Assembly: GCA_003221695.1 (NCBI GenBank)
Contig: QHSX01000057.1
Span: forward strand, 1-64,000
Direction: 5' to 3'
Length of the DNA stretch: 64,000 nt
DNA from: Candidatus Rokuibacteriota bacterium
GTDB lineage: Bacteria > Methylomirabilota > Methylomirabilia > Rokubacteriales > CSP1-6
The stretch's first letter is position 1. Each line of letters begins with the position of its first letter. Of the stretch, positions 1 through 64,000 are shown in pieces. The notes beneath the pieces were generated by a model. The model saw nothing but the letters and a program-made list of their open reading frames with translations, did no database searches and was not told the DNA's origin. The position numbers and the translations under genes were made by a program.

Positions 1-67
1 CTTGCCTGCATCGTCTGCTCGGTTGGCCTCGGGCTTGCGCCTTTTGACGGCGTGGGCGAAGCGACGA

Positions 68-604
68 TCAGGTCGACACGATGCGGGCGGCGGTCGTGAG
101 GAGAATCTCGACCGTTGCTTCTTGCTCCTTGCCGAATGGGATCACCCCGCCGACTTCGTTCAAGGCATTGATGAGCTCGAGCACGCCGAACACGCTTCCA
201 CGGCGAGCGCGGATCGGCATCGCAAGCACCGATCGCGTGCGATAACCCGTCGTCGCGTCGACGTGCCGATCGAATCGGTAGGGTTGATCGGAAGGGATTT
301 CGTACGCGTCGACCACGTTGATGGTGCTCGGCGTCAGGGCAACGTAATCGGCGATACTGGGCTCGACCAAATTCAGCGAATCCGCCGTCATCCGCCGTTC
401 GGCTTCGTCGCTGCCGAGTCGATGCGTGAGAACGTCGTTCTGCACCGCCGCGCACCGCAGGCGGTTACCCTCACGGAGGTACACCCTTCCAGCCTCGGCA
501 TGCGTCAGCCCTCGCGCTTCGCTGAGCAGCAGCTCGAGAACGTGTTGCACGTCGGGTTGCTTTGCGAACGCTTCTCTGATTCTCGCCAGCTCGTCTTCGT
601 CCAT
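68..604 (-). CDS. GAF domain protein
   Basis: A 178-residue protein that is almost entirely one GAF-type sensor domain (about residues 18-175). The signature is the stretch around TRSVLAMPIRARRGSVFGVLELIN, where a small-molecule pocket strand is followed by the G-V-L-E-L-x-N turn typical of GAF domains. No output domain, membrane segment or signal peptide is present, so it probably acts in the cytoplasm as a ligand sensor working with a partner. It lies 20 bases downstream of the small Arg-rich gene at 625-852 on the same strand, so the two probably form an operon. The ligand cannot be deduced. The ATG start and TGA stop are both inside the window. Confidence 0.8.
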   Translation of the reverse strand: MDEDELARIREAFAKQPDVQHVLELLLSEARGLTHAEAGRVYLREGNRLRCAAVQNDVLTHRLGSDEAERRMTADSLNLVEPSIADYVALTPSTINVVDAYEIPSDQPYRFDRHVDATTGYRTRSVLAMPIRARRGSVFGVLELINALNEVGGVIPFGKEQEATVEILLTTAARIVST

Positions 605-624
605 AACCTCGGGCTAGGAGATTC

Positions 625-852
625 TCAATTCGCCTCACGCACCGGTACCCAGCCGAGGGTCTGGAGATCTTTGGTGATGTCGCGCTGGCGCCGGTCTCCG
701 CATCGCCTTTCGACCGGCGCCCGCTCCAGGAGCTGACGCCGCTCGCCCACCCGACGGTCGAAGATCACGTCGAATCTCTCGCCAAATACGCGCTTGAGGT
801 ACGCATGCCGCGCCGGTTGCGTCCGCGAGACGATGAACTGCACACCAGCCAC
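625..852 (-). CDS. Small Arg-rich domain protein (ERR/DRR family, copy 1)
   Basis: A 75-residue protein that I cannot assign to a named family. It starts with a hydrophobic strand, QFIVSRT, followed by an Arg/Leu helix (Y-L-K-R-V-F), a second strand ending in FDRR, and a basic-acidic tail with VGERRQ, PVERR and GDRRQRD, then a Gly-Trp near the end (LGWVPV). The same ordered motifs occur in proteins at 18204-18524 and 31542-32039, and partly at 19677-20483, so this is the shortest of four local paralogues. The compact alpha/beta start and clustered arginines could suit nucleic-acid or nucleotide binding, but that is inference. It is co-directional with the GAF gene downstream. Confidence 0.7.
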   Translation of the reverse strand: MAGVQFIVSRTQPARHAYLKRVFGERFDVIFDRRVGERRQLLERAPVERRCGDRRQRDITKDLQTLGWVPVREAN

Positions 853-1251
853 GAATTGCCCTCCGCGGGACCAACCGGCGTCGACTGTGTCTTCGGAGGA
901 TCGAACCCCTCCGAGACCGGTCCTCCACGTTGACTAGCCCTCCACATTCTTCCGGAAACTAGCGACTTCCGGAAATCAGGAAGACCCCTGAAATGGTAGG
1001 GCGAAAAGCCCCCGACGAGGGCCTCAGGGCGACCCTGGCCCCCGACGCGAGTGTCTCCTCCGCATCCCCTGTCCCGGTGCCTCGCCTCGAGCCTCGAAGC
1101 CGCAGGCCGCGGCGCACAGGAAGGCCTTCCCTAGAGAGCGTCGTGTGGCTGTCTCCGCGAAGGTGTAGGTTGCAAACACCCAGATTCCGGAAAACAGGCG
1201 TGCCGTTGCAACAACTTGCCTATTGACAACCTTTAGGAGCGGACCTAACGT

Positions 1252-1361
1252 GCGGCCACTTGAAGTCGCCTTAGCGGAGTCGTCGCGGCCTGGTGACGCT
1301 GGAGAGGAGCCGACTGGAGCGCCCCGTTCTGGGAACCCCTGACGGGGCGTTTATGTTTTTT
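1252..1361 (+). ncRNA. Candidate small RNA (promoter to terminator, no ORF)
   Basis: A promoter-like pair (TTGACA at 1223-1228, spacer 17, TAACGT at 1246-1251) would start transcription near 1258. An intrinsic-terminator-like hairpin ends at 1361, about 100 bases later, with no good open reading frame between. The response regulator starts 90 bases further on, so the hairpin may instead be an attenuator for it. The -10 match is weak, so this is a hypothesis only. Confidence 0.25.
1320..1361 (+). terminator. Intrinsic terminator-like hairpin
   Basis: Perfect 8-bp stem, CGCCCCGT (1320-1327) with ACGGGGCG (1342-1349), followed by TTTATGTTTTTT. This is a typical Rho-independent layout on the plus strand. 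Confidence 0.6.
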
Positions 1362-1450
1362 GAGAAAGGTCGAGGATGAAACCATCGTGGCTCGCTGAAC
1401 GCACCTGATCTGCCATCGGCGAGCGCTGTCCGCCGACTGGTGAGGGCCTG

Positions 1451-2098
1451 ATGATCCGCGTCCTCGTCGCCGACGACCATCCTGTGGTCCGGACCGGTCT
1501 CAGAGAGATCTTGGTCCGGCGGTGCGACATCACCATGCTGGGCGAGGCGGGGACCAGCGCCGAGGTTCGCCAGCTCGTCGCCCAGAAGCCCTGGGACGTG
1601 GTCGTGCTCGATCTGAGCCTGCCTGACCTGAGTGGCCTCGAGCTGGTGAAAGAGCTCAAGCGCGCGCGTCCGAGGCTTCCCATCCTCATCCTCGGCGTAT
1701 ACCCCGAAGAGGAGTTCGCGGTCCGCGCGATTCGGGCTGGGGCGGCGGGGTACATCAGCAAGGGGGCGACGCCCGAGGAACTGGTCCGCGCCGTCCTGCG
1801 GCTGGCCCAGGGAGGAAGGTATGTGAGCCCGGCCGCTGCCGAGGAGCTGATCGTCGCGCTGGGCAACGACAACGAGTCGGACCATGCGCCGCACGAACGT
1901 CTTTCCGACCGTGAGTACCAGGTCCTCTGCCTCCTCGGCAGTGGTAAGAGCGTCGGCGAGATCGCCCGGGAACTGGGGCGGAGCGTCAAGACGGTGAGCA
2001 CGTACCGTGCGCGGATCCTCGACAAGATGGGGATGCGAGGCAACGCCCAGCTCGTGCACTACGTCCTGCAGCGGCGGCTGACCGAGCCCGTGCCGTAG
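1451..2098 (+). CDS. NarL/FixJ-family response regulator
   Basis: A 215-residue transcription factor with an N-terminal receiver domain (about 1-120) and a C-terminal LuxR-type helix-turn-helix (about 148-208). The acidic pair is D8-D9, the phospho-acceptor is D54 in VVVLDLSLPD, and the conserved lysine is in GYISKGA. The output domain shows the family pattern LSDREYQVLCLLGSGKS...IARELGRSVKTVSTYRARI. It should dimerise on phosphorylation and bind DNA. No histidine kinase is adjacent, so its partner is elsewhere. It stands alone between the hairpin at 1320-1361 and the envelope cluster starting at 2244, which it could regulate, though nothing in the sequence proves this. Confidence 0.93.
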   Translation: MIRVLVADDHPVVRTGLREILVRRCDITMLGEAGTSAEVRQLVAQKPWDVVVLDLSLPDLSGLELVKELKRARPRLPILILGVYPEEEFAVRAIRAGAAGYISKGATPEELVRAVLRLAQGGRYVSPAAAEELIVALGNDNESDHAPHERLSDREYQVLCLLGSGKSVGEIARELGRSVKTVSTYRARILDKMGMRGNAQLVHYVLQRRLTEPVP

Positions 2099-2243
2099 GA
2101 CGAGCGTCCCGCAGCACCGCCGCCTCTGTAGGACGAAGTCTCACAGCAGATCCAGCGAATTCCTACGGCGTCACTAGGTCTAACACCGATTGTCCGCGGC
2201 GCTCCGAGTTGGAAAAATCCTCCTCCCAAGGGAGGGCTCCGGC

Positions 2244-3131
2244 ATGACGCCCTGGATCGTTAGGTCGCGGCTGACGTTTCGCCTGCTTGTCGCTTTCATA
2301 TGCGTCGGGCTGTCGAGTGGCGTCGTGCTGGCGCAGGACAAGAAGCTCGAGGCATTCGACCCGAAGAGCTTCGACGGTCGTTCGATCAGTATCGACAACG
2401 AATGGTTCCCGCTGAAGCCCGGAACGCGGCTCGTCTATACGGGGACCACCATCGAGGACGACGGCAAGCCCGTGCCTCGCCGCCTGGTGTCCACCGTCAC
2501 CGACTTGACCAAGGTCATCGACGGCGTGCGTACGGCCGTTGTCTGGGATGTGGATTACAAGGATGGCCAGTTGGCGGAGACGGAGATCGCCTTCTTCGCG
2601 CAGGACAACGACGGGAACGTCTGGCTCCTGGGTGAGTACCCCGAGGAATGGGAGGCCGGGAAGTTCGTGAAGGCGCCGGCCTGGCTCCACGGCCGCGAAG
2701 ACGCGAGAGCGGGGATCGCCATGAAGGCCAAGCCACAGGTTGGAGCGCCCAGCTACGCCCAGGGGTGGGGGCCCGCCGTGAGGTGGACAGACCGCGCGAC
2801 GGTGGACCAGATGGGCCAGAAGACCTGCGTTCGCAAGGGCTGCTACGAGGACGTCCTGGTGATCGCCGAGACCAGCAAGGAGGAGCCGAACGCCGAGCAG
2901 CTCAAGTACTACGCTCGCGGCGTCGGCAATGTTCGCGTCGGCTGGCGAGGCAAGGGAGAAAAATTGAAAGAGACGCTGGAGCTGATCGAGGTCGTGCAGC
3001 TCGACCCAAAGGCTCTGGCGGAGGCCCGCGCGAAGGCGCTGGAGCTCGATAAGCGCGCTTACAAGATCAGCAAGAAGGTGTACGCGAACACGCCACCGGC
3101 GGAGGCCATGCAGGCCAAGGGGAGTCAGTGA
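2244..3131 (+). CDS. Secreted protein of unknown function, paralogous to 15950-16654
   Basis: A 295-residue exported protein. The ATG at 2244 follows a GGGAGG ribosome site and gives a clean signal peptide (RLTFRLLVAFICVGLSSGVVLAQ). The mature protein has the pattern N-x-W-F-P-L-x-P-G-T-R-L-V-Y, then TKVIDGVRTAVVWD, AFFAQDNDGNVWLLGE and a late LKYYARGVGNVRVGW. The same order of motifs recurs in the protein at 15950-16654, so they are one family of beta-rich periplasmic proteins. Its TGA overlaps the ATG of the RND permease at 3131, implying translational coupling, so it may be an accessory of that pump. Family function unknown to me. Confidence 0.8.
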   Translation: MTPWIVRSRLTFRLLVAFICVGLSSGVVLAQDKKLEAFDPKSFDGRSISIDNEWFPLKPGTRLVYTGTTIEDDGKPVPRRLVSTVTDLTKVIDGVRTAVVWDVDYKDGQLAETEIAFFAQDNDGNVWLLGEYPEEWEAGKFVKAPAWLHGREDARAGIAMKAKPQVGAPSYAQGWGPAVRWTDRATVDQMGQKTCVRKGCYEDVLVIAETSKEEPNAEQLKYYARGVGNVRVGWRGKGEKLKETLELIEVVQLDPKALAEARAKALELDKRAYKISKKVYANTPPAEAMQAKGSQ

Positions 3132-6100
3132 TGATGCGTTGGATCGTCGGGTCGAGCCTGAAGCTTCGAGTCGTCGTGGCGACGGTCGCGGCATTGCTGA
3201 TGGTGTTCGGCTTCACGCGGCTTCGCACCATGCCGGTGGATGTGCTCCCCGAGTTCTCGCGGCCGCATGTGGAGATTCAAGTCGAGATCCTCGGCCTGTC
3301 CGCCCAGGAAGTGGAGGCCCTGATCACCACCCCGATGGAAGCGGATCTGCTCAACGGGACTCCGTGGGTGAAGGAACTCCGCTCCGTGTCCATCCCCGGA
3401 CTGGCGTCGATCGAGCTCGTCTTCGAGAAAGGGACCGACCTCATGCGGGCCCGGCAAGTGGCGCAGGAGCGTCTCAATGAAGTGTTTGCGCTCCCGAGAG
3501 TCGCGAAGTATTTCACCATGATCAATCCCGTCTCCTCGACCGGCCGGGTCATGGCGATCGGGGTCACCTCGGACAAGATGTCCCTCATCGATTTGTCAGT
3601 GCTCGCCCGCTGGACGATCCAGCCCCGCTTGCTGGGTGTGCCCGGCGTGGCGAACGTGTCGATCTGGGGCCGGCGTGAGCGGCAGTTGCAGGTGCAAGTG
3701 GATCCGGACAAGCTGCGAGCCGAACGCGTGACGCTCATGCAGATCATCAAAACCGCCGGCAACGCTCTGTGGTCGTCGCCGTTGAGCTTTTTGGAAGCGT
3801 CGACCCCCGGTACCGGCGGGTGGGTCGAGACTCCGAATCAACGGCTCGGCGTCCGGCACGTCCTGCCCATCACGACGGCGAAAGACCTGGCCAAGGTGCC
3901 GATCGACGACGCCGAAACGAAGCGTCTGGGTGACGTCGCCTCGGTGGTGGAAGACCATCAGCCGCTCATCGGTGATGCCATCGTGAAGGGCGCTCCCGCG
4001 CTCATGCTCGTGGTCGAGAAACTCCCCTGGGCCAATACGTACGCGGTGACGCAGGAACTGGAAAAGGCGCTTGCGGCGCTGCGGCCTGGTCTCTCGGGCT
4101 TGGAGATGGACTCCTCCCTCTTTCGGCCCGCGACCTTCCTCGACCTGGCGGTCGGCAACCTGAGCCGGGCGCTGCTCATCGGGTCCGTCCTCATGCTGGT
4201 GGCGCTCTTTGCATTCTTCTCCAACTGGCGTACCGCGTTGATCAGCGCCGTCGTCATTCTCCTGTCGGTGATGGTCGCAGGGACCGTGCTCTACGTGCGT
4301 GGAGTGACGGTCAATATGATGATCGTCGCGGGGCTGCTGGTCGCCCTCGCTGCCGTGATCGACGACGCCATCGTCGACACAGGAAACATCGTGCGGCGCC
4401 TCCGCCAGCATCGAAAGGTGGGGAGCGACGAATCGACGGCGAGGATGGTCCTCGAAGCCTCGCTCGAGATGCGCCGGCCCGTCCTCTACGCGACCGTGAT
4501 CATGGCGCTGGCGGTCGTGCCGGCGTTCTTCGTGGAAGGCGTCTCCGCCGCGTTTTGGCAGCCGTTCGCCACGTCCTATATCCTGGCGTTGCTCGCCTCC
4601 ATGGTGGTCGCCCTGACCGTCACGCCGGCACTGAGCCTGCTGTTCTTGCGCAACGCGTCCCTCCAGAGCGCCGATTCTCCCTCCGCCGGGGCGCTGCGCG
4701 GAATCTCCAACGCGCTTTTCGGCTGGGCCGCCCGCACACCGCGCCTCGCCTTCGTCGCTGTCTGCGCCATCGTCGTCGCGGGCCTTTTCTCGATGCCGTT
4801 CCTCCGTCAGGAGTCACTGATTCCGAACTTCAAGGAGAACGACCTGGTGGTTCGTTGGGACGGCAGTTCCAGCGCGTCCCATCCGGCCATGAGCCGGATC
4901 ACGACGCTGGCCAGTCGTGAGTTGCGGTCGATTCCGGGCGTCCGCAACGTGAGTGCCAACATGGGGCGCGCCATCCTGTCGGATAAGCGGAAGAATATCA
5001 ACGCCGGCGAGATCTGGGTCAGCATCGATCCCAAGGCCGACTACGACACCACGGTGGCTGCGGTGAAGGAAGTGGTGGCGGGCTATCCCGGTCTGTCTCC
5101 CGAAGTGCTGACCAATCTGCAGGCCAAACTCAGACAGGAGCTGTCGGGAACAGGCGAATCCCTCGTCATGCGCGTCTACGGCGAGGACATGACGATCATC
5201 CGCAAGAAGGCGGATGAGGTGCAGAAGGTTCTCGCCGGGGTCGCGGGTGTCGTCGATGCAAGAGTCCAGTATCCGGAAGAAATGCCGGCCCTGGAAATCG
5301 AAGTCAACCTCGACAAAGCCAAACACTACGGCCTCAAGCCTGGGGACGTGCGCCGGGCCGCGACCACACTGGTGTCCGGCCTCGAGGTCGGCAATCTGTT
5401 CGACGAACAGAAGGTATTCGAAGTGGTGGTGTGGGGCACGCCCAACACGCGGCGAAATCTGACCAGTATCCAAGAGCTTCTGATCGAGACACCCTCACGC
5501 GGATACGTGCCCCTGAAGGATGTCGCGGATGTGCGCATCAGACCCACGGCGACCGAAATCCATCGAGATATGGCCGCGCGTCGGATGGACGTGACGGCCA
5601 GCGTGCGTGGACGCGATCTCGCCGCCGTCGCCGCGGACATCGAACGCGGCCTCAAGGGAATCCAGTTCCCGCTCGAATACCGCGCGGAGCTGTTGGGAGA
5701 GTACGCGGACCGGCTGGCGGCCCAAAAGCGTGTGCTCACGTTTGGGGTGGCCGCTGCGATCGGGATTTTCCTCCTTCTGCAGGCGTTCTTCCGGAGCTGG
5801 CCCCTGGCGACCGTCGTCTTCGTGACCCTGCCGATGGCTCTGGTGGGCGGCGCGCTGGCGGCGTTCGTCGCCGAGGACGGCCTGCTCTCACTCGGTTCGA
5901 TCGCTGGATTCGTCGCGTTGCTGGGAATCGCCGTGCGCAACGGGGTGACGCTGGTCAACCGCTATCGACACCTCGAGCAGCATGACGGCGAAGTCTTCGG
6001 TGCCGAGCTGGTCCGACGCGGCACGCGCGACCAATCTGCGCCCATCTTGATGACTGCTGTCACAACCGCCCTGGCCTTCTTGCCCTTGGCGGTGTTCGGC

Positions 6101-6298
6101 GACATCGCCGGTCTCGAGATCATGCGGCCGATGGCGGTCGTGATCCTGGGCGGCCTGGTGACGACGACACTGTTCAGCCTGGTCGGTGTTCCCGCCATGT
6201 ACGTGCTGTTCGGGGCGACCCGTGAGCCCGAGCTTGAAGACCTTTCGGCCACTGTCGTCAGCGAAGAGGGGATGCGCAGGGCCACGGTGAAGGCCTAA
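3131..6298 (+). CDS. RND permease, CzcA/CusA-like (first of tandem pair)
   Basis: A 1055-residue inner-membrane proton-driven exporter with the usual RND length and duplicated layout: an N-terminal membrane helix, a large periplasmic loop, a six-helix bundle around residues 330-530, then a second loop and bundle. Typical sequences are MPVDVLPEFSRPHVEIQ near the start and VIDDAIVDTGNIVRRLR in helix 4 with the paired aspartates used for proton relay. HME-type pumps move heavy-metal ions, but the exact substrate is not readable here. The start at 3131 (TGATG overlap) is preferred over the GTG at 3128 because the paralogue at 6856 begins with the same [11 protein letters not shown]. No full adaptor or TolC-type gene is adjacent. 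Confidence 0.93.
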   Translation: MMRWIVGSSLKLRVVVATVAALLMVFGFTRLRTMPVDVLPEFSRPHVEIQVEILGLSAQEVEALITTPMEADLLNGTPWVKELRSVSIPGLASIELVFEKGTDLMRARQVAQERLNEVFALPRVAKYFTMINPVSSTGRVMAIGVTSDKMSLIDLSVLARWTIQPRLLGVPGVANVSIWGRRERQLQVQVDPDKLRAERVTLMQIIKTAGNALWSSPLSFLEASTPGTGGWVETPNQRLGVRHVLPITTAKDLAKVPIDDAETKRLGDVASVVEDHQPLIGDAIVKGAPALMLVVEKLPWANTYAVTQELEKALAALRPGLSGLEMDSSLFRPATFLDLAVGNLSRALLIGSVLMLVALFAFFSNWRTALISAVVILLSVMVAGTVLYVRGVTVNMMIVAGLLVALAAVIDDAIVDTGNIVRRLRQHRKVGSDESTARMVLEASLEMRRPVLYATVIMALAVVPAFFVEGVSAAFWQPFATSYILALLASMVVALTVTPALSLLFLRNASLQSADSPSAGALRGISNALFGWAARTPRLAFVAVCAIVVAGLFSMPFLRQESLIPNFKENDLVVRWDGSSSASHPAMSRITTLASRELRSIPGVRNVSANMGRAILSDKRKNINAGEIWVSIDPKADYDTTVAAVKEVVAGYPGLSPEVLTNLQAKLRQELSGTGESLVMRVYGEDMTIIRKKADEVQKVLAGVAGVVDARVQYPEEMPALEIEVNLDKAKHYGLKPGDVRRAATTLVSGLEVGNLFDEQKVFEVVVWGTPNTRRNLTSIQELLIETPSRGYVPLKDVADVRIRPTATEIHRDMAARRMDVTASVRGRDLAAVAADIERGLKGIQFPLEYRAELLGEYADRLAAQKRVLTFGVAAAIGIFLLLQAFFRSWPLATVVFVTLPMALVGGALAAFVAEDGLLSLGSIAGFVALLGIAVRNGVTLVNRYRHLEQHDGEVFGAELVRRGTRDQSAPILMTAVTTALAFLPLAVFGDIAGLEIMRPMAVVILGGLVTTTLFSLVGVPAMYVLFGATREPELEDLSATVVSEEGMRRATVKA

Positions 6299-6351
6299 CG
6301 AGTGGAAGGAACCGTGCGCGACAACACACGGCAACCCAGAGGAGAGAGCTG

Positions 6352-6816
6352 ATGATGCGACGGGATAGTCTCTTGATGGTTGGGATACTCGTCTTTGCCG
6401 GTCTACAACTTCCGGCGTGCAAACACTCTCCCGCGTCGGCCAAGGGCCACGCCGAGAGCCCCGCCCAGGTCAAGCGCGTCGAGGGGACGGAGTTCAGTAC
6501 TGTGACGCTGACCGAGAAGGCCGTCCAGCGGCTCGGTCTCAAAACCGATCAGGTTCGTGAGGAGAAGGTGACCCGGCAGAATCAGACGCTTGGAACGCGG
6601 AAGGTCGTGCCCTACTCGTCGTTGATTTACGACTCGCAGGGTCAGACCTGGATCTATACGAGCCCGAGCGACCGAACCTTCGTCCGGAAGAAAGTCGAGG
6701 TCGACCAGATTCAAGGTGACGTGGCGGTCCTGAAGGACGGCCCACCCTCCGGCACCGTCGTGGCGTCGGTCGGAGTGGCCGAGCTCTACGGCACCGAATT
6801 CAAGGTTGGACACTAA
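6352..6816 (+). CDS. Truncated RND adaptor-like lipoprotein
   Basis: A 154-residue lipoprotein: signal peptide with lipobox LPAC (Cys23), a short linker, then a beta-rich part resembling only the C-terminal, membrane-proximal end of CusB/CzcB adaptors. The recognisable stretches are VVPYSSLIYDSQGQTWIYT, RKKVEVDQIQGDVAVL and a late GVAELYGTEF. The lipoyl and alpha-hairpin domains of a full membrane-fusion protein (usually about 350-400 residues) are absent. It sits between the two RND genes, 39 bases before the second, so it probably contacts one or both pumps. Whether it is a reduced adaptor or a specialised subunit cannot be told from sequence. Confidence 0.8.
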   Translation: MMRRDSLLMVGILVFAGLQLPACKHSPASAKGHAESPAQVKRVEGTEFSTVTLTEKAVQRLGLKTDQVREEKVTRQNQTLGTRKVVPYSSLIYDSQGQTWIYTSPSDRTFVRKKVEVDQIQGDVAVLKDGPPSGTVVASVGVAELYGTEFKVGH

Positions 6817-6855
6817 CCTGCGAATGGAGCCTCTCCTCCGAACGGAGCTGCTGCG

Positions 6856-9800
6856 ATGATGCGTTGGATCGTTGGGTCCAGCCTGAAGTTTCGGTTCCTG
6901 GTGATCGCCGTCGCCGTGGCTATGATGTACTTCGGTATCCTCCAGGTCCAGCGGATGCCGGTGGACGTCTTCCCCGAGTTCGCGCCGCCGCTCGTGGAGG
7001 TTCAGACGATCTGTCTCGGGCTCACCGCGGTCGAAGTCGAAAGCCTGGTGACCGTTCCGATGGAGCAGTCGCTCGCCGGATTGCCGGGTCTTGACGTCTT
7101 GCGCTCCAAGTCGGTTTCCCAGTTGTCGTCGGTCAAAATGTTGTTCAAGCGTGGGACCGACCTGCTGCGGGCGCGGCAGATGGTGGAAGAGCGCATCGCG
7201 ATGGTCACACCCTCGATGCCGAAGTGGGCGGCCCCGCCGGTGGTGTTGCCGCCGCTGTCCTCGACGAGCCGGATGATGAAGATCGGGATTTCGTCGAAAA
7301 CCCGGTCCGTGATGGACCTGTCGATGATCACCTACTGGACCATCAGACAGCGCCTGTTGCGCGTGCCCGGTGTGGCCAACGTCGCCATCTGGGGCGAACG
7401 GTTGCAAATGCTGAATGTGAACGTCGTGCCGGATCTGCTGCAGAAGCACCGGGTCACGCTCGACGAGGTCATGACGGTCACGGCGGATGCCCTGGACTCG
7501 GGGATGTTCACGTTCTCGCAAGGCCACCATATCGGTACGGGCGGGTGGATCGATACCCCCAATCAACGGCTTCAAGTCCGGCACGTCGCGCCTCTCGTCT
7601 ACAAGTATGACGAAGTCAGGCCGGACCCCCTGGCCAACGTGCCCCTCGCGGTGAGAGACGGCAAGCAACTGCTTCTGAAGGATGTGGCGCGCGTCGTGGT
7701 CGATCATCAGCCGATGGTTGGGGACGCGATCATCAACGACGGTCCCGGCCTCCTCCTCATCGTCGAAAAATTCCCCTGGGCCAACACGCTGCAGGTGACG
7801 CGGGGCGTGGAAGCAGCGCTCGATACGCTACGGCCGGGTCTTCCCGACGTGGAGATCGACTCGACGATCTTCCGGCCGGCGACCTTTATCGAGATGTCAC
7901 TCCACAACCTCACCATGGCGATGCTCATCGGGGGCATTCTCTGTATTCTGGTGCTCGTCGCCTTCCTGTATGAGTGGCGGGTCGCGACGATCAGCATCGT
8001 GGCGATGCCGTTGTCTCTGGTCGCTGCCGGGCTCGTCCTCTACTGGCGTGGCGCGACCATTAACGTGATGATCCTGGCCGGGTTCGTGATCGCCCTCGGC
8101 GCGATCGTCGACGACGCGATCATCGACATCGAAAACATCGTGCGGCGCCTCCGGGAGTATCGCAAGAGTGGTCGTCGAGACAAATCGCTGGCGAGGATTA
8201 TTCTCGACGCGTCGCTCGAAGTGCGGAGCGCGATCGTCTACGCGACCCTGATCTCGGTGCTGGCGATTTCGCCGGTCTTCTTCCTGGAAGGGCTGTCCGG
8301 CGCATTCTTCCAGCCCCTGGTTCTCTCGTATGCGCTGGCGATGCTGGCATCCCTGGTTGTCGCGCTGACCGTCACGCCGGCGATGGCCCTGATCCTCTTG
8401 CGCAACGTCCCGCTCGAGCGCCGCCAGTCCCCGCTGGTGCCGTGGCTGCAGCGTCGCTACGAGGCGATGCTTTCACGTATCATCCGCACACCGCGCCCGG
8501 CGTACGCCACCGTCGGTGTCATTGCGCTGGCCGGCCTCCTGGTGGCGCCGTACCTCGGGCAGTCGCTGCTGCCTTCATTCAAGGAGCGGGACTTCCTGAT
8601 GCACTGGCTGACCAAGCCCGGTACCTCCTGGCCGGAAATGAACCGGATCACGATTCAGGGGAGCAAAGAGCTGCGGAGCATACCCGGCGTCCGCAACTTC
8701 GGTGCCCACATCGGGCAGGCCCTGATCATGGATGAGGTGGTCGGCGTCAATTTCGGGGAGAATTGGATCAGCGTCGACCCCAAGGTCGACTACGACAAGA
8801 CGCTGGCGAAAATTCAGGAGACGGTGGACGGCTATCCCGGCCTCTATCGCGACGTGCAGACCTACCTGAAGGAGAGAATCCGGGAGGTGCTCACCGGGCA
8901 TTCCGAGGCCATCGTCGTGCGCATCTATGGCGACGACATTGACGTCCTCCACACGCTTGGGGCGAAGGTGAAGGATGCTCTCACGGGCATCGCCGGCATC
9001 ATCGATCTGCACGTGGAATTCCATGAGAACGTCCCACAGATCGACGTCAAGGTCGATCTCGACAAGGCGTTCGTGCATGGCCTCAAGCCCGGCGACGTGC
9101 GGCGGGCGGCGACCACCCTGGTAGCCCTCGAAGAAGCCGGCGACATCCACATTGCCAACCGGACGTACGACGTGAACGTGTGGAGCGTCCCCGAGGCGCG
9201 CTCCAGTCTGACGGCGATTCGCCAGTTGCCGATCGACAAACCGAGCGGGGGTCACGTGCAGTTACAGCAGGTGGCGGACGTGAGCATCAAGCCGACGCCG
9301 AATATCGTCGAGCATGAAAATCTTCATCGTCGCATCGGCGTCAAGGCCAACGTGCGGGGACGTGACCTCGGCGCCATCGTGGACGAGGTCGAAGATGCAC
9401 TCCACACAGTCAAGTTCCCGCTTGGATACTACCCGGAGCTGGTCGGCGAGTACCAGGAGCGGCAGGCGGCCCAGAAGAACTTGCTCTCCGTGTCGATCGT
9501 CGCCGCGATCGGGGTCTTTCTGCTCCTGCTGACCTCCTTCGGGAGCGCTCGTCTGGCGCTGCTGTCCTTCTTGACGTTGCCCTCGGCCCTGGTGGGCGGC
9601 GTGCTGGCGGCCTACCTCAGTGACGGCGTCCTCTCGCTCGGTTCGCTCGTCGGATTTCTCACGGTGTTGGGGATCGCGGCGCGCAACGGCATCTTGCTGA
9701 TCGATCATTGTCAGCATCTCGAACGCTACGAAGGCGAGACCTTCGGCCCGCGGCTCGTCCTGCGCGGGGCACGCGAACGGCTGTCGCCGATCTTGATGAC

Positions 9801-9981
9801 GACGTTGGCGACGGGACTGGCCATCGTTCCGTTGGTGGTTGCCGGCAATCTTCCCGGCCACGAGATCGAGCACCCGATGGGCGTCGTCATTCTCGGCGGC
9901 CTGGCGACGTCCACGTTGCTCAACCTGTTCGTCGTACCGTCCCTGTACCTGCGTTTTGGCCGAGCACAGGCATCCGGGTAA
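6856..9981 (+). CDS. RND permease, CzcA/CusA-like (second of tandem pair)
   Basis: A 1041-residue permease co-linear with the protein at 3131-6298, with which it shares its first eleven residues almost exactly and most motifs ([48 protein letters not shown]). The two probably arose by tandem duplication and then diverged. Helix 4 keeps both aspartates, so proton coupling should be intact. Metal or small-molecule export across the inner membrane is the family role. Two similar permeases encoded together may form a hetero-oligomeric pump, as in MdtBC, or serve separate substrates. An ATG with a GGAGC site upstream sets the start. Confidence 0.93.
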
Positions 9982-10003
9982 GAGGCGGCGACGGAGACAC
10001 GCC

Positions 10004-10639
10004 ATGAGGCCGAGAAACATCTCGACGGGCATGGCGGTGCTGGCGACGATGCTTGCGATAGGGTTGACGGGCCCGGTGGAGAGCCAGGAGCAGAAGCCGG
10101 GGGCCTCGCCGCCTGAGGTCGTCGTCTACGCGTCCGATCTGCCGACGAGCGCCCTGTTCGAGTTCGAGGTCTGGAGCAGCTCGATCTCGCCCGGGGGCAG
10201 GATGGTCGGAATTCCCAACGGCGGGGACAAGCTGGATGCTCCGCCCGAGCCCGACCCCCACGTGACCTTCGACGTGAAGGTTCAAGGCGGCGTCCCGTAC
10301 CGTTGCTGGATCCATATGAGGGTGGGAGCGCCGATGGGCGTCTCGCAGGCGAACAAAGTGTATGTGCAGCTCTCGGACGCGGTTGACAAGGCCAACAAGG
10401 CCGTATTCAGGCCTGGCACGGGGAGTTATCTGACTGCGCAGGGGCCGGCTCAGCAAGGCTGGAAGTGGGTGGGCTGCGACAACTCCAAATCGCCAGACTC
10501 ACTGGTCTACTTCCGAGCCAGCGGGGACGTCTCCGTCCGGGTGCAAGCCGGAATGGAAGGGGTCGGCTTCGACCAGTTTCTGTTGAGCCCCGCCCAGTTT
10601 CTGGAGAAGCCGCCCTCCGAGGCGATCGTACAGAAATAG
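10004..10639 (+). CDS. Secreted beta-sandwich (carbohydrate-binding-like) protein
   Basis: A 211-residue exported protein with a signal peptide (MAVLATMLAIGLTGPVES) starting at the ATG 22 bases after the RND stop. The mature part has the layout of a family I associate with CBM6-like beta-sandwiches: VVVYASDLP, a tight PYRCWIHMRVG strand, NKVYVQLSDAVDKA, GWKWV and a final VRVQAGMEGVGFDQFLLSPAQFL. The closing GVGFDQFLLS matches the conserved GV-x-hDQ-hhLS ending of that family. Ligand unknown; position in the cluster suggests a periplasmic or surface accessory of the pumps and porin. Confidence 0.7.
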   Translation: MRPRNISTGMAVLATMLAIGLTGPVESQEQKPGASPPEVVVYASDLPTSALFEFEVWSSSISPGGRMVGIPNGGDKLDAPPEPDPHVTFDVKVQGGVPYRCWIHMRVGAPMGVSQANKVYVQLSDAVDKANKAVFRPGTGSYLTAQGPAQQGWKWVGCDNSKSPDSLVYFRASGDVSVRVQAGMEGVGFDQFLLSPAQFLEKPPSEAIVQK

Positions 10640-10731
10640 GGCCGGCGCTCTTCCCATCGAACCCCGCGTTTGGGATGATGCCAGGCAGTGGTGCCTGACC
10701 TTCGCAATCGTCTTCGGGAGGAGCACAGGAA

Positions 10732-12063
10732 ATGACGGACTGGAGGCTCAAGAGGCGCACGGTTGCGGCGTCGATGCTCTGCGTTCTGGCCGGGTCGACC
10801 GCCTGGGCTCAACAAGCGCCACCGCCTGAGGAGCTCGAAGCTCTCAAACGCATGATCCAGGAGGTCGTGTCGCAAAACGAGGATCTGAAACGACGGGTCC
10901 AGGAACTGGAAGCCGCAATGGCCAAGCGTGCGCAGGCGCCTGCGGAAGCTCCCAAGCCGGCCGCTCCCGCGCCGGCCACGCCTGCCGCACCCGAGCCCGC
11001 CCCCCAAGAAGTGGTCAAGGCCGGCAAAGCGCCGTTTGGGAAGATTCAGCTCGGCGGCGCCATCGAGGTTGAAGCCGCATCACGTAGGGAAGCGAAACGG
11101 AATCCTATCAGCCACGAGCGTTCAAGCGACCTCGCACTCGGCACAGCCGAGTTTGACTTCGAAGCCGACGTCGTCGACTGGGGCAAGGCGGAGCTCTCCC
11201 TCCAGTGGGGTGCCGCGACGACCGAAACCGACGCGATCACGCTCAATGAGGCCCTGCTTACGCTCGCCAAGCCCTCGGTGCTCCCTGTCTACCTGAAGAC
11301 GGGCCGAGGCGTGGTGCCTTTCGGTATCTCGACGGGCACCTCCGTCGCGGCCAGGCTGGAAGAGACGCTGACCATTACCGGCCCGCTGACCCTCGACGTG
11401 TTTGAGAGCAAAGAGGATTATGCACTGCTCGGGGTCAGGGGTTATGGGCTCCATGCGGGGGCCTATGTCTTCAACGGGACGACCGACAACCGAGTACGAG
11501 GAAAGCAACTCGAACACTGGGGCGCCACTATCAGTTATGGTCTGAAAACCGACCTCGTGTCATTTGATGTCGGGGTGGACTGGATCGACTCTGTCTTCGA
11601 TTCCGATGGCCTGACGGCGGAATTCGCGGAACTGCAGACTCGCCGGAGAAAGGGATATGCACCGGGCGTGGGTGCGCACGCCAGACTTGGCCTCTGGGGG
11701 TTTTCACTCGTCGGCGAATACGATGTTGCCACGGTTGGGTCTCACTTCACTCGAGCTGGGCGGCCGATCAACACCAGGCCCGAGGCCTGGCAGGTCGAAC
11801 TCGGTTACACGACGAGCATCTTCGGGGTGAGGCCGTTCGGCGCGTTCAACTACTCGGAGACCTCTGGGCTGCCAGGGACGCTGAGCACGAGCACGCACGC
11901 AGGATTTCCTAAGAATAGAAAGCTCGGTGCCGTTGGCGCGTTTCTGTCCGACAACGTGCGAGTCGCCCTCGAGTACAACAGCGAGGAGGACACCTCCACG
12001 GCCTTCTTTGGCACGGGCAAAGACTCTCAGTTCTGGACCCTGCGGCTGACCTACGAATGGTGA
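10732..12063 (+). CDS. Outer-membrane porin, LbtU-like
   Basis: A 443-residue outer-membrane protein. After a signal peptide ending near AWAQ there is a coiled coil (about 29-62, with ELEALKRMIQEVVSQNEDLKRRVQELEA), a Pro/Ala-rich linker, and a barrel domain of alternating strands ending with the aromatic TLRLTYEW, the typical barrel-assembly C-terminus. Layout and the strand around IQLGGAIEVEAAS resemble LbtU-family siderophore porins; this is recognition from memory. Located just after two RND permeases lacking an outer-membrane factor, it could provide the outer-membrane passage, though a barrel without TolC's alpha tunnel would make this unconventional. Confidence 0.75.
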   Translation: MTDWRLKRRTVAASMLCVLAGSTAWAQQAPPPEELEALKRMIQEVVSQNEDLKRRVQELEAAMAKRAQAPAEAPKPAAPAPATPAAPEPAPQEVVKAGKAPFGKIQLGGAIEVEAASRREAKRNPISHERSSDLALGTAEFDFEADVVDWGKAELSLQWGAATTETDAITLNEALLTLAKPSVLPVYLKTGRGVVPFGISTGTSVAARLEETLTITGPLTLDVFESKEDYALLGVRGYGLHAGAYVFNGTTDNRVRGKQLEHWGATISYGLKTDLVSFDVGVDWIDSVFDSDGLTAEFAELQTRRRKGYAPGVGAHARLGLWGFSLVGEYDVATVGSHFTRAGRPINTRPEAWQVELGYTTSIFGVRPFGAFNYSETSGLPGTLSTSTHAGFPKNRKLGAVGAFLSDNVRVALEYNSEEDTSTAFFGTGKDSQFWTLRLTYEW

Positions 12064-12088
12064 GCCCGCCGTTTGGCGAGGGATCGAA

Positions 12089-12841
12089 ATGACGAGACGA
12101 ATGCAGATTGTGACCGGGGTGACGCTCCTGCTGGCTTCGTCTGGCCTGGCGCTGGGAACCGGCAAGGATCCGGGTCTCGCCGGGCCCTTTGGCGTCGCCC
12201 TCGTCCACCTCGAGCAGAATGTCACGGACGGCGATTCCGAAGTGGTCTTCGAGGTCAAAGCGGGGAAGGAGGGACTGGCGAAGTTGGCCGTGGTGGCTCC
12301 TGACGGGCGCACCGTCGTCGACTTCACCGCGCCCGATGCCTCCACGCTGGGGATCCGGCAGTTCCGTTTTGAGACTCCGGAGCCGAGGGATTTCAAGACC
12401 CTCAAGTCGGCTTACCCCGAGGGGGTGTATACCTTCGCCGGCGTGACGGCGACCGGTGGCAAACTCCGCGGTCAGGCAACGTTGCAGCATACGTTGCCTG
12501 CCGCGACTTCCTTTGTGTCGCCCAGGGCTGGCGCTCGGGGAGTGGTGATCAAGAATCTCAGAATCGCGTGGAACCCCGTCAAGAATCCGGCTGCCTACAT
12601 CGTCAAAATCGAAGGGCGTAAGCCCGAGGCCAACCTCACGGTGCAGGTGCCTGGGACCGTGAGCACGTTCGTCGTGCCCGACGGCTTCCTCGTGCCCGGT
12701 GCGGAATATGGGGTCGCCATCGGTACGGTGTCGGAGAAGGGCAACATCTCGTTTGTGGAGACCACGTTTACCACCGGTGGAGAGAGCAAGGCCACGAATG
12801 ACCGGGGCGTTGACCCCGCCCTGGCGGCGCTAGTCCGCTAG
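12089..12841 (+). CDS. Secreted protein with fibronectin-like C-terminal domain
   Basis: A 250-residue exported protein: signal peptide (MQIVTGVTLLLASSGLALG), an N-terminal beta domain (about 25-135) with QFRFETPEPRDFKTLKSAYPEGVYTF, and a second domain (about 145-235) with the strands IAWNPVKNPAAYIVKIEG and AEYGVAIGTVSEKGN, which look like a fibronectin type III fold. It follows the porin by 25 bases and is likely the last gene of the 2244-12841 cluster. Function unknown; a surface or periplasmic binding role is the simplest guess. Its stop overlaps by four bases the stop of the convergent small lipoprotein gene. Confidence 0.75.
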   Translation: MTRRMQIVTGVTLLLASSGLALGTGKDPGLAGPFGVALVHLEQNVTDGDSEVVFEVKAGKEGLAKLAVVAPDGRTVVDFTAPDASTLGIRQFRFETPEPRDFKTLKSAYPEGVYTFAGVTATGGKLRGQATLQHTLPAATSFVSPRAGARGVVIKNLRIAWNPVKNPAAYIVKIEGRKPEANLTVQVPGTVSTFVVPDGFLVPGAEYGVAIGTVSEKGNISFVETTFTTGGESKATNDRGVDPALAALVR

Positions 12842-13089
12842 TCCCTCAGCCCGACCCATTGCCCGCCCTCGACGAACTGGTAACCGCGGGCGCGCATGCA
12901 GCTTCGGTAGGCGAATTTGTTCACCGGTATGCCGGCGTAGACGCCCCGCTGCGCCTCCAGCCCACACGCGTGGCTGTCCCGATTGAAGTCCTCGACCGTG
13001 GCGCCTGTCTTGGTCCAATGCCTCTCGGCACAGCCGGCAGCACCGACGGCCGTCAGAATGGCGAGCGCCACGTATCCGCGCGGGCTCAA
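12838..13089 (-). CDS. Small lipoprotein with paired cysteines
   Basis: An 83-residue lipoprotein with a signal peptide and lipobox (AVGAAGC). The mature part reads W-T-K-T-G-A-T...FNRDSHACG...FAYRSCMRARGYQFV. The pattern of a tryptophan, a D-x-x-x-C, then x-x-C-M-x-x-R/K-G-Y is repeated in the lipoprotein at 32432-32677, so the two are paralogues. The two non-lipobox cysteines could form a disulfide. It is downstream of, and co-directional with, the kinase gene, separated by 48 bases. Confidence 0.75.
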   Translation of the reverse strand: MSPRGYVALAILTAVGAAGCAERHWTKTGATVEDFNRDSHACGLEAQRGVYAGIPVNKFAYRSCMRARGYQFVEGGQWVGLRD

Positions 13090-13137
13090 TGCGTTGGCTC
13101 CTCAGCGTGTCGCTGCATGATCCGGGCGCGCTCCGCT

Positions 13138-14502
13138 CTAACCAGCCGGCAGGGTCAGCTCCGCCCGCAGCCCGCCGAGGCTCGAGCTCCCGAGCGCGAT
13201 GGAACCGCTGTAGAGACTCGCCAGGTCTCGCACGATCGCGAGGCCCAGGCCGGTCCCCGGCACCTTCTCGTCGAACCGCGCGCCCGGAGCGAGAGCGGAC
13301 CCCTGCTGCTCCGGGGGCAAGCCGGGTCCGTCGTCCTCGATCGTGATCGTCAGGCGGCCGTCGTCGGAGCGGCTCGTCGCCGCGACGCAGCGCCGGGCCC
13401 ATTTGCAGGCGTTGTCCATCAGGTTGCCGAGCATCTCCTCGAGGTCCTGCTGCTCACCGCGGAACACATGATCGACCGGGACGTCGATCGCGAACTCTAG
13501 ATCGCGACTGGCATAGAGGTGTGTGAGGGTGCGTTGGATCGCTGCGACGGTCGGCGCGACCAGCACGCGCGCGCCCGGCACGTCGAGGGATGCGGCGGCG
13601 CGCGCCCGAGCCAAGTGGTAATCGATCTGCTGTCGCATCGTGACGATCTGGCCTCGCATCGACCCGGCAAGCTGCGGAACGCCGTCGGCGGCGAGCCGAT
13701 CGACCTCGTTCGCCAGGATGCTCAGCGGCGTCTTCAAGCCATGCGCCAGGTTGCCGGCCTGGATGCGGCCACGGGTGACGACCTCCTCGTTGCGTTGAAG
13801 CAGCGCGTTGAGATCCTCGACCAGCGGCTGGGTCTCGGTGGGGAACGGGCCCTCGAGCCGTTTGATCCGCCCTTCGCGTATCGCCGCCACCCCGGCGCGG
13901 AGCCGGTGGAGCGGTCTGAGTCCGATCCGGACCTGGATCGCCACGGCCGCGATCAGGGCAAAGGCCAGGACGCCGAGGGACAGGGTGAGCGTGCGCGTGA
14001 AGGCCGCGGCCGCCTCGGTCACCTCCTTTTCGTCCGTGGCGGTGACCACCCGGTAGGCTCCGGGCGCATCGGGGAGCGTGACCGTCCGTTCCAGGGCGAT
14101 CAGTCTCTGCCCGTCGGGACCTGCGATCCGATGGCGATGGACCCGGCGGTGGCCCCCGCCGTCGGCGGATGCATCAGGATGCAGGCGGAGGGCGACGTCC
14201 CACAGCGACCGTGATCGGAAGATCGGCCCGTCGGGCCCCTCGACCTGCCAGTAGACCCCGGAATACGGCTTGCGGAATCGCGGGTCGTTCAGCTGATGCG
14301 ACAGGATGAGCTGTCCCGTGCCCGGGCGATCGAGCGCTGCCGCGATCTGCTCGAGCTGATTCGTCAGCTCGGCCTCGAGCCGCCGCTCGACATGGGCGCG
14401 GAAGAGAGCTGCCAGGAGCGTGCCGGCGGCGGCCAGGGCGAGCACGATCCAGACGACCGCGCCGGCGAGCAGCCGGAGGCGCAGGGAATTGACGGCAATC
14501 AC
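13138..14502 (-). CDS. Sensor histidine kinase, PhoQ-like class
   Basis: A 454-residue inner-membrane sensor kinase: first membrane helix (about 8-35), periplasmic domain (about 36-175), second helix (about 180-205), HAMP-like linker, dimerisation domain with NLAHGLKTPLSIL (phospho-acceptor His), and an ATPase domain with NLMDNACKWA (N box), DDGPGLP (G1) and GTGLGLAIVRDLASLY (G2). The H-box form NLAHxLKTPL is typical of PhoQ-type kinases. The GTG start overlaps the TGA of the response regulator (GTGA), so the two are translationally coupled and should be cognate. PepSY-containing proteins on both sides suggest an envelope or peptidase-related cue. Confidence 0.93.
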   Translation of the reverse strand: MIAVNSLRLRLLAGAVVWIVLALAAAGTLLAALFRAHVERRLEAELTNQLEQIAAALDRPGTGQLILSHQLNDPRFRKPYSGVYWQVEGPDGPIFRSRSLWDVALRLHPDASADGGGHRRVHRHRIAGPDGQRLIALERTVTLPDAPGAYRVVTATDEKEVTEAAAAFTRTLTLSLGVLAFALIAAVAIQVRIGLRPLHRLRAGVAAIREGRIKRLEGPFPTETQPLVEDLNALLQRNEEVVTRGRIQAGNLAHGLKTPLSILANEVDRLAADGVPQLAGSMRGQIVTMRQQIDYHLARARAAASLDVPGARVLVAPTVAAIQRTLTHLYASRDLEFAIDVPVDHVFRGEQQDLEEMLGNLMDNACKWARRCVAATSRSDDGRLTITIEDDGPGLPPEQQGSALAPGARFDEKVPGTGLGLAIVRDLASLYSGSIALGSSSLGGLRAELTLPAG

Positions 14503-15164
14503 GACGGCTCGTCCAGTCGATAGCCGAGGCCGCGGACCGTCGTGATGACGTTGACCCCGAGCTTCCGTCGGAGCCGAGCGACGAACACCTCGATGGTGTT
14601 GGAGTCGCGGTCGAAGTCCTGGGCGTAGATGTGCTCGATCAGCTCGCTGCGCGAGACGACCTGACCCTTGTGGTGCATGAGATAGCGGAGCACGCGGTAC
14701 TCGTGGGCCGAGAGGTCGACGGGGCACCCGTTCACCGTCACCTTGCCCGAGCGGGTGTCGAGGGTGACGCCCTCGCACGTCAGCTCGCTCGTGGCGTGCC
14801 CGTGAGCGCGGCGGATCAGGGCGCGCAGCCTGGCGAGGAGCTCCTCCATCTGGAACGGCTTGGCCAGATAGTCGTCGGCCCCGGCGTCGATGCCCTGCAC
14901 CTTCTCGGCCCAGCTGCCGCGCGCCGTCAGGATCAAGACCGGCATCGTCCGCCCCGCGGCCCGCCACCGCCTGAGCACCGTGATTCCATCGAGCCGTGGC
15001 AGGCCGAGATCGAGGACGACGGCGTTGTACGGCTCGGTGTCGCCGAGGAAGTGTCCCTCCTCGCCATCGCCGGCGCAATCGACCGCATCACCGGTGCGCG
15101 ACAGCGTGTCCGCAAGCTGCCGGCTGAGAACCGGGTCATCCTCGACAATCAGAATCCGCATCAC
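14499..15164 (-). CDS. OmpR-family response regulator
   Basis: A 221-residue regulator with receiver domain (about 1-118; acidic pair D9-D10, phospho-acceptor D52 in AVVLDLGLP, lysine in YLAKPFQ) and a winged-helix DNA-binding domain (about 128-218; CPVDLSAHEYRVLRYL, VFVARLRRKLG, TTVRGLGYRL). It is the cognate partner of the overlapping kinase. Either the GTG at 15164 or the ATG at 15161 can start it. A 16-base tandem duplication covers exactly this start region, leaving an out-of-frame second GTGATG at 15180. Direct repeats in the promoter region upstream (15543-15558) could be its own binding site. Confidence 0.94.
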   Translation of the reverse strand: MMRILIVEDDPVLSRQLADTLSRTGDAVDCAGDGEEGHFLGDTEPYNAVVLDLGLPRLDGITVLRRWRAAGRTMPVLILTARGSWAEKVQGIDAGADDYLAKPFQMEELLARLRALIRRAHGHATSELTCEGVTLDTRSGKVTVNGCPVDLSAHEYRVLRYLMHHKGQVVSRSELIEHIYAQDFDRDSNTIEVFVARLRRKLGVNVITTVRGLGYRLDEPS

Positions 15165-15180
15165 CCAGAATCCGCATCAC
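15150..15180 (-). repeat. 16-base tandem duplication at the regulator start codon
   Basis: Read on the minus strand, GTGATGCGGATTCTG occurs twice with period 16 (15180-15166 and 15164-15150). The downstream copy holds the real start of the response regulator; the upstream copy is out of frame. The upstream gene's TGA (15185-15183) lies two bases before the first copy, so the original gene spacing was probably two bases. Confidence 0.85.
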
Positions 15181-15182
15181 GC

Positions 15183-15518
15183 TCAGCGCTGCCGACGCGC
15201 CGCGTCGGCCCCGCGGCCTTTGACCCGAAGCAGCCGTGCGTCGCGGGCATCATACTCGAGCCTCACGATCGCCCCGCCCGGCGCCAGCAGCTTGACCTTG
15301 TAGATCCAGCGGCCGTCGTCATCGTCGAGCTCGACTTCGACCGGGGACCCGATGAACTCTGCCTGCACCCGGTCGAGGACTGCCTGGAGCGACACGATCT
15401 CGCCGGCCTCGCGCGCGGCTTTGGCGCGTGCGTGATCATCGTCGTCGGCCATCACCGCCGCGGCGCACGCGAGAACCACGGGAACCGCCAGGAGCGCCAA
15501 CCGGCGACGCAAATCCAT
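15183..15518 (-). CDS. PepSY domain protein
   Basis: A 111-residue exported protein with a signal peptide (RRRLALLAVPVVLACAAAVMA), an acidic DDDDH linker and one PepSY-like domain (about 40-110: IVSLQAVLDRVQ...VEVELDDDDGRWIYKVKLL...VRLEYDARDARLLRV). PepSY domains inhibit or modulate proteases and often accompany two-component systems. It is the first gene of the PepSY-regulator-kinase operon. The ATG at 15518 is preferred over the upstream frame because it starts the signal peptide directly. A TATTAT box ends six bases before this ATG, so the message may be leaderless. Confidence 0.85.
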   Translation of the reverse strand: MDLRRRLALLAVPVVLACAAAVMADDDDHARAKAAREAGEIVSLQAVLDRVQAEFIGSPVEVELDDDDGRWIYKVKLLAPGGAIVRLEYDARDARLLRVKGRGADAARRQR

Positions 15519-15523
15519 GTTGC

Positions 15524-15558
15524 ATAATACCTCAGTGCCACCTGAACGGCTCATGAAC
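15524..15558 (-). promoter_or_regulatory. Candidate promoter and OmpR-type direct repeats
   Basis: A TATTAT (15529-15524, minus strand) lies just before the PepSY start. Upstream are two GTTCA repeats exactly 11 bases apart (seen as TGAAC at 15543-15547 and 15554-15558 on the plus strand). An 11-base period is typical of OmpR/PhoB-family tandem sites, so autoregulation by the adjacent regulator is likely but untested. No good -35 box is seen, which fits an activated promoter. Confidence 0.4.
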
Positions 15559-15650
15559 GCCGGGCTCAGGCCCGGTTCAGGCTCCCCCGTCTTTGATGGT
15601 AAGCAGAACGAGGGCCGGCGAGCTCACGACACGAAGAAAGGAGCTTCAGC

Positions 15651-15908
15651 ATGAACAGACTTCGGTGGCTTCCCTTAATCGTCGCGCTCGGCGTCGGGGT
15701 CGTGCTGCTCGGTGCGTGGCTCGGGTCCGGCACGTGGGCGATGGCCTTCCGGACCGAGCCCGGCGAACTGGCCTGCGAGACCGTGAAGACTCCGGCCGGG
15801 AAGGTCATGAACTGTTTGACGGTGGAGGAGACGACGCTCTGGCAACGTCTCACCACGGACTACACGTACTATGCTCCCGCCACCGGGACGGTCAGGACGG
15901 GCCGATGA
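15651..15908 (+). pseudogene. Internally deleted paralogue of the gene at 15950
   Basis: An 85-residue open frame with an AGGAG-like site before its ATG. Its first 40 residues (MNRLRWLPLIVALGVGVVLL... GTWAMAFRTEPGEL) align with the N-terminus of the next gene, and its remaining 45 (CETVKTPAGKVMNCLTVEETT...YTYYAPATGTVR) align with that protein's C-terminus; about 140 middle residues are missing. The frame is kept across the joint. It therefore looks like a tandem duplicate that lost its core by in-frame deletion. It could be a decaying remnant or a short secreted peptide; lack of the central domain favours the former. Confidence 0.75.
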
Positions 15909-15949
15909 ATCTGATCGGAGCCGAACGACACACACAAAGGGGTGTCCTC

Positions 15950-16654
15950 ATGCGCAGATTTCTGTGGCTCGCGGTTGTCGTTGCTGCCGGGATCGGTGTC
16001 CTCACGCTTGGAGCGTGTCTCGGGTCAGGTGCGTGGTCCGGCACGTGGACCTCGGTCTTCCCGACGGAGCCCGACGAACTGGTCCCCACCGGCCGCAACC
16101 CCTATTTCATCCTGGAACCAGGCTACACGCTCGTGCTCGAGGGCGGCGATGCCCGGTTGACCATCACCGTCCTGAACGAGACCAAGAAGGTCGACGGCGT
16201 GGAGACGCGGGTCGTCGAGGAGCGCGAAACCAAGGGCGGCCAGCTCATCGAGGTGGCCAGGAACTATTTCGCGATCAGCAAGCGGACCAACGACGTCTTC
16301 TACTTCGGCGAAGACGTTGACATGTACAAAGATGGCCGGCTCGTGAACCACGATGGGACGTGGCTCTCGGGTGTCAACGGTAGCAAGTTCGGCCTCATCA
16401 TGCCGGGCCGGCCGCTGCTGAATGCAAGGTACTACCAGGAGGTCGCCCCCAAGGTCGCAATGGATCGCGCCACGATCGTCAGCGTGAGCGAGACCGTCAA
16501 GACACCAGCCGGGGAGTTCACGAACTGCCTGAAGGTGGAGGAGACGACTCCCCTCGAGCGTTTCGTCACGGAGTACAAATACTACGCCCCCGGCATCGGG
16601 ATGGTGCGGGACGGGTCGCTGAGACTGGTGAAGGTCACAGGAGGACAGCGGTGA
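15950..16654 (+). CDS. Secreted lipoprotein-like protein, paralogue of 2244-3131
   Basis: A 234-residue exported protein; the N-terminal segment (MRRFLWLAVVVAAGIGVLTLGAC) ends in a lipobox-like LGAC, so it may be a lipoprotein. The mature part follows the same motif order as the protein at 2244: NPYFILEPGYTLVLEG, TKKVDGVETRVV, DVFYFGEDVDMYKDG, RATIVSVSETVKTP and YKYYAPGIGMVRDG. An AAAGGGG site precedes the ATG. The stop overlaps the next gene's GTG by four bases, so the PepSY/Tat protein is co-translated with it. Biochemical role unknown. Confidence 0.8.
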   Translation: MRRFLWLAVVVAAGIGVLTLGACLGSGAWSGTWTSVFPTEPDELVPTGRNPYFILEPGYTLVLEGGDARLTITVLNETKKVDGVETRVVEERETKGGQLIEVARNYFAISKRTNDVFYFGEDVDMYKDGRLVNHDGTWLSGVNGSKFGLIMPGRPLLNARYYQEVAPKVAMDRATIVSVSETVKTPAGEFTNCLKVEETTPLERFVTEYKYYAPGIGMVRDGSLRLVKVTGGQR

Positions 16655-17286
16655 GGGCTCGCGGGGTCACGACCAACAGCGTGCTCTCCCGCCGCGCGTT
16701 ACTCCGGGGCGGGCTTCTCGTGGGAGTCGCGACGCTCGCGGATGCGACGATCTCGATCGCCCAAGCCCCACCGCAGCAGCCGGGCCAGCCCGGCGGCGGA
16801 CTGCAGGCGCCGACTTCTCTGGCGCAAGCGGTCCGCGTCGCCGAGAAGCAGACCGGTGGACGCGCCAGGAAGGCCGAGTGGGAACGCGAGAAGGGCGTCG
16901 ATGTGTACGAGGTCAAGACGCTCTCGAGGGACGGGTCGGCCAAAGTCCTCGTCGACCCTGCCTCCGGGAACGTCCTGCGAGTGGACACGCCGGGGTTCGT
17001 CTCCTCCATCGCCAACGTCTTCGACCGGGACGACCAGCGGAAAGACCAGGCGGCGTTCGCTCGGCTCGAAGCGTCTTCGATGACGCTCGCGGCTGCCATC
17101 GATGCGGCGCAGAAGGAGAGCGGCGGCAGGGCGGTCCGGGCGGCGTTGACGAGCCGGTACGACGCGACGCTCTTCGAGGTGCGCGTGGTCAAAGACTGGA
17201 CCACGCAGAACGTCCTGGTGGACCCCGCGACCGCCAAGGTCGTGACGGTCCCCCCGCGCGGGAAACACAAAAACGATGACGACTGA
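16651..17286 (+). CDS. Exported protein with two PepSY-like domains
   Basis: A 211-residue protein with a twin-arginine-like export signal (LSRRALLRGGLLVG) and two repeated PepSY-like domains (about 52-115 and 140-205). Each has the pattern SLAQAV...EKQTGGRA...YEVKTL...AKVLVDPASGNVLRV and its counterpart TLAAAIDAAQKESGGRA...FEVRVV...NVLVDPATAKVVTV. The Tat-type signal suggests export in a folded state. It overlaps the preceding gene by four bases. Together with the PepSY gene at 15183 it places three PepSY domains around one two-component system. Confidence 0.8.
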   Translation: MRARGVTTNSVLSRRALLRGGLLVGVATLADATISIAQAPPQQPGQPGGGLQAPTSLAQAVRVAEKQTGGRARKAEWEREKGVDVYEVKTLSRDGSAKVLVDPASGNVLRVDTPGFVSSIANVFDRDDQRKDQAAFARLEASSMTLAAAIDAAQKESGGRAVRAALTSRYDATLFEVRVVKDWTTQNVLVDPATAKVVTVPPRGKHKNDDD

Positions 17287-17292
17287 GACGGC

Positions 17293-17985
17293 GTGAGCCC
17301 TCGCGTGAACCGATCGACAGCCGCGCGCTGGCGCATCGTGTGCCTGGCCTCACTGGGCATCTTCCTGGGCCTCGGCCTCGCGGTCTACGCGACCGGTGTC
17401 CTGCCGGGCGACGTCTTCCTCCGCCGTGAGCTGTTGGTGAGCGACGCCGGTCTCGTGCACGAGCTCGCGCGCTGGGTGAACTATGGGGGCAGGGCGCAAG
17501 TGCTCGTCCCGGGGGCTCTCCTGTTGTTCTTCCTGTCGGCGGTAGCGCGGCGCCACTGGTGGCTCTGGTGTTCGGTTCTGGTCGGCTCCTCGCTGATCCA
17601 GCATGTCGTCAAGTTCCTGGTGGGCCGCTCCCGCCCGAGCGGGTCTTCCCTCGGATTCCCGAGCGGCCACGCCACGGCCGCGACGACCTTCGCCGTGGTG
17701 CTGATCTATGTCGCGAGCCGCGAGCGGCTCAGCCGGGTGCAGCGGTTCGCCATCGAAGCGCTGGCCGTATGCTTGATGCTCGCCGTCGGCTGGGCGCGCA
17801 TCATGCGTCACGCCCATTGGCCCTCGGACGTGCTCGGCGGCTTTCTCCTCGGCACTTGCTGCGCGGCGGCCGCCGCTTGGTGGGAGACCGCGCAGTCCGA
17901 GGCCGGAGCCCCCGATGAATCCCCAGTGCGGCCTCTGGCCACGCGCGCTCGCCTGGGCGGGGACGCGAGCCCGCCCAGCCTGTGA
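17293..17985 (+). CDS. PAP2-family membrane phosphatase
   Basis: A 230-residue integral membrane enzyme with about six helices and all three phosphatase motifs of the PAP2 superfamily: KFLVGRSRP (motif 1), PSGHATAA (motif 2) and RIMRHAHWPSDVLGG (motif 3, with the nucleophile-side histidine). Members remove phosphate from lipid phosphates such as phosphatidate or undecaprenyl diphosphate. The start is taken at GTG 17293, seven bases after the upstream stop. Which lipid it uses cannot be told; the VTT-domain protein encoded two genes downstream is also a membrane-lipid-associated type. Confidence 0.92.
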   Translation: MSPRVNRSTAARWRIVCLASLGIFLGLGLAVYATGVLPGDVFLRRELLVSDAGLVHELARWVNYGGRAQVLVPGALLLFFLSAVARRHWWLWCSVLVGSSLIQHVVKFLVGRSRPSGSSLGFPSGHATAATTFAVVLIYVASRERLSRVQRFAIEALAVCLMLAVGWARIMRHAHWPSDVLGGFLLGTCCAAAAAWWETAQSEAGAPDESPVRPLATRARLGGDASPPSL

Positions 17986-18174
17986 CCGACTCCGCTGCTC
18001 TGGCCTGTGAAAGAGCTTGCGCAACGGAACCCCACGCTTGCAGGGTGCGGGTAACCCGCGTCATAGCAGACGCGAGACGTTCGGCATTTCCGGATAACCG
18101 GATGGGCCTTCGCGGGCCGCGGCTTGGCGCTGACGAGCCGAGAAACTGTGCGCCCGGCCATCACCTTCCCGTGT

Positions 18175-18190
18175 TGGCACTCCCGTTGCT
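18175..18190 (+). promoter_or_regulatory. Sigma-54 (-24/-12) promoter
   Basis: TGGCAC (18175-18180), five bases, TTGCT (18186-18190) is a full match to the -24/-12 consensus. Transcription would start near 18201, just before the ATG at 18204, so the message would be almost leaderless. Confidence 0.6.
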
Positions 18191-18203
18191 CGGTAGAATC
18201 GCG

Positions 18204-18524
18204 ATGCCCGCGGATCCACTGCAGGAGCGTCGTGAGCACGAGCGGAAGGCCAAGGTCGCCTCACGCCAGGATCTGCTCTTCATCGTGTCTCGTCACGCGC
18301 TGGATCATTACGAACGCCTCAAGGGGATCTTCGCCGACGCCAATACGGTGACGATCATTCTCGATCGCCGCCGGCAGGAACGTCGGAAAACATCGGGCAC
18401 GCGGAGCCGCGAACGACGTCGGGCCGATCGTCGCTCACGGCCTGCGATCGATGGCCGGTTGCACATCCATGGCTGGGCCATGGTGCGTCTCGAGCTCTCG
18501 ATGGACACCCCCAATCGGAAGTGA
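18204..18524 (+). CDS. Small Arg-rich domain protein (ERR/DRR family, copy 2)
   Basis: A 106-residue protein of the unnamed family also found at 625-852, 19677-20483 and 31542-32039. A charged N-terminal helix (LQERREHERKAKV) precedes the core: LLFIVSRHALDHYERLKGIF, VTIILDRRRQERR, SRERRRADRR and a final IHGWAMVRL. The order strand-helix-strand-ERR-ERRxxDRR-GW is the same in the copies. The ATG at 18204 is chosen because it lies directly after a sigma-54 promoter; no ribosome site is evident. Three bases separate it from the VTT gene downstream, so they are probably co-transcribed. Function unknown. Confidence 0.75.
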   Translation: MPADPLQERREHERKAKVASRQDLLFIVSRHALDHYERLKGIFADANTVTIILDRRRQERRKTSGTRSRERRRADRRSRPAIDGRLHIHGWAMVRLELSMDTPNRK

Positions 18525-18527
18525 TCC

Positions 18528-19289
18528 GTGAAGACGACGATTCCGACGACCACGTGTGAGCCGGACGTGGCTCTGTGCGGAATGAATCGCCCGTCCGACG
18601 GACGCTCGCGCTCCTGGTGGGCCGTCGGCGTCGGCGCCGCCACGCTCCTGCTTGGGTTCGGCGTCTGGCTGGTTGTCTCCGATCCACCGGTGTACCGCTT
18701 CCTCGTGCGACTCTGCGCGGACCGGGACTTCATGCAGGCGACGCTGCGCCAGTGGTCCATTCTGGCCCCGCTCGTCGTCATTCTGATTCAGGCCCTGCAG
18801 GTCCTGATCGCACCGATTCCGGGTGAGCTCACGGGTTGGCTCGGCGGCTTTGTGTTTGGCCAGTGGCTCGGGTTCCTCTACTCCACGGTCGGATTGACGG
18901 CCGGCTCGCTCGCCGCGTTCTGGGTTGGCCGACGGCTCGGGACGCCGTGGGTGCGGCGGATGCTGGGCTCGCAGGTGTGGGAGCGCATGGAGTTTATTGC
19001 GGAGGGAAGGGGAGCTGTCCTCTGCTTCGCCATCTACCTCACCCCTGGGCTGCCGAAGGACATCGTCTGCTACCTCTTCGGCATCAGCCCCATGTCCTTC
19101 TGGCTCTTCGCAGCGGCCTCGACGGTCGGACGACTACCGGGTACCTGGGTCTTGTCGGCCCAAGGCGCTCAGGCCGCGGCGGGCGAGTACGTCGAGCTGC
19201 TCCTGCTGACCGCCCTCGTGGCGGCAGTCGCCTTGCCTCTGTACGCCTATCGTTCCCAGATCGTGTCGTGGCTTCAGCGGCGGGCCTGA
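18528..19289 (+). CDS. VTT-domain (TVP38/TMEM64, DedA-like) membrane protein
   Basis: A 253-residue integral membrane protein with GTG start. The VTT domain (about 75-225) shows the re-entrant-loop motif IAPIPGELTGWLGGFVFG, the FWVGRRLG helix, and LTPGLPKDIVCYLFGISPMSFWLFAAASTVGRLPGTW. Family members act as lipid scramblases or flippases for undecaprenyl phosphate or phospholipids. It is paralogous to the protein at 37370-38104, with near-identical order and wording of motifs. It lies three bases after the small Arg-rich gene and near a PAP2 phosphatase, which fits a lipid-carrier recycling theme (inference). Confidence 0.9.
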   Translation: MKTTIPTTTCEPDVALCGMNRPSDGRSRSWWAVGVGAATLLLGFGVWLVVSDPPVYRFLVRLCADRDFMQATLRQWSILAPLVVILIQALQVLIAPIPGELTGWLGGFVFGQWLGFLYSTVGLTAGSLAAFWVGRRLGTPWVRRMLGSQVWERMEFIAEGRGAVLCFAIYLTPGLPKDIVCYLFGISPMSFWLFAAASTVGRLPGTWVLSAQGAQAAAGEYVELLLLTALVAAVALPLYAYRSQIVSWLQRRA

Positions 19290-19676
19290 TCTGGTCGCCC
19301 TCCCGATGGCAGGACAGGGCGACTCCCTGAGGGAGTGACCCTCGATCGACTGTCCGGTACGCGTCGCCACTGTCATCGCTGGAACACCTGCCGTGAGAAC
19401 CAGGACGGCGGCCGACTTTCAAAATCGCGAGCTTCGATCGAATTCATCGGATGGCGTAGGTCTTGCTCGCGCGGGACAGCGATGTTGGCCGGCCGCCCGC
19501 TCGCCATGTTCGCGAGCGACCTTGCGATCGGCGTAAGGACCGTCGATCCCCGTGTCTCCGTTCGGGGCAAGGGGATTGAGCTCGACTCGCCCTCCAACAG
19601 CCAGGAAGTCCTTTGATTCACCGAGTTTCCCCAGGAAGGCGGTGACGACACGACCCTGTCCTGGCGCCTCCTCCGT
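19290..19676. other. Intergenic region with a hairpin
   Basis: About 390 bases without a supported gene. Right after the VTT stop there is an 8-bp hairpin, GTCGCCCT (19294-19301) with AGGGCGAC (19316-19323), no T tract, and a short palindrome ACTCCCTGAGGGAGT beside it. These could mark a transcript end. No promoter I trust is visible. Confidence 0.5.
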
Positions 19677-20483
19677 TTGGTGCTCAGGGAGATCATCACT
19701 GACCGCTCCAGAGCCGGGTGCGGCGGGGCCCCGCTGACAGGACGGCTCGAGAACCGTTATCTGATCGTCGTCGCTCGGAATCAGCCGGCTCTCTACGAGC
19801 ATCTGCGTCATCGCCATGGCCGCGATCCGAGCGTTCGGGTGGTGGTCGACCGGCGCGGTACCGGCGACGGAGACGGTACCGGCGACGGAGAGATGAGGGA
19901 TGGCTCGCCACCCGTCGAGCGCCGACGGCGGCGGTCGTGGCTGGCCACCGGAGCGTCTCACGAGCTCGTCGAGCTCACGCGGAAGGACACGACCGAGTCC
20001 CCGAGTCCGAATCAGCAACCCAGCATTCCCTCTGAGGAGGCACGGCGACAGATGAAGGAGACGGAGACCTTCGACGATCCGCAGCGCGTCACCCGGTGGC
20101 TCGCCGAAAGCCAGCAAGTGCTCGGCCGCGTGCTCCCGACGCTGATCGAGGATCGGGATCGCGTGCGCCAGGCTCTCCAGGTGAGAGAGCACGAATGCGA
20201 GCGACTCACCGGAGAACTCGGTGAGCTTCGCCTCGACCTCGGCGCCGCCCGGCGTGAGCTCGAGACGCTACGCGACGAGCGGGTGGCGATGGCCGAGGCT
20301 TGCGGCGGCATCGTGGACTTGCTGGGACAGCTCCAGCGGCCGCTGGACGAGATCATGCGCCGGCTTCATTCGGCGCAGCCGGTCGCCGTCGAGACTTCCA
20401 TTCCAGATTCAGGGGCGGCTCCGGGGACGGATTCGGGAGCGGCGCACCGTCTGCCCCGCCGCACACACGATCGCCGTTCCTGA
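19677..20483 (+). CDS. Arg-rich domain (copy 4) fused to a coiled-coil protein
   Basis: One continuous 268-residue frame in two parts. Residues about 25-105 repeat the unnamed family (RYLIVVARNQPALYEHLRHRH, VRVVVDRR, PPVERRRRRSW) but with an insert made by an 18-base tandem repeat (19857-19891, giving GTGDGD-GTGDGE). Residues about 126-240 are a long helical coiled coil (WLAESQQVLGRVLPTLIEDRDRVRQAL... LERPLDEIM-type end). A strong GAGGAGG site at 20034-20040 precedes an in-frame ATG at 20052, so the coiled-coil part may also be made alone, and the fusion may be two genes joined by loss of a stop. Start codon of the upstream part (GTG) is uncertain. Confidence 0.6.
   Translation: MVLREIITDRSRAGCGGAPLTGRLENRYLIVVARNQPALYEHLRHRHGRDPSVRVVVDRRGTGDGDGTGDGEMRDGSPPVERRRRRSWLATGASHELVELTRKDTTESPSPNQQPSIPSEEARRQMKETETFDDPQRVTRWLAESQQVLGRVLPTLIEDRDRVRQALQVREHECERLTGELGELRLDLGAARRELETLRDERVAMAEACGGIVDLLGQLQRPLDEIMRRLHSAQPVAVETSIPDSGAAPGTDSGAAHRLPRRTHDRRS
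19857..19891 (+). repeat. 18-base tandem repeat inside a coding region
   Basis: GGTACCGGCGACGGAGAC is followed by a second copy missing only the last base. It adds Gly-Thr-Gly-Asp residues to the middle of the ERR/DRR domain and is absent from the other three copies. Confidence 0.85.
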
Positions 20484-20499
20484 TGTGCACGCCGGTCAG

Positions 20500-20985
20500 T
20501 CACAACGGAATCGCCAGTAACGTGTCGAAGCGGTTACTGTCACAGACGACGATGCGCTCGCGAAAGCGCAGGGCGCCGGCCTGGTCGACCAGGGCGTCGA
20601 CGTACCGGCCGGTGGCGAAGAGGTCCATCGTGCCGTCGCGCATGATGCGGACGACCAGGAACGGGGTCTCGACGCGCACGGCGCCGTCGGCGTCCCCGAG
20701 GATCGCCGGCAGACCGACGATGTGACGATAGGTCTGACGCTCGTAGACGTTTGCCTCGCGCAGCGCCGCGACGCGGTCCCGGAGCATACCCTGCGAGTCG
20801 GCGTAGACAACGCCCGCCTCGAACCCCTGCCGGTAGTTGTCGGCGGACGTGATCTTGTAGACGCATTGCTCGACGAAGAAGCCCGGCCAGGCCTCGAGCC
20901 GGTCGTCGTCGATGGCACGCGCATAGTCAGCGTTCAGGGCGGAGACGAGCGGCAGCAGGTCCATGGCTGGCAGGTCCGCCCCCAT
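20500..20985 (-). CDS. Aromatic-ring-hydroxylating dioxygenase, small (beta) subunit
   Basis: A 161-residue protein of the ring-hydroxylating dioxygenase beta family (cone-like NTF2 fold), which stabilises the alpha3-beta3 hexamer. Recognisable stretches are LNADYARAIDDDRLEAWPGFFVE, VVYADSQGMLRDRVAALREANVYERQTYRHI and RERIVVCDSNRFDTLLAIPL, which closely resemble the small subunit TphA3 of terephthalate 1,2-dioxygenase as I remember it. The ATG follows the alpha-subunit stop by one base, so both subunits are co-translated. Confidence 0.9.
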   Translation of the reverse strand: MGADLPAMDLLPLVSALNADYARAIDDDRLEAWPGFFVEQCVYKITSADNYRQGFEAGVVYADSQGMLRDRVAALREANVYERQTYRHIVGLPAILGDADGAVRVETPFLVVRIMRDGTMDLFATGRYVDALVDQAGALRFRERIVVCDSNRFDTLLAIPL

Positions 20986-20986
20986 G

Positions 20987-22225
20987 TCAGCAGCCCATGT
21001 AACGCCGGTAGGCCTTCCAGAACCCCCGCACCGACGTCTCGGTCGCACGCGTGTCCTGCGACTCGGCGCCCTCCCCGCCCATGTTGACCACCGCCAGCTC
21101 GTCCGCGGCGGCCGCGACGCCGCGCTGGACGAAGCCGCCGACGCAGCCGTCCTCCATGGACACGTAGCCCGCGGGGCCGACGAGGTTCGCCTGCTTCAGT
21201 CGACGGCGGCGCATCGCGGGCGTGTCGTCGGCGAAGCCGAAGTACGTCCAGGAGAGCTCCATCGCGCCCGCGCCCTTGGGCAGAACCTGGCGGACGGCGA
21301 GGCAGTTCCCGATCTGCTGGAGCACGAAGTTGGGGAACGCGGTGAGGATCTGCAGCTTGATGCCGTCGCCGAACTCATCCACGGTGTCGAGCAGGCTCGG
21401 ATCGGCGAGGCGATAGCCGTCGTGGTCCGCGCGGAGGCCCTGCTCGCGATAGGCCGCGCCCTCGCGGTCGTCGGCTCGATCGATCGTGGCGCTCACGTGG
21501 TGGCCGCCGTCGGGACTCACCACCACGCCGCCGCCCTGCGTGAGCCGCGTGACGCGGAAGGTCGTGAAGAACGTGTGGAGGAGGCTCGCGTGGTAAGTGT
21601 CCTTCACGTTCTCGACGTAGAGCTTCCAGTTGTTCGGCAACATCTGGACGAAGCGGCCGAGCACCTGCACGGGCTTGTGCAGCACCCGCGCGACGCGCCG
21701 CCGCACCTCCTCGCCCAGGTACTCCTCGAGCGGCGGCGCCTCCGCAGACAGGCTCGCAAAGACGAGGCCACAGAGCGTCGCCGTGCGCAGCTTCCGCGGC
21801 CCGTGCTCGGCCTTGCAGAACCCGGCCGGCATCCCGCCCCGACCGTGGGACCCCTTCTCGAACGCGACGCCGACCAGGTTGCCCTCGAGGTCGTAGCTCC
21901 ACGCGTGATAGACGCACTGGAACCGCTTGACCGTCCCCGCGTCGTCGAGCGCGATGAGCGCGCCTCGGTGCGCGCACCGATTCTCGAAGGCGTGGATGAC
22001 CTTGTCCTCACCGCGCACGACGATCACCGGCATCTCGCCCACGAACGTGGTGCGATAGTCGCCGGGGCGGAGAACGTCCGAGTCGAGACACACGTAGTTC
22101 CAGACGGGCCCCTCGAAGATTCGACGAAGCTCGGCGCGGTAGTTCGCTTCGTCCTGGTAGACCCAGTAGGGCACGCGGGTGAGCGTTCCCTCCGGCCAAG
22201 CCCGCGGCGCGGTGGGAGTCGTCAT
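20987..22225 (-). CDS. Aromatic-ring-hydroxylating dioxygenase, large (alpha) subunit, terephthalate dioxygenase-like
   Basis: A 412-residue Rieske oxygenase catalytic subunit. The Rieske cluster site is CAHRG...CVYHAWSYD (about residues 80-110: C-x-H...C-x-x-H) and the mononuclear iron site is [13 protein letters not shown] (D-x-x-H-x-x-x-H). The start at ATG 22225 has a strong GGAAGGAGG site. Wording across the protein ([54 protein letters not shown]) is very close to TphA2 from Comamonas as I recall it; anthranilate- and halobenzoate-type oxygenases are related alternatives. The enzyme would form cis-dihydrodiols using electrons from a reductase, which is not encoded nearby, nor is the dihydrodiol dehydrogenase. 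Confidence 0.92.
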
Positions 22226-22281
22226 GCGCGGCCTCCTTCCGGTGAACGGCTGCGTGTGAAGATAGCACACGCGCCCTGTGC

Positions 22282-22298
22282 CTGCCGTTTTACGGCAG
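22282..22298. promoter_or_regulatory. Inverted repeat upstream of the dioxygenase operon
   Basis: CTGCCGT (22282-22288) and ACGGCAG (22292-22298) form a 7-bp inverted repeat with a 3-base centre, about 60 bases upstream of the dioxygenase ATG and between divergent genes. A regulator site is the natural reading, but it is not proven. Confidence 0.35.
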
Positions 22299-22361
22299 CC
22301 GGAATGCCGAAATGTCAGGGTCGCGGACGCATAACCTTTTGATTGTGTGCACGATCCCGGA

Positions 22362-22376
22362 CGGCACACGCCTTGC
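22362..22376 (+). promoter_or_regulatory. Sigma-54-like (-24/-12) promoter
   Basis: CGGCAC, five bases, TTGC, with the invariant GG and GC ten bases apart. Start of transcription would be near 22388, leaving room for the AAAGGAG site and the ATG at 22420. Confidence 0.5.
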
Positions 22377-22419
22377 CACGATACCTCGCCGTGGTTTATT
22401 GCCGAAAGGAGCCGCTTCG

Positions 22420-23826
22420 ATGAGGACTGGAGCAGCGCTGGCTTTAGTGCTGATCGCCTTGCTCGCTTCTCCCGTCGGGGCTGTCACGGTGAAGATCGAT
22501 GAGTTTCCGATCCCCACCGCCGCCAGTAGCCCGCGCAGCATCACGGTCGGCGCCGACGGTAACCTCTGGTTCACAGAGCTCTTCGGCAACAACATCGGCC
22601 GGATCACCCGCTCCGGCGTGATCACCGAGTTCCCGGTCCGCACGAGCTTCGGCGGCCCCGCCACGATCACGTCCGGCCCCGACGGCGCTCTCTGGTTCAC
22701 GGAGAATAACGCCGGCAAGATCGGAAGGATCACCACCGCGGGCGAGGTCACCGAGTTTTCGCTCTCCATGCTGAGCGGTCCCGACGGCATCACGGCTGGC
22801 CCCGACGGCGCCCTCTGGTTCACGGAGGAGGGCGGGAACAAGATCGGGCGGATCACCCCGACCGGCGCCGTCACCGAGTTCTCCATCCCCACGGCTAACA
22901 GCGTTCCCAGGGCGATCGCGGCCGGCCGCGACGGTAACCTCTGGTTCACGGAGGAGGGTGGGAACAAGATCGGGCGGATCACTCCCGCCGGCAAGATCGA
23001 CGAGTTCCTCATCCCGACGGCCAACAGCTTTCCCAAGTCCATCACGGCCGGCCCCGACGGTAACCTCTGGTTCACGGAGGAGGGTGGGAACAAGATCGGG
23101 CGGATCACCCCTCTCGGCGTCATCACGGAGTTCCCAATCCCCACTCTCAACGGTGGCCCCCGCGGAATCACGGTCGGGCCCGACGGCAACCTCTGGTTCA
23201 CGGAGACCACCGGGAACGAGGTCGGGCGGATCACTCCTGGCGGCCAAATCGACGAGTTTCCCCTCACCGCCACCAGCAACCCCCTCTTCGGCATTGCGGC
23301 CGGGCCCGACGGCAACCTCTGGTTCGTAGAAGAAGGCGGGAACAACATCGGCCGGCTCGCTGTCCTGCCTGAGACCGTCAGCAACCCGGCGCCCACGGTC
23401 GGTTCCCTCTCACCGAGCAGCGCCACCGCGGGCACCGCCCCCTTCACGCTGGCGGTCAAGGGCGGTAACTTCATTCCGTCGTCGGTTGTGCAATGGAACG
23501 GCGCCGCCCGGGGCACGACCTTCGTGAGCGGCACCGAGCTCCACGCGGCCATCTCCAGCGTGGACGTCGCCGCGGCAGGCACCTCGCAGGTCACCGTGGT
23601 CACGCCCGCGCCGGGTGGCGGCACCTCCACGACCATGACCTTCGCGATTCAGGCGCCCGTCCCAATTCAGGTGCCCATCCCACAGGAGCGCCATGGTCGC
23701 GGTCAGTACCGGCATGGTGACGAACGTCACGGCGAGCGCGAGGGGCGTGATTATCACGGGCCCGCCGACAAACGCGGTCACGGTGAACGGTCCCGCGAGG
23801 AGAACGACCGTGATGATTCTGACTAG
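22420..23826 (+). CDS. Secreted Vgb-like beta-propeller with IPT/TIG-like domain and charged tail
   Basis: A 468-residue exported protein: signal peptide ([21 protein letters not shown]), seven propeller repeats of about 43 residues (roughly 30-320), each built on [20 protein letters not shown], an IPT/TIG-like domain (about 330-415, [19 protein letters not shown]... [14 protein letters not shown]), and an unusual His/Arg/Glu/Asp-rich tail (about 423-468, [19 protein letters not shown] and onwards). The propeller matches the virginiamycin B lyase (streptogramin lyase) superfamily, but most such proteins are not lyases, and activity is not claimed. The DNA repeats are nearly identical, indicating recent internal duplication. 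The start has an AAAGGAG site and a sigma-54-like promoter upstream. Confidence 0.85.
22555..23345 (+). repeat. Tandem repeats of about 120-135 bases encoding propeller blades
   Basis: Seven copies of a unit containing GGTAACCTCTGGTTCACGGA or a close variant followed by GG(G/A)AACAAGATCGGGCGGATCA-like bases. They encode blades of the propeller in the surrounding gene; the middle copies are the most alike. Confidence 0.85.
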
Positions 23827-23842
23827 GCCAAGGTCCCCGTGG

Positions 23843-24658
23843 CTACTCTTCGGCGGGCGACTCCTCGGCATCGATCGCGGAGATGCGACTGAAGCTCACG
23901 GCACGGCGCTCTGACGGGCCGGTCTGAACGAGGATCCCTTCGTCGGTCAGCTCGATCAACGTCCCGACGATCGGCCGCGCTGAGCCCAAGATGGAGACGG
24001 CGACGCGCCGTCCCCTGTACTCTGCTGCTTCGGCCCGCCACAACACCTCCATGGCCCGGCTGAGATCATGCACCTCCCGGATTGCCCCGAGGCCCGGCAC
24101 CGTGTGCGTTTCTGCCGTTTGTGGGCTCATCCCTTCTACGGTAGTGACAAAGGTCAGGCTTGCCGGCGGAGGAGCGGGCGCTGCCCAAGCCGTTGGCACG
24201 GGGCTCTCTGGGGCGGTGACGCTCGCTGGCTCCGGATGGGTGGGCGGCGCTGACTCGACCGCCGGGCGAATGGCTGCCGGCGTCGGGGGTGGCGCGGCGC
24301 GTGCCCAACCTCCCGCCGCCGGCTCGACAGGAGCTCTCGGTGCTTCGGCGCCTGGCCGACCACCCGATCGCGTCGCGAACTCCGCCGCCCGCCTGAGCGC
24401 CAGGATGAGATCGGACATCTGCCCCATGAGCCGGCGGAAGACCCAAAAGCCCAGGAGGGCGATGGCGAGGGCAAGGCCGAGACCCACCTGAGCCTGCAGC
24501 TTTGTGAGCACGCCGAGGGTGTGAACCGTCCAGACGAAGAGGAGAAGAGGCAGAACGGTGGTCAGAGCGAACACAGCGGAGGCGGCTTGCCGAAGCGTGT
24601 TGGACCGCGTCTTCGGCTTCGCTGCGCCCGCGCCCCCGCCCCCGGACGGCCCTGCCAT
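23843..24658 (-). CDS. Membrane-anchored protein of unknown function
   Basis: A 271-residue protein with two membrane helices near the N-terminus (AVFALTTVLPLLLFVWTVHTLG and VGLGLALAIALLGFWVF), a charged helix (MSDLILALRRAAEFATR), a long Pro/Ala-rich disordered linker (about 105-185), and a small C-terminal domain (about 195-271) with YRGRRVAVSILGSARPIVGTLIELTDEGILVQTG and VSFSRISAIDAEE. That last part has the strand pattern of a small SH3/Sm-like beta barrel, though no family is assigned. It is 54 bases downstream of the GT39-like gene on the same strand. Confidence 0.65.
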   Translation of the reverse strand: MAGPSGGGGAGAAKPKTRSNTLRQAASAVFALTTVLPLLLFVWTVHTLGVLTKLQAQVGLGLALAIALLGFWVFRRLMGQMSDLILALRRAAEFATRSGGRPGAEAPRAPVEPAAGGWARAAPPPTPAAIRPAVESAPPTHPEPASVTAPESPVPTAWAAPAPPPASLTFVTTVEGMSPQTAETHTVPGLGAIREVHDLSRAMEVLWRAEAAEYRGRRVAVSILGSARPIVGTLIELTDEGILVQTGPSERRAVSFSRISAIDAEESPAEE

Positions 24659-24711
24659 CAGCCTTGATCCTAGAGAACAAGTCCCCGATTCGCCCAAAGA
24701 AAACCGCGACG

Positions 24712-26280
24712 CTACGGGCTCCCCCTGATCCCTTCGCAGAGTGCGACGGAAGCGCTCCGGCTTCGCTGACGCAGCTCGAAGGTGGTCGAGGCGTGGACGA
24801 CCCTGCCGAAGGTTCCCCGGAGCGCCGCCTCGAAGGCGCGCTTTTCGGGGGGATCGGTATCGCGGATGGCGGGGAACACCATGCGGAGATAACCCGGGTC
24901 GCTCCAGTTGTGCTCGATGACCACCCATTGCGCCTCGCTCACGACGCGCGCGCAGGTCTCCCGGAAGTGCGCCACGGGCGTATACGCGGGCGTCATCACG
25001 TCGATCGCTGCGGCGTGGTGGCGTCCGGTCAAGTAGGGGAGCATCGGGCAAAAGGGGTAGAAGAAAAAGGCGTCGCCCGCGGGGGTGCGGTCCACCTGAG
25101 CGATGAGGGCCGCGAAGTCTCCGGCGAAGTCGTTGGCCGACAGACCGCGGCCCGGCACGACGAGGCCCCGCGCCGTCGGCACGGAGCGTGATCGACTGGC
25201 GTGCGCGACCATCTCGAGGGCGCCTCGGACGCCGGGGAGGCAGAGGCCGACCAGGAGCACTCCCGCGGCGAGCCGGGCGCGGCGCCCCAGGTGCCCGAGG
25301 AGATTCGTCATGGCCAGCCCGAAGAGAGGGCACGCGAGCGCCGCGGTGAAGGCGATGTGAGTCGCATCGCCGCGCGGATAGATGCCGAGCAGGCCGACCA
25401 CGGCGAGCGCCAGCGACGCGTCGAAGCGCGGCTCGCCGAGTGGTGCGCCGCGCCCGAGGGCCACGGTCGCGCCGGCGAGCACGAAGGTCACGGGAAAGAG
25501 CGCGACGAGAGCCCAGTTCTGCGCGGACACCCAGCTGCCGAAGGGGACGGGCTGGATCCAGGCGTGGTACCGGCCCGGGAACCTGATCACATCGTCGAAC
25601 GCCGAGGCGAGGGTTCCCCCGGCGGCGAGGTAGAGGATCATCGCCGCCGGGACGAGGGCTTCGCCGGCGATCGCACTCGCCAGCCGGGAGCGGTCCCTGG
25701 GGAGGGTGAGGAGCACCGCGACAATGGCGACGCACAGGAGCGCGCCGCGCGTCTGGGTGATCATGGCGGCGGTGCCGGCGAAGAGGCCTGCGGCGAAGGC
25801 AGCCCGCCGGCGAGGCGCGCCGTCGAGCGCCAGGAACAGGCCAGCGGCCGAGGCCATCGAGGCTCCCGTCGTGAGCCAGTGGTGGTGGACGCCGGTCCAG
25901 TCGCCCTGCGAGAAGACGGCCCAGCCGATCGCGAGCAGCGCGGCGAGGGGACGGGGTCCGGACGCGAGACGGGCCGTGGCGTAGATGAGGGCGGCGATCG
26001 CCGCGACGACGCACACGGCAAGCGTCCGCACCGAGGCGAAGCCGATGCCGAAGAGCTTCATCCAGCTCGCGACGATCAGGAAGCCTCCGGGCGGAAGGAA
26101 CTCGAAGAAGTCGCGATACAGCGCCTCTCCGCCGAGGATCCGCGCGGCCCCGTGGAGTATGACGCCTTCATCGCCGAGCCACTCGACGTAGCGGAAGAAT
26201 GGGACGCAGACCAGCGCCGCGCTCAGCGCGACTCCGTAGAGCAGCGGATCGCGGAGCAGCGATGGGCGCCGGGTCAGCAT
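24712..26280 (-). CDS. Polytopic membrane protein, GT39-like glycosyltransferase
   Basis: A 522-residue protein with about 10-11 hydrophobic helices and an early periplasmic loop holding VEWLGDEGVILHGAARILGGEALYRDFFEF, whose acidic DE and later E resemble the catalytic acidic loop of GT39/ArnT-type (PMT-like, GT-C fold) glycosyltransferases. A soluble C-terminal part follows (about 390-522). Such enzymes transfer a sugar from a polyprenyl-phosphate donor to lipids or proteins on the periplasmic side. Acceptor and donor cannot be deduced. It is divergent from the sigma-54 activator at 26396, sharing an intergenic region of about 115 bases. Confidence 0.75.
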   Translation of the reverse strand: MLTRRPSLLRDPLLYGVALSAALVCVPFFRYVEWLGDEGVILHGAARILGGEALYRDFFEFLPPGGFLIVASWMKLFGIGFASVRTLAVCVVAAIAALIYATARLASGPRPLAALLAIGWAVFSQGDWTGVHHHWLTTGASMASAAGLFLALDGAPRRRAAFAAGLFAGTAAMITQTRGALLCVAIVAVLLTLPRDRSRLASAIAGEALVPAAMILYLAAGGTLASAFDDVIRFPGRYHAWIQPVPFGSWVSAQNWALVALFPVTFVLAGATVALGRGAPLGEPRFDASLALAVVGLLGIYPRGDATHIAFTAALACPLFGLAMTNLLGHLGRRARLAAGVLLVGLCLPGVRGALEMVAHASRSRSVPTARGLVVPGRGLSANDFAGDFAALIAQVDRTPAGDAFFFYPFCPMLPYLTGRHHAAAIDVMTPAYTPVAHFRETCARVVSEAQWVVIEHNWSDPGYLRMVFPAIRDTDPPEKRAFEAALRGTFGRVVHASTTFELRQRSRSASVALCEGIRGSP

Positions 26281-26376
26281 CTCGCGTTCGTCGGTGTTCT
26301 GACAGTCTGCGGCATGCGCGGGCCATATGGTCGCTCGTTTCCAATGTTATGTTCTCGATTTTTTGGATCATTCCCG

Positions 26377-26391
26377 TGGCATCCATCTTGC
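26377..26391 (+). promoter_or_regulatory. Sigma-54-like motif at the start of the activator gene
   Basis: TGGCAT, five bases, TTGC, with GG and GC ten bases apart. A start near 26403 would fall inside the frame opened by ATG 26396, so use of this promoter would require a later start, such as TTG in R-L-E-T (near 26431). It may be coincidental. Confidence 0.3.
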
Positions 26392-26395
26392 GGGA

Positions 26396-27841
26396 ATGAA
26401 CCGATACCGGGAGGTCACTCTAGACGATCGTTTGGAAACGCTGGATCAGGCGAAACCAAGAGTCCTAGTCGTCGACGACGATCCTCTCACGCGCTCCCTC
26501 CTCAGCCTCGCGCTCCAGGCACATGCGTTCGAGGTCATCCCCGCGGGGGACGCCGGAACGGCTCTCGAACAGGTGAGGTCGGAGGCGCCTGAGATCGTGA
26601 TTCTGGATCTCCGGCTGCCCGGGCTCGATGGGATGGAGGCTCTGCGCAGGTTCAAGGAGATCGCGCCGGAGCTCCCGGTCGTCATCCTCACAGGGTACGG
26701 AGATGTCCCGTCAGCGGTCGAGGCCATGCGTCTCGGCGCGTACGACTTCCTGACCAAACCCGTCGAGCCGGCAAAGGTTCTCGTCGTCGTCCGGCGCGCC
26801 CTCAAGCATCGGGCGCTGGGCACCGAGCTCAAGGAGCTCAGACGGCTCGGGCAACGCGACGCGCTCCGCTGGCTCATGGGCCGGGGCCAGGAGATCCAGC
26901 AGGTCATCCAGCAGATCAGGCAAGTGGCCGACTCCAACTTCACCATCCTGATCCAGGGCGAGACCGGCACAGGGAAAGAACTGGTGGCTCGCTCGATCCA
27001 CCAGCTCAGTGCCCGTCGCGAGAAGCCCTTCGTGGCTCTGGACTGCGGCGCGATTCCCGAAACCCTGATCGAGTCGGAATTGTTCGGCTACGAGAAGGGC
27101 GCGTTCACCGGGGCGGACCGCCGACGGGAGGGGCACTTCCAGCTGGCCCAGGGTGGGACGCTGTTCCTCGACGAGATCGTCAACCTTCCCTTTCCAACGC
27201 AGGCAAAGCTTCTCCGCACGCTCGAGGAACGCCAGGTGCAGGTCCTCGGGGCCAAGGGCCCGCTCTCGGTCGATGTGCGGATCATTGCGGCGGCCAACGT
27301 CCCCATGGACGGTGAGATTCGAGCGGGCCGATTCCGCCAGGATCTCTATTACCGTCTGAACGAATTCGTCATCGTCGTGCCCGCGCTGCGGGAGCGTATG
27401 GAGGACATCGTCTACCTCGCAGAGCGATTTCTCGCCGAGGCCTCAATGGAGCTCCAGCGCCCGGTCCGGGGGATCTCGGACGAGGGCGTCCAGGTTCTCC
27501 TCGGGTATCACTGGCCGGGCAACGTCCGCGAGCTCAGGAACGTGATTCGCCGGGCCGTCCTCCTGAGCTCGGATCTCATCGAACCCGGGCATCTCTTGCC
27601 CCTCCCCGCGAACAGCCCGGAGGCGCGTCCCGTCGAGGTCTCGGCCTTTTTGCCTCCCGGGCTTCCGCTCAGGGAGATGGCCCGCATGGCCGCCGCCGAG
27701 GCTGAGCGGCGGGCGATCCGGCAGGCGCTACGAACGGCTCGAGGAAACAAGAGCGAAGCGGCCCGGATCCTCGGGACGGATTTCAAGACTCTTCACCTCA
27801 AGATGAGACGCTACGGCATCCGACCCGGAGAGTTGTCCTAG
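26396..27841 (+). CDS. Sigma-54-dependent response regulator (NtrC family)
   Basis: A 481-residue activator with three domains: receiver (about 20-140; DDD, phospho-acceptor in IVILDLRLPG, lysine in FLTKPVEP), AAA+ sigma-54 interaction domain (about 165-390; Walker A GETGTGKE, the sigma-54 contact loop GAFTGA, Walker B GGTLFLDE, arginine finger RFRQDLYYRL), and a Fis-type HTH (about 430-478; AIRQALRTARGNKSEAARILGTDFKTLHLKMRRYG). It should open sigma-54 holoenzyme promoters after phosphorylation. No kinase is adjacent. Several -24/-12 motifs lie within 8 kb, including one before the next gene. Confidence 0.95.
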   Translation: MNRYREVTLDDRLETLDQAKPRVLVVDDDPLTRSLLSLALQAHAFEVIPAGDAGTALEQVRSEAPEIVILDLRLPGLDGMEALRRFKEIAPELPVVILTGYGDVPSAVEAMRLGAYDFLTKPVEPAKVLVVVRRALKHRALGTELKELRRLGQRDALRWLMGRGQEIQQVIQQIRQVADSNFTILIQGETGTGKELVARSIHQLSARREKPFVALDCGAIPETLIESELFGYEKGAFTGADRRREGHFQLAQGGTLFLDEIVNLPFPTQAKLLRTLEERQVQVLGAKGPLSVDVRIIAAANVPMDGEIRAGRFRQDLYYRLNEFVIVVPALRERMEDIVYLAERFLAEASMELQRPVRGISDEGVQVLLGYHWPGNVRELRNVIRRAVLLSSDLIEPGHLLPLPANSPEARPVEVSAFLPPGLPLREMARMAAAEAERRAIRQALRTARGNKSEAARILGTDFKTLHLKMRRYGIRPGELS

Positions 27842-28067
27842 GCTGTCCACGTCAGGGGGTTGCCTCGCCGAAATTCGAGGAAATCCCTGGGAGGTATGGC
27901 ACCCCGGCCAGAACGTCCGCGCCATAGATCTGGCGCCAGCGCCAGAGTCCTGCCGCCCGACGTAGATCGCACGCCCCTCTCGCCCATTCTTACCCGCTCC
28001 CAATTCGTATCGGTGCTCCCGGTGGTTACGGCGGCCCGCGCGATTAGCCTGCTTTGGCCTCAGGCCG

Positions 28068-28082
28068 CGGCACAGGACTTGC
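28068..28082 (+). promoter_or_regulatory. Sigma-54-like (-24/-12) promoter
   Basis: CGGCAC (28068-28073), five bases, TTGC (28079-28082). The predicted start near 28094 precedes the AAAGGGGGG site and ATG 28112 by the right distance. The neighbouring upstream gene is a sigma-54 activator. Confidence 0.5.
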
Positions 28083-28111
28083 CGACTCGTTTCGCGAAAG
28101 GGGGGACCCCC

Positions 28112-29161
28112 ATGAAGAGTCGTATACGGGTTCTCAAGTCTTCGCTCGCGGCGTGCGCCATCCTCGTCGGGGGGATCGCGTGGGCCATCCCGGTCCAGGC
28201 TCAGACTGCTTACAGCGGTCGGGCCTTCGCTGCGTTCGTCAACACGTTCCTCACCGGCCCCACACACATCACCGATACGGGTGAGTTGCCACCGAGCGGC
28301 GGCTTCAAATCCGACGCGCTCCTGGACACCAGAGACCTCCACCTGGCGCCCCTGGACAGCGCTCTGACGGCCGAGGTGCTGGCGGCTTCGACCAGCGGCG
28401 CGAGCGGTGTGGCCGAGAGCTCCGCCTCGCTGGCAAACGTGAGGGTTCTTCCCGGCACGTCGACGCAGGTCACCGCCTCCTTTATCGGGGCTCGGACCGA
28501 GGCGACGTGTGCCGGCGTCCAGGGCTCAACCGAGATCGCCGACCTGACATTCGGCGGCCAGTCGATCGCGGTGACTCCGGGCGTGCCCAATCAGACGTTC
28601 GTGATCCGTGACCCCAGTGGTGTGGCCCTCGCAACGCTCATCGTCAACGAGCAAATGGTGACGACAAGCGGGACGTACCACGAGATCCGGGTCAACGCCC
28701 TCCACCTCATCGTGCCCGGCGTTGCGGAGGTGATCCTGTCGAGCGCGAAAAGCGACATCAACTGCGGGGTGACGACCCAGCCCGGTCCCTGCCACGACTT
28801 CGTGACGGGCGGCGGGTGGATCGAGGTCGGACAGGGCCGGGCAAACTTTGGCTTCAACGCGGGGTTCAAGGCCGGATCCACCACGCCCGACGTCCACCTC
28901 AACTACATCGACCACAACAGCGGCAGGAAGGTGAAGGCGACCAGCATCACCGTGTACGTGGTGGGCAGGACAGCCACGAGCCGCCACCTCGAAGGGAGCG
29001 CCGAGGTCGACGGAAAGGCGGGCTATACCTACGTGGTCGACGTCGACGACGAAGGCGAGCCCGGACGGAACGATACCTTCTCGATCCGTCTGAACGACGG
29101 CTACACCGCCGCGGGCGCGCTCGACGGCGGGAACATTCAGCTTCACAAGTCGTGTCGGTGA
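28112..29161 (+). CDS. Choice-of-anchor P family protein with post-COAP-like domain
   Basis: A 349-residue exported protein. After a signal peptide (LKSSLAACAILVGGIAWA) comes a beta domain (about 30-225) of the choice-of-anchor P type (TAYSGRAFAAFVN... with EVLAASTSGASGVAESSASLANV), then a second domain (about 228-349) beginning CHDFVTGGGWIEVGQGRANFGFNAGFK and including LNYIDHNSGRKVKATSITVY and GYTYVVDVDDEGEPGRNDTFSI, which matches the domain I know as post-COAP-1. No LPXTG-like or other sorting tail is visible. Probably a surface or secreted protein of unknown role, under sigma-54 control if the motif upstream is real. Confidence 0.85.
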   Translation: MKSRIRVLKSSLAACAILVGGIAWAIPVQAQTAYSGRAFAAFVNTFLTGPTHITDTGELPPSGGFKSDALLDTRDLHLAPLDSALTAEVLAASTSGASGVAESSASLANVRVLPGTSTQVTASFIGARTEATCAGVQGSTEIADLTFGGQSIAVTPGVPNQTFVIRDPSGVALATLIVNEQMVTTSGTYHEIRVNALHLIVPGVAEVILSSAKSDINCGVTTQPGPCHDFVTGGGWIEVGQGRANFGFNAGFKAGSTTPDVHLNYIDHNSGRKVKATSITVYVVGRTATSRHLEGSAEVDGKAGYTYVVDVDDEGEPGRNDTFSIRLNDGYTAAGALDGGNIQLHKSCR

Positions 29162-29184
29162 GTTCTAGGACATTGGGTCCTCGA

Positions 29185-29218
29185 CCACGGGCGCCCCGAT
29201 TCTGACGGGCGCCCGTGG
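29185..29218. terminator. Hairpin between convergent genes
   Basis: A perfect 12-bp inverted repeat, CCACGGGCGCCC (29185-29196) and GGGCGCCCGTGG (29207-29218), lies between the stops of convergent genes at 29161 and 29225. It has no T tract, but position and strength suggest a two-way transcript end. Confidence 0.55.
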
Positions 29219-29224
29219 CCCGGG

Positions 29225-30184
29225 TCAGCTCGCCTCTACCGGCGTGACGGAAAGCTCGATCCTTTCCTGACCCCGGATGACGGCGACGGCGGTCTCCACG
29301 CCGATCGCCGCGCCGGCGAGAGCGCGGTGCACGTCATCGACCGTCGCCACAGGGTGCCCGCCGATGGCGACGATCGAGTCGCCTTCGCGCAGGTCGGCCC
29401 GCGCGGCGGGGCTCTCGGGCTCGACGGAGAGGACCTCGACCGCTTGCGCGCTCGGAAGACCCAAGCGGCGCGCGAGGCGACGGTCGAGAGGACGCGTCTG
29501 TGCCCCGATCCCGAGCCAGGCGCGCCGGACACGGCCTCCCACGAGCAGCTCGGCGATCACCCATTTCGCGGTGTCGATCGGAATCGCGAAGCTCAAACCC
29601 TGTGCGATGGCGATCACCGCGGTGTTGATGCCGACGACGCGCGCCTCGGAGTCCACGAGGGGGCCTCCGGAGTTGCCCGGGTTGAGCGCGACGTCGGTCT
29701 GGATGACGCCGTCGATCAGTCGCCCGGTCGTGCTTCGGAAGGAACGCCCGACGGCACTCACCACCCCGGTCGACACGGTGGACTGAAAGCCGTAGGGATT
29801 GCCGATGGCGACGACGAGCTGGCCGACGCGCAGCGTCGCCGATTGCCCGAGCGCTGCAGTCGGCAGACCCGTGTCATTGACGCGGATGAGCGCCAGGTCG
29901 GTCGAGGGGTCGTCGCCGACGAGCACCGCCCCGAGCGTCCGGCCGTCGGTCAGCGTGGCTTCGAGCCGGCTGGCGCCGTGAATGACGTGGCTGTTCGTGA
30001 CGACGTAACCGTCGGGCGCGACGATCACGCCGGAGCCAGCCGCCGTCGTCGCCGAGCGACCGCCCCCGGGGCGCGGGCCCGCCGAGATGCTGACGACGGT
30101 CGGCCCCACGCGCTCGACGACCGAGACAACCACCCGGGAGTAGGCGTCCAGGAGTCCGGTGTCGTCCGTCCTTGCCTCGGTCAT
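29225..30184 (-). CDS. HtrA/Deg-like serine protease, apparently not exported
   Basis: A 319-residue trypsin-fold protease (about 20-205) with one PDZ domain (about 225-315). The catalytic triad is readable: His in VVTNSHVIHG, Asp in DPSTDLALI, Ser in ALNPGNSGGPL. The oxyanion-hole and loop motifs (QLVVAIGNPYGFQSTVSTGVVSA) are normal. There is no signal peptide or membrane anchor with the ATG at 30184, which has a GGAGG site, so it may work in the cytoplasm, unlike classical DegP/DegS. The function would be removal of damaged proteins. It is divergent from rlpA. Confidence 0.92.
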   Translation of the reverse strand: MTEARTDDTGLLDAYSRVVVSVVERVGPTVVSISAGPRPGGGRSATTAAGSGVIVAPDGYVVTNSHVIHGASRLEATLTDGRTLGAVLVGDDPSTDLALIRVNDTGLPTAALGQSATLRVGQLVVAIGNPYGFQSTVSTGVVSAVGRSFRSTTGRLIDGVIQTDVALNPGNSGGPLVDSEARVVGINTAVIAIAQGLSFAIPIDTAKWVIAELLVGGRVRRAWLGIGAQTRPLDRRLARRLGLPSAQAVEVLSVEPESPAARADLREGDSIVAIGGHPVATVDDVHRALAGAAIGVETAVAVIRGQERIELSVTPVEAS

Positions 30185-30335
30185 ACTTTGGCCACCTCCA
30201 CCCTTTAGATGCACCCTGGATGCGCGTCGCACCAGGGCGGGGGTGGAGGGGGCCCGCTGACAGGCGACCCGGAGCGCTTTGGTGCGCTCTTAAACTACTG
30301 GACTCGAAACGCTCCGATGCGTTAGCTCTGGTCTC

Positions 30336-30986
30336 GTGGCGCGCTGCGGACCGGCCTGGATCGCCGTCGCCATCGTCCTGCTCGCAGGATGCGCTCGCCC
30401 GCGTCCCGTCGCTCTCCCCCCGGGCCCTGCTCGAATCGGCTACGAGGAGACCGGACTGGCGTCCTGGTACGGGAACCCGTTCCATGGTCGACGGACGGCC
30501 AGCGGCGAGGTGTACGACATGACGGAGATGACCGCCGCGCACCGCACCTTGCCCTTCAACACGTGGCTCATCGTCGAGAACCTGAACAATCACCGTACCG
30601 TCGAGGTACGGGTCAACGACCGGGGACCGTTCGCCGGCTCACGAATTCTCGACCTGTCCTACGGCGCCGCACGGCTCCTTGGAGCGACCGGGCCGGGGGT
30701 CGTCCCCATCCGACTGCGCGTGCTCGGCGGCTCGACGTCTGCGCCCGTGTCGCGCGACCGGGCCTTCGCGGTCCAGGTTGGAGCGTTCAGCGCTCAGGAC
30801 AAGGCGCTCGCGCTCCAGCGAGAGCTTGCGGGAACGGGGACCGAGGCGAACGTGCAGCAGGCGGAGGTCGGCGGGCGGACGATCTACCGAGTGCGCGTCG
30901 GACGCTTCGCCAGCTCCGCCGAGGCCACAGCCACCGCGCGACGCCTCGCCCAGGGCGGGTACGCAGTCATCGTCGTGGCGGAGTGA
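30336..30986 (+). CDS. rlpA: RlpA-family septal ring lytic transglycosylase
   Basis: A 216-residue lipoprotein: signal with lipobox LLAGC, a double-psi beta-barrel (about 38-125) with GLASWYGNPFHGRRTASGEVYDM, AAHRTLPFNTWLIVENL and VRVNDRGPFAGSRILDLSYGAARLL (the catalytic Asp/Glu region of RlpA), and a C-terminal SPOR domain (about 140-214, FAVQVGAFSAQDKALALQREL...YRVRVGRF). RlpA cleaves glycan strands lacking stem peptides and localises to septa via SPOR. GTG start. It is convergent with another lytic transglycosylase gene, so peptidoglycan remodelling genes are clustered here. Confidence 0.93.
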   Translation: MARCGPAWIAVAIVLLAGCARPRPVALPPGPARIGYEETGLASWYGNPFHGRRTASGEVYDMTEMTAAHRTLPFNTWLIVENLNNHRTVEVRVNDRGPFAGSRILDLSYGAARLLGATGPGVVPIRLRVLGGSTSAPVSRDRAFAVQVGAFSAQDKALALQRELAGTGTEANVQQAEVGGRTIYRVRVGRFASSAEATATARRLAQGGYAVIVVAE

Positions 30987-30995
30987 TCCCCGAGC

Positions 30996-31541
30996 TTAGC
31001 TGCTGGCTTTCCGCCAGCGTTGACTCGCGTCGGGAGTCCCTGTGTCGGCGCGGTCCAGGCGTCGCAGGATGCGGTTCACGTACTGGCGCGTCTGCCGGTA
31101 GGGTGGGATTCCACGGTGGACGATCACGGCTTGCCCGCCGGCGTTGTACGCGGCCAGGGCGAGCGGCAGGTTGTTGTCGAATTGGTCCATCAGGGCGCGA
31201 AGGTGCCGGACGCCGGCTTCGATGTTCTCTCGCGGGTCGAAGGGGTCGCCCACGCCGAGCGTTGCGGCGGTCCCGGGCATGAGCTGCATCAGCCCGCGCG
31301 CGCCTCGGCGGGAGACGGCGCGCGGGTTGAACGATGACTCGGCCTCGATGATCGCCACGATGAGATCCGGCGACACGCCGTATCGGTTCCCCACGTCCCT
31401 AATATGAGCGTGGAGACTTGCCGAAACACCGACGACGCCCCGCGTGTCGTGCGGGCCGGCCGCGCGAGAGGCCACGTACCCCGAGGCCATGGTGAGCAGA
31501 AGGAGCGCGAGGCCGAGCTGGTGCCGGATCCGCGACGACAT
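30996..31541 (-). CDS. Lytic transglycosylase (SLT domain)
   Basis: A 181-residue exported enzyme with a signal peptide (LGLALLLLTMASGYVASRA) and a goose-lysozyme-like SLT domain (about 48-165): VSPDLIVAIIEAESSFNPRAVSRRGARGLMQLMPGTA, with the catalytic Glu in EAESSF, followed by NIEAGVRHLRALMDQF and ALAAYNAGGQAV. It cleaves peptidoglycan between MurNAc and GlcNAc forming an anhydro end. Its ATG immediately follows the TAA of the zinc-ribbon gene upstream, so the three genes 32266 to 30996 form one operon. Confidence 0.93.
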   Translation of the reverse strand: MSSRIRHQLGLALLLLTMASGYVASRAAGPHDTRGVVGVSASLHAHIRDVGNRYGVSPDLIVAIIEAESSFNPRAVSRRGARGLMQLMPGTAATLGVGDPFDPRENIEAGVRHLRALMDQFDNNLPLALAAYNAGGQAVIVHRGIPPYRQTRQYVNRILRRLDRADTGTPDASQRWRKASS

Positions 31542-32039
31542 TTAGCGAGCCGAGCCTCGGTGCTTCCGGGGCACCGCTTGTGGTACGACGACCCAGCCGA
31601 CCGCGCGCAGGAGCCCGTCGATCCGGAACGGCAAGCGGCGATCGCCCTGGCGCCGTTCGGCCGCGCAGGGGCCGTTGCGCGCGCGCCGTTCCACCACGCG
31701 CTGATTGAGGACCACGCGAACAGTGCCGTTGCCGGCGAAGGCCCGCTTGAGATGCTCGTAGAGGTTCTCGCGATTGCGCGCCACGACGACGAGCTGCCGG
31801 ACCATCTCTGGCGCCTCGTCATTCGGTTTCGCCTCGGACGGGCTCTTGTCGGGGCGCTGCGCGCGGCGTGCCGATGCGGCCCGCTCCAGGAAGCGCGAGA
31901 GCGAGGTCCACGTCTCGCTCCCGCAGGCCGGGCACGTCTCCGGCCCCGTCCCGAAGCACTCGTCGCAATCGAGACACACCGCGAGCCGCCGTAGCGGGAG
32001 ATGCGCAGGCGGCGCGACCGTTCGTTCGCGGCTCGTCAT
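31542..32039 (-). CDS. Zinc-ribbon protein with Arg-rich domain (ERR/DRR family, copy 3)
   Basis: A 165-residue protein. An N-terminal zinc ribbon (about 17-40: CLDCDECFGTG...CPACGSETW) is followed by a linker helix and then the unnamed domain (about 83-150): VRQLVVVARNRENLYEHLKRAF, VRVVLNQRVVERR, AAERRQGDRR and AVGWVVVP. It is the copy with an added metal-binding module, which hints at nucleic-acid or protein binding. The ATG overlaps the stop of the upstream small membrane gene by four bases, and its stop is directly adjacent to the transglycosylase ATG. Function unknown. Confidence 0.78.
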   Translation of the reverse strand: MTSRERTVAPPAHLPLRRLAVCLDCDECFGTGPETCPACGSETWTSLSRFLERAASARRAQRPDKSPSEAKPNDEAPEMVRQLVVVARNRENLYEHLKRAFAGNGTVRVVLNQRVVERRARNGPCAAERRQGDRRLPFRIDGLLRAVGWVVVPQAVPRKHRGSAR

Positions 32040-32266
32040 CGACGTTTGGTCGAACCCCGAGGGGCAACGTCGGACCTTGCCCTCCATAGTTCTCCGCGGT
32101 CGCGAAGAGCCAGCCACTCGATGTATGGATCGGCTGCGGGCCGGCGCCGCCTGCGGACGGCGATCTGTCCTGCGCCGTACAAGAGCAGGGCGACCCCGGC
32201 CAGCGGCGCCATAAGAAGAGCGATGGTCAAAAGGAGCACCCGGCCTTTCCTTGGGAACATCATCAT
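32036..32266 (-). CDS. Small membrane protein
   Basis: A 76-residue protein with one or two hydrophobic helices (RVLLLTIALLMAPLAGVALLLYGAGQIA) and a basic cytoplasmic tail (RRRRRPAADPYIEWLALRDRGEL). It starts at one of three successive ATGs after a GGAGG site. It is the first gene of a three-gene operon with the zinc-ribbon/Arg-rich protein and the lytic transglycosylase. No family recognised. Confidence 0.7.
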   Translation of the reverse strand: MMMFPRKGRVLLLTIALLMAPLAGVALLLYGAGQIAVRRRRRPAADPYIEWLALRDRGELWRARSDVAPRGSTKRR

Positions 32267-32290
32267 CCCGCCTCCATGGGAGGGGGATAG

Positions 32291-32307
32291 GGCAACGATC
32301 GGACCAA
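32291..32307 (-). promoter_or_regulatory. Weak sigma-54-like motif
   Basis: On the minus strand, TGGTCC, five bases, TTGC. The -12 box is perfect and the spacing right; the -24 box has two mismatches. Predicted start near 32280 suits the operon beginning at 32266. Confidence 0.3.
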
Positions 32308-32431
32308 ACCAATGGAATTCCGGTAAGGCCTTGATTCAATGGGTATTCTTGGGAGTGAACCCCTCTGGCGTAGAGCCGAAGGGGCTGATCAAAATCTTAC
32401 CGACGGGGACGATTTCTTCCAGGGTTGAGGG

Positions 32432-32677
32432 CTATTCGATGTGTCTGACTGAGTAGCCCTTCCGCTCCATGCAGCGGTTGAACCCCGCGCGGTCGAGACG
32501 CTGCTCGATCGTGAGAGCGAACGCCCCAGGATCCTGTGACTCCTGGCGGCAGGCCGTGAGGTCGCGGTCCAGCCGCGCCGGCGTCACGCCCTTCTTGTCG
32601 TACGCCCACTGCTCCCCGGTCGCGCACGCGGTGACCAACCAGTAGACAGCCAGCGCGACGGCCACGCCAGGCTTCAC
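32432..32677 (-). CDS. Small lipoprotein with paired cysteines (paralogue of 12838-13089)
   Basis: An 81-residue lipoprotein with signal and lipobox (VYWLVTAC), then EQWAYDKKGVTPARLDRDLTACRQE and a final AGFNRCMERKGYSVR. The pattern W...K-x-G-x-T...D-x-x-x-C...C-M-x-x-K/R-G-Y is shared with the lipoprotein at 12838-13089. The GTG at 32677 is preferred over the open ATG at 32749, because the latter adds 24 residues ahead of the signal peptide. Confidence 0.7.
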   Translation of the reverse strand: MKPGVAVALAVYWLVTACATGEQWAYDKKGVTPARLDRDLTACRQESQDPGAFALTIEQRLDRAGFNRCMERKGYSVRHIE

Positions 32678-32783
32678 TCGGACGGGCGAGCGAGCGCCGT
32701 CGATATCCGGAATTTCGCACACGTCCGCGACGACCCGGGTACCACGCATGGGGCGAGCCTATCAAAGTGATGGGGAAATTGGT

Positions 32784-33017
32784 ATGATCCCCCGCGACAT
32801 GGCGCAGGGGCTGCGAGACTTGGTGGGCCGGGCGATGGTCGATCCGGACTTCCTCCTCGAGCTGCAGGGGTCACCGAACGCCCTCCTGGCGGATTACGAG
32901 CTCAGCGACGACGAGCGAGCGACGATTCTCCGGGCGCTCGCACGGCTCGTGAAAACGCCCGCCGGCCAACGCCGGCACGAGTTCCGCAACGCGCTCCTCC
33001 GTCGCGTGGCCACGTAG
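32784..33017 (+). CDS. Small precursor-like peptide (NHLP/LigA-like helical motif)
   Basis: A 77-residue basic protein, MIPRDMAQGLRDLV then GRAMVDPDFLLELQGSPNAL and LADYELSDDERATIL. The pattern R-x-x-x-D-P-x-F...L...P...L-x-x-Y-x-L-S-x-x-E is that of LigA-like and nitrile-hydratase-like leader regions used by several RiPP precursors. The rest (ALARLVKTPAGQRRHEFRNALLRRVAT) is Arg-rich without Cys/Ser/Thr repeats. It sits directly upstream of a cNMP-binding protein and a PqqD/M50-like protein. Precursor, adaptor and unrelated small protein remain possible; I favour a leader-type role without certainty. Confidence 0.6.
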   Translation: MIPRDMAQGLRDLVGRAMVDPDFLLELQGSPNALLADYELSDDERATILRALARLVKTPAGQRRHEFRNALLRRVAT

Positions 33018-33035
33018 GCGCGTGGGGCGCGACCG

Positions 33036-33527
33036 GTGGGGGCGCATCTAGAGTTCCTGCGGGACGTCCGCCTCTTCACCCGGTTCGCGGAGTCGGAGCT
33101 GAGTGCGCTCGCGGAGAGCCTTCACGAGCGGCGCCTGCGCAAGAACCAGCTGCTCTTCCGCGAGGGCGATCCCGGCGATGAGATGTTCATCGTCCGCCAC
33201 GGTGCGGTCCTCGTCTCCAAGGCCATCAAGGGGCGCGTCGAGCAGGTGCTCGACCGGGTGCTCCCCGCCGACTTCTTCGGCGAGATGAGCCTGCTCGACG
33301 GCTCGCCGCGGTCGGCGACGGTTCAGGCCGAGACCGACGCGACGCTGTTCGCCCTCGACCGGCGTGGTCTCGAGCGCCTCATCGACACGAACCCGCGCGC
33401 CGCCGCGGCGTTCTTCCGCGCGCTGGTCCACGTGTTCATCGAGCGGCTCAGGCGGTCGACCCACCAGGTAGCCGAGGCGACGCGCTGGGGTCTCGAGGCG
33501 ACGGGGCTGGATGTGGAGTCGCGGTGA
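33036..33527 (+). CDS. Cyclic-nucleotide-binding domain protein without HTH
   Basis: A 163-residue Crp-like sensor domain: LEFLRDVRLFTRFAESELSALAE, the beta-roll with LLFREGDPGDEMFIVRHGAVLV, and the phosphate-binding cassette FFGEMSLLDGSPRSATVQAETDATLFAL, where GEMSLLDGSPRSATV aligns with the canonical cassette. It ends with a helix (about 118-163) and has no DNA-binding domain, so it probably signals through protein contact. GTG start. Its stop overlaps the start of the PqqD/M50-like gene by four bases (GTGA), strongly linking the two. Confidence 0.88.
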   Translation: MGAHLEFLRDVRLFTRFAESELSALAESLHERRLRKNQLLFREGDPGDEMFIVRHGAVLVSKAIKGRVEQVLDRVLPADFFGEMSLLDGSPRSATVQAETDATLFALDRRGLERLIDTNPRAAAAFFRALVHVFIERLRRSTHQVAEATRWGLEATGLDVESR

Positions 33528-34744
33528 CCGAGCGCCCCGCGCCCGCGAAGCTCGAGCTCCTGGTCCGCCGCGACGACGAGAGCTTCGAGGTCCGCGAGGT
33601 CGGGAGCTCCCTCGGCTTCATCCAGTCGCGCCCCCAGCGGGGGCCCGAGGGCTCCTTCGAGATCTCCGAGGTCCGGTCGTCCGTGGCGCGGGAGCGGTCG
33701 TTCATCCTCAAGAACACCGCGACCGACCGGTTCCTCGTCCTCTCGGAACCGGAGACGTTCCTCTGGGAGCAGATGGATGGCACCACATCGCTCCAGGAGA
33801 TCGCGACCGCCTACGTCCTGCGATACGGCGAGTTCGATTTCGACATCATCCCGAACCTGATCCGGAAGCTCCAGCGCGCCGGGCTCCTCACCCTCGAGCC
33901 GAAATCGCGGCTGCGCCAGACGCTCGCGCGGAACCGCCGCCAGCGCGTGGCGAAGGCGGTCGAGGCGATCCTCACGGGCCTCGAGCGCGTCAACCTCTCC
34001 AGTCGCCGGGTCCAGTCGGGCTTCCAGCGCCTCCACCGCTGGGGCGGCTTCGTCCTGTTCACCCGCGCTGCGACCGTCCTCTGCCTGGCGCTCGGCGTGA
34101 TCGGGGGCGTTGCCGCGGTGGCGCTCGTGCAAGGGCTGGACGACGTCTTCTCGGGCTTCGGGGGCCACGCGCTGGGCGGCGTCCTCGTCGTGAAGCTGCT
34201 CTTCTTCGCGAGCGTCGCCCTCCACCAGCTCGTCCACGGGCTCGCCTGCGTCCACTACCGTCGCCGCGTGCGCGAGTTCGGCTTCGCCTTCCTGCACGGC
34301 TTCGTGCCGACCTTCTACGTGGACGTGACGGACATCTTCATGGCGACTCGGCGGGCCCGCGTCGTCACGGCGGTGTCGGGCGCGCTCGTCCACCTGGTGC
34401 TCGGCGCCGTCGCGTTTCTCGTCGCGGCGTACGCGCCCGTGGGAAGCTTCGCGCAGGCGTTCGCCGCGGCGTCGGGGATCATCCAGTGGCAGGCGCTCGC
34501 GATCTCGCTCTACCCCTTCGGCTTCATCGAGATGGACGGCTACCACGTCTTCGTCGACCTGCTGGGCGTCCCGACGCTCAAGCACGACGCGCTCTCGTAC
34601 GTGAGGGCGCTGCTCGGGGGCCGGGCACGGCTCCGCTCGGGGTGGCTCGAAGCGCTCTGGCTCGCCTACGTCGGGCTCTCGGTGGTCTCGATCGCGGCGT
34701 TTCTCGCCTTCAACGTCTGGATCGTCGTGCGCGCGGTCTCCTGA
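33524..34744 (+). CDS. PqqD-like plus degenerate M50 site-2 protease-like membrane protein
   Basis: A 406-residue protein. Its N-terminal part holds a PqqD-like winged helix (about 60-125: RFLVLSEPETFLWEQMDGTTSLQEIATAY...IIPNLIRKLQRAGLL), the RiPP-recognition type. The C-terminal half has about six helices and resembles peptide zinc metalloproteases (YydH/M50 type): ALHQLVHGLACVHYRRRVREFGFAFLHGFVPTFYVDVTDIF. The canonical HExxH is here HQLVH, with Gln in place of the catalytic Glu; the partner motif MDGYH keeps its Asp. It is therefore probably an inactive or altered protease. It is translationally coupled to the cNMP-binding gene. Confidence 0.82.
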   Translation: MTERPAPAKLELLVRRDDESFEVREVGSSLGFIQSRPQRGPEGSFEISEVRSSVARERSFILKNTATDRFLVLSEPETFLWEQMDGTTSLQEIATAYVLRYGEFDFDIIPNLIRKLQRAGLLTLEPKSRLRQTLARNRRQRVAKAVEAILTGLERVNLSSRRVQSGFQRLHRWGGFVLFTRAATVLCLALGVIGGVAAVALVQGLDDVFSGFGGHALGGVLVVKLLFFASVALHQLVHGLACVHYRRRVREFGFAFLHGFVPTFYVDVTDIFMATRRARVVTAVSGALVHLVLGAVAFLVAAYAPVGSFAQAFAAASGIIQWQALAISLYPFGFIEMDGYHVFVDLLGVPTLKHDALSYVRALLGGRARLRSGWLEALWLAYVGLSVVSIAAFLAFNVWIVVRAVS

Positions 34745-34747
34745 CGC

Positions 34748-35920
34748 TCAGGCTTCCACGTCCCGCAGCAAGGCCTCGATCGCGTCGCCGATCGCGCGAG
34801 CGTGCCGGTCGTCGGCCGCCGGCGGCGCGTCGAGCGCCGCGGCCTGGGCCGCGGGCGGCAGCGCCGCGAGCCGCGCCTGGGCGCGCGCGCGCACCGTGTC
34901 GCCGACGAGCGCGCCGAGCTCCACGAGCGCGGCGAGCGCGAGCGTGCCCCGGGGGCGACGCCCGCGTGTGGCGGTGATCAGCTCGGCGAGCACGCGCCGG
35001 AAGCGCCCCGAGACGCGAATCCGTTCCGCCTCGATCAGGACGAGATCGCGCGCGACCGCGCCCCACTCGAACGCGACCGCGCCTGCGACGTCCTCGATGA
35101 CGGGGACGAGAGGCGGGGCGCTCCCCGCGGCGACGATCGCCGCGACTCCCGCCACGATCTCGGGCCCGATCGGGCTGGTGGGGCATGCGTGCGGCACGGG
35201 TTCGAGGACGCACCGTAGGTCTCCCTCGGACGAGAGGAGCAGATGGTCCTCGAGCGGGCGCCCGAGGGCCCAGAGCGAGCAGAGCACGCCCTCGGGGACG
35301 TCGCGCACACGCCTCGGGGCTTGACGCGTGATGGACTGCCAGTCCGGCCGGTAATAGGTGGTGCCCTGGAACACCACCTTCTCCACGCGGCCGCGACGCT
35401 GGACGTAAAGCCCGTCAGCCGCGAAGAGGCGCTCGTGGGGCGCGGGTGTCCAGGCGAGCCCGCCGGACATGAAAGCCGCGAGCGGATCGGCGGCGTCCGC
35501 AGGCTCGTAACGGAACGACTCGAGGAGCGCCAGAAAGAGCTGCTCGGTCGGGTAGGGGCCGCGGTAGGCGAGGCGAGCCGCGCCCTGCTCGCGAGCCAGC
35601 TCGGCGATCAGGTTCAGCACCGCCGTGCCGCCACCGGGCGGCAGGCGCGTGGGCTCGGCGAGCGGCGGGATGCGATCGATGCGTGCCCAGTCGAGCGCTT
35701 CGAACACGGTGAGGGGTTCCCCCGATGGACCGCCGACTTCCGGAAATCGTTCGGCACGCCACACGCGATCGGCGAGCCCCCAGGGCGCCGCGGTCGTCGC
35801 GCGGGGCTCGATCGCGAGCCACTCGCCGTCGGGCAATCGCACCCGGGCGGATGCGAGCGCGCCGTCGCGGGTCCAGGCGAGCTCGCTCACCGGGTGGCCG
35901 TGACGATCAAAGGACTGCAC
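34748..35920 (-). CDS. Protein of unknown function
   Basis: A 390-residue soluble protein with GTG start that I do not recognise. It begins QSFDRHGHPVSELAWTRDGALASARVRLPDGEW, has central DGLYVQRRGRVEKVVFQGTTYYRPDW (about 170-195) and ends in an Ala/Arg-rich helical region (about 280-390). No signal peptide or membrane segment is seen. It is convergent with the M50-like gene (3 bases between stops) and divergent from the amidase. Codon use is normal for the region. Context is too weak to infer a role; a link to the neighbouring RiPP-like genes is possible. Confidence 0.7.
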   Translation of the reverse strand: MQSFDRHGHPVSELAWTRDGALASARVRLPDGEWLAIEPRATTAAPWGLADRVWRAERFPEVGGPSGEPLTVFEALDWARIDRIPPLAEPTRLPPGGGTAVLNLIAELAREQGAARLAYRGPYPTEQLFLALLESFRYEPADAADPLAAFMSGGLAWTPAPHERLFAADGLYVQRRGRVEKVVFQGTTYYRPDWQSITRQAPRRVRDVPEGVLCSLWALGRPLEDHLLLSSEGDLRCVLEPVPHACPTSPIGPEIVAGVAAIVAAGSAPPLVPVIEDVAGAVAFEWGAVARDLVLIEAERIRVSGRFRRVLAELITATRGRRPRGTLALAALVELGALVGDTVRARAQARLAALPPAAQAAALDAPPAADDRHARAIGDAIEALLRDVEA

Positions 35921-35949
35921 GACGCGGAATGATACAATGCGAATAGTCG

Positions 35950-37350
35950 ATGCTCATCTGGCAGTCGGCTCTCGAAATCTCCGGCCTCGTGCGAGCCAAG
36001 AAGCTCTCGCCGATCGAGGTGACGGACGCGGTCCTGTCGCGGATCGACGCGGTCAACCCGACCCTCAACGCGTTCTGCGTCGTCGCCGCCGAGCAGGCGC
36101 GCGCCGCGGCGCGCGAGGCGGAGATCGCGGTCACGAAGGGCGAGCCGCTCGGCCCGCTCCACGGCGTGCCCGTCTCGATCAAGGACGTCCTCTTCACCCG
36201 CGGGCTCACGACGACGGGGGGCTCACGGCTCTTCGCCGATTACGTCCCCGAAGAGGACGCGATTGCCGTCGCGCGCCTGAAGGCGGCCGGCGCGCTCGTC
36301 CTCGGGAAGACCAACACGTCGGAGTTCGGTCACAAGGCCGTCACCGAGAACCCGCTCTTCGACGTGACGCGGAGCCCGTGGAACCCCGAGCTCACGCCGG
36401 GTGGCTCGAGCGGCGGCGCGGCGGTCGCCGTGGCGAGCGGCTGCGGCCCGCTGGCGCTCGGCACGGACGGCGGCGGCTCGATCCGTATCCCCGCCGCGTT
36501 CTGCGGGGTGTACGGCTTCAAGCCTTCGTACGGCCGCGTGCCGGAGGGACGTGGATTTCCCGGTGGGTTCGCCGGCGTCTCCCACGTGGGACCCATCACG
36601 CGCACGGTCCGTGACGCCGCGCTCGTGCTCGACGTGATCGCTGGCGGCGACGACCGCGACCGGCACTCGCTCCCGCGCGAGGCGGGCTCGTACCTCGAGG
36701 CGTGCGACGGCCGGGTGAAGGGGCTCAACGTCGCGTGGACGTCCGACCTCGGCTACGCCCGAGTGGATCCGCGCGTCGTCGAGCTCGCCGGCGACGCCGC
36801 CGCTGAGTTCGAGTCGCTCGGGTGCCACGTGGAAGTCGTCAACCCGGGTTGGGAGGATCCGGAAGAGTTCTTCGGGACCATGATCGCGGCGCAGTTCTAC
36901 GCCGCGTGGTCGGATCGGCTGCCGGAGGCGGAGGCCCTGATGGACCCGACGCTCGTGAAGTTCATTCGCCGGGGCGGCGCCGTCACGGCACGGGACTACC
37001 TCCGGGCACGCGAGCGCGCGGACGCGTACTGGCGCGAGGTGCACGCGTTCCTCGAGCGCTTCGACCTCCTCCTGATGCCGACCGTCGCGGTGCTCCCGTT
37101 CGCCGCGGGCCAGGCGCCGCCGCGCGAGATCGCGGGCGAGCCCGCCTCGCCCCTCGGCTGGATGCCGTTCACGTTCCCGTTCAATCTCACCGGCCAACCC
37201 GCCGCCTCCGTGCCCGCGGGCTGGACCGACGACGGGCTGCCGGTTGGCCTGCAGATCGTGGGTCGCCGGCACGCCGACGCGACGGTCCTCGCCGCCTCCG
37301 CGGCCTTCGAGGAGGCGCGGCCCTGGAGCGAGCGCCGCCCCGCGCTGTGA
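35950..37350 (+). CDS. Amidase-signature family hydrolase
   Basis: A 466-residue amidase with the Ser-cisSer-Lys triad: Lys in VPVSIKDV, cis-Ser in TPGGSSGGAAVAVA, and nucleophilic Ser in GTDGGGSIRIPAAFCG. The length and N-terminal pattern (SALEISGLVRAKKLSPIEVTDAVLSRI) match GatA-like and aryl/aliphatic amidases. There are no gatB or gatC genes beside it, so it is more likely a stand-alone amidase than a glutamyl-tRNA amidotransferase subunit. It would hydrolyse an amide bond to acid plus ammonia; substrate unknown. A VTT membrane gene follows 19 bases downstream. Confidence 0.92.
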   Translation: MLIWQSALEISGLVRAKKLSPIEVTDAVLSRIDAVNPTLNAFCVVAAEQARAAAREAEIAVTKGEPLGPLHGVPVSIKDVLFTRGLTTTGGSRLFADYVPEEDAIAVARLKAAGALVLGKTNTSEFGHKAVTENPLFDVTRSPWNPELTPGGSSGGAAVAVASGCGPLALGTDGGGSIRIPAAFCGVYGFKPSYGRVPEGRGFPGGFAGVSHVGPITRTVRDAALVLDVIAGGDDRDRHSLPREAGSYLEACDGRVKGLNVAWTSDLGYARVDPRVVELAGDAAAEFESLGCHVEVVNPGWEDPEEFFGTMIAAQFYAAWSDRLPEAEALMDPTLVKFIRRGGAVTARDYLRARERADAYWREVHAFLERFDLLLMPTVAVLPFAAGQAPPREIAGEPASPLGWMPFTFPFNLTGQPAASVPAGWTDDGLPVGLQIVGRRHADATVLAASAAFEEARPWSERRPAL

Positions 37351-37369
37351 GGCCGTGCCCGGTGAGCCC

Positions 37370-38104
37370 ATGACCGATCGCGCGCGCAGGACCCTCGTCA
37401 TGGGCGTCCTCGCCGCAGCGCTGGCGCTCGTGATCTGGCTCGTCGTGGCGGAGTCGCCGTTCATCCAGTGGCTGGTGCGGCTCTACGAGGACAAGCACCT
37501 CCTCAAGCAGACGGTGCGGTCGTGGGGGTGGATGGCGCCGCTCGTGTTCATCGCGATCCAGGCCCTGCAGGTCATCATCTCCCCGATCCCCGGCGAGGTG
37601 ACGGGCCCCGTCGGGGGCGCGCTCTTCGGCGTGTGGTGGGGCGTCGTCTACTCGACGATCGGGCTCACGGCCGGCACGCTCTTCTGCTTCTGGGTCGGCC
37701 ACCGCTGGGGCGAGCCGCTCGTCAGGGCGTGGCTCAGCGAGCACAACTGGAACCGGATGAACTTCATCCTCGAAGCCGAGGGCGCGATCATCTGCTTCAT
37801 TCTCTACCTCATTCCCGGCTTCCCGAAGGACATCATCTCCTACCTGTTCGGGATCAGCCCGATGCCCTTCTGGGTCTTCGCGGTCGTCTCGACGATCGGG
37901 CGCTTGCCGGGCACCATCATCTCTTCGTACTTCGGCGCCCACGTCGCCGAGCAGCAGTACATCTACACGCTCGCGTTCCTGGCGGGCGTCGTGGCGCTCT
38001 GCCTGCCGCTCTACTATTATCGGGACCGCATTCTGAGGCACTTTCATAAGCCGGGAGCTCGGAAGGCGGAGAAAGCGCTTGACGGTCGGACTCCGGGCCG
38101 GTAG
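37370..38104 (+). CDS. VTT-domain (TVP38/TMEM64, DedA-like) membrane protein
   Basis: A 244-residue paralogue of the protein at 18528-19289, sharing IQALQVIISPIPGEVTGPVGGALFG, FWVGHRWG, LIPGFPKDIISYLFGISPMPFWVFAVVSTIGRLPGT and a closing basic tail. Family role: lipid scrambling or undecaprenyl-phosphate translocation across the inner membrane. The ATG at 37370 follows a GGTGAG-type site. The promoter of the aroF leader lies in the last codons of this gene (38079-38107). The C-terminal lysine-rich KAEKALDGRTPGR may be cytoplasmic. Confidence 0.9.
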   Translation: MTDRARRTLVMGVLAAALALVIWLVVAESPFIQWLVRLYEDKHLLKQTVRSWGWMAPLVFIAIQALQVIISPIPGEVTGPVGGALFGVWWGVVYSTIGLTAGTLFCFWVGHRWGEPLVRAWLSEHNWNRMNFILEAEGAIICFILYLIPGFPKDIISYLFGISPMPFWVFAVVSTIGRLPGTIISSYFGAHVAEQQYIYTLAFLAGVVALCLPLYYYRDRILRHFHKPGARKAEKALDGRTPGR

Positions 38105-38107
38105 AGT
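38079..38107 (+). promoter_or_regulatory. Sigma-70 promoter of the aroF leader
   Basis: TTGACG (38079-38084), 17 bases, TAGAGT (38102-38107). The predicted start near 38114 is about four bases before the leader-peptide ATG, so the transcript is nearly leaderless. The promoter overlaps the end of the preceding VTT gene. Confidence 0.6.
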
Positions 38108-38117
38108 ACCCGCCACG

Positions 38118-38186
38118 ATGGGCAGTCACCCGACGTGGTTCTCCTTTTTCTACTTCGGCGGGGTCTGCCCAGGTGCTCTGAGCTAG
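38118..38186 (+). CDS. Aromatic-rich leader peptide of aroF
   Basis: A 22-codon open frame, ATG to TAG, not previously obvious because of its length. It contains TWFSFFYF (codons 38133-38156): one Trp, four Phe and one Tyr in eight codons, out of 22 residues. It is followed by alternative hairpins and a terminator before the DAHP synthase gene. Codons for all three aromatic amino acids are present, matching the end products of the pathway, and this is the classical arrangement of an amino-acid attenuation leader such as pheA or trp. Ribosome stalling at these codons under aromatic starvation is expected. No ribosome site is visible, consistent with leaderless initiation. Confidence 0.8.
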   Translation: MGSHPTWFSFFYFGGVCPGALS

Positions 38187-38271
38187 GACATCCAGAGCAC
38201 CGCGGGCGGACCGGACGCCCGCGGCGCCGACGACACGAGGCCGCGGGCGACCCCCGCGGCCTTTGTTTTTT
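38172..38271 (+). promoter_or_regulatory. Transcription attenuator upstream of aroF
   Basis: Five segments can pair exclusively. A:B, 38172-38180 with 38193-38201 (9 bp), overlaps the end of the leader peptide. B':C, 38200-38208 with 38216-38224. C:D, 38217-38225 with 38240-38248 (antiterminator). D:E, 38238-38247 with 38253-38262 followed by TTGTTTTTTG (terminator). A ribosome stalled on the aromatic codons leaves A free, favouring A:B and then C:D, so transcription continues. A ribosome at the TAG covers A, allowing B':C and D:E. The overlap between A:B and B':C is only two bases, so the strength of that step is uncertain. Confidence 0.7.
38238..38271 (+). terminator. Intrinsic terminator of the aroF attenuator
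   Basis: Perfect 10-bp stem, AGGCCGCGGG and CCCGCGGCCT, 5-base loop, then TTGTTTTTT. This is the strongest terminator-like signal in the window. Confidence 0.85.
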
Positions 38272-38394
38272 GTCGACGCGGGCAGAGCGGAGCCGGGCAG
38301 CGCCTTTCTCAGGCCACCCACGGTGTGAGCCGGGCTCGCCAACCCCGCTACAGTGTGGCGGCGGGCACGCGGACCCGCTACAAAGGAGATCGGC

Positions 38395-39411
38395 ATGATC
38401 ATCGTACTGAGGGCCGGCTCGTCGGACGCCGAAGTGGAGGACGTGTGCCGTCGCATCGAGCGGATGGGCTACCGAGCGCACACCATCCGCGGCGAGCTCC
38501 GGACCGTCATCGGGGCGATCGGCGACGACCGTGGCAAGGACCGGCTCAAGAGCCTCGAGTCCCTCGAGTGCGTCGAGGCGGTGCAGCCGATCCTTCAGCC
38601 CTTCAAGCTGGCGAGCCGCGAGGTGCGCCGCGAGGCGACCGTGGTCCCCGTGGACGGGGTGCGGGTCGGCGGCAGAGCGATCGTGGTGATGGCGGGGCCG
38701 TGCTCGGTGGAGTCGCGCGCGCAGGTGCTCGAGGTCGCCGCGAAGGTCAAGGCGGCGGGCGCCTCGGTCTTGCGGGGCGGCGCCTTCAAGCCGCGCACGT
38801 CGCCGTACTCCTTCCAGGGGCTCGAGGAGGAGGGGCTCAAGTACCTCGCCGAGGCCAAGCGCGAGACGGGCCTTCCCGTCGTGACCGAGGTCATGGAGCC
38901 CGAGAAGGTCGAGCTGGTGGCCAACTACTCGGATATCCTCCAGATCGGGGCGCGCAACATCCAGAACTTCTCGCTGCTCCGCCGCGTGGCGGAGACACGG
39001 AAGCCCGTGCTGCTCAAGCGCGGCATGGCCACCTCGATCCAGGAGTGGCTCCTGTCTGCCGAGTACGTCCTCAGCGGTGGCAACCCGCACGTGATCCTCT
39101 GCGAGCGCGGCATCCGCACCTTCGAGACGGCGACGCGCTTCACCCTGGACCTCAACGCCATCCCGGTCGTGAAGAAGCTCTCGCACCTGCCGGTGGTCGT
39201 GGACCCGAGCCACGGCACGGGCTACTGGGAATACGTGGAGTCGATGGCGTTGGCGGGCGTGGCGGCCGGTGCGGACGGGCTCATCATCGAGGTGCACCCG
39301 CGGCCCGAGGAGGCGCTGTCGGACGGTCCCCAGTCGCTCAAGCCCGACCGGTTCGCCGCGCTGGTCGACCGCGTGCGGCGGGTCGCCCGGGCCCTGGATC
39401 GGGACCTCTAA
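38395..39411 (+). CDS. aroF: 3-deoxy-7-phosphoheptulonate synthase
   Basis: A 338-residue enzyme joining phosphoenolpyruvate and erythrose 4-phosphate, the first step of aromatic amino-acid synthesis. An N-terminal ferredoxin-like regulatory domain (about 1-70: [25 protein letters not shown]... AIGDDR) precedes the TIM barrel with [50 protein letters not shown] and [12 protein letters not shown]. This is the type I-beta form with an allosteric domain. It has an AAAGGAG site. A leader-peptide attenuator governs transcription. The symbol follows common usage for this form. Confidence 0.96.
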
Positions 39412-39427
39412 CGGCTATAATCGGGGG

Positions 39428-40387
39428 GTGCGCATCAGCCTCGAAGAGCTCGGCCGCAATCGGACCCTCGTCAGTGTCGCTGGCTCGGTCGCAATCCACG
39501 CGCTTGTCTTCGCCGCGCTCGTCTGGGTGAAGCCTCCGTTGACGGTCATGACCGTGAAGCGAGGCGAGCCGCTCTTCGTGGAGCTGCCCGAGGCCGATGA
39601 GCAAGCCCAGCGTGGCCTCCCGGCCCCGCCGACGCCCGAGCGTGCAAAGGTGCCGCCGGCGCCCAAGCCCGTCGTGCCGGCCGCCAGGCCGGCGCCGGCC
39701 CCTCCGGCTCCGCCGATGGTCGCCAAGGCGGCGCCCGAGCCGGAGCCGGCGATGCCGCTGCCCGCTCCCAGCACGCCACCCGCTCCCAGCACGCCGCCCG
39801 TGGCGCCCACCCCGGAGCCACCGCCGTCTGTCGCTCAGGCGCCTACGCCTGCCGAACCTCCCAGGGAGGCGCCGCCCGAGGCGGCCGGGCCGAGGGTGGC
39901 CGTCGCGCCGCCGACGCCCCGGGAGACGGTCCCCGACATCCGCTCGGCGCTCCGCCGCGGCGGTCCTGGCCGCGCCGGCGGCAGCGGCGAAGGGCGCGCG
40001 GGGATCGAGGGGGAGCCGATCCCGCTCGACTCCAAGGACCCGCGCTACAACGATTACCTCGACCGGATCCGCCGGATGATCAAGTCGAAGTGGGGGTATC
40101 CGTGCGTGAGGAACCAGGCGACGGACCCCTGCGAGTACAAATCGGCGCAGCTGACGGTCGAGTTCGGCATCCTCAAGGAGGGCCGGGTGCCGTACGTGAC
40201 GGTGCTCCAGCGGTCAGGGTTCGATATCTACGACGACTACGCGGTAAACGCGATCAAGTTCGCCTCACCCTTCCCGCCCCTCCCGCCGGCCTTGATGGCG
40301 GCTGCGCGGCCTGGGAGCACGGGCGTCCCCATCACGGTGCATTTCATCTACGTCCTCGAGTCCTCGTTGACGAATCTGCTGCGCTGA
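39428..40387 (+). CDS. TonB-like energy transducer
   Basis: A 319-residue protein with GTG start. One N-terminal membrane helix (about 18-35: VSVAGSVAIHALVFAALVWV) is followed by a very Pro/Ala-rich periplasmic spacer (about 60-170), then a C-terminal TonB-type domain (about 200-319: DYLDRIRRMIKSKWGYPC, LTVEFGILKEGRVPYVTVLQRSGFDIYDDYAVNAIKFASPFPPLP). It should carry proton-motive force from ExbB/ExbD to outer-membrane transporters; these are not in the window. Two cysteines in the C-terminal domain could form a disulfide. It is close after aroF but probably unrelated. Confidence 0.88.
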   Translation: MRISLEELGRNRTLVSVAGSVAIHALVFAALVWVKPPLTVMTVKRGEPLFVELPEADEQAQRGLPAPPTPERAKVPPAPKPVVPAARPAPAPPAPPMVAKAAPEPEPAMPLPAPSTPPAPSTPPVAPTPEPPPSVAQAPTPAEPPREAPPEAAGPRVAVAPPTPRETVPDIRSALRRGGPGRAGGSGEGRAGIEGEPIPLDSKDPRYNDYLDRIRRMIKSKWGYPCVRNQATDPCEYKSAQLTVEFGILKEGRVPYVTVLQRSGFDIYDDYAVNAIKFASPFPPLPPALMAAARPGSTGVPITVHFIYVLESSLTNLLR

Positions 40388-40412
40388 GGGTAGCATGATC
40401 GGTACTCTGGAT

Positions 40413-40487
40413 AGGCTCGTAGCTCAGTGGGAGAGCGCCTCTCTGACGCAGAGGAGGTCGGCGGTTCGAAACCGCCCGAGCCTACCA
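40413..40487 (+). tRNA. tRNA-Val (GAC)
   Basis: A 75-base tRNA. Acceptor stem AGGCTCG pairs with CGAGCCT, D arm GCTC...GAGC, anticodon stem CCTCT/AGAGG with loop CTGACGC (anticodon GAC), T arm GGCGG-TTCGAAA-CCGCC. The CCA end is encoded. It lies 26 bases before the probable thrS start. Confidence 0.95.
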
Positions 40488-40512
40488 TTCATTCCTGAGA
40501 ACGAGCGCCCCA

Positions 40513-42297
40513 CTGTCTGAAGAAGAGCGACACCTCAAGCTGACCGGCGAGTTCGACTGCGATCCCTCGCCGCTCGCGACGCTCCGCCATTCCGCCTCGC
40601 ACGTCATGGCCCAGGCCGTGAAGCGCCTCTTTCCCGCCGTGAAGCTCGCGATCGGGCCCGCGATCGAGGACGGCTTCTACTACGACTTCGGGAAGGCCGA
40701 GCCCTTCACGCCCGAGGACCTGGCGCGGATCGAAGAGGTCATGCGCGAGATCGCGAAGGCGGACTTCCGCTTCGAGCGTCAGGAGCTTGGCCGAACGGAC
40801 GCGATCCGCTTCTTCCGCGAGCGCGGCGAGCCCTACAAGGTCGAGATCCTCGAGGGGATCGACGCCCCGCGCGTGTCGCTCTATCGCCAGGGAGAGTTCG
40901 TCGACCTCTGCCGCGGGCCGCACGTGCGCTCGACGGGCGAGGTGAAGCACTTCAAGCTCCTCGCGTCCTCGGGCGCCTACTGGCGCGGCGACGAGAAGAA
41001 CCCGATGCTCCAGCGGATCTACGGCACCGCCTGGCTCACCCAGGAGGAGCTCGACACGCACCTCTGGCGGCTGGACGAAGCGAAGAAGCGTGACCACCGG
41101 CGGCTCGGGCGCGAGCTCGACCTCTTCGTCTTCCACGACGTCTCGCCCGGCGCGCCCTTCTGGCTGCCGCACGGCTGGACGCTCGTGCGCGAGCTCGAGC
41201 GCTTCGCCCGCGAGGCGCTCGACGCGCGCGGCTACGCGGAGATCTCGACGCCGATCCTCGTCAACAGGAAACTCTGGGAGCAGTCGGGACACTGGGAGCA
41301 CTTCCGCGAGAACATGTTCCTCGTGGAGGCGGAGGGGCAGATCTTCAGCCTCAAGCCGATGAACTGCCCGGAGTCCACGCTCGTCTATCGTCACGCGCTG
41401 CGCTCGTACCGGGACCTGCCGCTGCGCTTCGCCGACATGGGACGGCTGCACCGGAACGAGCGGTCCGGCACGCTCACGGGGCTCCTCCGCGTCCGGCAGT
41501 TCACGCAGGACGATGCGCACATCTACTGCCGGCCCGACCAGCTCCAGGACGAGATCAAAGAGTTGCTCGAACTGATCAGCGACTGGTACAAGACCTTCGC
41601 CCTCGGCCCGTTCTTCAAGCTCTCGACGCGCCCGCCGAAGTCGATGGGGACGGACGAGCAGTGGCAGGTCGCCGAGCAGGCCCTGCACGACGCGCTGAAG
41701 GCGAACGGGCTCGCGTACGACCTCAACCCGGGCGACGGCGCCTTCTACGGGCCGAAGATCGACATCGACGTGCAGGACGCGCTCGGGCGCCGCTGGCAGC
41801 TTGCGACCATCCAGATCGACTTCGCGCAGCCCGATCGCTTCGAGCTCGAGTACGTGGACAGCGACGGACAGCCGAAGCGCCCGGTCATGGTCCATCGCGC
41901 GATCTTCGGCACGTTCGAGCGGTTCATCGGTGTGCTCGTCGAGCACTACGCGGGCGCCTTCCCGACGTGGCTCGCGCCGGTCCAGGCGCGCGTGCTGCCG
42001 GTGAGCGAGAAGCACGTCGCGTACGGGCGGACCGTCTGGGAGAAGCTCCGCGCCGGACGCGTGCGGGCGGAGCTCGACGAGCGCAACGAGAAGCTCGGTT
42101 ACCGGATCCGCGACGCGCAGATCCGAAAGGTCCCGTACATGCTCGTCGTCGGCGAGCGGGAGAGCCAGAACGGGACCGTCAGCCTCCGGCACCGCAGCGG
42201 GGAGGACCTTGGGGCCGTCCCCCTCGACCGCGTGCTAGCCGATCTCGCACGCGAGATCGGCTCGCGTGCGTCCGGTCTCACCGTGGGCCGCTCGTGA
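40513..42297 (+). CDS. thrS: Threonyl-tRNA synthetase lacking the TGS domain; start codon unusual
   Basis: The enzyme charges tRNA-Thr. The editing domain starts at LRHSASHVMAQAVKRLFP and the catalytic core includes MNCPESTLVY (zinc/active site), GRLHRNERSGTLTGLLRVRQFTQDD and a C-terminal anticodon-binding domain. The usual first domain, TGS (about 60 residues), is missing. An ATG at 40606 would remove the conserved editing-site histidines (HSASH), so it is not the start. From the in-frame stop at 40444 to 40606 there is no ATG, GTG or TTG; CTG at 40513 (followed by SEEERHLKL) is my choice, with CTG 40540 or 40495 as alternatives. Domain loss and start are confirmed by reading the frame. Confidence 0.9.
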   Translation: MSEEERHLKLTGEFDCDPSPLATLRHSASHVMAQAVKRLFPAVKLAIGPAIEDGFYYDFGKAEPFTPEDLARIEEVMREIAKADFRFERQELGRTDAIRFFRERGEPYKVEILEGIDAPRVSLYRQGEFVDLCRGPHVRSTGEVKHFKLLASSGAYWRGDEKNPMLQRIYGTAWLTQEELDTHLWRLDEAKKRDHRRLGRELDLFVFHDVSPGAPFWLPHGWTLVRELERFAREALDARGYAEISTPILVNRKLWEQSGHWEHFRENMFLVEAEGQIFSLKPMNCPESTLVYRHALRSYRDLPLRFADMGRLHRNERSGTLTGLLRVRQFTQDDAHIYCRPDQLQDEIKELLELISDWYKTFALGPFFKLSTRPPKSMGTDEQWQVAEQALHDALKANGLAYDLNPGDGAFYGPKIDIDVQDALGRRWQLATIQIDFAQPDRFELEYVDSDGQPKRPVMVHRAIFGTFERFIGVLVEHYAGAFPTWLAPVQARVLPVSEKHVAYGRTVWEKLRAGRVRAELDERNEKLGYRIRDAQIRKVPYMLVVGERESQNGTVSLRHRSGEDLGAVPLDRVLADLAREIGSRASGLTVGRS

Positions 42298-42361
42298 TCG
42301 AGCGGCCGGGCCTCGCCATCCACGCCGGCTGCGGCGGCGGCTAACCACGAGGAGCGCGTCT

Positions 42362-42883
42362 ATCAGTCAAGCGAAAGAGATCCGTATCAACGAGGGAATC
42401 CGGGTGCGAGAGGTTCGGGTCGTCGGGGCCGACGGGACGCAGCTCGGCGTCATGCCCATCCAGCAGGCGCTCGAGACCGCGAGGCAGGCGGAGCTGGACC
42501 TCGTCGAAGTCGCTCCCGAGGCGCAGCCGCCGGTGTGCCGCATCATGGACTTCGGCAAGTACAAGTACACGCAGGCGCGGCGACTGAAGGAGGCGCGCAA
42601 GAAGCAGACGATGATCCTCGTCAAGGAAGTCAAGATGGGGCCGAAGACCGAGAAGCACGACTTCGACTTCAAGCTCAAGCACGTGCGGCGCTTCCTCGAG
42701 GAGGGCCACAAGGCCAAGGTGACGGTGCGCTTCAAGGGGCGCGAGATGGCGCACACGGAGCTGGGCTGGAAGATGCTCAACCGGATGGTCGAGGCGACGC
42801 AGGACATCGCCGTTACGGAGAACAACCCCAGAATGGAGGGGCGAATGCTCCACATCATCCTGAGCCCGAAGTCGCACAACTGA
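42362..42883 (+). CDS. infC: Translation initiation factor IF-3, AUC start
   Basis: A 173-residue factor that keeps the small ribosomal subunit free and checks the start codon. N-domain (about 1-75: EIRINEGIRVREVRVVGADGTQLG) and C-domain (about 85-173: KEVKMGPKTEKHDFDFKLKHVRRFLEEGHKAKVTVRFKGREMAH) are normal. The proper start, seven bases after a GAGGAG site, is ATC (42362-42364), giving ISQAKEIRINE. Non-AUG starts (AUU, AUC) are a known autoregulation device for infC, since IF-3 represses initiation at them. No ATG, GTG or TTG is near the conserved start. Confidence 0.95.
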   Translation: MSQAKEIRINEGIRVREVRVVGADGTQLGVMPIQQALETARQAELDLVEVAPEAQPPVCRIMDFGKYKYTQARRLKEARKKQTMILVKEVKMGPKTEKHDFDFKLKHVRRFLEEGHKAKVTVRFKGREMAHTELGWKMLNRMVEATQDIAVTENNPRMEGRMLHIILSPKSHN

Positions 42884-42905
42884 GACCGAGCGGGAGAGGC
42901 ATGCG

Positions 42906-43103
42906 ATGCCAAAGATGAAGACCAAGCGCGGCGCGGCCAAGCGCCTGAAGCGCACGGCCTCCGGGAAGCTTCGGCGCGCCGGCGGGTGGAAGCAGCACAA
43001 GCTCGAGAAGAAAAATCCGAAGCGCCGCCGGCATCTCCGCGCGAACAAGCTGATCGACATCACGGACGAGCGCCGTCTGCGGCCGCTCGTGCCCTATCTC
43101 TGA
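42906..43103 (+). CDS. rpmI: 50S ribosomal protein L35
   Basis: A 65-residue basic protein with the family start MPKMKTKRGAAKRLKRTASGK and end RLRPLVPYL-type. It is placed between infC and rplT, as in many bacteria. Confidence 0.97.
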   Translation: MPKMKTKRGAAKRLKRTASGKLRRAGGWKQHKLEKKNPKRRRHLRANKLIDITDERRLRPLVPYL

Positions 43104-43121
43104 TCGGGGAGGACGGGACAC

Positions 43122-43478
43122 ATGCCACGGGCCAAGGGTGGACCGAAGACACGGCGCCGGCGCAAGAAGATCCTCAAGCAGGCGAAGGGGTATGTCGGCG
43201 GACGACGCAAGCTCTACCGCACGGCCGCCGAGACCGTCCTCCGCGCCGGCGCGTTCGCCTATCGCGGTCGCAAGCAGAAGAAGCGGCGGGCGCGTGCGCT
43301 CTGGATCGTCCGCATCAACGCCGCGTGCCGCCAGGTCGGGCTCTCGTACTCGCGGTTCATGGCCGCGCTCAAACGGGCCGGGATCCTGCTCGATCGCAAG
43401 GTCCTGGCCGAGCTGGCGGTGCGCGACCCGCAGGGGTTCGCGAAGCTCGCCGAGACCGCCAAGACGCAGAGCCGGTAG
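43122..43478 (+). CDS. rplT: 50S ribosomal protein L20
   Basis: A 118-residue rRNA-binding protein, [34 protein letters not shown] at the N-terminus, then the globular part [26 protein letters not shown]. The GGAGGACGG site upstream is strong. In some bacteria L20 represses the infC-rpmI-rplT operon; nothing in the sequence here shows whether this holds. Confidence 0.97.
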
Positions 43479-43481
43479 TTC

Positions 43482-44507
43482 GTGGGTCATCCGAGCGTCG
43501 ACGCGATCACGCAGGAGGCGCGTGAGGCCGTCGCCGCCGCGCAGTCCGCCGCCGAGCTCGAGCAAGTCCGCGTCAGGTTCCTCGGCCGCCAGGGCGTCCT
43601 GACCCAGCTCCTCCGCTCGCTCGGCACCCTCGCACCCGAGGAGCGGCCACGCGTCGGCGCCGCGGCGAACGCGGCCAAGCGCGAGCTCGAAGCCCTCCTG
43701 GACGGGCGCCTGGACCAGGCCCTCGAGGCGGAGCGCGGCGCCCGGCGGGCGCGCGCGCGGCTCGACCTCACGCTGCCGGGACGGCGTCCGCCCCGCGGCG
43801 CGCTCCACCCCCTCACGCGCGTCCACGACGAGATCGTCGCGATCTTCGCCGGCCTCGGCTTCTCGGTCGCCGAGGGGCCCGAGGTCGAGACCGACGCCTA
43901 CAATTTCGAGGCGCTCAACATCCCCCGCGACCATCCCGCGAGGGACATGCAGGACACGTTCTACCTCTCGGAGTCCACCCTCCTCCGCACCCACACGTCA
44001 CCGGTCCAGATCCGGACGATGCTGGTGCAGAAGCCGCCGGTGCGGATCATCGTCCCCGGGAAGGTCTTCCGCCGCGACGTCGCCGACATGTCGCACTCGC
44101 CGATGTTCCACCAGGTCGAAGGGCTCGCCGTGGACCGCGCCATCACGATGGGCGATCTCAAGGGGACGCTCGAGCTGTTCGCGCGCGAGATGTTCGGGTC
44201 GAAGTCGCGGACGCGGTTTCGACCGTCGTTCTTCCCGTTCACGGAACCCTCCGCCGAGGTGGACGTGCTCTGCTTCGTCTGCCAGGGCGCGGGCTGCCGG
44301 CTCTGCAAGCAGGGCGGCTGGCTCGAGATCCTGGGCTCGGGCATGGTGCACCCGAACGTCCTGCGCAACGTCGGCTACGACCCCGAGGAGGTCACGGGCT
44401 GGGCGTTCGGGATGGGGATCGAGCGGATCGCGATTCTCAAGTACGGCATCGATGACCTGCGGCTCTTCTTCGATAACGACCTGCGCTTCCTGAGACAGTT
44501 CGCGTGA
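43482..44507 (+). CDS. pheS: Phenylalanyl-tRNA synthetase alpha subunit
   Basis: A 341-residue class II synthetase subunit with a coiled-coil N-terminus (about 1-90), motif 2 ([20 protein letters not shown]) and motif 3 ([22 protein letters not shown]). It forms an alpha2-beta2 enzyme with PheT. GTG start, three bases after rplT; its TGA overlaps the pheT GTG by four bases. Confidence 0.97.
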
Positions 44508-46915
44508 AAATCCCGTACAAGTGGCTCCGGGAGTTCGTCGACCTCCGGCTCTCGCCTGTCGAGGCGGCGGACCGCCTGCTGAACGCCGGAATCGAGGTCG
44601 CGGCCGTCACGCCGCTCGCCCCCGACGTACGCGGGGTGGTGGTCGGCGAGATCGAGGCGATCGAGCGCGAGCTCGGCGAGAGTCACGGCCACCGCCTGCT
44701 CCTCTGCCGCGTCTCGACCGGGTCCCAGACGTTCTCCGTGGTCTCTGGGGCGCCCAACACCAAGGTGGGGGTCCGCGCCGCCTTCGCCCCGCCGGGCGCC
44801 GTCCTGCCGGGCGATCGCCGGGTCGAGACCGCGACGATCCGCGGCGTGCCGTCCCAGGGCATGCTGTGCTCGGAGCGGGAGCTCGGAATCGGTCCGGAGC
44901 ACGAGGCGGGGATCCTCGTCCTCGACGGCGACGCGCCGCTCGGCCGGGACCTCGTCGCGCATCTCGGCCTCGACGACCACGTCCTCGAGGTGGAGATCAC
45001 CCCCAACCGTCCGGACTGCCTCTCCGTCCTCGGCGTGGCGCGGGAGCTGGGGGCGCTCACCGGCGCGCGCCTGCGCCGGCCGAAGACCGTGCTGACCGAG
45101 TCCGGGGCCCGGGCGCGCGCGCTGGTGCGCGTGCGGATCGAGGCGCCGGACCTCTGCCACCGCTTCACCGCGCGGGTGCTGAGCGGCGTGACCGTGGGCC
45201 CCTCGCCCGCGTGGCTCCAGGCGCGCCTGCGCGCGGTGGGACTGCGCCCGATCAGCACCGTGGTCGACGTCACCAACTACGTCCTCTGGGAGCTGGGACA
45301 CCCGCTCCACGCCTTCGACTACGACACGGTGACCGACGCGACGATCGTCGTGCGGCGGGCGCGCGCCGGCGAGAGCTTCACGACCCTCGACGGCCAGACG
45401 CGCGCCCTCGACGACTCGATGCTCGTCATCGCCGACCCGCGCCGCGCGATCGGGATCGCCGGCGTCATGGGCGGCGCCAACACCGAGGTCACCGACGCGA
45501 CCACCCACGTCCTCCTCGAGAGCGCCTGGTTCGACCCGGTCTCGATCCGGCGCACCGCGCGGACGCTCGGCCTCTCGACCGATGCCGCCTACCGCTTCGA
45601 GCGTGGCGCCGACATCGAGGCGCTCGTGGACGCCTCCGCGCGCGCCGCCCAGCTCATCGCGGAGCTCGCGGGAGGCGCCGTCGCGCGCGGCCTGGTGGAC
45701 GCCTACCCGCGGCGCCGCAAGCCACGGCGCATCAGGCTCCGGATGGCGCGCGTCGCGCGCGTGCTCGGAGTGGCGCCGCCGCAGGCGAAGGCCCGGGCGA
45801 TCCTCGCCGGGCTCGGGCTCCCGACGCGGCAGAAGGGGACGGCGCTCGAGGTCGACGTGCCGAGCTTCCGGCGCGACCTCGCGATCGAGGACGACCTCGT
45901 CGAGGAGATCATCCGCGTGTGGGGCTACGACAAGCTCCCGTCGACGCTCCCGGCGAGCGCTGTCGATGTCGTCAAGCACCCGGCGAGCCTGCGCCAGGCC
46001 GAGACCGTACGCCGCGCACTCGTCGGCGCCGGCCTCGCGGAGGCGATCACGCACGCCTTCAGCGACCCGGCGCGCGCGGCGCTCCTCCGGGCGCCCGGCG
46101 CCCCCGAGCCGCTCCGCCTGGTCAACCCGCTGAGCCAGGACGCGTCGCTCCTCCGCAGCCATCCGCTGGAGGGCGTGCTCGCCGCCGTCGCGGTCAACGT
46201 GCGGCGCCAGCAGCCCGACGTCGCCGTGTTCGAGATCTGCAAGACCTACGAGGCCGGCGAGGGGGAGACCGGCGCGCGCGAGCCGCGCTGGGCGGCGATC
46301 GCGCTCACGGGGGCGCGCGCCGAGCACGCGTGGCCCACCGCCGACGCGCGCGCGGACGTCTACGACGCCAAGGGCCTCGGTGAGCACGTCCTCGACGCGC
46401 TCGGGGTCGGCCGCCTCCGGCCGGGCGGCCCCGGCCGACTCGCCGGCTTCGAGCCCGACTCTCACGGCACGCTCGCGACCGACGGCGGTGCCCTCGCAGC
46501 CGAGTTCGGCGAGGTGGCGGCCCGCGTACGGGAGGCGTTCGGCATCGACGTGCCCGTCTTCGCCGCTGCGGTGTCCCTCGACGTCGCGGCGGCGGCGCCG
46601 CAACCACCGCTCCGCTACCAGGCGCTGCCGCGCTTCCCCGCGGTCCAGCGCGATCTCGCGTTCGTCCTCGGCGCCGACCAGCCGTTGACCGCCGCCGAGC
46701 TCGAGGCGAAGCTCGTCGAGGCGGCGGGCCCGCTCCTCCGGCGCGTGACGCTCTTCGACGTCTTCCGCTTCCCCGACGGCCGGCGGAGCCTCGCGTGGCG
46801 GCTCACCTTCCAGGCCGAGGACCGGACGCTGACGGACGACGAGGTGAATGCGGTCCAGGCGCGCGTCACCGAGGCGCTCAAGGGGACCTTCGGCGTCACA
46901 CTGAGAAGCGCCTGA
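44504..46915 (+). CDS. pheT: Phenylalanyl-tRNA synthetase beta subunit
   Basis: An 803-residue subunit of normal length: N-terminal tRNA-binding domain (about 40-150, [24 protein letters not shown]), B3/B4 editing region ([27 protein letters not shown]), B5 (about 400-470), catalytic-like core ([21 protein letters not shown]) and a C-terminal ferredoxin-fold anticodon-binding domain (about 708-800, [12 protein letters not shown]... [17 protein letters not shown]). It starts at GTG 44504, overlapping pheS. Confidence 0.97.
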
Positions 46916-46930
46916 GATGGGGAGGAGCGC

Positions 46931-47137
46931 GTGATGGGCGACTCCGTTGTCGAGCGTGTCGCCGAGCTCGAGGAAGCGGTCCGCCGTGCCGTCGACACGC
47001 TGGGCCGGCTCCGGGACGAGAACCTCCAGCTCAGGCGCGAGGTGCGGCGACTCACCGACGAGCGCAAGCAAGTGTTGACGCAGGTGGACTCGATCCTGAA
47101 GGACATCGTCAAGCTCGAGCTGGACAAGCCCGAATGA
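46931..47137 (+). CDS. Small coiled-coil protein, ZapB-like
   Basis: A 68-residue protein that is nearly one coiled coil: VERVAELEEAVRRAVDTLGRLRDENLQLRREVRRL, then DERKQVLTQVDSILKDIVKLEL. The heptads and its overlap (ATGA) with zapA suggest a FtsZ-ring-associated partner like ZapB, but no specific family assignment is possible from sequence this short. Confidence 0.75.
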   Translation: MMGDSVVERVAELEEAVRRAVDTLGRLRDENLQLRREVRRLTDERKQVLTQVDSILKDIVKLELDKPE

Positions 47138-47430
47138 GTGAGGGGAGACGCGTCGAGCTGACGTTCCTGGGCCAGGCGTTGGTCCTCCGCACCGAGGCGT
47201 CGCCCGACTACATCCGGAAGCTCGCGAAGTTCGTGGAAGAGCGGGTGGCCGAGCTCAAGCGCGCCGGAGTCAAGGATCCGCTCAAGGCGCTGTCGCTCGC
47301 CGCGCTCGACATCACCGACGAGCTGTTCCGTGCGCGTGACGAGAAGGCGCACGGGGCCGGCGACGTCGGCGCGCGCCTCGGAGCGCTCGTCGCCCTCCTC
47401 GACAAGGCCGCTCCGAAGGACCGCGCTTAG
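47134..47430 (+). CDS. zapA: Cell division protein ZapA
   Basis: A 98-residue protein with the ZapA fold: an N-terminal beta part (RVELTFLGQALVLRTEASPDYIRKLAKFVEERV) and a C-terminal helix (LDITDELFRARDEKA). ZapA binds FtsZ and bundles protofilaments. The position before 6S RNA and after pheT is a widely conserved order. The stop overlaps that of the convergent enoyl-CoA hydratase by four bases. Confidence 0.9.
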   Translation: MSEGRRVELTFLGQALVLRTEASPDYIRKLAKFVEERVAELKRAGVKDPLKALSLAALDITDELFRARDEKAHGAGDVGARLGALVALLDKAAPKDRA

Positions 47431-48209
47431 GCGAAGCCGCCGTGGCGGCCGGCGCCGGCCGCGAAGCGGCGGGCGCCTTCCAGGCTCTCGCCGGTGGCCG
47501 CCGAGCGCATGCCGAGCGCGTGCTCGCGTCGCAAGGCTGCGCCGAGCCGCGCGCCGAGCGAGTCATAGGCCGACTGCCGGTCACTCCTGACGCAGTTCGG
47601 CGGGAAGCCGGCGATCCGGAGGGCGAGCGCCTGGGCCTCCTCGCGCGCCCTGCCCTTCGCCACGACCCGGTTCGCGAGGCCGATGCGCTCGGCCTCGCGC
47701 GCGTCCACGGGCCGGCCCGTCAGGATCAGCTCGAGTGCCTTGCCGAGGCCGACGACCGCGGGCAGCCGCACCGTCCCGCCGTCGATGAGCGGGACGCCCC
47801 AGCGGCGGTTGAAGACGCCCAGGATCGCGTCCTCCTCGACCACGCGCAGATCGCACCAGAGGGCGAGCTCGAAGCCGCCGGCGACCGCATAGCCTGACAC
47901 CGCGGCGATCACCGGTTTGCCGAGCCGCATGCGCGTCGGGCCCATCGGCCCCTCACCGTACGCGCGTGAGAGTCTCCGCGGAGCCGCGGCAAAGGCCTTC
48001 AGATCGTAGCCCGCGCAGAACGTCCCGTTGGCGCCCCAGAGCACGGCGACGCGCGCCGTACGGTCCTTCTCGAAGGCGCGGAACGCCGCACGCAGCGCGG
48101 CCGCCGTCGGCGGATCCACCGCGTTCCGCCGCTCGAGCCGGTCGAGGATGATCGTCGTCACGGGGCCGTTCGTCTCGGACCTCACGCCGGGGCGTTCCAT
48201 CACTTGCAT
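47427..48209 (-). CDS. Enoyl-CoA hydratase/isomerase family protein
   Basis: A 260-residue crotonase-fold protein. The oxyanion-hole segments are FCAGYDLKAF and SGYAVAGGFELALWCDLRVVEEDA, and the C-terminal trimer helix is present. The glutamate expected in the second catalytic position (canonical G-A-V-D-G position) reads FNRRWGVPLIDGGTVRLP, so hydratase activity is plausible but not assured. It would act on CoA thioesters. No fatty-acid-degradation partners adjoin it; it interrupts the zapA-ssrS-rny order on the opposite strand. Start ATG 48209, with ATG 48200 as alternative. Confidence 0.9.
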   Translation of the reverse strand: MQVMERPGVRSETNGPVTTIILDRLERRNAVDPPTAAALRAAFRAFEKDRTARVAVLWGANGTFCAGYDLKAFAAAPRRLSRAYGEGPMGPTRMRLGKPVIAAVSGYAVAGGFELALWCDLRVVEEDAILGVFNRRWGVPLIDGGTVRLPAVVGLGKALELILTGRPVDAREAERIGLANRVVAKGRAREEAQALALRIAGFPPNCVRSDRQSAYDSLGARLGAALRREHALGMRSAATGESLEGARRFAAGAGRHGGFA

Positions 48210-48233
48210 CCTCCTCGCCCGTCATGGTACACA
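48204..48233 (+). promoter_or_regulatory. Promoter candidate for 6S RNA
   Basis: TTGCAT (48204-48209), 18 bases, TACACA (48228-48233). The predicted start near 48240 coincides with the first base of the closing stem of the RNA. Confidence 0.4.
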
Positions 48234-48240
48234 CGGAAGG

Positions 48241-48418
48241 TCCCTGCGCTGTTTGTGATGCCGGGGGGAAGTTTCAACCTCGGGCACACAACGGGAGCTG
48301 TGGCAGAGGGTGGTGCGCAAGCCCCTCCGAGAAGGGGAAGCCTGAAGCCCTCTAATTAACGGCGCCCACCTGGTCAAACCAGGTTCGAAACACCGTCGGC
48401 GCACGGCAGAGGCGGGGA
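48241..48418 (+). ncRNA. ssrS: 6S RNA
   Basis: About 178 bases, the usual length. The closing stem is TCCCTGC (48241-48247) with GCGGGGA (48412-48418). The 3' half holds the family-like hairpin ACCTGGTCAAACCAGGTTCG and the following ACACCGTCGGCGCACGGCAGAGG, and the middle holds CCTCCGAGAAGGGGAAGCC, which resemble the corresponding parts of proteobacterial 6S RNA. The locus between zapA and rny fits the known neighbourhood. 6S RNA binds sigma-70 holoenzyme in stationary phase. Ends are approximate. Confidence 0.8.
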
Positions 48419-48456
48419 TTTGACTGATTCCTTCCCTGCCGCCTATACTTGCGGAA

Positions 48457-50016
48457 ATGCACGAAGTTTGGCTGAGTCTCGACGCGATCTTTGCGCTCAT
48501 CGGCCTGGTCATCGGCATTGGCCTCCACAAGTGGTTCACCGAGCGTAAGGTCGGCGAGGCCCAAAGCCGCGCCGAAGCCCTCGTCCGGGAAGCCGCGCGG
48601 GACGTCGAAAACCTCCGCAAGACCGCTGAGCTAGAAGTCAAGGAGAGCGCCCTCCAGGCCCGGACCGTCTTCGAGGACGAGACGCGCCGGCGGGAGCGCG
48701 AGATCCAGCAGATCGAGCAGCGCGTCGTCGCCAAGGAGGAGGATCTCGCCCGGAAGCTCGACCAGCTCGAGCGACGGCTGACCGAGTCCGCCACCAGGGA
48801 GCGGGACCTCGGCTCGCGCGAAAAGGCGCTCGGCGAGAAGGAAGGCCGCCTCGCCGTGGCGCTCGAGGAGCAGAAGCGCAAGCTCGAGACGATCGCCGGG
48901 CTCACCGCGGAGGAGGCGAGGCGCCAGCTCCTCGCGGCCATGGAGGGGGAGGCGCGCCGCGAGGCGCAGATCCTCGCCATGCGCCTCGACGAGGAGGCGC
49001 GCGAGACGGCGGACGTCAAGGCCAAGGAGGTCCTCGCGACGACCATCCAGCGCCTCGCGCCCGACTACACCGTCGAGACGGCGGTGTCGGTCGTGGACCT
49101 GCCGTCGGACGACATGAAGGGGCGCATCATCGGCCGCGAGGGGCGCAACATCCGCGCCCTCGAGCTCCACACGGGCGTGGACCTCATCGTGGACGACACG
49201 CCGGAGGCCGTCCTGATCTCCTCGTACGACCCCTACCGGCGCGAGATCGCCCGGCAGGCGTTGCAGATCCTGGTCGCCGACGGCCGCATTCACCCGGCGC
49301 GTATCGAAGAGGTCGTCGAGAAGGTCAAGAAGGAGATGGAGCAGCACCTGAAGGACGAGGGCGAGAAGGCCTGCTTCGAGGTGGGTGTCCATGGCCTCCA
49401 CCCCGAGCTCGTCAAGCTCGTCGGCCGGCTCAAGTTCCGGACCTCCTACGGCCAGAACTGCCTGCAGCACTCGAAGGAGGTCGCGTGGCTCGCCGGGATG
49501 ATGGCGGCGGAGATCCGCGGCGACGCCAAGCTCGCCAAGCGTATGGGGCTCCTGCACGACATCGGCAAGGCGCTCACCCACGAGCAGGAGGGGAGCCACC
49601 CGGAGCTCTCGCTCCAAGTCCTCACCAAGTACAACGAGTCGCCTACGGTCATCAACGCGGCCCTCTGTGGCCACGAGAACATCAAAGCCGAGACGATCGA
49701 GGCCGTGCTGGTCGAGGCGGCCGACGGCATCTCGGCGGCGCGTCCCGGCGCCCGACGGGACGTGCTCGAGTCGTACATCAAGCGTCTCGCGAAGCTCGAA
49801 GAGATCGCGATGTCCTACCGGGGCGTCGAGATGTGCTACGCCATCCAGGCCGGGCGCGAGCTGCGTGTGATGACGAAGGCCGATATCGTCTCCGACCTCG
49901 ACGCCCACCAGCTCGCCAAGGACATCACCAAGCGGATCGAGGCCGAGATGCAGTACCCGGGACACATCAAGGTGGTCGTCATCCGCGAGACCCGCGCCGT
50001 CGAAGTGGCGAAGTAG
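48457..50016 (+). CDS. rny: Ribonuclease Y
   Basis: A 519-residue membrane-anchored endoribonuclease. N-terminal anchor (about 7-26: LDAIFALIGLVIGIGL), long coiled coil (about 28-200), KH RNA-binding domain (MKGRIIGREGRNIRALELHTGVDLI) and HD metal-dependent phosphodiesterase domain (HSKEVAWLAGMMAAE, LLHDIGKAL). It starts mRNA decay. Six bases separate it from the ymdB-like gene, a widely conserved pair. Confidence 0.97.
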   Translation: MHEVWLSLDAIFALIGLVIGIGLHKWFTERKVGEAQSRAEALVREAARDVENLRKTAELEVKESALQARTVFEDETRRREREIQQIEQRVVAKEEDLARKLDQLERRLTESATRERDLGSREKALGEKEGRLAVALEEQKRKLETIAGLTAEEARRQLLAAMEGEARREAQILAMRLDEEARETADVKAKEVLATTIQRLAPDYTVETAVSVVDLPSDDMKGRIIGREGRNIRALELHTGVDLIVDDTPEAVLISSYDPYRREIARQALQILVADGRIHPARIEEVVEKVKKEMEQHLKDEGEKACFEVGVHGLHPELVKLVGRLKFRTSYGQNCLQHSKEVAWLAGMMAAEIRGDAKLAKRMGLLHDIGKALTHEQEGSHPELSLQVLTKYNESPTVINAALCGHENIKAETIEAVLVEAADGISAARPGARRDVLESYIKRLAKLEEIAMSYRGVEMCYAIQAGRELRVMTKADIVSDLDAHQLAKDITKRIEAEMQYPGHIKVVVIRETRAVEVAK

Positions 50017-50022
50017 GGCGCG

Positions 50023-50799
50023 ATGAACATCCTGATGGTCGGCGACGTCTACGGCGAGCCGGGGCGTGCCGCGATCACGAAGCTCCTCCCGAGGCTCCGT
50101 CAGGAGCACGCGATCGACTGCTGCGTGGTCAACGTCGAGAACGCCGCGGGTGGCTTCGGGGTGACGCCGCAGATCGCGCGGCAGATCCTGGCCGCCGGCG
50201 CCGACGTGATGACCTCGGGCAACCACATCTGGGATAAGAAGGAGGTCGTCGAGTACATCGTGAAAGAGAACCTGCTCCTGCGTCCCGCGAACTTCCCCGC
50301 GGGCACGCCCGGGGTGGGCCACGTCACCGTCAAGTGCGGGCCCCACAAGGTCGGCGTCGTGAACCTCATGGGGCGCGTCTTCATGCTCCCGATCGACTGC
50401 CCCTTCCGGAAGGCCGACGAGCTCGCCGCCGAGCTACGCCGCGAGACGCCGATCGTCCTCGTGGACATGCACGCCGAGGCGACCAGCGAGTCGCTCGCGA
50501 TGGGCTGGTACCTGGACGGGCGGGTGAGCGCCGTCGTCGGGACGCACCGCCACGTGCAGACCGCCGACGAGCGCGTGCTGCCCGGCGGGACGGCGTACAT
50601 CACCGACCTCGGGCTCACGGGTCCGACCGACGGCGTGATCGGCGTGGACCGCGACCAGATCATCCAGCGCTTCCTTTACCAGATGCCGCTGCGCTTCGAG
50701 ACCGCCAAGGGGCCCGCGGCCTTGCACGGCGCGGTCATCGTCGTCGAGCCGGACACCGGCCGCGCGTCGTCGATTCGCCGCCTCAGCGTCCCGGCCTGA
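50023..50799 (+). CDS. ymdB: YmdB-family metallophosphoesterase
   Basis: A 258-residue enzyme with the family metal-ligand pattern MNILMVGDVYGEPGR, NVENAAGGFGVT, SGNHIWDKKE and VVGTHRHVQTADERVLPGG. Relatives in Bacillus hydrolyse 2',3'-cyclic nucleotides and affect RNase Y. Coupling to rny by adjacency supports this. GenBank-style name TIGR00282-type; symbol is by family. Confidence 0.93.
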   Translation: MNILMVGDVYGEPGRAAITKLLPRLRQEHAIDCCVVNVENAAGGFGVTPQIARQILAAGADVMTSGNHIWDKKEVVEYIVKENLLLRPANFPAGTPGVGHVTVKCGPHKVGVVNLMGRVFMLPIDCPFRKADELAAELRRETPIVLVDMHAEATSESLAMGWYLDGRVSAVVGTHRHVQTADERVLPGGTAYITDLGLTGPTDGVIGVDRDQIIQRFLYQMPLRFETAKGPAALHGAVIVVEPDTGRASSIRRLSVPA

Positions 50800-50806
50800 T
50801 TCCCTG

Positions 50807-51724
50807 TTGATCCTCGACGGTCGGAGCGTCGCCCAAAAAGTCCTCGGCGAGGTCAAGGCCGGCGTCGAGCGGCTGCGCGGAGAGACCGGGGTGGCACCCA
50901 TGCTCGCGGTCGTGCTCGTCGGCGACTTCGCGCCGTCGAAGATCTACGTCGCCAATAAGATGAAGGCCTCGGACGCCGTCGGCATCGCCACGCGCGACCA
51001 CGTCCATCCCGCCGGGCTCACCCAGGCGGAGCTGCTCGCCCTCCTCGGCTCGTTGAACGCGGACCCTGCCGTGCACGGCATCCTGCTCCAGCTCCCGCTG
51101 CCGAAAGGGCTCGACGAGGACGAGGCGATCGCGGCGATCGCTCCGCAGAAGGACGTGGACGGCCTCCACCCGACGAACCTCGGGCGGCTCCTCGCCGGCG
51201 CGCCGACCGTCGTCCCGTGCACGCCCGCCGGATGCCTGGAGATCCTCGACCACTACGGCGCCAAGCTCGAGGGTCAGGAGGCCGTCGTCGTCGGCCGCTC
51301 GCGCCTCGTCGGGAAGCCTCTGGCCCAGCTCCTGCTCGCGCGCCACGCCACCGTGACCATGTGCCACACGCGCACGCGCGATCTCGCCGAGCACACGCGC
51401 CGCGCCGACGTCCTGTGCGTCGCCGCGGGCCGGCCGCGGGTGATCACGGGCGACATGGTGAAGGAGGGGGCGTGGGTGATCGACGTCGGGATCAATCGAC
51501 TCGAGACGGGGCGCCTCGTCGGCGACGTCGACTTCGACGCGGCGTCGGCGCGCGCGCAGGCGATCACGCCGGTGCCCGGAGGCGTCGGGCCCATGACGGT
51601 CGCGATGCTGCTGCGGAACACGTTGCGCGCGGCGCAACGTCAATTGCTCGGCGGGGGGCTTCGCCCCCCTGCCGCCGCCTCCTCTCCGGAGGCGCGCGGG
51701 CGACGCCCGCGCGCGAACGCATGA
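50807..51724 (+). CDS. folD: Methylene-THF dehydrogenase/cyclohydrolase, with C-terminal extension
   Basis: A 305-residue bifunctional enzyme of one-carbon metabolism (CH2-THF to 10-formyl-THF). Recognisable sites: KIYVANKMKASDAVGI (catalytic Lys), HGILLQLPLP, VVVGRSRLVGKPLAQLL (NADP-binding), VPGGVGPMTVAMLLRNTL (end of the normal fold). The start is TTG at 50807. The last about 25 residues (LLGGGLRPPAAASSPEARGRRPRANA) are beyond the family's usual end and are encoded by DNA that is a row of palindromes (51620-51714), probably an inserted repeat. Confidence 0.95.
   Translation: MILDGRSVAQKVLGEVKAGVERLRGETGVAPMLAVVLVGDFAPSKIYVANKMKASDAVGIATRDHVHPAGLTQAELLALLGSLNADPAVHGILLQLPLPKGLDEDEAIAAIAPQKDVDGLHPTNLGRLLAGAPTVVPCTPAGCLEILDHYGAKLEGQEAVVVGRSRLVGKPLAQLLLARHATVTMCHTRTRDLAEHTRRADVLCVAAGRPRVITGDMVKEGAWVIDVGINRLETGRLVGDVDFDAASARAQAITPVPGGVGPMTVAMLLRNTLRAAQRQLLGGGLRPPAAASSPEARGRRPRANA
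51620..51714 (+). repeat. Three consecutive perfect palindromes at the end of folD
   Basis: ACGTTGCGC/GCGCAACGT (51620-51640), GGGGGGC/GCCCCCC with a TTC loop (51653-51669), and GCGCGCGGGCG/CGCCCGCGCGC (51692-51714). They lie in a coding stretch not conserved in FolD and just before xseA, so an RNA hairpin cluster or mobile palindrome is likely. Confidence 0.75.
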
Positions 51725-53010
51725 CCGGTAGCCGCACCGTGGTGACGGTCTCCCAGCTCACCGAGGAGCTGCGGGCGACGCTCGAGGAGCGCTTCCCGGC
51801 GGTGTGGGTCGAGGGCGAGATCTCGAACTTCCGCGCCTACGGCTCCGGTCACGCCTACTTCACCCTGAAGGACGTCGACGCCCAGCTCCGCTGCGTCGTC
51901 TTCCGGACGCGCGCGCAGCGGATCCGGTTCCAGCCGGCCGACGGCCTCCACGTGGTCGCGTTCGGCTCGGTCGAGGTGTACGCCCAGCGCGGCGAGTACC
52001 AGCTGGTCGTCGAGCTGCTCGAGCCCAAGGGGCTCGGCGCGCTCCAGCTCGCGTTCGAGCAGCTGAAGGCGCGGCTCGGGGCCGAGGGCCTGTTCGATAC
52101 GGCGCGGAAGCGGGAGCTGCCGCGATTCCCGAGGAAGATCGGGATCGTCACCTCGCCGAGCGGCGCCGCCCTGCGCGACATGCTCCGGGTGATCGGCCGG
52201 CGCTTCGGCGAGCTCCACATCGTGATCGCGCCGTGCCGGGTGCAGGGGGAGGGCGCCGCGGAGGAGGTCGCGCAGGGGCTCCGGGACCTCGACGCACTCG
52301 GCGACGTCGACGTGATCATCGTCGGCCGGGGCGGCGGCTCGCTCGAGGACCTCTGGGCCTTCAACGAGGAGGTAGTCGCCCGCGCGATCGCGGCCGCGAA
52401 GGCGCCGGTCATCTCGGCGGTCGGCCACGAGGTGGACTTCACGATCGCCGATTTCGTCGCCGACCTGCGGGCGCCGACCCCGTCGGCCGCGGCCGAGCTG
52501 GTGGTGCGGGAGAAGCAAGCGGTTGTGCACACGCTCGAGGAGTTACGCGGGCGGCTCGAGCGCGCCGCGACACGGCCGCTCCGGGACCTGGAGCGCCGCG
52601 TGGACGACCTGTCGCTGCGCCTGCGCCGCGCGATGACCGGTGAGCTGCGACACACGAGCCATCGGGTCGAGATGCTCACCTCCACGCTCCGCTCGACGAG
52701 CCCCGTCGCGCGCGTCGCCACCGGCCGCCATCGCCTGGAGCGCCTGGACGCGCGGCTCGCCGCCGCGGTCACCCGGAGCTGCGAGCATTCGCGCGCCCGG
52801 TTGCGAGCCGTGGTGGCCAAGCTCGACTCGCTCTCGCCGCTGGCCGTGCTCGGCCGCGGCTACAGTCTCACGCGCACCTCCGCCGGCGCGATCGTGCGGA
52901 ACGCGCGACAGGTGCGGGCGGGGGACGACGTCCACGTCCTGCTTCACGAGGGGAGTCTCGACTGCCGCGTCGCGCGGACGAGGGACCAGGATGACCGACC
53001 TCAAGTTTGA
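51721..53010 (+). CDS. xseA: Exonuclease VII large subunit
   Basis: A 429-residue nuclease subunit: N-terminal OB-fold (TVSQLTEELRATLEERFPAVWVEGEISNFRAYGSGHAYFTLKD), catalytic domain with GIVTSPSGAALRDMLRVIGRR and VGRGGGSLEDLWAFNEE, VISAVGHEVDFTIADFVADLRAPTPSAAAELV, and a long coiled coil (about 280-375). It degrades single-stranded DNA with XseB. Its ATG overlaps the folD stop (ATGA). Confidence 0.96.
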   Translation: MTGSRTVVTVSQLTEELRATLEERFPAVWVEGEISNFRAYGSGHAYFTLKDVDAQLRCVVFRTRAQRIRFQPADGLHVVAFGSVEVYAQRGEYQLVVELLEPKGLGALQLAFEQLKARLGAEGLFDTARKRELPRFPRKIGIVTSPSGAALRDMLRVIGRRFGELHIVIAPCRVQGEGAAEEVAQGLRDLDALGDVDVIIVGRGGGSLEDLWAFNEEVVARAIAAAKAPVISAVGHEVDFTIADFVADLRAPTPSAAAELVVREKQAVVHTLEELRGRLERAATRPLRDLERRVDDLSLRLRRAMTGELRHTSHRVEMLTSTLRSTSPVARVATGRHRLERLDARLAAAVTRSCEHSRARLRAVVAKLDSLSPLAVLGRGYSLTRTSAGAIVRNARQVRAGDDVHVLLHEGSLDCRVARTRDQDDRPQV

Positions 53011-53226
53011 GGACTCGCTCGCGCGGCTCGAGCAGATCGTGAGCCGGCTCGAGAGCGGCAACCTGCCGCTCGAGGAGTCGCTCCAGTCCTTCGAGGAGGG
53101 GATCGCCCTCGCGCGCCGGTGCGCGAAGTATCTGGAAGAGGCCGAGCGGCGCATCGAGATCCTGGCGAAGGACGAGGCGGGCGCGCTCGGCACCAAGCCG
53201 TTTTCGTGGGAGCCGGAAGGGGAAGC

Positions 53227-53230
<4 letters not shown>
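52991..53230 (+). CDS. xseB: Exonuclease VII small subunit
   Basis: A 79-residue helical protein: LKFEDSLARLEQIVSRLESGNLPLEESLQSFEEGIALARRC. Normal family size. It begins 20 bases before the xseA stop in another frame, so the two are coupled. Confidence 0.95.
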
Positions 53231-55429
<2,199 letters not shown>

Positions 55430-55458
55430 GCCGCCGGCGTCTCGGGATCGCCGCGCTC

Positions 55459-55707
55459 GTGCTCCTCACGGCGAGCCTCGCGGGCTTCGGGCTGCGAGAG
55501 TCGATCCGGGTCTGGCAGATGCGCCAGGAGCTCTCCGCCCTCGAGCGAGACGTGAGCGCGCTCACCGAGAAGCAGAAGGCGCTCGAAGCCCTCGCCGAGC
55601 GCTTGCGGAGCGACCCCGCGTACCTCGAGAAACTCGCCCGCGAGGAGATGGGCATGGTGCGCGAGGGCGAGACCGTCCTGAAGTTTCCGTCCACGCCGAA
55701 CCGCTGA
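55459..55707 (+). CDS. ftsB: FtsB-like septum protein
   Basis: An 82-residue protein (from GTG 55459) with a membrane helix and a coiled coil (QMRQELSALERDVSALTEKQKALEALAERLRSDPAYLEKLAREEMGMVREGETV). The ending is typical of FtsB/DivIC. Starting at GTG 55459 leaves only half a membrane helix; upstream residues in the same frame ([23 protein letters not shown]) would complete it, so the true start probably lies within the end of eno at a non-standard codon. It helps stabilise FtsQLB at the division site. Confidence 0.8.
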   Translation: MLLTASLAGFGLRESIRVWQMRQELSALERDVSALTEKQKALEALAERLRSDPAYLEKLAREEMGMVREGETVLKFPSTPNR

Positions 55708-55723
55708 CCGCACCGGCCGCGCC

Positions 55724-57283
55724 ATGGACGCGTTCGTGGAGTGGTTCTGGGGCACGGGATGGTTCTGGGTCGTCGTGTTCTGGGCGGGGCTCGTCGTCAA
55801 CGGCCGCGCCGCCTTCAAGCTCCTGCTGGACTGGAAGGGCATGCTCACGACGTGGCGCTTCGTCGACGGAGCGTACGCGAGCCTCGACGCGCTCCCCGAT
55901 GAGGCCACGCTCGAACACGAGGCCGCGGCGCCCGTGTTCGTGCACGTCGTGCCCGCGTGGGAGGAGCCCGCCATCGCGACGACGCTGCGCGCGCTGCTCG
56001 ACTCGCGCTATCCGCACGGCAAGCTCCATGTCGTCGTCGTCACCAAGGAGGCGGAGGAGCGCGCGCCCCACCCTCTGATGGAGGCGCCGACGGCCGAGCT
56101 GGTCCGCCGCTTTCGCGCCGAGCTCCCGCCGTGGCAGCAGAAGCAGCTCACGCAGCTCACGCTGCCAGGGGAGGGGCGGAAGGCCCAGCAGCTCAACTGG
56201 GCGCTCCGTCCCGCGTTCTTACAATCGCTCCTCGACGGCCACGCCGACCCCGCGCGGGTCTGGGTCGGCGTGAGCGACGCCGACTCGATCCCCGACCCGA
56301 ACACCTATCGCTGGATCGCCGCGGACATCCTGACGGGCGGCGGGCCCGAGGGCGGCGACGGTCGCGCCTACCAGGGCGTGACGCTCTCCCTCGCCAACGT
56401 CCACCGCCTCGGGACGCGCGGGCGCGTGTGCGCCGTCCAGCAATCGTCCATCTTCACCCGCGTCTCGATCGCGCGGCTCATCAACGAGCGCAGACGCGTC
56501 GCGTGGTTCGCGCGGCTCGAGGCGCGGGCGCCGCGGCTCGCGCGGCTGGCGCGGCCCGTCTTCGAGTTCTGCTTCCGGCGCTCGCAGATCTGCCTCGGCC
56601 ACCACGAGTTTGTGCGCCTCGACACGCTCCAGGCCATCGGGCTCTTCCCGGTCTCCGGCGCGACGGAAGACTCCACGCTCGGCTACGCCCTCGGCGCGCG
56701 CGGAATCCTGATTCGGGCGCTCCCGCTGCTCGAGCTGGTGGACCTGCCGGAGACGACCGAGGGAATGGTCAGCCAGAACGCGCGCTGGTACCAGGGCGTG
56801 CTCGACGACGTGCCCTTCCTCTGGCAGACGTGGCGTGCCCGGCCGAGCGCGTTCAACCTGGCGCAGCTCTGTCGCCATGTCGGCAACAAGGCCGTCGAGT
56901 GGCCAACCGCCGCCCTCGTCTATCCGGTGCTCGGCTTCCTCGCCTGGCACCTCGCGTACCGCTTCGCGTCGCACCCGGTGTGGTTCGCGCTCGGCGTCAC
57001 GCTGCCGCCCCTGTCGCTCGGCCTCACCGTCTGGGTCGGCGGCATCGTCACCCAGAGGCTGATCGAGCGCCTCACGCCCCACTGCCCACGTCCCGTGGAC
57101 ATCGCGCGCACGACCTTGGGCGCGAAGCTCTGGGGGACGTTCCGATGCCAGACGTACTGGCTCCTGGCGACGCGTGGCGCCTGGCGCGTGCTGTGGGCGC
57201 TCGGGCGGACGGGACGCTACGAAGCCGCCAAGACCGACCGCGTCGCGCCGGCGGTCCTGACGCGAACGGGGTCTCGGCCCTAG
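55724..57283 (+). CDS. GT2-like membrane glycosyltransferase
   Basis: A 519-residue processive-type glycosyltransferase. N-terminal helix (about 5-25), cytosolic GT-A domain (about 65-345) with SDADSIPDPN (DxD-like), ATEDSTLGYALGARG (acidic ED) and SQNARWYQG (a QxxRW-like motif), followed by two or more C-terminal helices (about 395-455). These are the signatures of GT2 synthases such as cellulose- or hyaluronan-type enzymes, though the product is unknown. No polysaccharide genes adjoin it. Confidence 0.82.
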   Translation: MDAFVEWFWGTGWFWVVVFWAGLVVNGRAAFKLLLDWKGMLTTWRFVDGAYASLDALPDEATLEHEAAAPVFVHVVPAWEEPAIATTLRALLDSRYPHGKLHVVVVTKEAEERAPHPLMEAPTAELVRRFRAELPPWQQKQLTQLTLPGEGRKAQQLNWALRPAFLQSLLDGHADPARVWVGVSDADSIPDPNTYRWIAADILTGGGPEGGDGRAYQGVTLSLANVHRLGTRGRVCAVQQSSIFTRVSIARLINERRRVAWFARLEARAPRLARLARPVFEFCFRRSQICLGHHEFVRLDTLQAIGLFPVSGATEDSTLGYALGARGILIRALPLLELVDLPETTEGMVSQNARWYQGVLDDVPFLWQTWRARPSAFNLAQLCRHVGNKAVEWPTAALVYPVLGFLAWHLAYRFASHPVWFALGVTLPPLSLGLTVWVGGIVTQRLIERLTPHCPRPVDIARTTLGAKLWGTFRCQTYWLLATRGAWRVLWALGRTGRYEAAKTDRVAPAVLTRTGSRP

Positions 57284-57294
57284 ATCAGCTCACG

Positions 57295-57732
57295 TTATTT
57301 CTTGTCGCCGGACTGCGCCGCCCCGGTGGCGACTTCGGTGACCCAGTACTGCCCGTCCTGCTCCTTCAGCGTGATCGTGCCCGGCCCGCGCGTCTCGCTG
57401 TCGCCCACCTTCAATCCCAGCTCCTCGACCGTGATGCCCTTCACCTTCATGTCCTCTCGCACGGTCGAGAGCCCACGGAACGGGAACACCAGAGAGACCT
57501 CGGCCTTCTGCGCGGCCGGCTCGAGCGTGAAGGCCTTGTCGCCGACCTTCACCGTGACCTGCACGGCCGCCACGGTCTTGAGCTCGTCCCACCGCTGGCC
57601 GCCCCACGCCGTCAGGAAGGTCAGGGCGGTTTTGATGTGTGGGGGAGCCTGCTCCTGCGCGGGCGCGGCGCGCGCCGATAGCAGGGTGAAAACGGCAACC
57701 AGGAGAACGATTCTTGCCCGATGCGACGACAT
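57295..57732 (-). CDS. Small secreted protein of unknown function
   Basis: A 145-residue exported protein with signal peptide (RIVLLVAVFTLLSARAAPAQ) and a domain (about 30-140) with KTALTFLTAWGGQRWDELKTV, VTVKVGDKAFTLEPA, SLVFPFRGLSTV and GTITLKEQDGQYWVTEVA. The helix-strand order looks like a small cystatin/NTF2-type fold (inference). Convergent with the glycosyltransferase. Confidence 0.7.
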   Translation of the reverse strand: MSSHRARIVLLVAVFTLLSARAAPAQEQAPPHIKTALTFLTAWGGQRWDELKTVAAVQVTVKVGDKAFTLEPAAQKAEVSLVFPFRGLSTVREDMKVKGITVEELGLKVGDSETRGPGTITLKEQDGQYWVTEVATGAAQSGDKK

Positions 57733-57856
57733 AGGGTCACCTCCCAGATCCTCCGAACGCGACGTCCCCTGCGGACGTAGCACGATTATGCCCTGACGCG
57801 TCCGCCGCTCAAATCGAAAATCCGGTTCAGCGTCCCGTGTTACTTTTGCCCGAGAG

Positions 57857-58963
57857 ATGCCTGACATCTTCCAGGGCGCGCTCGAGGGGATGATCCGGCG
57901 CATCGACCAGACGGGGGCGCAGGTCAAGGGCGCCTTCCCCCACTACGCCAACGCCAAGGGCGAGTGGACGACGACGCCCGACGGCGACTGGACGGGCGGC
58001 TTCTGGCCCGGCATGTGCTGGCTTGCCGCCAGAGCGACCGCCGGGGCGCGTTACCGGCGCTGGGCGCTCGAATGGGCCGAGCGGCTGCGCCCGCGCGCGA
58101 CGTCGGACTCCGTCTTCCGCGGCTTCCTGTTCTACTACGGCGCGATGCTGGGCGCGGTGCTCTTCAACGATCCGGCGGCGCGCGCGATCGCGCTCGATGG
58201 CGCGCGCAACTGGGCGACAACCTACAACCCGAAGGCCGGCTGCTTCCCCCTGGGCGACGCCGCCGAGGAGGCCACCGACGTCGGCCAGGGAGAGGCCTCG
58301 GTGGACACCGTGCAGGGCGCCGCGCTTCTCGTCTGGGCCGCGCAGGCCGCGAACGAGCCCGCGTTACGGGAGCTCGCCGTCCTCCACGCGCGCCGCCACG
58401 TCGAGTTCTGCATCCGCGATGACGGCTCGGTGTGCCAGTCCGCGTCGTTCGACCCGCAGACGGGCCAGCTGCTCCGTCGCTACACCCACAAGGGCTTCAC
58501 CAACGAGTCCACCTGGGCGCGCGCGCAGGCGTGGGCGATGCTCGGTTACGCGGTCATGCATCAGTGGACGGGGGAGCGCGACTTCCTCGACGTGGCCCTC
58601 AAGTGCGCCGACTGGTGGATCGTCCACGTGCCGCCGAACCGCGTCGCCTACTGGGACTTCGACGCGCCGGTCGGCCCCGACACCGAGCACGACACCTCGG
58701 CCACGGCCATCACCGCGGCCGCGCTCCTGAAGATCGCCGCGGCGCTGAAGGACGCGCCGAAGCGCAAGGAGATCCGCGCGGCCGCCGAGGGCACGGTGCG
58801 GATGCTGATCGACGGCTATCTGGACTCGCGCGGCATCCTCGACCACGGCTGCTACTCCAAGCGCCTCAACGTCGCCACGCAGAACGAGCTGATCTGGGGG
58901 TCTTACTATCTTTTCGAGGCGCTCTGCGTGCTCACGGGGAAGCTCGAGGCGGCGAGGATTTGA
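57857..58963 (+). CDS. Glycoside hydrolase family 88-like protein
   Basis: A 368-residue alpha/alpha-toroid enzyme like unsaturated glucuronyl/rhamnogalacturonyl hydrolases: GDWTGGFWPGMCWLAARA, EASVDTVQGAALL, STWARAQAWAMLGYAVMHQW (the family's W-A-R-x-Q-A-W) and DTEHDTSATAITAAALLKIAAAL (D-x-S-A-A). No signal peptide, so a cytoplasmic substrate from uptake is expected. It would remove unsaturated uronic acid from oligosaccharides made by polysaccharide lyases, which are not nearby. Confidence 0.85.
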   Translation: MPDIFQGALEGMIRRIDQTGAQVKGAFPHYANAKGEWTTTPDGDWTGGFWPGMCWLAARATAGARYRRWALEWAERLRPRATSDSVFRGFLFYYGAMLGAVLFNDPAARAIALDGARNWATTYNPKAGCFPLGDAAEEATDVGQGEASVDTVQGAALLVWAAQAANEPALRELAVLHARRHVEFCIRDDGSVCQSASFDPQTGQLLRRYTHKGFTNESTWARAQAWAMLGYAVMHQWTGERDFLDVALKCADWWIVHVPPNRVAYWDFDAPVGPDTEHDTSATAITAAALLKIAAALKDAPKRKEIRAAAEGTVRMLIDGYLDSRGILDHGCYSKRLNVATQNELIWGSYYLFEALCVLTGKLEAARI

Positions 58964-59000
58964 CACCCGGAGAGCGCTAGGGTACCGTGGGCGAAGTCAC

Positions 59001-59077
<77 letters not shown>

Positions 59078-59085
59078 AATAATTC

Positions 59086-59123
59086 AAGGGGCTACGGTTC
59101 ATGCCGTAGCCCCTTGGGGTTTT
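59086..59123 (+). terminator. Terminator after tRNA-fMet
   Basis: Perfect 12-bp stem AAGGGGCTACGG (59086-59097) with CCGTAGCCCCTT (59104-59115), a 6-base loop, then GGGGTTTT. Confidence 0.75.
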
Positions 59124-59155
59124 CAACCCAAACGTCGGATGCCGTTCATGCCACT

Positions 59156-59584
59156 TCACGGGCCCCAGCGGGGCATACGCTGAAACATTGCGAGCAGGTC
59201 CCCCTCAAGACCTATCGCACCGCCCGCGCCGCCGCCGACGATTACGAACGTTACATCTGCCTCAACGATCACGCTGGTTGTACCCTTCAACTTCACGACG
59301 CGCCGCATGATCGCACTCTTGGTTCCGATATCTCGCATCGCCGTCTCGATCACGAGCTCTTCACCAATCGCCGCAGCTCTACGGTAATTGATATTGATAT
59401 TTACGATCACGAACCCGAGCCTGTTGTTAACAAGGAATTCGATCGATCCGTATTTTTCAATGCAACGCCAAGCCGCTTCCTCGAGGAACTCCAGATACCG
59501 CGGGTGGTGGACGTGTCCATATCCATCGAGGTGGTAGCCGCGCACCTTGATCTCGGTAAAATGCGGACTCAGTGCCTCAGACAT
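59156..59584 (-). CDS. Hotdog-fold acyl-CoA thioesterase (4HBT family)
   Basis: A 142-residue thioesterase: FTEIKVRGYHLDGYGHVHHPRYLEFLEEAAW carries the catalytic Asp region of 4-hydroxybenzoyl-CoA-type enzymes (D-x-x-G-H-V, with the usual NN-x-x-Y replaced by HHPRY). The second half, NININYRRAAAIGEELVIET, matches the core. ATG 59584 is chosen because it gives the family's usual length. Codon use is more AT-rich than the neighbours. It hydrolyses acyl-CoA; the substrate is unknown. It follows the transporter gene on the same strand. Confidence 0.85.
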   Translation of the reverse strand: MSEALSPHFTEIKVRGYHLDGYGHVHHPRYLEFLEEAAWRCIEKYGSIEFLVNNRLGFVIVNININYRRAAAIGEELVIETAMRDIGTKSAIMRRVVKLKGTTSVIVEADVTFVIVGGGAGGAIGLEGDLLAMFQRMPRWGP

Positions 59585-59668
59585 CGTGCCTCTTCGATCG
59601 TGACGGGCTATTCGTCTCCCCACGAAGAGCTGTTGTTTCGTTTCAGAGCGTCCCAGGCTGGCTCTTCG

Positions 59669-60634
59669 TCAGTCGCGCCGCCGAAAGGTCGCTAGCATCA
59701 TTGCAACGGCGACCGCCGCGATCCCCGCCCCTTGAACCGCGGATACCCGTTCATCAAGAACAATAGACGCAAGTAGCGTCCCGAAGACTGGGACAAGGAC
59801 GAAGAAGAACGACGTCTGTGAAGCACCTAGCACGTGAACGGCGCGCACATAGAGGAAGAGCGCAGCGACACTCGTGAACACTCCCTGGAAGACCGCTTGG
59901 CCGATGATTTCGCCAAAGGGTACAGCCGTGAGCGACTGCAGATCGCTGAGAACTGCGTAGACGGGAAGCCATATCCCGGCGGACAATACGTTGATCACTG
60001 CTGCGGCAGTCAGTGGTGGGACTTGCCAGCGGCGCAAGAGCACCGTATAGAGCGCGTACGAGATCGACGCGGCGGCGAACATCATGTCGCCTAGCCAGAC
60101 GCTCGGCCCGACTGACCACAGTCCGGGTCCCGCGACTCGAACGATACCTACGAGCGCCACTGGAATCCCGATGATCGCCCTAAGAGTTACGGGCTCTCCA
60201 AGCATGGCATGCGCGAGGATTGCACCAGCGATTGGGGTAAAGCCCGGAGTAATCACCGTCGCATGCACCCCGGGCGCGAACTGAACGCCCACCATCACGA
60301 GGAATGCGTACGGAGCGCCGCCCAACAGTGTCAGCGTCGCCCCTCGCATCCATCCGACTCCACCGAGGTTCCGCACGCCCCCCCACTTCAGCAAGAGCGG
60401 CACGAATACCAGTCCGGGGAGGACGTAGCGCAACGCGACGAGGTCTCGGGACGTTAGCCCAGCAACCGCGCCGTGGCGACCCGCGACAAAATAGCCGCCG
60501 AACATGAGCATTGCGAGGACGAGGCCTCCAAAGGCGACGATCCAGCGCCGACGGTGCGGACAGTTCGACTCGCGTCGATCACGTCCATGGCCCCCGGTCG
60601 TCAGAATCGCTGCGTTCGGATCGGTACCCCTCAA
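59669..60634 (-). CDS. EamA/DMT-family transporter
   Basis: A polytopic membrane protein (about 321 residues from TTG 60634) with ten helices and two EamA repeats (each about 130 residues: LAMLMFGGYFVAGRHGAVAGLTSRDLVALRYVLPGLV...; FAAASISYALYTVLLRRW...). EamA exporters move amino acids or other small metabolites. The frame is open back to GTG 60706; the start is uncertain, and the TTG with a nearby GAGG site gives the family's length. Codon use is less GC-rich than the region upstream. Confidence 0.85.
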   Translation of the reverse strand: MRGTDPNAAILTTGGHGRDRRESNCPHRRRWIVAFGGLVLAMLMFGGYFVAGRHGAVAGLTSRDLVALRYVLPGLVFVPLLLKWGGVRNLGGVGWMRGATLTLLGGAPYAFLVMVGVQFAPGVHATVITPGFTPIAGAILAHAMLGEPVTLRAIIGIPVALVGIVRVAGPGLWSVGPSVWLGDMMFAAASISYALYTVLLRRWQVPPLTAAAVINVLSAGIWLPVYAVLSDLQSLTAVPFGEIIGQAVFQGVFTSVAALFLYVRAVHVLGASQTSFFFVLVPVFGTLLASIVLDERVSAVQGAGIAAVAVAMMLATFRRRD

Positions 60635-60870
60635 TGCGATGTCCTCGCACGCCCGGTAGTAACTCTGCGGAGTTTCAGGAGCGCAGCGGGAAGCGCCCTC
60701 TGGCACAGGCTTTGCCGTCGTCTCTGGAGAGAGACGACGGCCGGGATGGCTAGCCGGTCAACGACCCGGCGCCATCAGGTCAGGTCATGACGACGCGGAT
60801 TCGGATGAGGATGACTGCGGCGGCGGTGGCGGCGGCGAGGACGACTAGGGCGTGAAGGTTCAAGAGATTG
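60635..60870. other. Intergenic stretch, no gene recognised
   Basis: Short open frames on both strands lack features. Near 60720-60740 there is a small inverted repeat (GTCTCT and AGAGAC). Confidence 0.4.
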
Positions 60871-61122
60871 TTACAGCCTGGGCAGCAGGGCCCCCACGCG
60901 CGAATCCAGCGGCTCGAACTCCAGCGTCGGCGCGGCGAGGAGCCCGCCGCCCAGCAGCGCAGCGATCATCGCCGCTACGGCGATCCACGTGAGCACCCGG
61001 TGGTCCCAGCGCGGCGCGAGGGTCTCCGCGGTTTCGGACTGGCGTCGGGCGATCATCGTCTCGCGAGCGCGCAGCTGGGTGAGATAGACGCGACGGCGTT
61101 CTTCACGAGTGAGCCGGTTCAT
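60871..61122 (-). CDS. Small membrane protein
   Basis: An 83-residue protein: charged N-terminal helix (NRLTREERRRVYLTQLRARETMIARR), one membrane helix (WIAVAAMIAALLGGGLLAA) and a short exposed tail. No family recognised; the N-terminal charge indicates the cytoplasm for the basic helix. Confidence 0.6.
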   Translation of the reverse strand: MNRLTREERRRVYLTQLRARETMIARRQSETAETLAPRWDHRVLTWIAVAAMIAALLGGGLLAAPTLEFEPLDSRVGALLPRL

Positions 61123-61684
61123 TCTTCCACTCCCGAGCGCACGGCAACCATGGCTCAGGCTAGGCTCGACGGCAAATAGCCGAATATCAGGTGGTTTGAG
61201 CGGTCGGTATAGGGAGAATACCCGGAGCCTAGTCGGGAAACACCCGAGAAGCCTATTGCCCAGCCCACCCTCGTGTGATATGGCTTTCCGCGCGTTCAGA
61301 CTGGAGGCTCGCCCACGAGGAACTCTTGGTGTGTGGTCCTCTGGACCGGGGGCGCGTGACAGCGCGCGTTTGGCAGCCTCGTGCCATTTGCTGGCAGCTG
61401 TTGTGGCTGGAACGCACGCGCGACAGGCATCGCGCGGACAACGAGACGTTTGCCGGCGTACGCCCGGCCTCGCCGGACGGGGACGTCAACGGGGATGTCA
61501 TTTGAAGGGAGCTGCTGAAGTGCTGGGGTATTCTCGGGGACGCGTCTCACTCTGTGGCGTGCAGTACGGCGGTCCGCACTCCCGCTTTGTCCGGTGGTTG
61601 CCCCGGCACCAACTCGACCTCCCGCACATCGAACGCCGAGTCGTCATCCGCCGCGGCAGCGCGGCGAACGAGAGGGCATGACAC
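61123..61684. other. Intergenic region, nothing supported
   Basis: About 560 bases with overlapping open frames in several phases and no recognisable domain, signal or codon bias. I see no RNA gene, terminator or clear promoter in it. Confidence 0.5.
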
Positions 61685-62014
61685 ATGAGAAGTGCTCACC
61701 TTGTCATCGCGCTGATCGGCGTCGGCTGTGTTCTCCTCGCCGTGGGCATCGGCTTCGCGGAGCAGAGCAACTTCACGCTGGCACCGCAGCAGTCGGTCGC
61801 CGTCGGCCACTACACGGTGACCTACGTGGGGCTCACGAACGGCGGCTGGCCGGCATACACGCTGTATCTCCAAGGGGGCGGCAGACTCGCGGCGTTTCCG
61901 CCGAATCCGCTTCCGGCTACATGCTGCGACTATCTGTTTCAGAACGTTTCGATCACGACCACGGCGATTGCCCCTGGTGGGGCGACCGTCGCCGGTGTCA
62001 TCACGGTCCGCTGA
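61685..62014 (+). CDS. Small exported protein of unknown function
   Basis: A 109-residue protein with a signal peptide or single membrane helix (LVIALIGVGCVLLAVGIGFA) and a beta-rich mature part (SVAVGHYTVTYVGLTNGGWPAYTLYLQGGG) with two adjacent cysteines (CC). A GAGAGGG site precedes the ATG. It lies 100 bases upstream of the large surface protein and may belong to the same unit. Confidence 0.65.
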   Translation: MRSAHLVIALIGVGCVLLAVGIGFAEQSNFTLAPQQSVAVGHYTVTYVGLTNGGWPAYTLYLQGGGRLAAFPPNPLPATCCDYLFQNVSITTTAIAPGGATVAGVITVR

Positions 62015-62114
62015 TGCACACGTCGCCGTCCCGACTTCGGACGATCGGTGAGCGAAGCCCGATCGAACACAGTCGAGAAACCGCGGACGGAGAACGACAT
62101 CGAGGATGCCGACG

Positions 62115-64000
62115 ATGAGATCACACAGCAGCCGGTTGGCGTTCATGACCGTGATCGCGGCGCTGGCCCTGGCCACCGAGGCGGTCGCGACGGAGCTGCA
62201 GTTCGCCGAAAAACGCTCGCACACGAATGTCGTGGCCGCCGGCGTGGGTGGGCTCCGGAATCAGATGTCAGGGTCCATCACGATCAGCGGAGCGTCGGGC
62301 ACGGTGACGAAGGCCTATCTCTACTGGCAGGGGCCAACGAATTCGACGTCACCGACCGTCAACAGCTCGATCACCGTCAATGGCACTCCGGTGGTCGGCT
62401 CGAACATCGGGTTCGGGCACGACTGCAACTGGGGCTTTTCCAACAGTCAGGCCTATCGAGCGGACGTGACCGCGATCGTGACCGGTAATGGCACCTATTC
62501 ACTCACCGGCTTCAAGATCGATTCGTCGGAAACGGCGAACGGTGCCAACACGAACGGAGCGTCGCTCATCGTCTTTTCCAACGGCGGCGCCGTCACGAGC
62601 CGGCGCGACGTCTACCTGTTCCACGGAAACGATACCAACGTTGCCACCGCGTTCGATGGCACCGGCTGGCATGCGACGCTGTCCGGAATCAACTACTCGG
62701 CGGGCACGGCGAACCTGCAGGTTCACGTCGGCGACGGACAAGATTTCGGTCCGGACCAGCCGGACAAGCCGCTGTTGCTGAACGGAAACCAGCTCACGCC
62801 ATCGACGTTCGACGGCAATACCGTCCCTTCCACGAACACTGGGCCGAACAACAACGGCAACTTGTGGGACATCCGCAGCTACTCCGTCTCGTCGTTTCTC
62901 GCGGCGGGTTCGAACACGCTGACCGCCGATGAATCGTTCGATTGCCTCGCCCTCGTCGCCGTCGTCGTCGATGTGCCGAATACGAACCAGGCGCCGGTTG
63001 CGACTGCCGATCAGTACGTCGTCAACGTCGGACAGACGCTGACGGTCGGGGCACCCGGTGTCCTCGCCAACGACGTCGACCCCGACGGCGATCCGTTGAC
63101 GGCGCAGCTCGTGAGCGGTCCCTTGCATGCTGCCACCGGAGGTTTCACGCTGAATTCCGACGGATCGTTCACCTATACGCCGGCGGCCGGTTTCACCGGC
63201 ACCGATTCGTTCACGTATACGGCGAACGACGGAGCCTCTTTCGAGGGGCCTCCGCCCGCCTCCAGCATCGGATTCGTGACGATCAAAGTGAACGATCCCA
63301 ACGCTCAGACCGCGAACGTCCAGAACTTCAGCTCGACGTGCGAGGTGACGCTCAACCTGACGTTCAATGCCGGGACGACCGATACGTTCGTCATCCGCCC
63401 GACGGACTTCCATAAATCTTGGCACTGCCATCTGCTGAATTTGACGACAGGGCAGGAAGTTCCGCCGAAGAGCGTTCATGGCGCGCCCGGCATCACGCTC
63501 CAGATCGATCCTACTGTTCCCGGCGACCTGCAGAAGCTGCTGGCCGGCCAAACAGCAACGTTCGAGGCGCGCGGCAACCTGTGCCAGGTCTTCGATATCA
63601 CCGACGGCAACTACAAGGCCTCATGCAGTGCCGAGAACTCCATCACCGACCCAACGGTTGATCCAGCGGGCAACTGTATCGATCCGAACACGACCGGATG
63701 CCTCGGTGCGCCCATCCGTACGTATGTGGCGCCGGCGCAGGACCTTCTCTTCGGCGCGACCGGCGGCTCGATCGCGCCCGGAGACCAGTGCCCGACGCTG
63801 GATGGCGGCGCAGGCGAAGGTGCCGCCGGAACTGGGTGTCCGATCGCCTATCAGCTCCTCGTGACCCTCAACAAGCATGCGCTCGCGAACGTAGCTGTTC
63901 GCATCTTCTCTCGGAACAATCCGAGCTTCCTTCAGGTGACCGGCGGCGACAAGAACCCGCCGTCGACGCTGTACCCGAAGATCTACGAGGCCGATCAGGG
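62115..64000 (+). CDS. Large surface protein, partial (cut by window edge)
   Basis: At least 628 residues without a stop, running off the right edge. The N-terminal signal peptide (RLAFMTVIAALALATEAVA) is followed by a beta-rich domain (about 30-290: TKAYLYWQGPT, GHDCNWGFSN, SLIVFSNGGAV), one Ig-like/Big_9 cadherin-type domain (about 293-390: NQAPVATADQYVVNVGQTLTVGAPGVLANDVDPDGDPL...GSFTYTPAAGFTGTDSFTYTANDG), then a further domain containing many cysteines (SCEVTLNL..., CHLLNL, CQVFDI, CPTLDGG, CPIAY). Extracellular adhesion or surface structure is likely. Length of the rest is unknown. Confidence 0.85.
   Translation, partial: MRSHSSRLAFMTVIAALALATEAVATELQFAEKRSHTNVVAAGVGGLRNQMSGSITISGASGTVTKAYLYWQGPTNSTSPTVNSSITVNGTPVVGSNIGFGHDCNWGFSNSQAYRADVTAIVTGNGTYSLTGFKIDSSETANGANTNGASLIVFSNGGAVTSRRDVYLFHGNDTNVATAFDGTGWHATLSGINYSAGTANLQVHVGDGQDFGPDQPDKPLLLNGNQLTPSTFDGNTVPSTNTGPNNNGNLWDIRSYSVSSFLAAGSNTLTADESFDCLALVAVVVDVPNTNQAPVATADQYVVNVGQTLTVGAPGVLANDVDPDGDPLTAQLVSGPLHAATGGFTLNSDGSFTYTPAAGFTGTDSFTYTANDGASFEGPPPASSIGFVTIKVNDPNAQTANVQNFSSTCEVTLNLTFNAGTTDTFVIRPTDFHKSWHCHLLNLTTGQEVPPKSVHGAPGITLQIDPTVPGDLQKLLAGQTATFEARGNLCQVFDITDGNYKASCSAENSITDPTVDPAGNCIDPNTTGCLGAPIRTYVAPAQDLLFGATGGSIAPGDQCPTLDGGAGEGAAGTGCPIAYQLLVTLNKHALANVAVRIFSRNNPSFLQVTGGDKNPPSTLYPKIYEADQ

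Follow-up and report, generated by a model that had tools for sequence, protein, structure and literature searches.

A conserved three-gene unit of Rokubacteria suggests the conversion of a peptide-cutting machine into a binding device under nucleotide control

The PqqD-like RRE fold binds short linear peptides and has been characterised as a binder of leader peptides; in daptides, the modified residue is the C-terminal Thr. The daptide clusters were found via proteins in which an RRE is fused N-terminally to an intramembrane site-2 protease (S2P) (PMC10036551), and a membrane escort protein has been described in TMcin biosynthesis (PMC13252029). In the S2P SpoIVFB, replacement of the catalytic Glu by Gln (E44Q) abolishes cleavage, and the complex of this variant with its substrate can still be purified and its structure solved (PMC11486902). 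A search of the open-access literature found no report joining a cyclic-nucleotide-binding (cNMP) protein, an RRE and an S2P, in line with the view of an earlier note, made by a model from the letters of the present locus, that such an arrangement would be new.

The locus lies on contig QHSX01000057.1 of a Candidatus Rokuibacteriota bacterium (assembly GCA_003221695.1), of which the first 64,000 nucleotides were analysed (the window); the contig is part of a 4.6-Mb genome. On the forward strand a gene for a 77-residue peptide is followed by the genes for a cNMP protein and for a membrane protein with an RRE and an M50-like part. These three reading frames, their coordinates and the four-base overlap of the last two genes were all as the earlier note had given them, and the operon comprises these genes only, with no YcaO, radical SAM or LanM among them. 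The features are as follows:

32784-33017, + strand: peptide gene, 77 residues, with a match to NF038399 (Os1348/NHLP clan)
33036-33527, + strand: cNMP gene, 163 residues, PF00027
33474-33512, + strand: almost invariant tail, cNMP residues 147-159, EATRWGLEATGLD in the window, delimited by column entropy
33524-34744, + strand: M50-like gene, 406 residues, with a match to NF041824 and predicted RRE and S2P folds
33554-33895, + strand: RRE (PqqD-like) N-terminal domain, about residues 11-124, from the model and Foldseek, ends approximate
34223-34237, + strand: HQLVH, residues 234-238, zinc His pair kept and Gln in place of the catalytic Glu, HQxxH in 54 of 54 sequences
34511-34546, + strand: YPFGFIEMDGYH, residues 330-341, third zinc ligand D338 and new E336, from the alignment

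The start codon of the cNMP gene may lie a few codons upstream of 33036. Neither a structured RNA, sought between 32000 and 36000, nor plasmid copies of the unit were found.

Orthologs of the M50-like protein were sought at the protein level in 95 genomes of the phylum. One Rokubacteria family, made up of soil and groundwater bacteria, has them in 55 of its 57 genomes, the window's own included (full length in 54, split by a contig break in one), and none was found outside this family. The two exceptions are G078, without an ortholog, and G066, which has only an HExxH paralog. The order peptide, cNMP, M50 on one strand, which the earlier note had proposed to check, is kept in all 53 full-length relatives, belonging to 23 genera with identities down to 46%, an invariance that excludes chance, sequencing error or gene decay. 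The peptide and cNMP genes are usually separated by 13-21 bases in the 53 relatives, and the cNMP and M50 genes overlap by four bases in 28 loci and by one base in seven, these spacings being approximate because start codons were chosen by script. The genes upstream of the unit vary among relatives and the downstream neighbours (an unknown convergent gene and amidase-like, DedA-like and aroF-like genes) are kept in most, not all, loci; thus the three genes alone form the conserved unit. The convergent gene of the window (34748-35920, - strand), kept in most Rokubacteria loci, codes for a 390-residue protein without a match in Pfam or NCBIfam. The operon was also seen, with the Rokubacteria gene order and 69% identity, on a contig binned as 'Actinobacteria bacterium AC_69' (L106), most likely a mis-binned Rokubacteria contig.

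Outside Rokubacteria, a pattern scan of 84,980 species detected the M50-like family only in 'Deltaproteobacteria'/Syntrophobacter MAGs, and a class-wide search identified this sister-clade version in 8 of 148 genomes (Desulfobacterota-type). The cNMP gene lies directly upstream of the M50-like gene in all eight. No peptide gene was found near these loci by a profile search of all frames, the best E-value being 0.78, for which reason a hidden peptide was rejected. The cNMP-S2P pair is therefore the part common to both clades, and the peptide gene stands beside it in Rokubacteria only. In three sister-clade genomes (L167, L168 and L174), a fatty-acid-desaturase-like gene is located just upstream of the pair on the same strand.

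The M50-like protein matches the daptide RRE-protease family NF041824 over nearly its full length (E 3.7e-26), with 92 bits against a cut-off of 300. A sequence search of the S2P family against the PDB gave chance-level matches only, and the PqqD match of the single sequence had an E-value of 0.011, the RRE being then confirmed by structure search. In the AlphaFold2 model, built from 40 sequences (mean pLDDT 76.7, pTM 0.57), the strand and helix order of the RRE is visible, and the S2P half is of moderate confidence, with residues 333-339 below a pLDDT of 50. Foldseek searches of the PDB matched the RRE part to the leader-bound lasso protein TbiB1 (target TM 0.70, probability 1.00) and to the lasso B1:leader complex 6jx3, and the membrane part to SpoIVFB (probability 0.99) and mjS2P (0.97); E-values of single matches are modest (0.03-0.15), but both leading families are in accord with the HMM search. 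The protein thus combines a winged-helix RRE fold, as the earlier note had supposed for its PqqD-like part, with the HxxxH pair, distal Asp zinc ligand and S2P fold of the S2P/M50 proteins (clan MM), and its prediction as a fusion of an RRE domain with a site-2-protease fold is strongly supported by sequence and model together.

At the predicted active site, the motif reads H234-Q-L-V-H238, at the position where the earlier note had seen it. All 54 family sequences, the window's included, carry HQxxH, and the sister clade reads HVxxH in eight of eight genomes, as against HExxH in 16 of 16 outgroup relatives; with no ortholog retaining HExxH, the catalytic Glu was lost clade-wide and not by accident. 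The zinc ligands H234, H238 and D338, the latter in a DG motif, are invariant. In a tree of 56 sequences, the Q and V types together stand apart from the HExxH types (support 100/100), and each type forms a single group. The simplest account thus places the loss of the Glu in the common ancestor of the Q and V groups or earlier. The rest of the S2P site has been maintained ever since; the dN/dS of the protein is about 0.3, and dozens of its columns are invariant.

Another change lies beside the zinc Asp. Position 336, two residues before this ligand and independent of gap placement, is occupied by Glu in all 40 family members compared, whereas the 16 HExxH relatives all have Lys or Arg there. 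It belongs to an ExDGYH motif found in 54 of 54 family orthologs and to a loop two residues longer in the family than in the HExxH relatives, while position 330 is Tyr in all 40 members versus mostly Asn in the 16 relatives. Since the model is poor at precisely this loop, the swap is a lead and not a result, and Glu336 may be a relocated base or a ligand closing the zinc site, both readings being open; a re-tooled activity would have room here. Of the earlier designation of the protein as protease-dead, the loss of Glu stands for the whole clade, and the swap at position 336, which had been missed, makes the claim probable instead of certain. Very probably, the large protein is not a conventional HExxH protease.

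The window's own genome also encodes an intact paralog with the motif HEFAH. Such HEFAH RRE-S2P paralogs (L085, at about 22.7-24.8 kb of G000:C91; L086, L087 and L090) are preceded by a short ORF that contains a 'LEERIAP' motif and in some cases has a tail rich in Gly/Val and Cys; this arrangement resembles a genuine peptide-processing pair more closely than the studied locus does.

The cNMP protein matches PF00027 (E 1.1e-24, 86.6 bits against a cut-off of 27.5) and has no HTH domain in Pfam or NCBIfam searches, which agrees with its earlier description as an HTH-less cNMP-binding protein. Among solved structures, the regulatory domains of PKA and PKG are closest to it. The phosphate-binding cassette has Glu83 and Arg92 without exception in both clades, and the protein therefore likely binds a cyclic-nucleotide ligand; class III cyclases, which all 57 family genomes encode (11 matches in that of the window), at most make binding of cAMP or cGMP possible. 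An anti-phage role was rejected, as matches to Pycsar components were of the generic cNMP-domain kind. In the dN/dS comparison, the rows for the window's cNMP gene were left out, being shifted by one codon.

The C-terminus of this protein carries an almost invariant tail with the consensus E-x-T-R-W-G-L-E-A-T-G-L-D. Its mean column entropy is 0.12 bits, compared with 0.56 for the nucleotide cassette and 1.07 for the cNMP protein overall, and it is the most conserved 12-residue stretch of the three-gene unit, the best 12-mers having entropies of 0.13 in the tail, 0.18 in the S2P-like protein and 0.51 in the peptide. RW[GA]LEATG was found in all eight sister-clade loci. Among the 57 family genomes, the corresponding DNA pattern is missing only from the two that lack this S2P and present in the other 55; in the class of the sister clade, nine genomes out of 145 have it, namely the eight carriers and one chance match in an unrelated frame. 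The tail occurs only where the S2P partner does. Like the swap at position 336, it goes beyond what had been read from the window before.

The small peptide is related to NF038399 of the Os1348/NHLP clan (E 7e-8), its 32.5 bits lying below the cut-off of 40 and its match covering positions 2-44 of the 63-position profile. This profile is matched by all 32 peptide orthologs scanned (best E 7.5e-11), and at least two operon orthologs exceed its cut-off (G079:C26 with 41.2 bits and G088:C221 with 40.9 bits). A profile of the peptide retrieves the nitrile hydratase alpha chain (PDB 6lk7, E 5.5e-5) and gallate dioxygenase (E 0.009), in keeping with the LigA/nitrile-hydratase likeness first proposed for it. 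The peptide is kept in the operons of the relatives, with identities to the window from 90% to 37% and a dN/dS of 0.2-0.5 in the nearest ones, and is most conserved in its first helices; its lack of conservation, which would have counted against the unit, was not observed. The model is helical almost to the last residue. The C-terminus is conserved as [RK]R[VLW][AS][TM], ending in Thr in most orthologs and in Met in one genus. Neither a GG cleavage motif (ortholog alignment) nor a disordered or Cys/Ser-rich core (alignment and helical model) was identified, and the peptide does not show the order of leader cleavage motif and core typical of RiPP precursors. Several Rokubacteria genomes contain, away from the operon, other ORFs of the Os1348 family with much stronger scores of 72-80 bits (L175-L183; for example G090:C92:11719-11904).

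RiPP biosynthesis at this locus is weakly supported. The earlier note had suggested looking for a co-occurring modification enzyme, and none is conserved in the neighbourhoods of the loci; genome-wide, six of the 57 family genomes have a YcaO gene, and none of the 57 has an NHLM transporter that scores above cut-off. The window's own genome is among the six, with a single YcaO gene (L186, G000:C10:22699-23667). A TOMM-type cluster was rejected for want of a YcaO or NHLM transporter pattern, and a daptide locus for its absent partner genes, the score below cut-off and the lost HExxH. A cryptic pathway, in which the RRE recognises the 77-residue peptide as a precursor, the enzyme is encoded elsewhere and the S2P-like protein serves as an escort or leader holder, nevertheless deserves consideration: all scanned orthologs match the NHLP-clan model, the RRE and S2P have the architecture of daptide DapP (PMC10036551), most orthologs end in Thr like the residue modified in daptides, and the escort protein of TMcin biosynthesis (PMC13252029) sets a precedent. 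We consider it unlikely, given the missing GG and core in a peptide modelled as helical almost to its end, the Met terminus of one genus, the rarity of YcaO, the lack of an NHLM transporter and of any conserved neighbouring enzyme, the absence of the daptide leader motif ELExMEAP, and the Desulfobacterota version of the unit, which does without the peptide. The peptide could instead be a third regulatory subunit, an inhibitor or anti-activator of the cNMP-S2P pair unrelated to natural products, a role consistent with its place in the same operon in 53 of 53 loci, its folded helical model without a core and its conserved first helices, and comparable to that of the proteins that block SpoIVFB, inhibitory partners of S2Ps being known (PMC9042235). 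Without such a gene near the sister-clade pair, this role is distinctly improbable.

The remaining alternatives concern the membrane protein. That it is a degenerate, non-functional leftover, as the lost catalytic Glu could imply, has practically no probability and is already refuted by conservation: the gene is full length in 54 genomes and split by a contig break in one of 57, with its invariant columns and low dN/dS, and the near-universal presence of the unit in the family together with purifying selection indicates that it is not decaying. A re-tooled enzyme, with Glu336 replacing Glu235 as the general base for zinc chemistry, perhaps proteolysis of altered specificity, would fit the exclusive Glu at this position, the loss of the canonical Asn (Y330), the two-residue insertion in the same loop, and the invariant zinc ligands under strong purifying selection. 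However, the migrated base is read from the alignment, the loop is poorly modelled, a role of Glu336 as a fourth ligand that closes the zinc site is just as conceivable, and the E-to-Q change is by itself sufficient to abolish cleavage in a well-studied S2P (PMC11486902), which leaves this enzyme a doubtful candidate. Somewhat less doubtful, though still on the unlikely side, is the broader proposal that the base swap (Glu235 to Gln or Val, Lys/Arg336 to Glu) created a new membrane zinc site controlled by cAMP through the tail, whether for alternative catalysis or as a closed four-ligand sensor site.

The explanation preferred here, to which slightly less than an even chance is given, is a cNMP-responsive receptor or adaptor in the membrane, derived from a protease that once processed peptides. 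We infer the function of the unit accordingly in outline: the best reading of sequence and model is a putative cAMP-responsive, proteolytically silent RRE-S2P membrane receptor. Binding of cAMP or a similar ligand to the cNMP protein would expose or hide its tail, and the RRE would dock the tail, the small peptide or both. The membrane half could then hold a membrane client close to the zinc site and leave it uncut, as a naturally occurring counterpart of the E-to-Q S2P mutants. The most likely ligand of the RRE is the cNMP tail, joined in Rokubacteria perhaps by the peptide; the tail is preferred as the constant ligand because tail and RRE occur in both clades and the peptide in one. Since RREs are characterised as binders of leader peptides, the Os1348 peptide may nonetheless be the real RRE ligand in Rokubacteria; in the preferred model it would there add a second ligand or an inhibitor. 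If the model is true, a RiPP-type intramembrane protease became a component of signalling that almost all members of an entire bacterial family carry, and the peptide-binding RRE domain has a likely non-RiPP use tied to cyclic nucleotide signalling. The unit would also be a warning against taking the mere vicinity of an RRE and a short peptide as evidence for natural-product synthesis.

Among described systems, DapP/MpaP (NF041824) shares the N-terminal RRE and the intramembrane site-2 protease (PMC10036551), but the window protein scores 92 bits where 300 are required, has lost HExxH and is paired with a cNMP protein, and neither the operon nor its neighbours, which vary or resemble housekeeping genes, contain an aminotransferase, decarboxylase, methyltransferase or ELExMEAP precursor. 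SpoIVFB and mjS2P share the fold (Foldseek 0.99 and 0.97) and the His/His/Asp zinc ligands, whereas the present family has Gln or Val for the Glu and a new Glu by the zinc Asp; SpoIVFB, moreover, carries a regulatory CBS domain, in place of which the window has an RRE, no CBS and a separate nucleotide sensor. The Os1348 peptides of the NHLP clan (NF038399) resemble the small peptide through the match of 32 of 32 orthologs (best E 7.5e-11), although the window's copy falls below the cut-off, ends its match at profile position 44 of 63 and has no GG or core. TIGR03896, by name a cNMP protein of a peptide-export context, is the best NCBIfam match of the cNMP protein (E 1.5e-14), with 54 bits against a cut-off of 161 and coverage of positions 133-277 of the 317-position model. 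The iRhoms, which are rhomboid pseudoproteases (PMC3149277), are a case of a catalysis-free membrane protease fold used for regulation; they differ in fold and catalytic class, are eukaryotic and serve as a working analogy only. Each part of the unit has a known relative, and what is new is their combination, together with the tail and the remodelled site.
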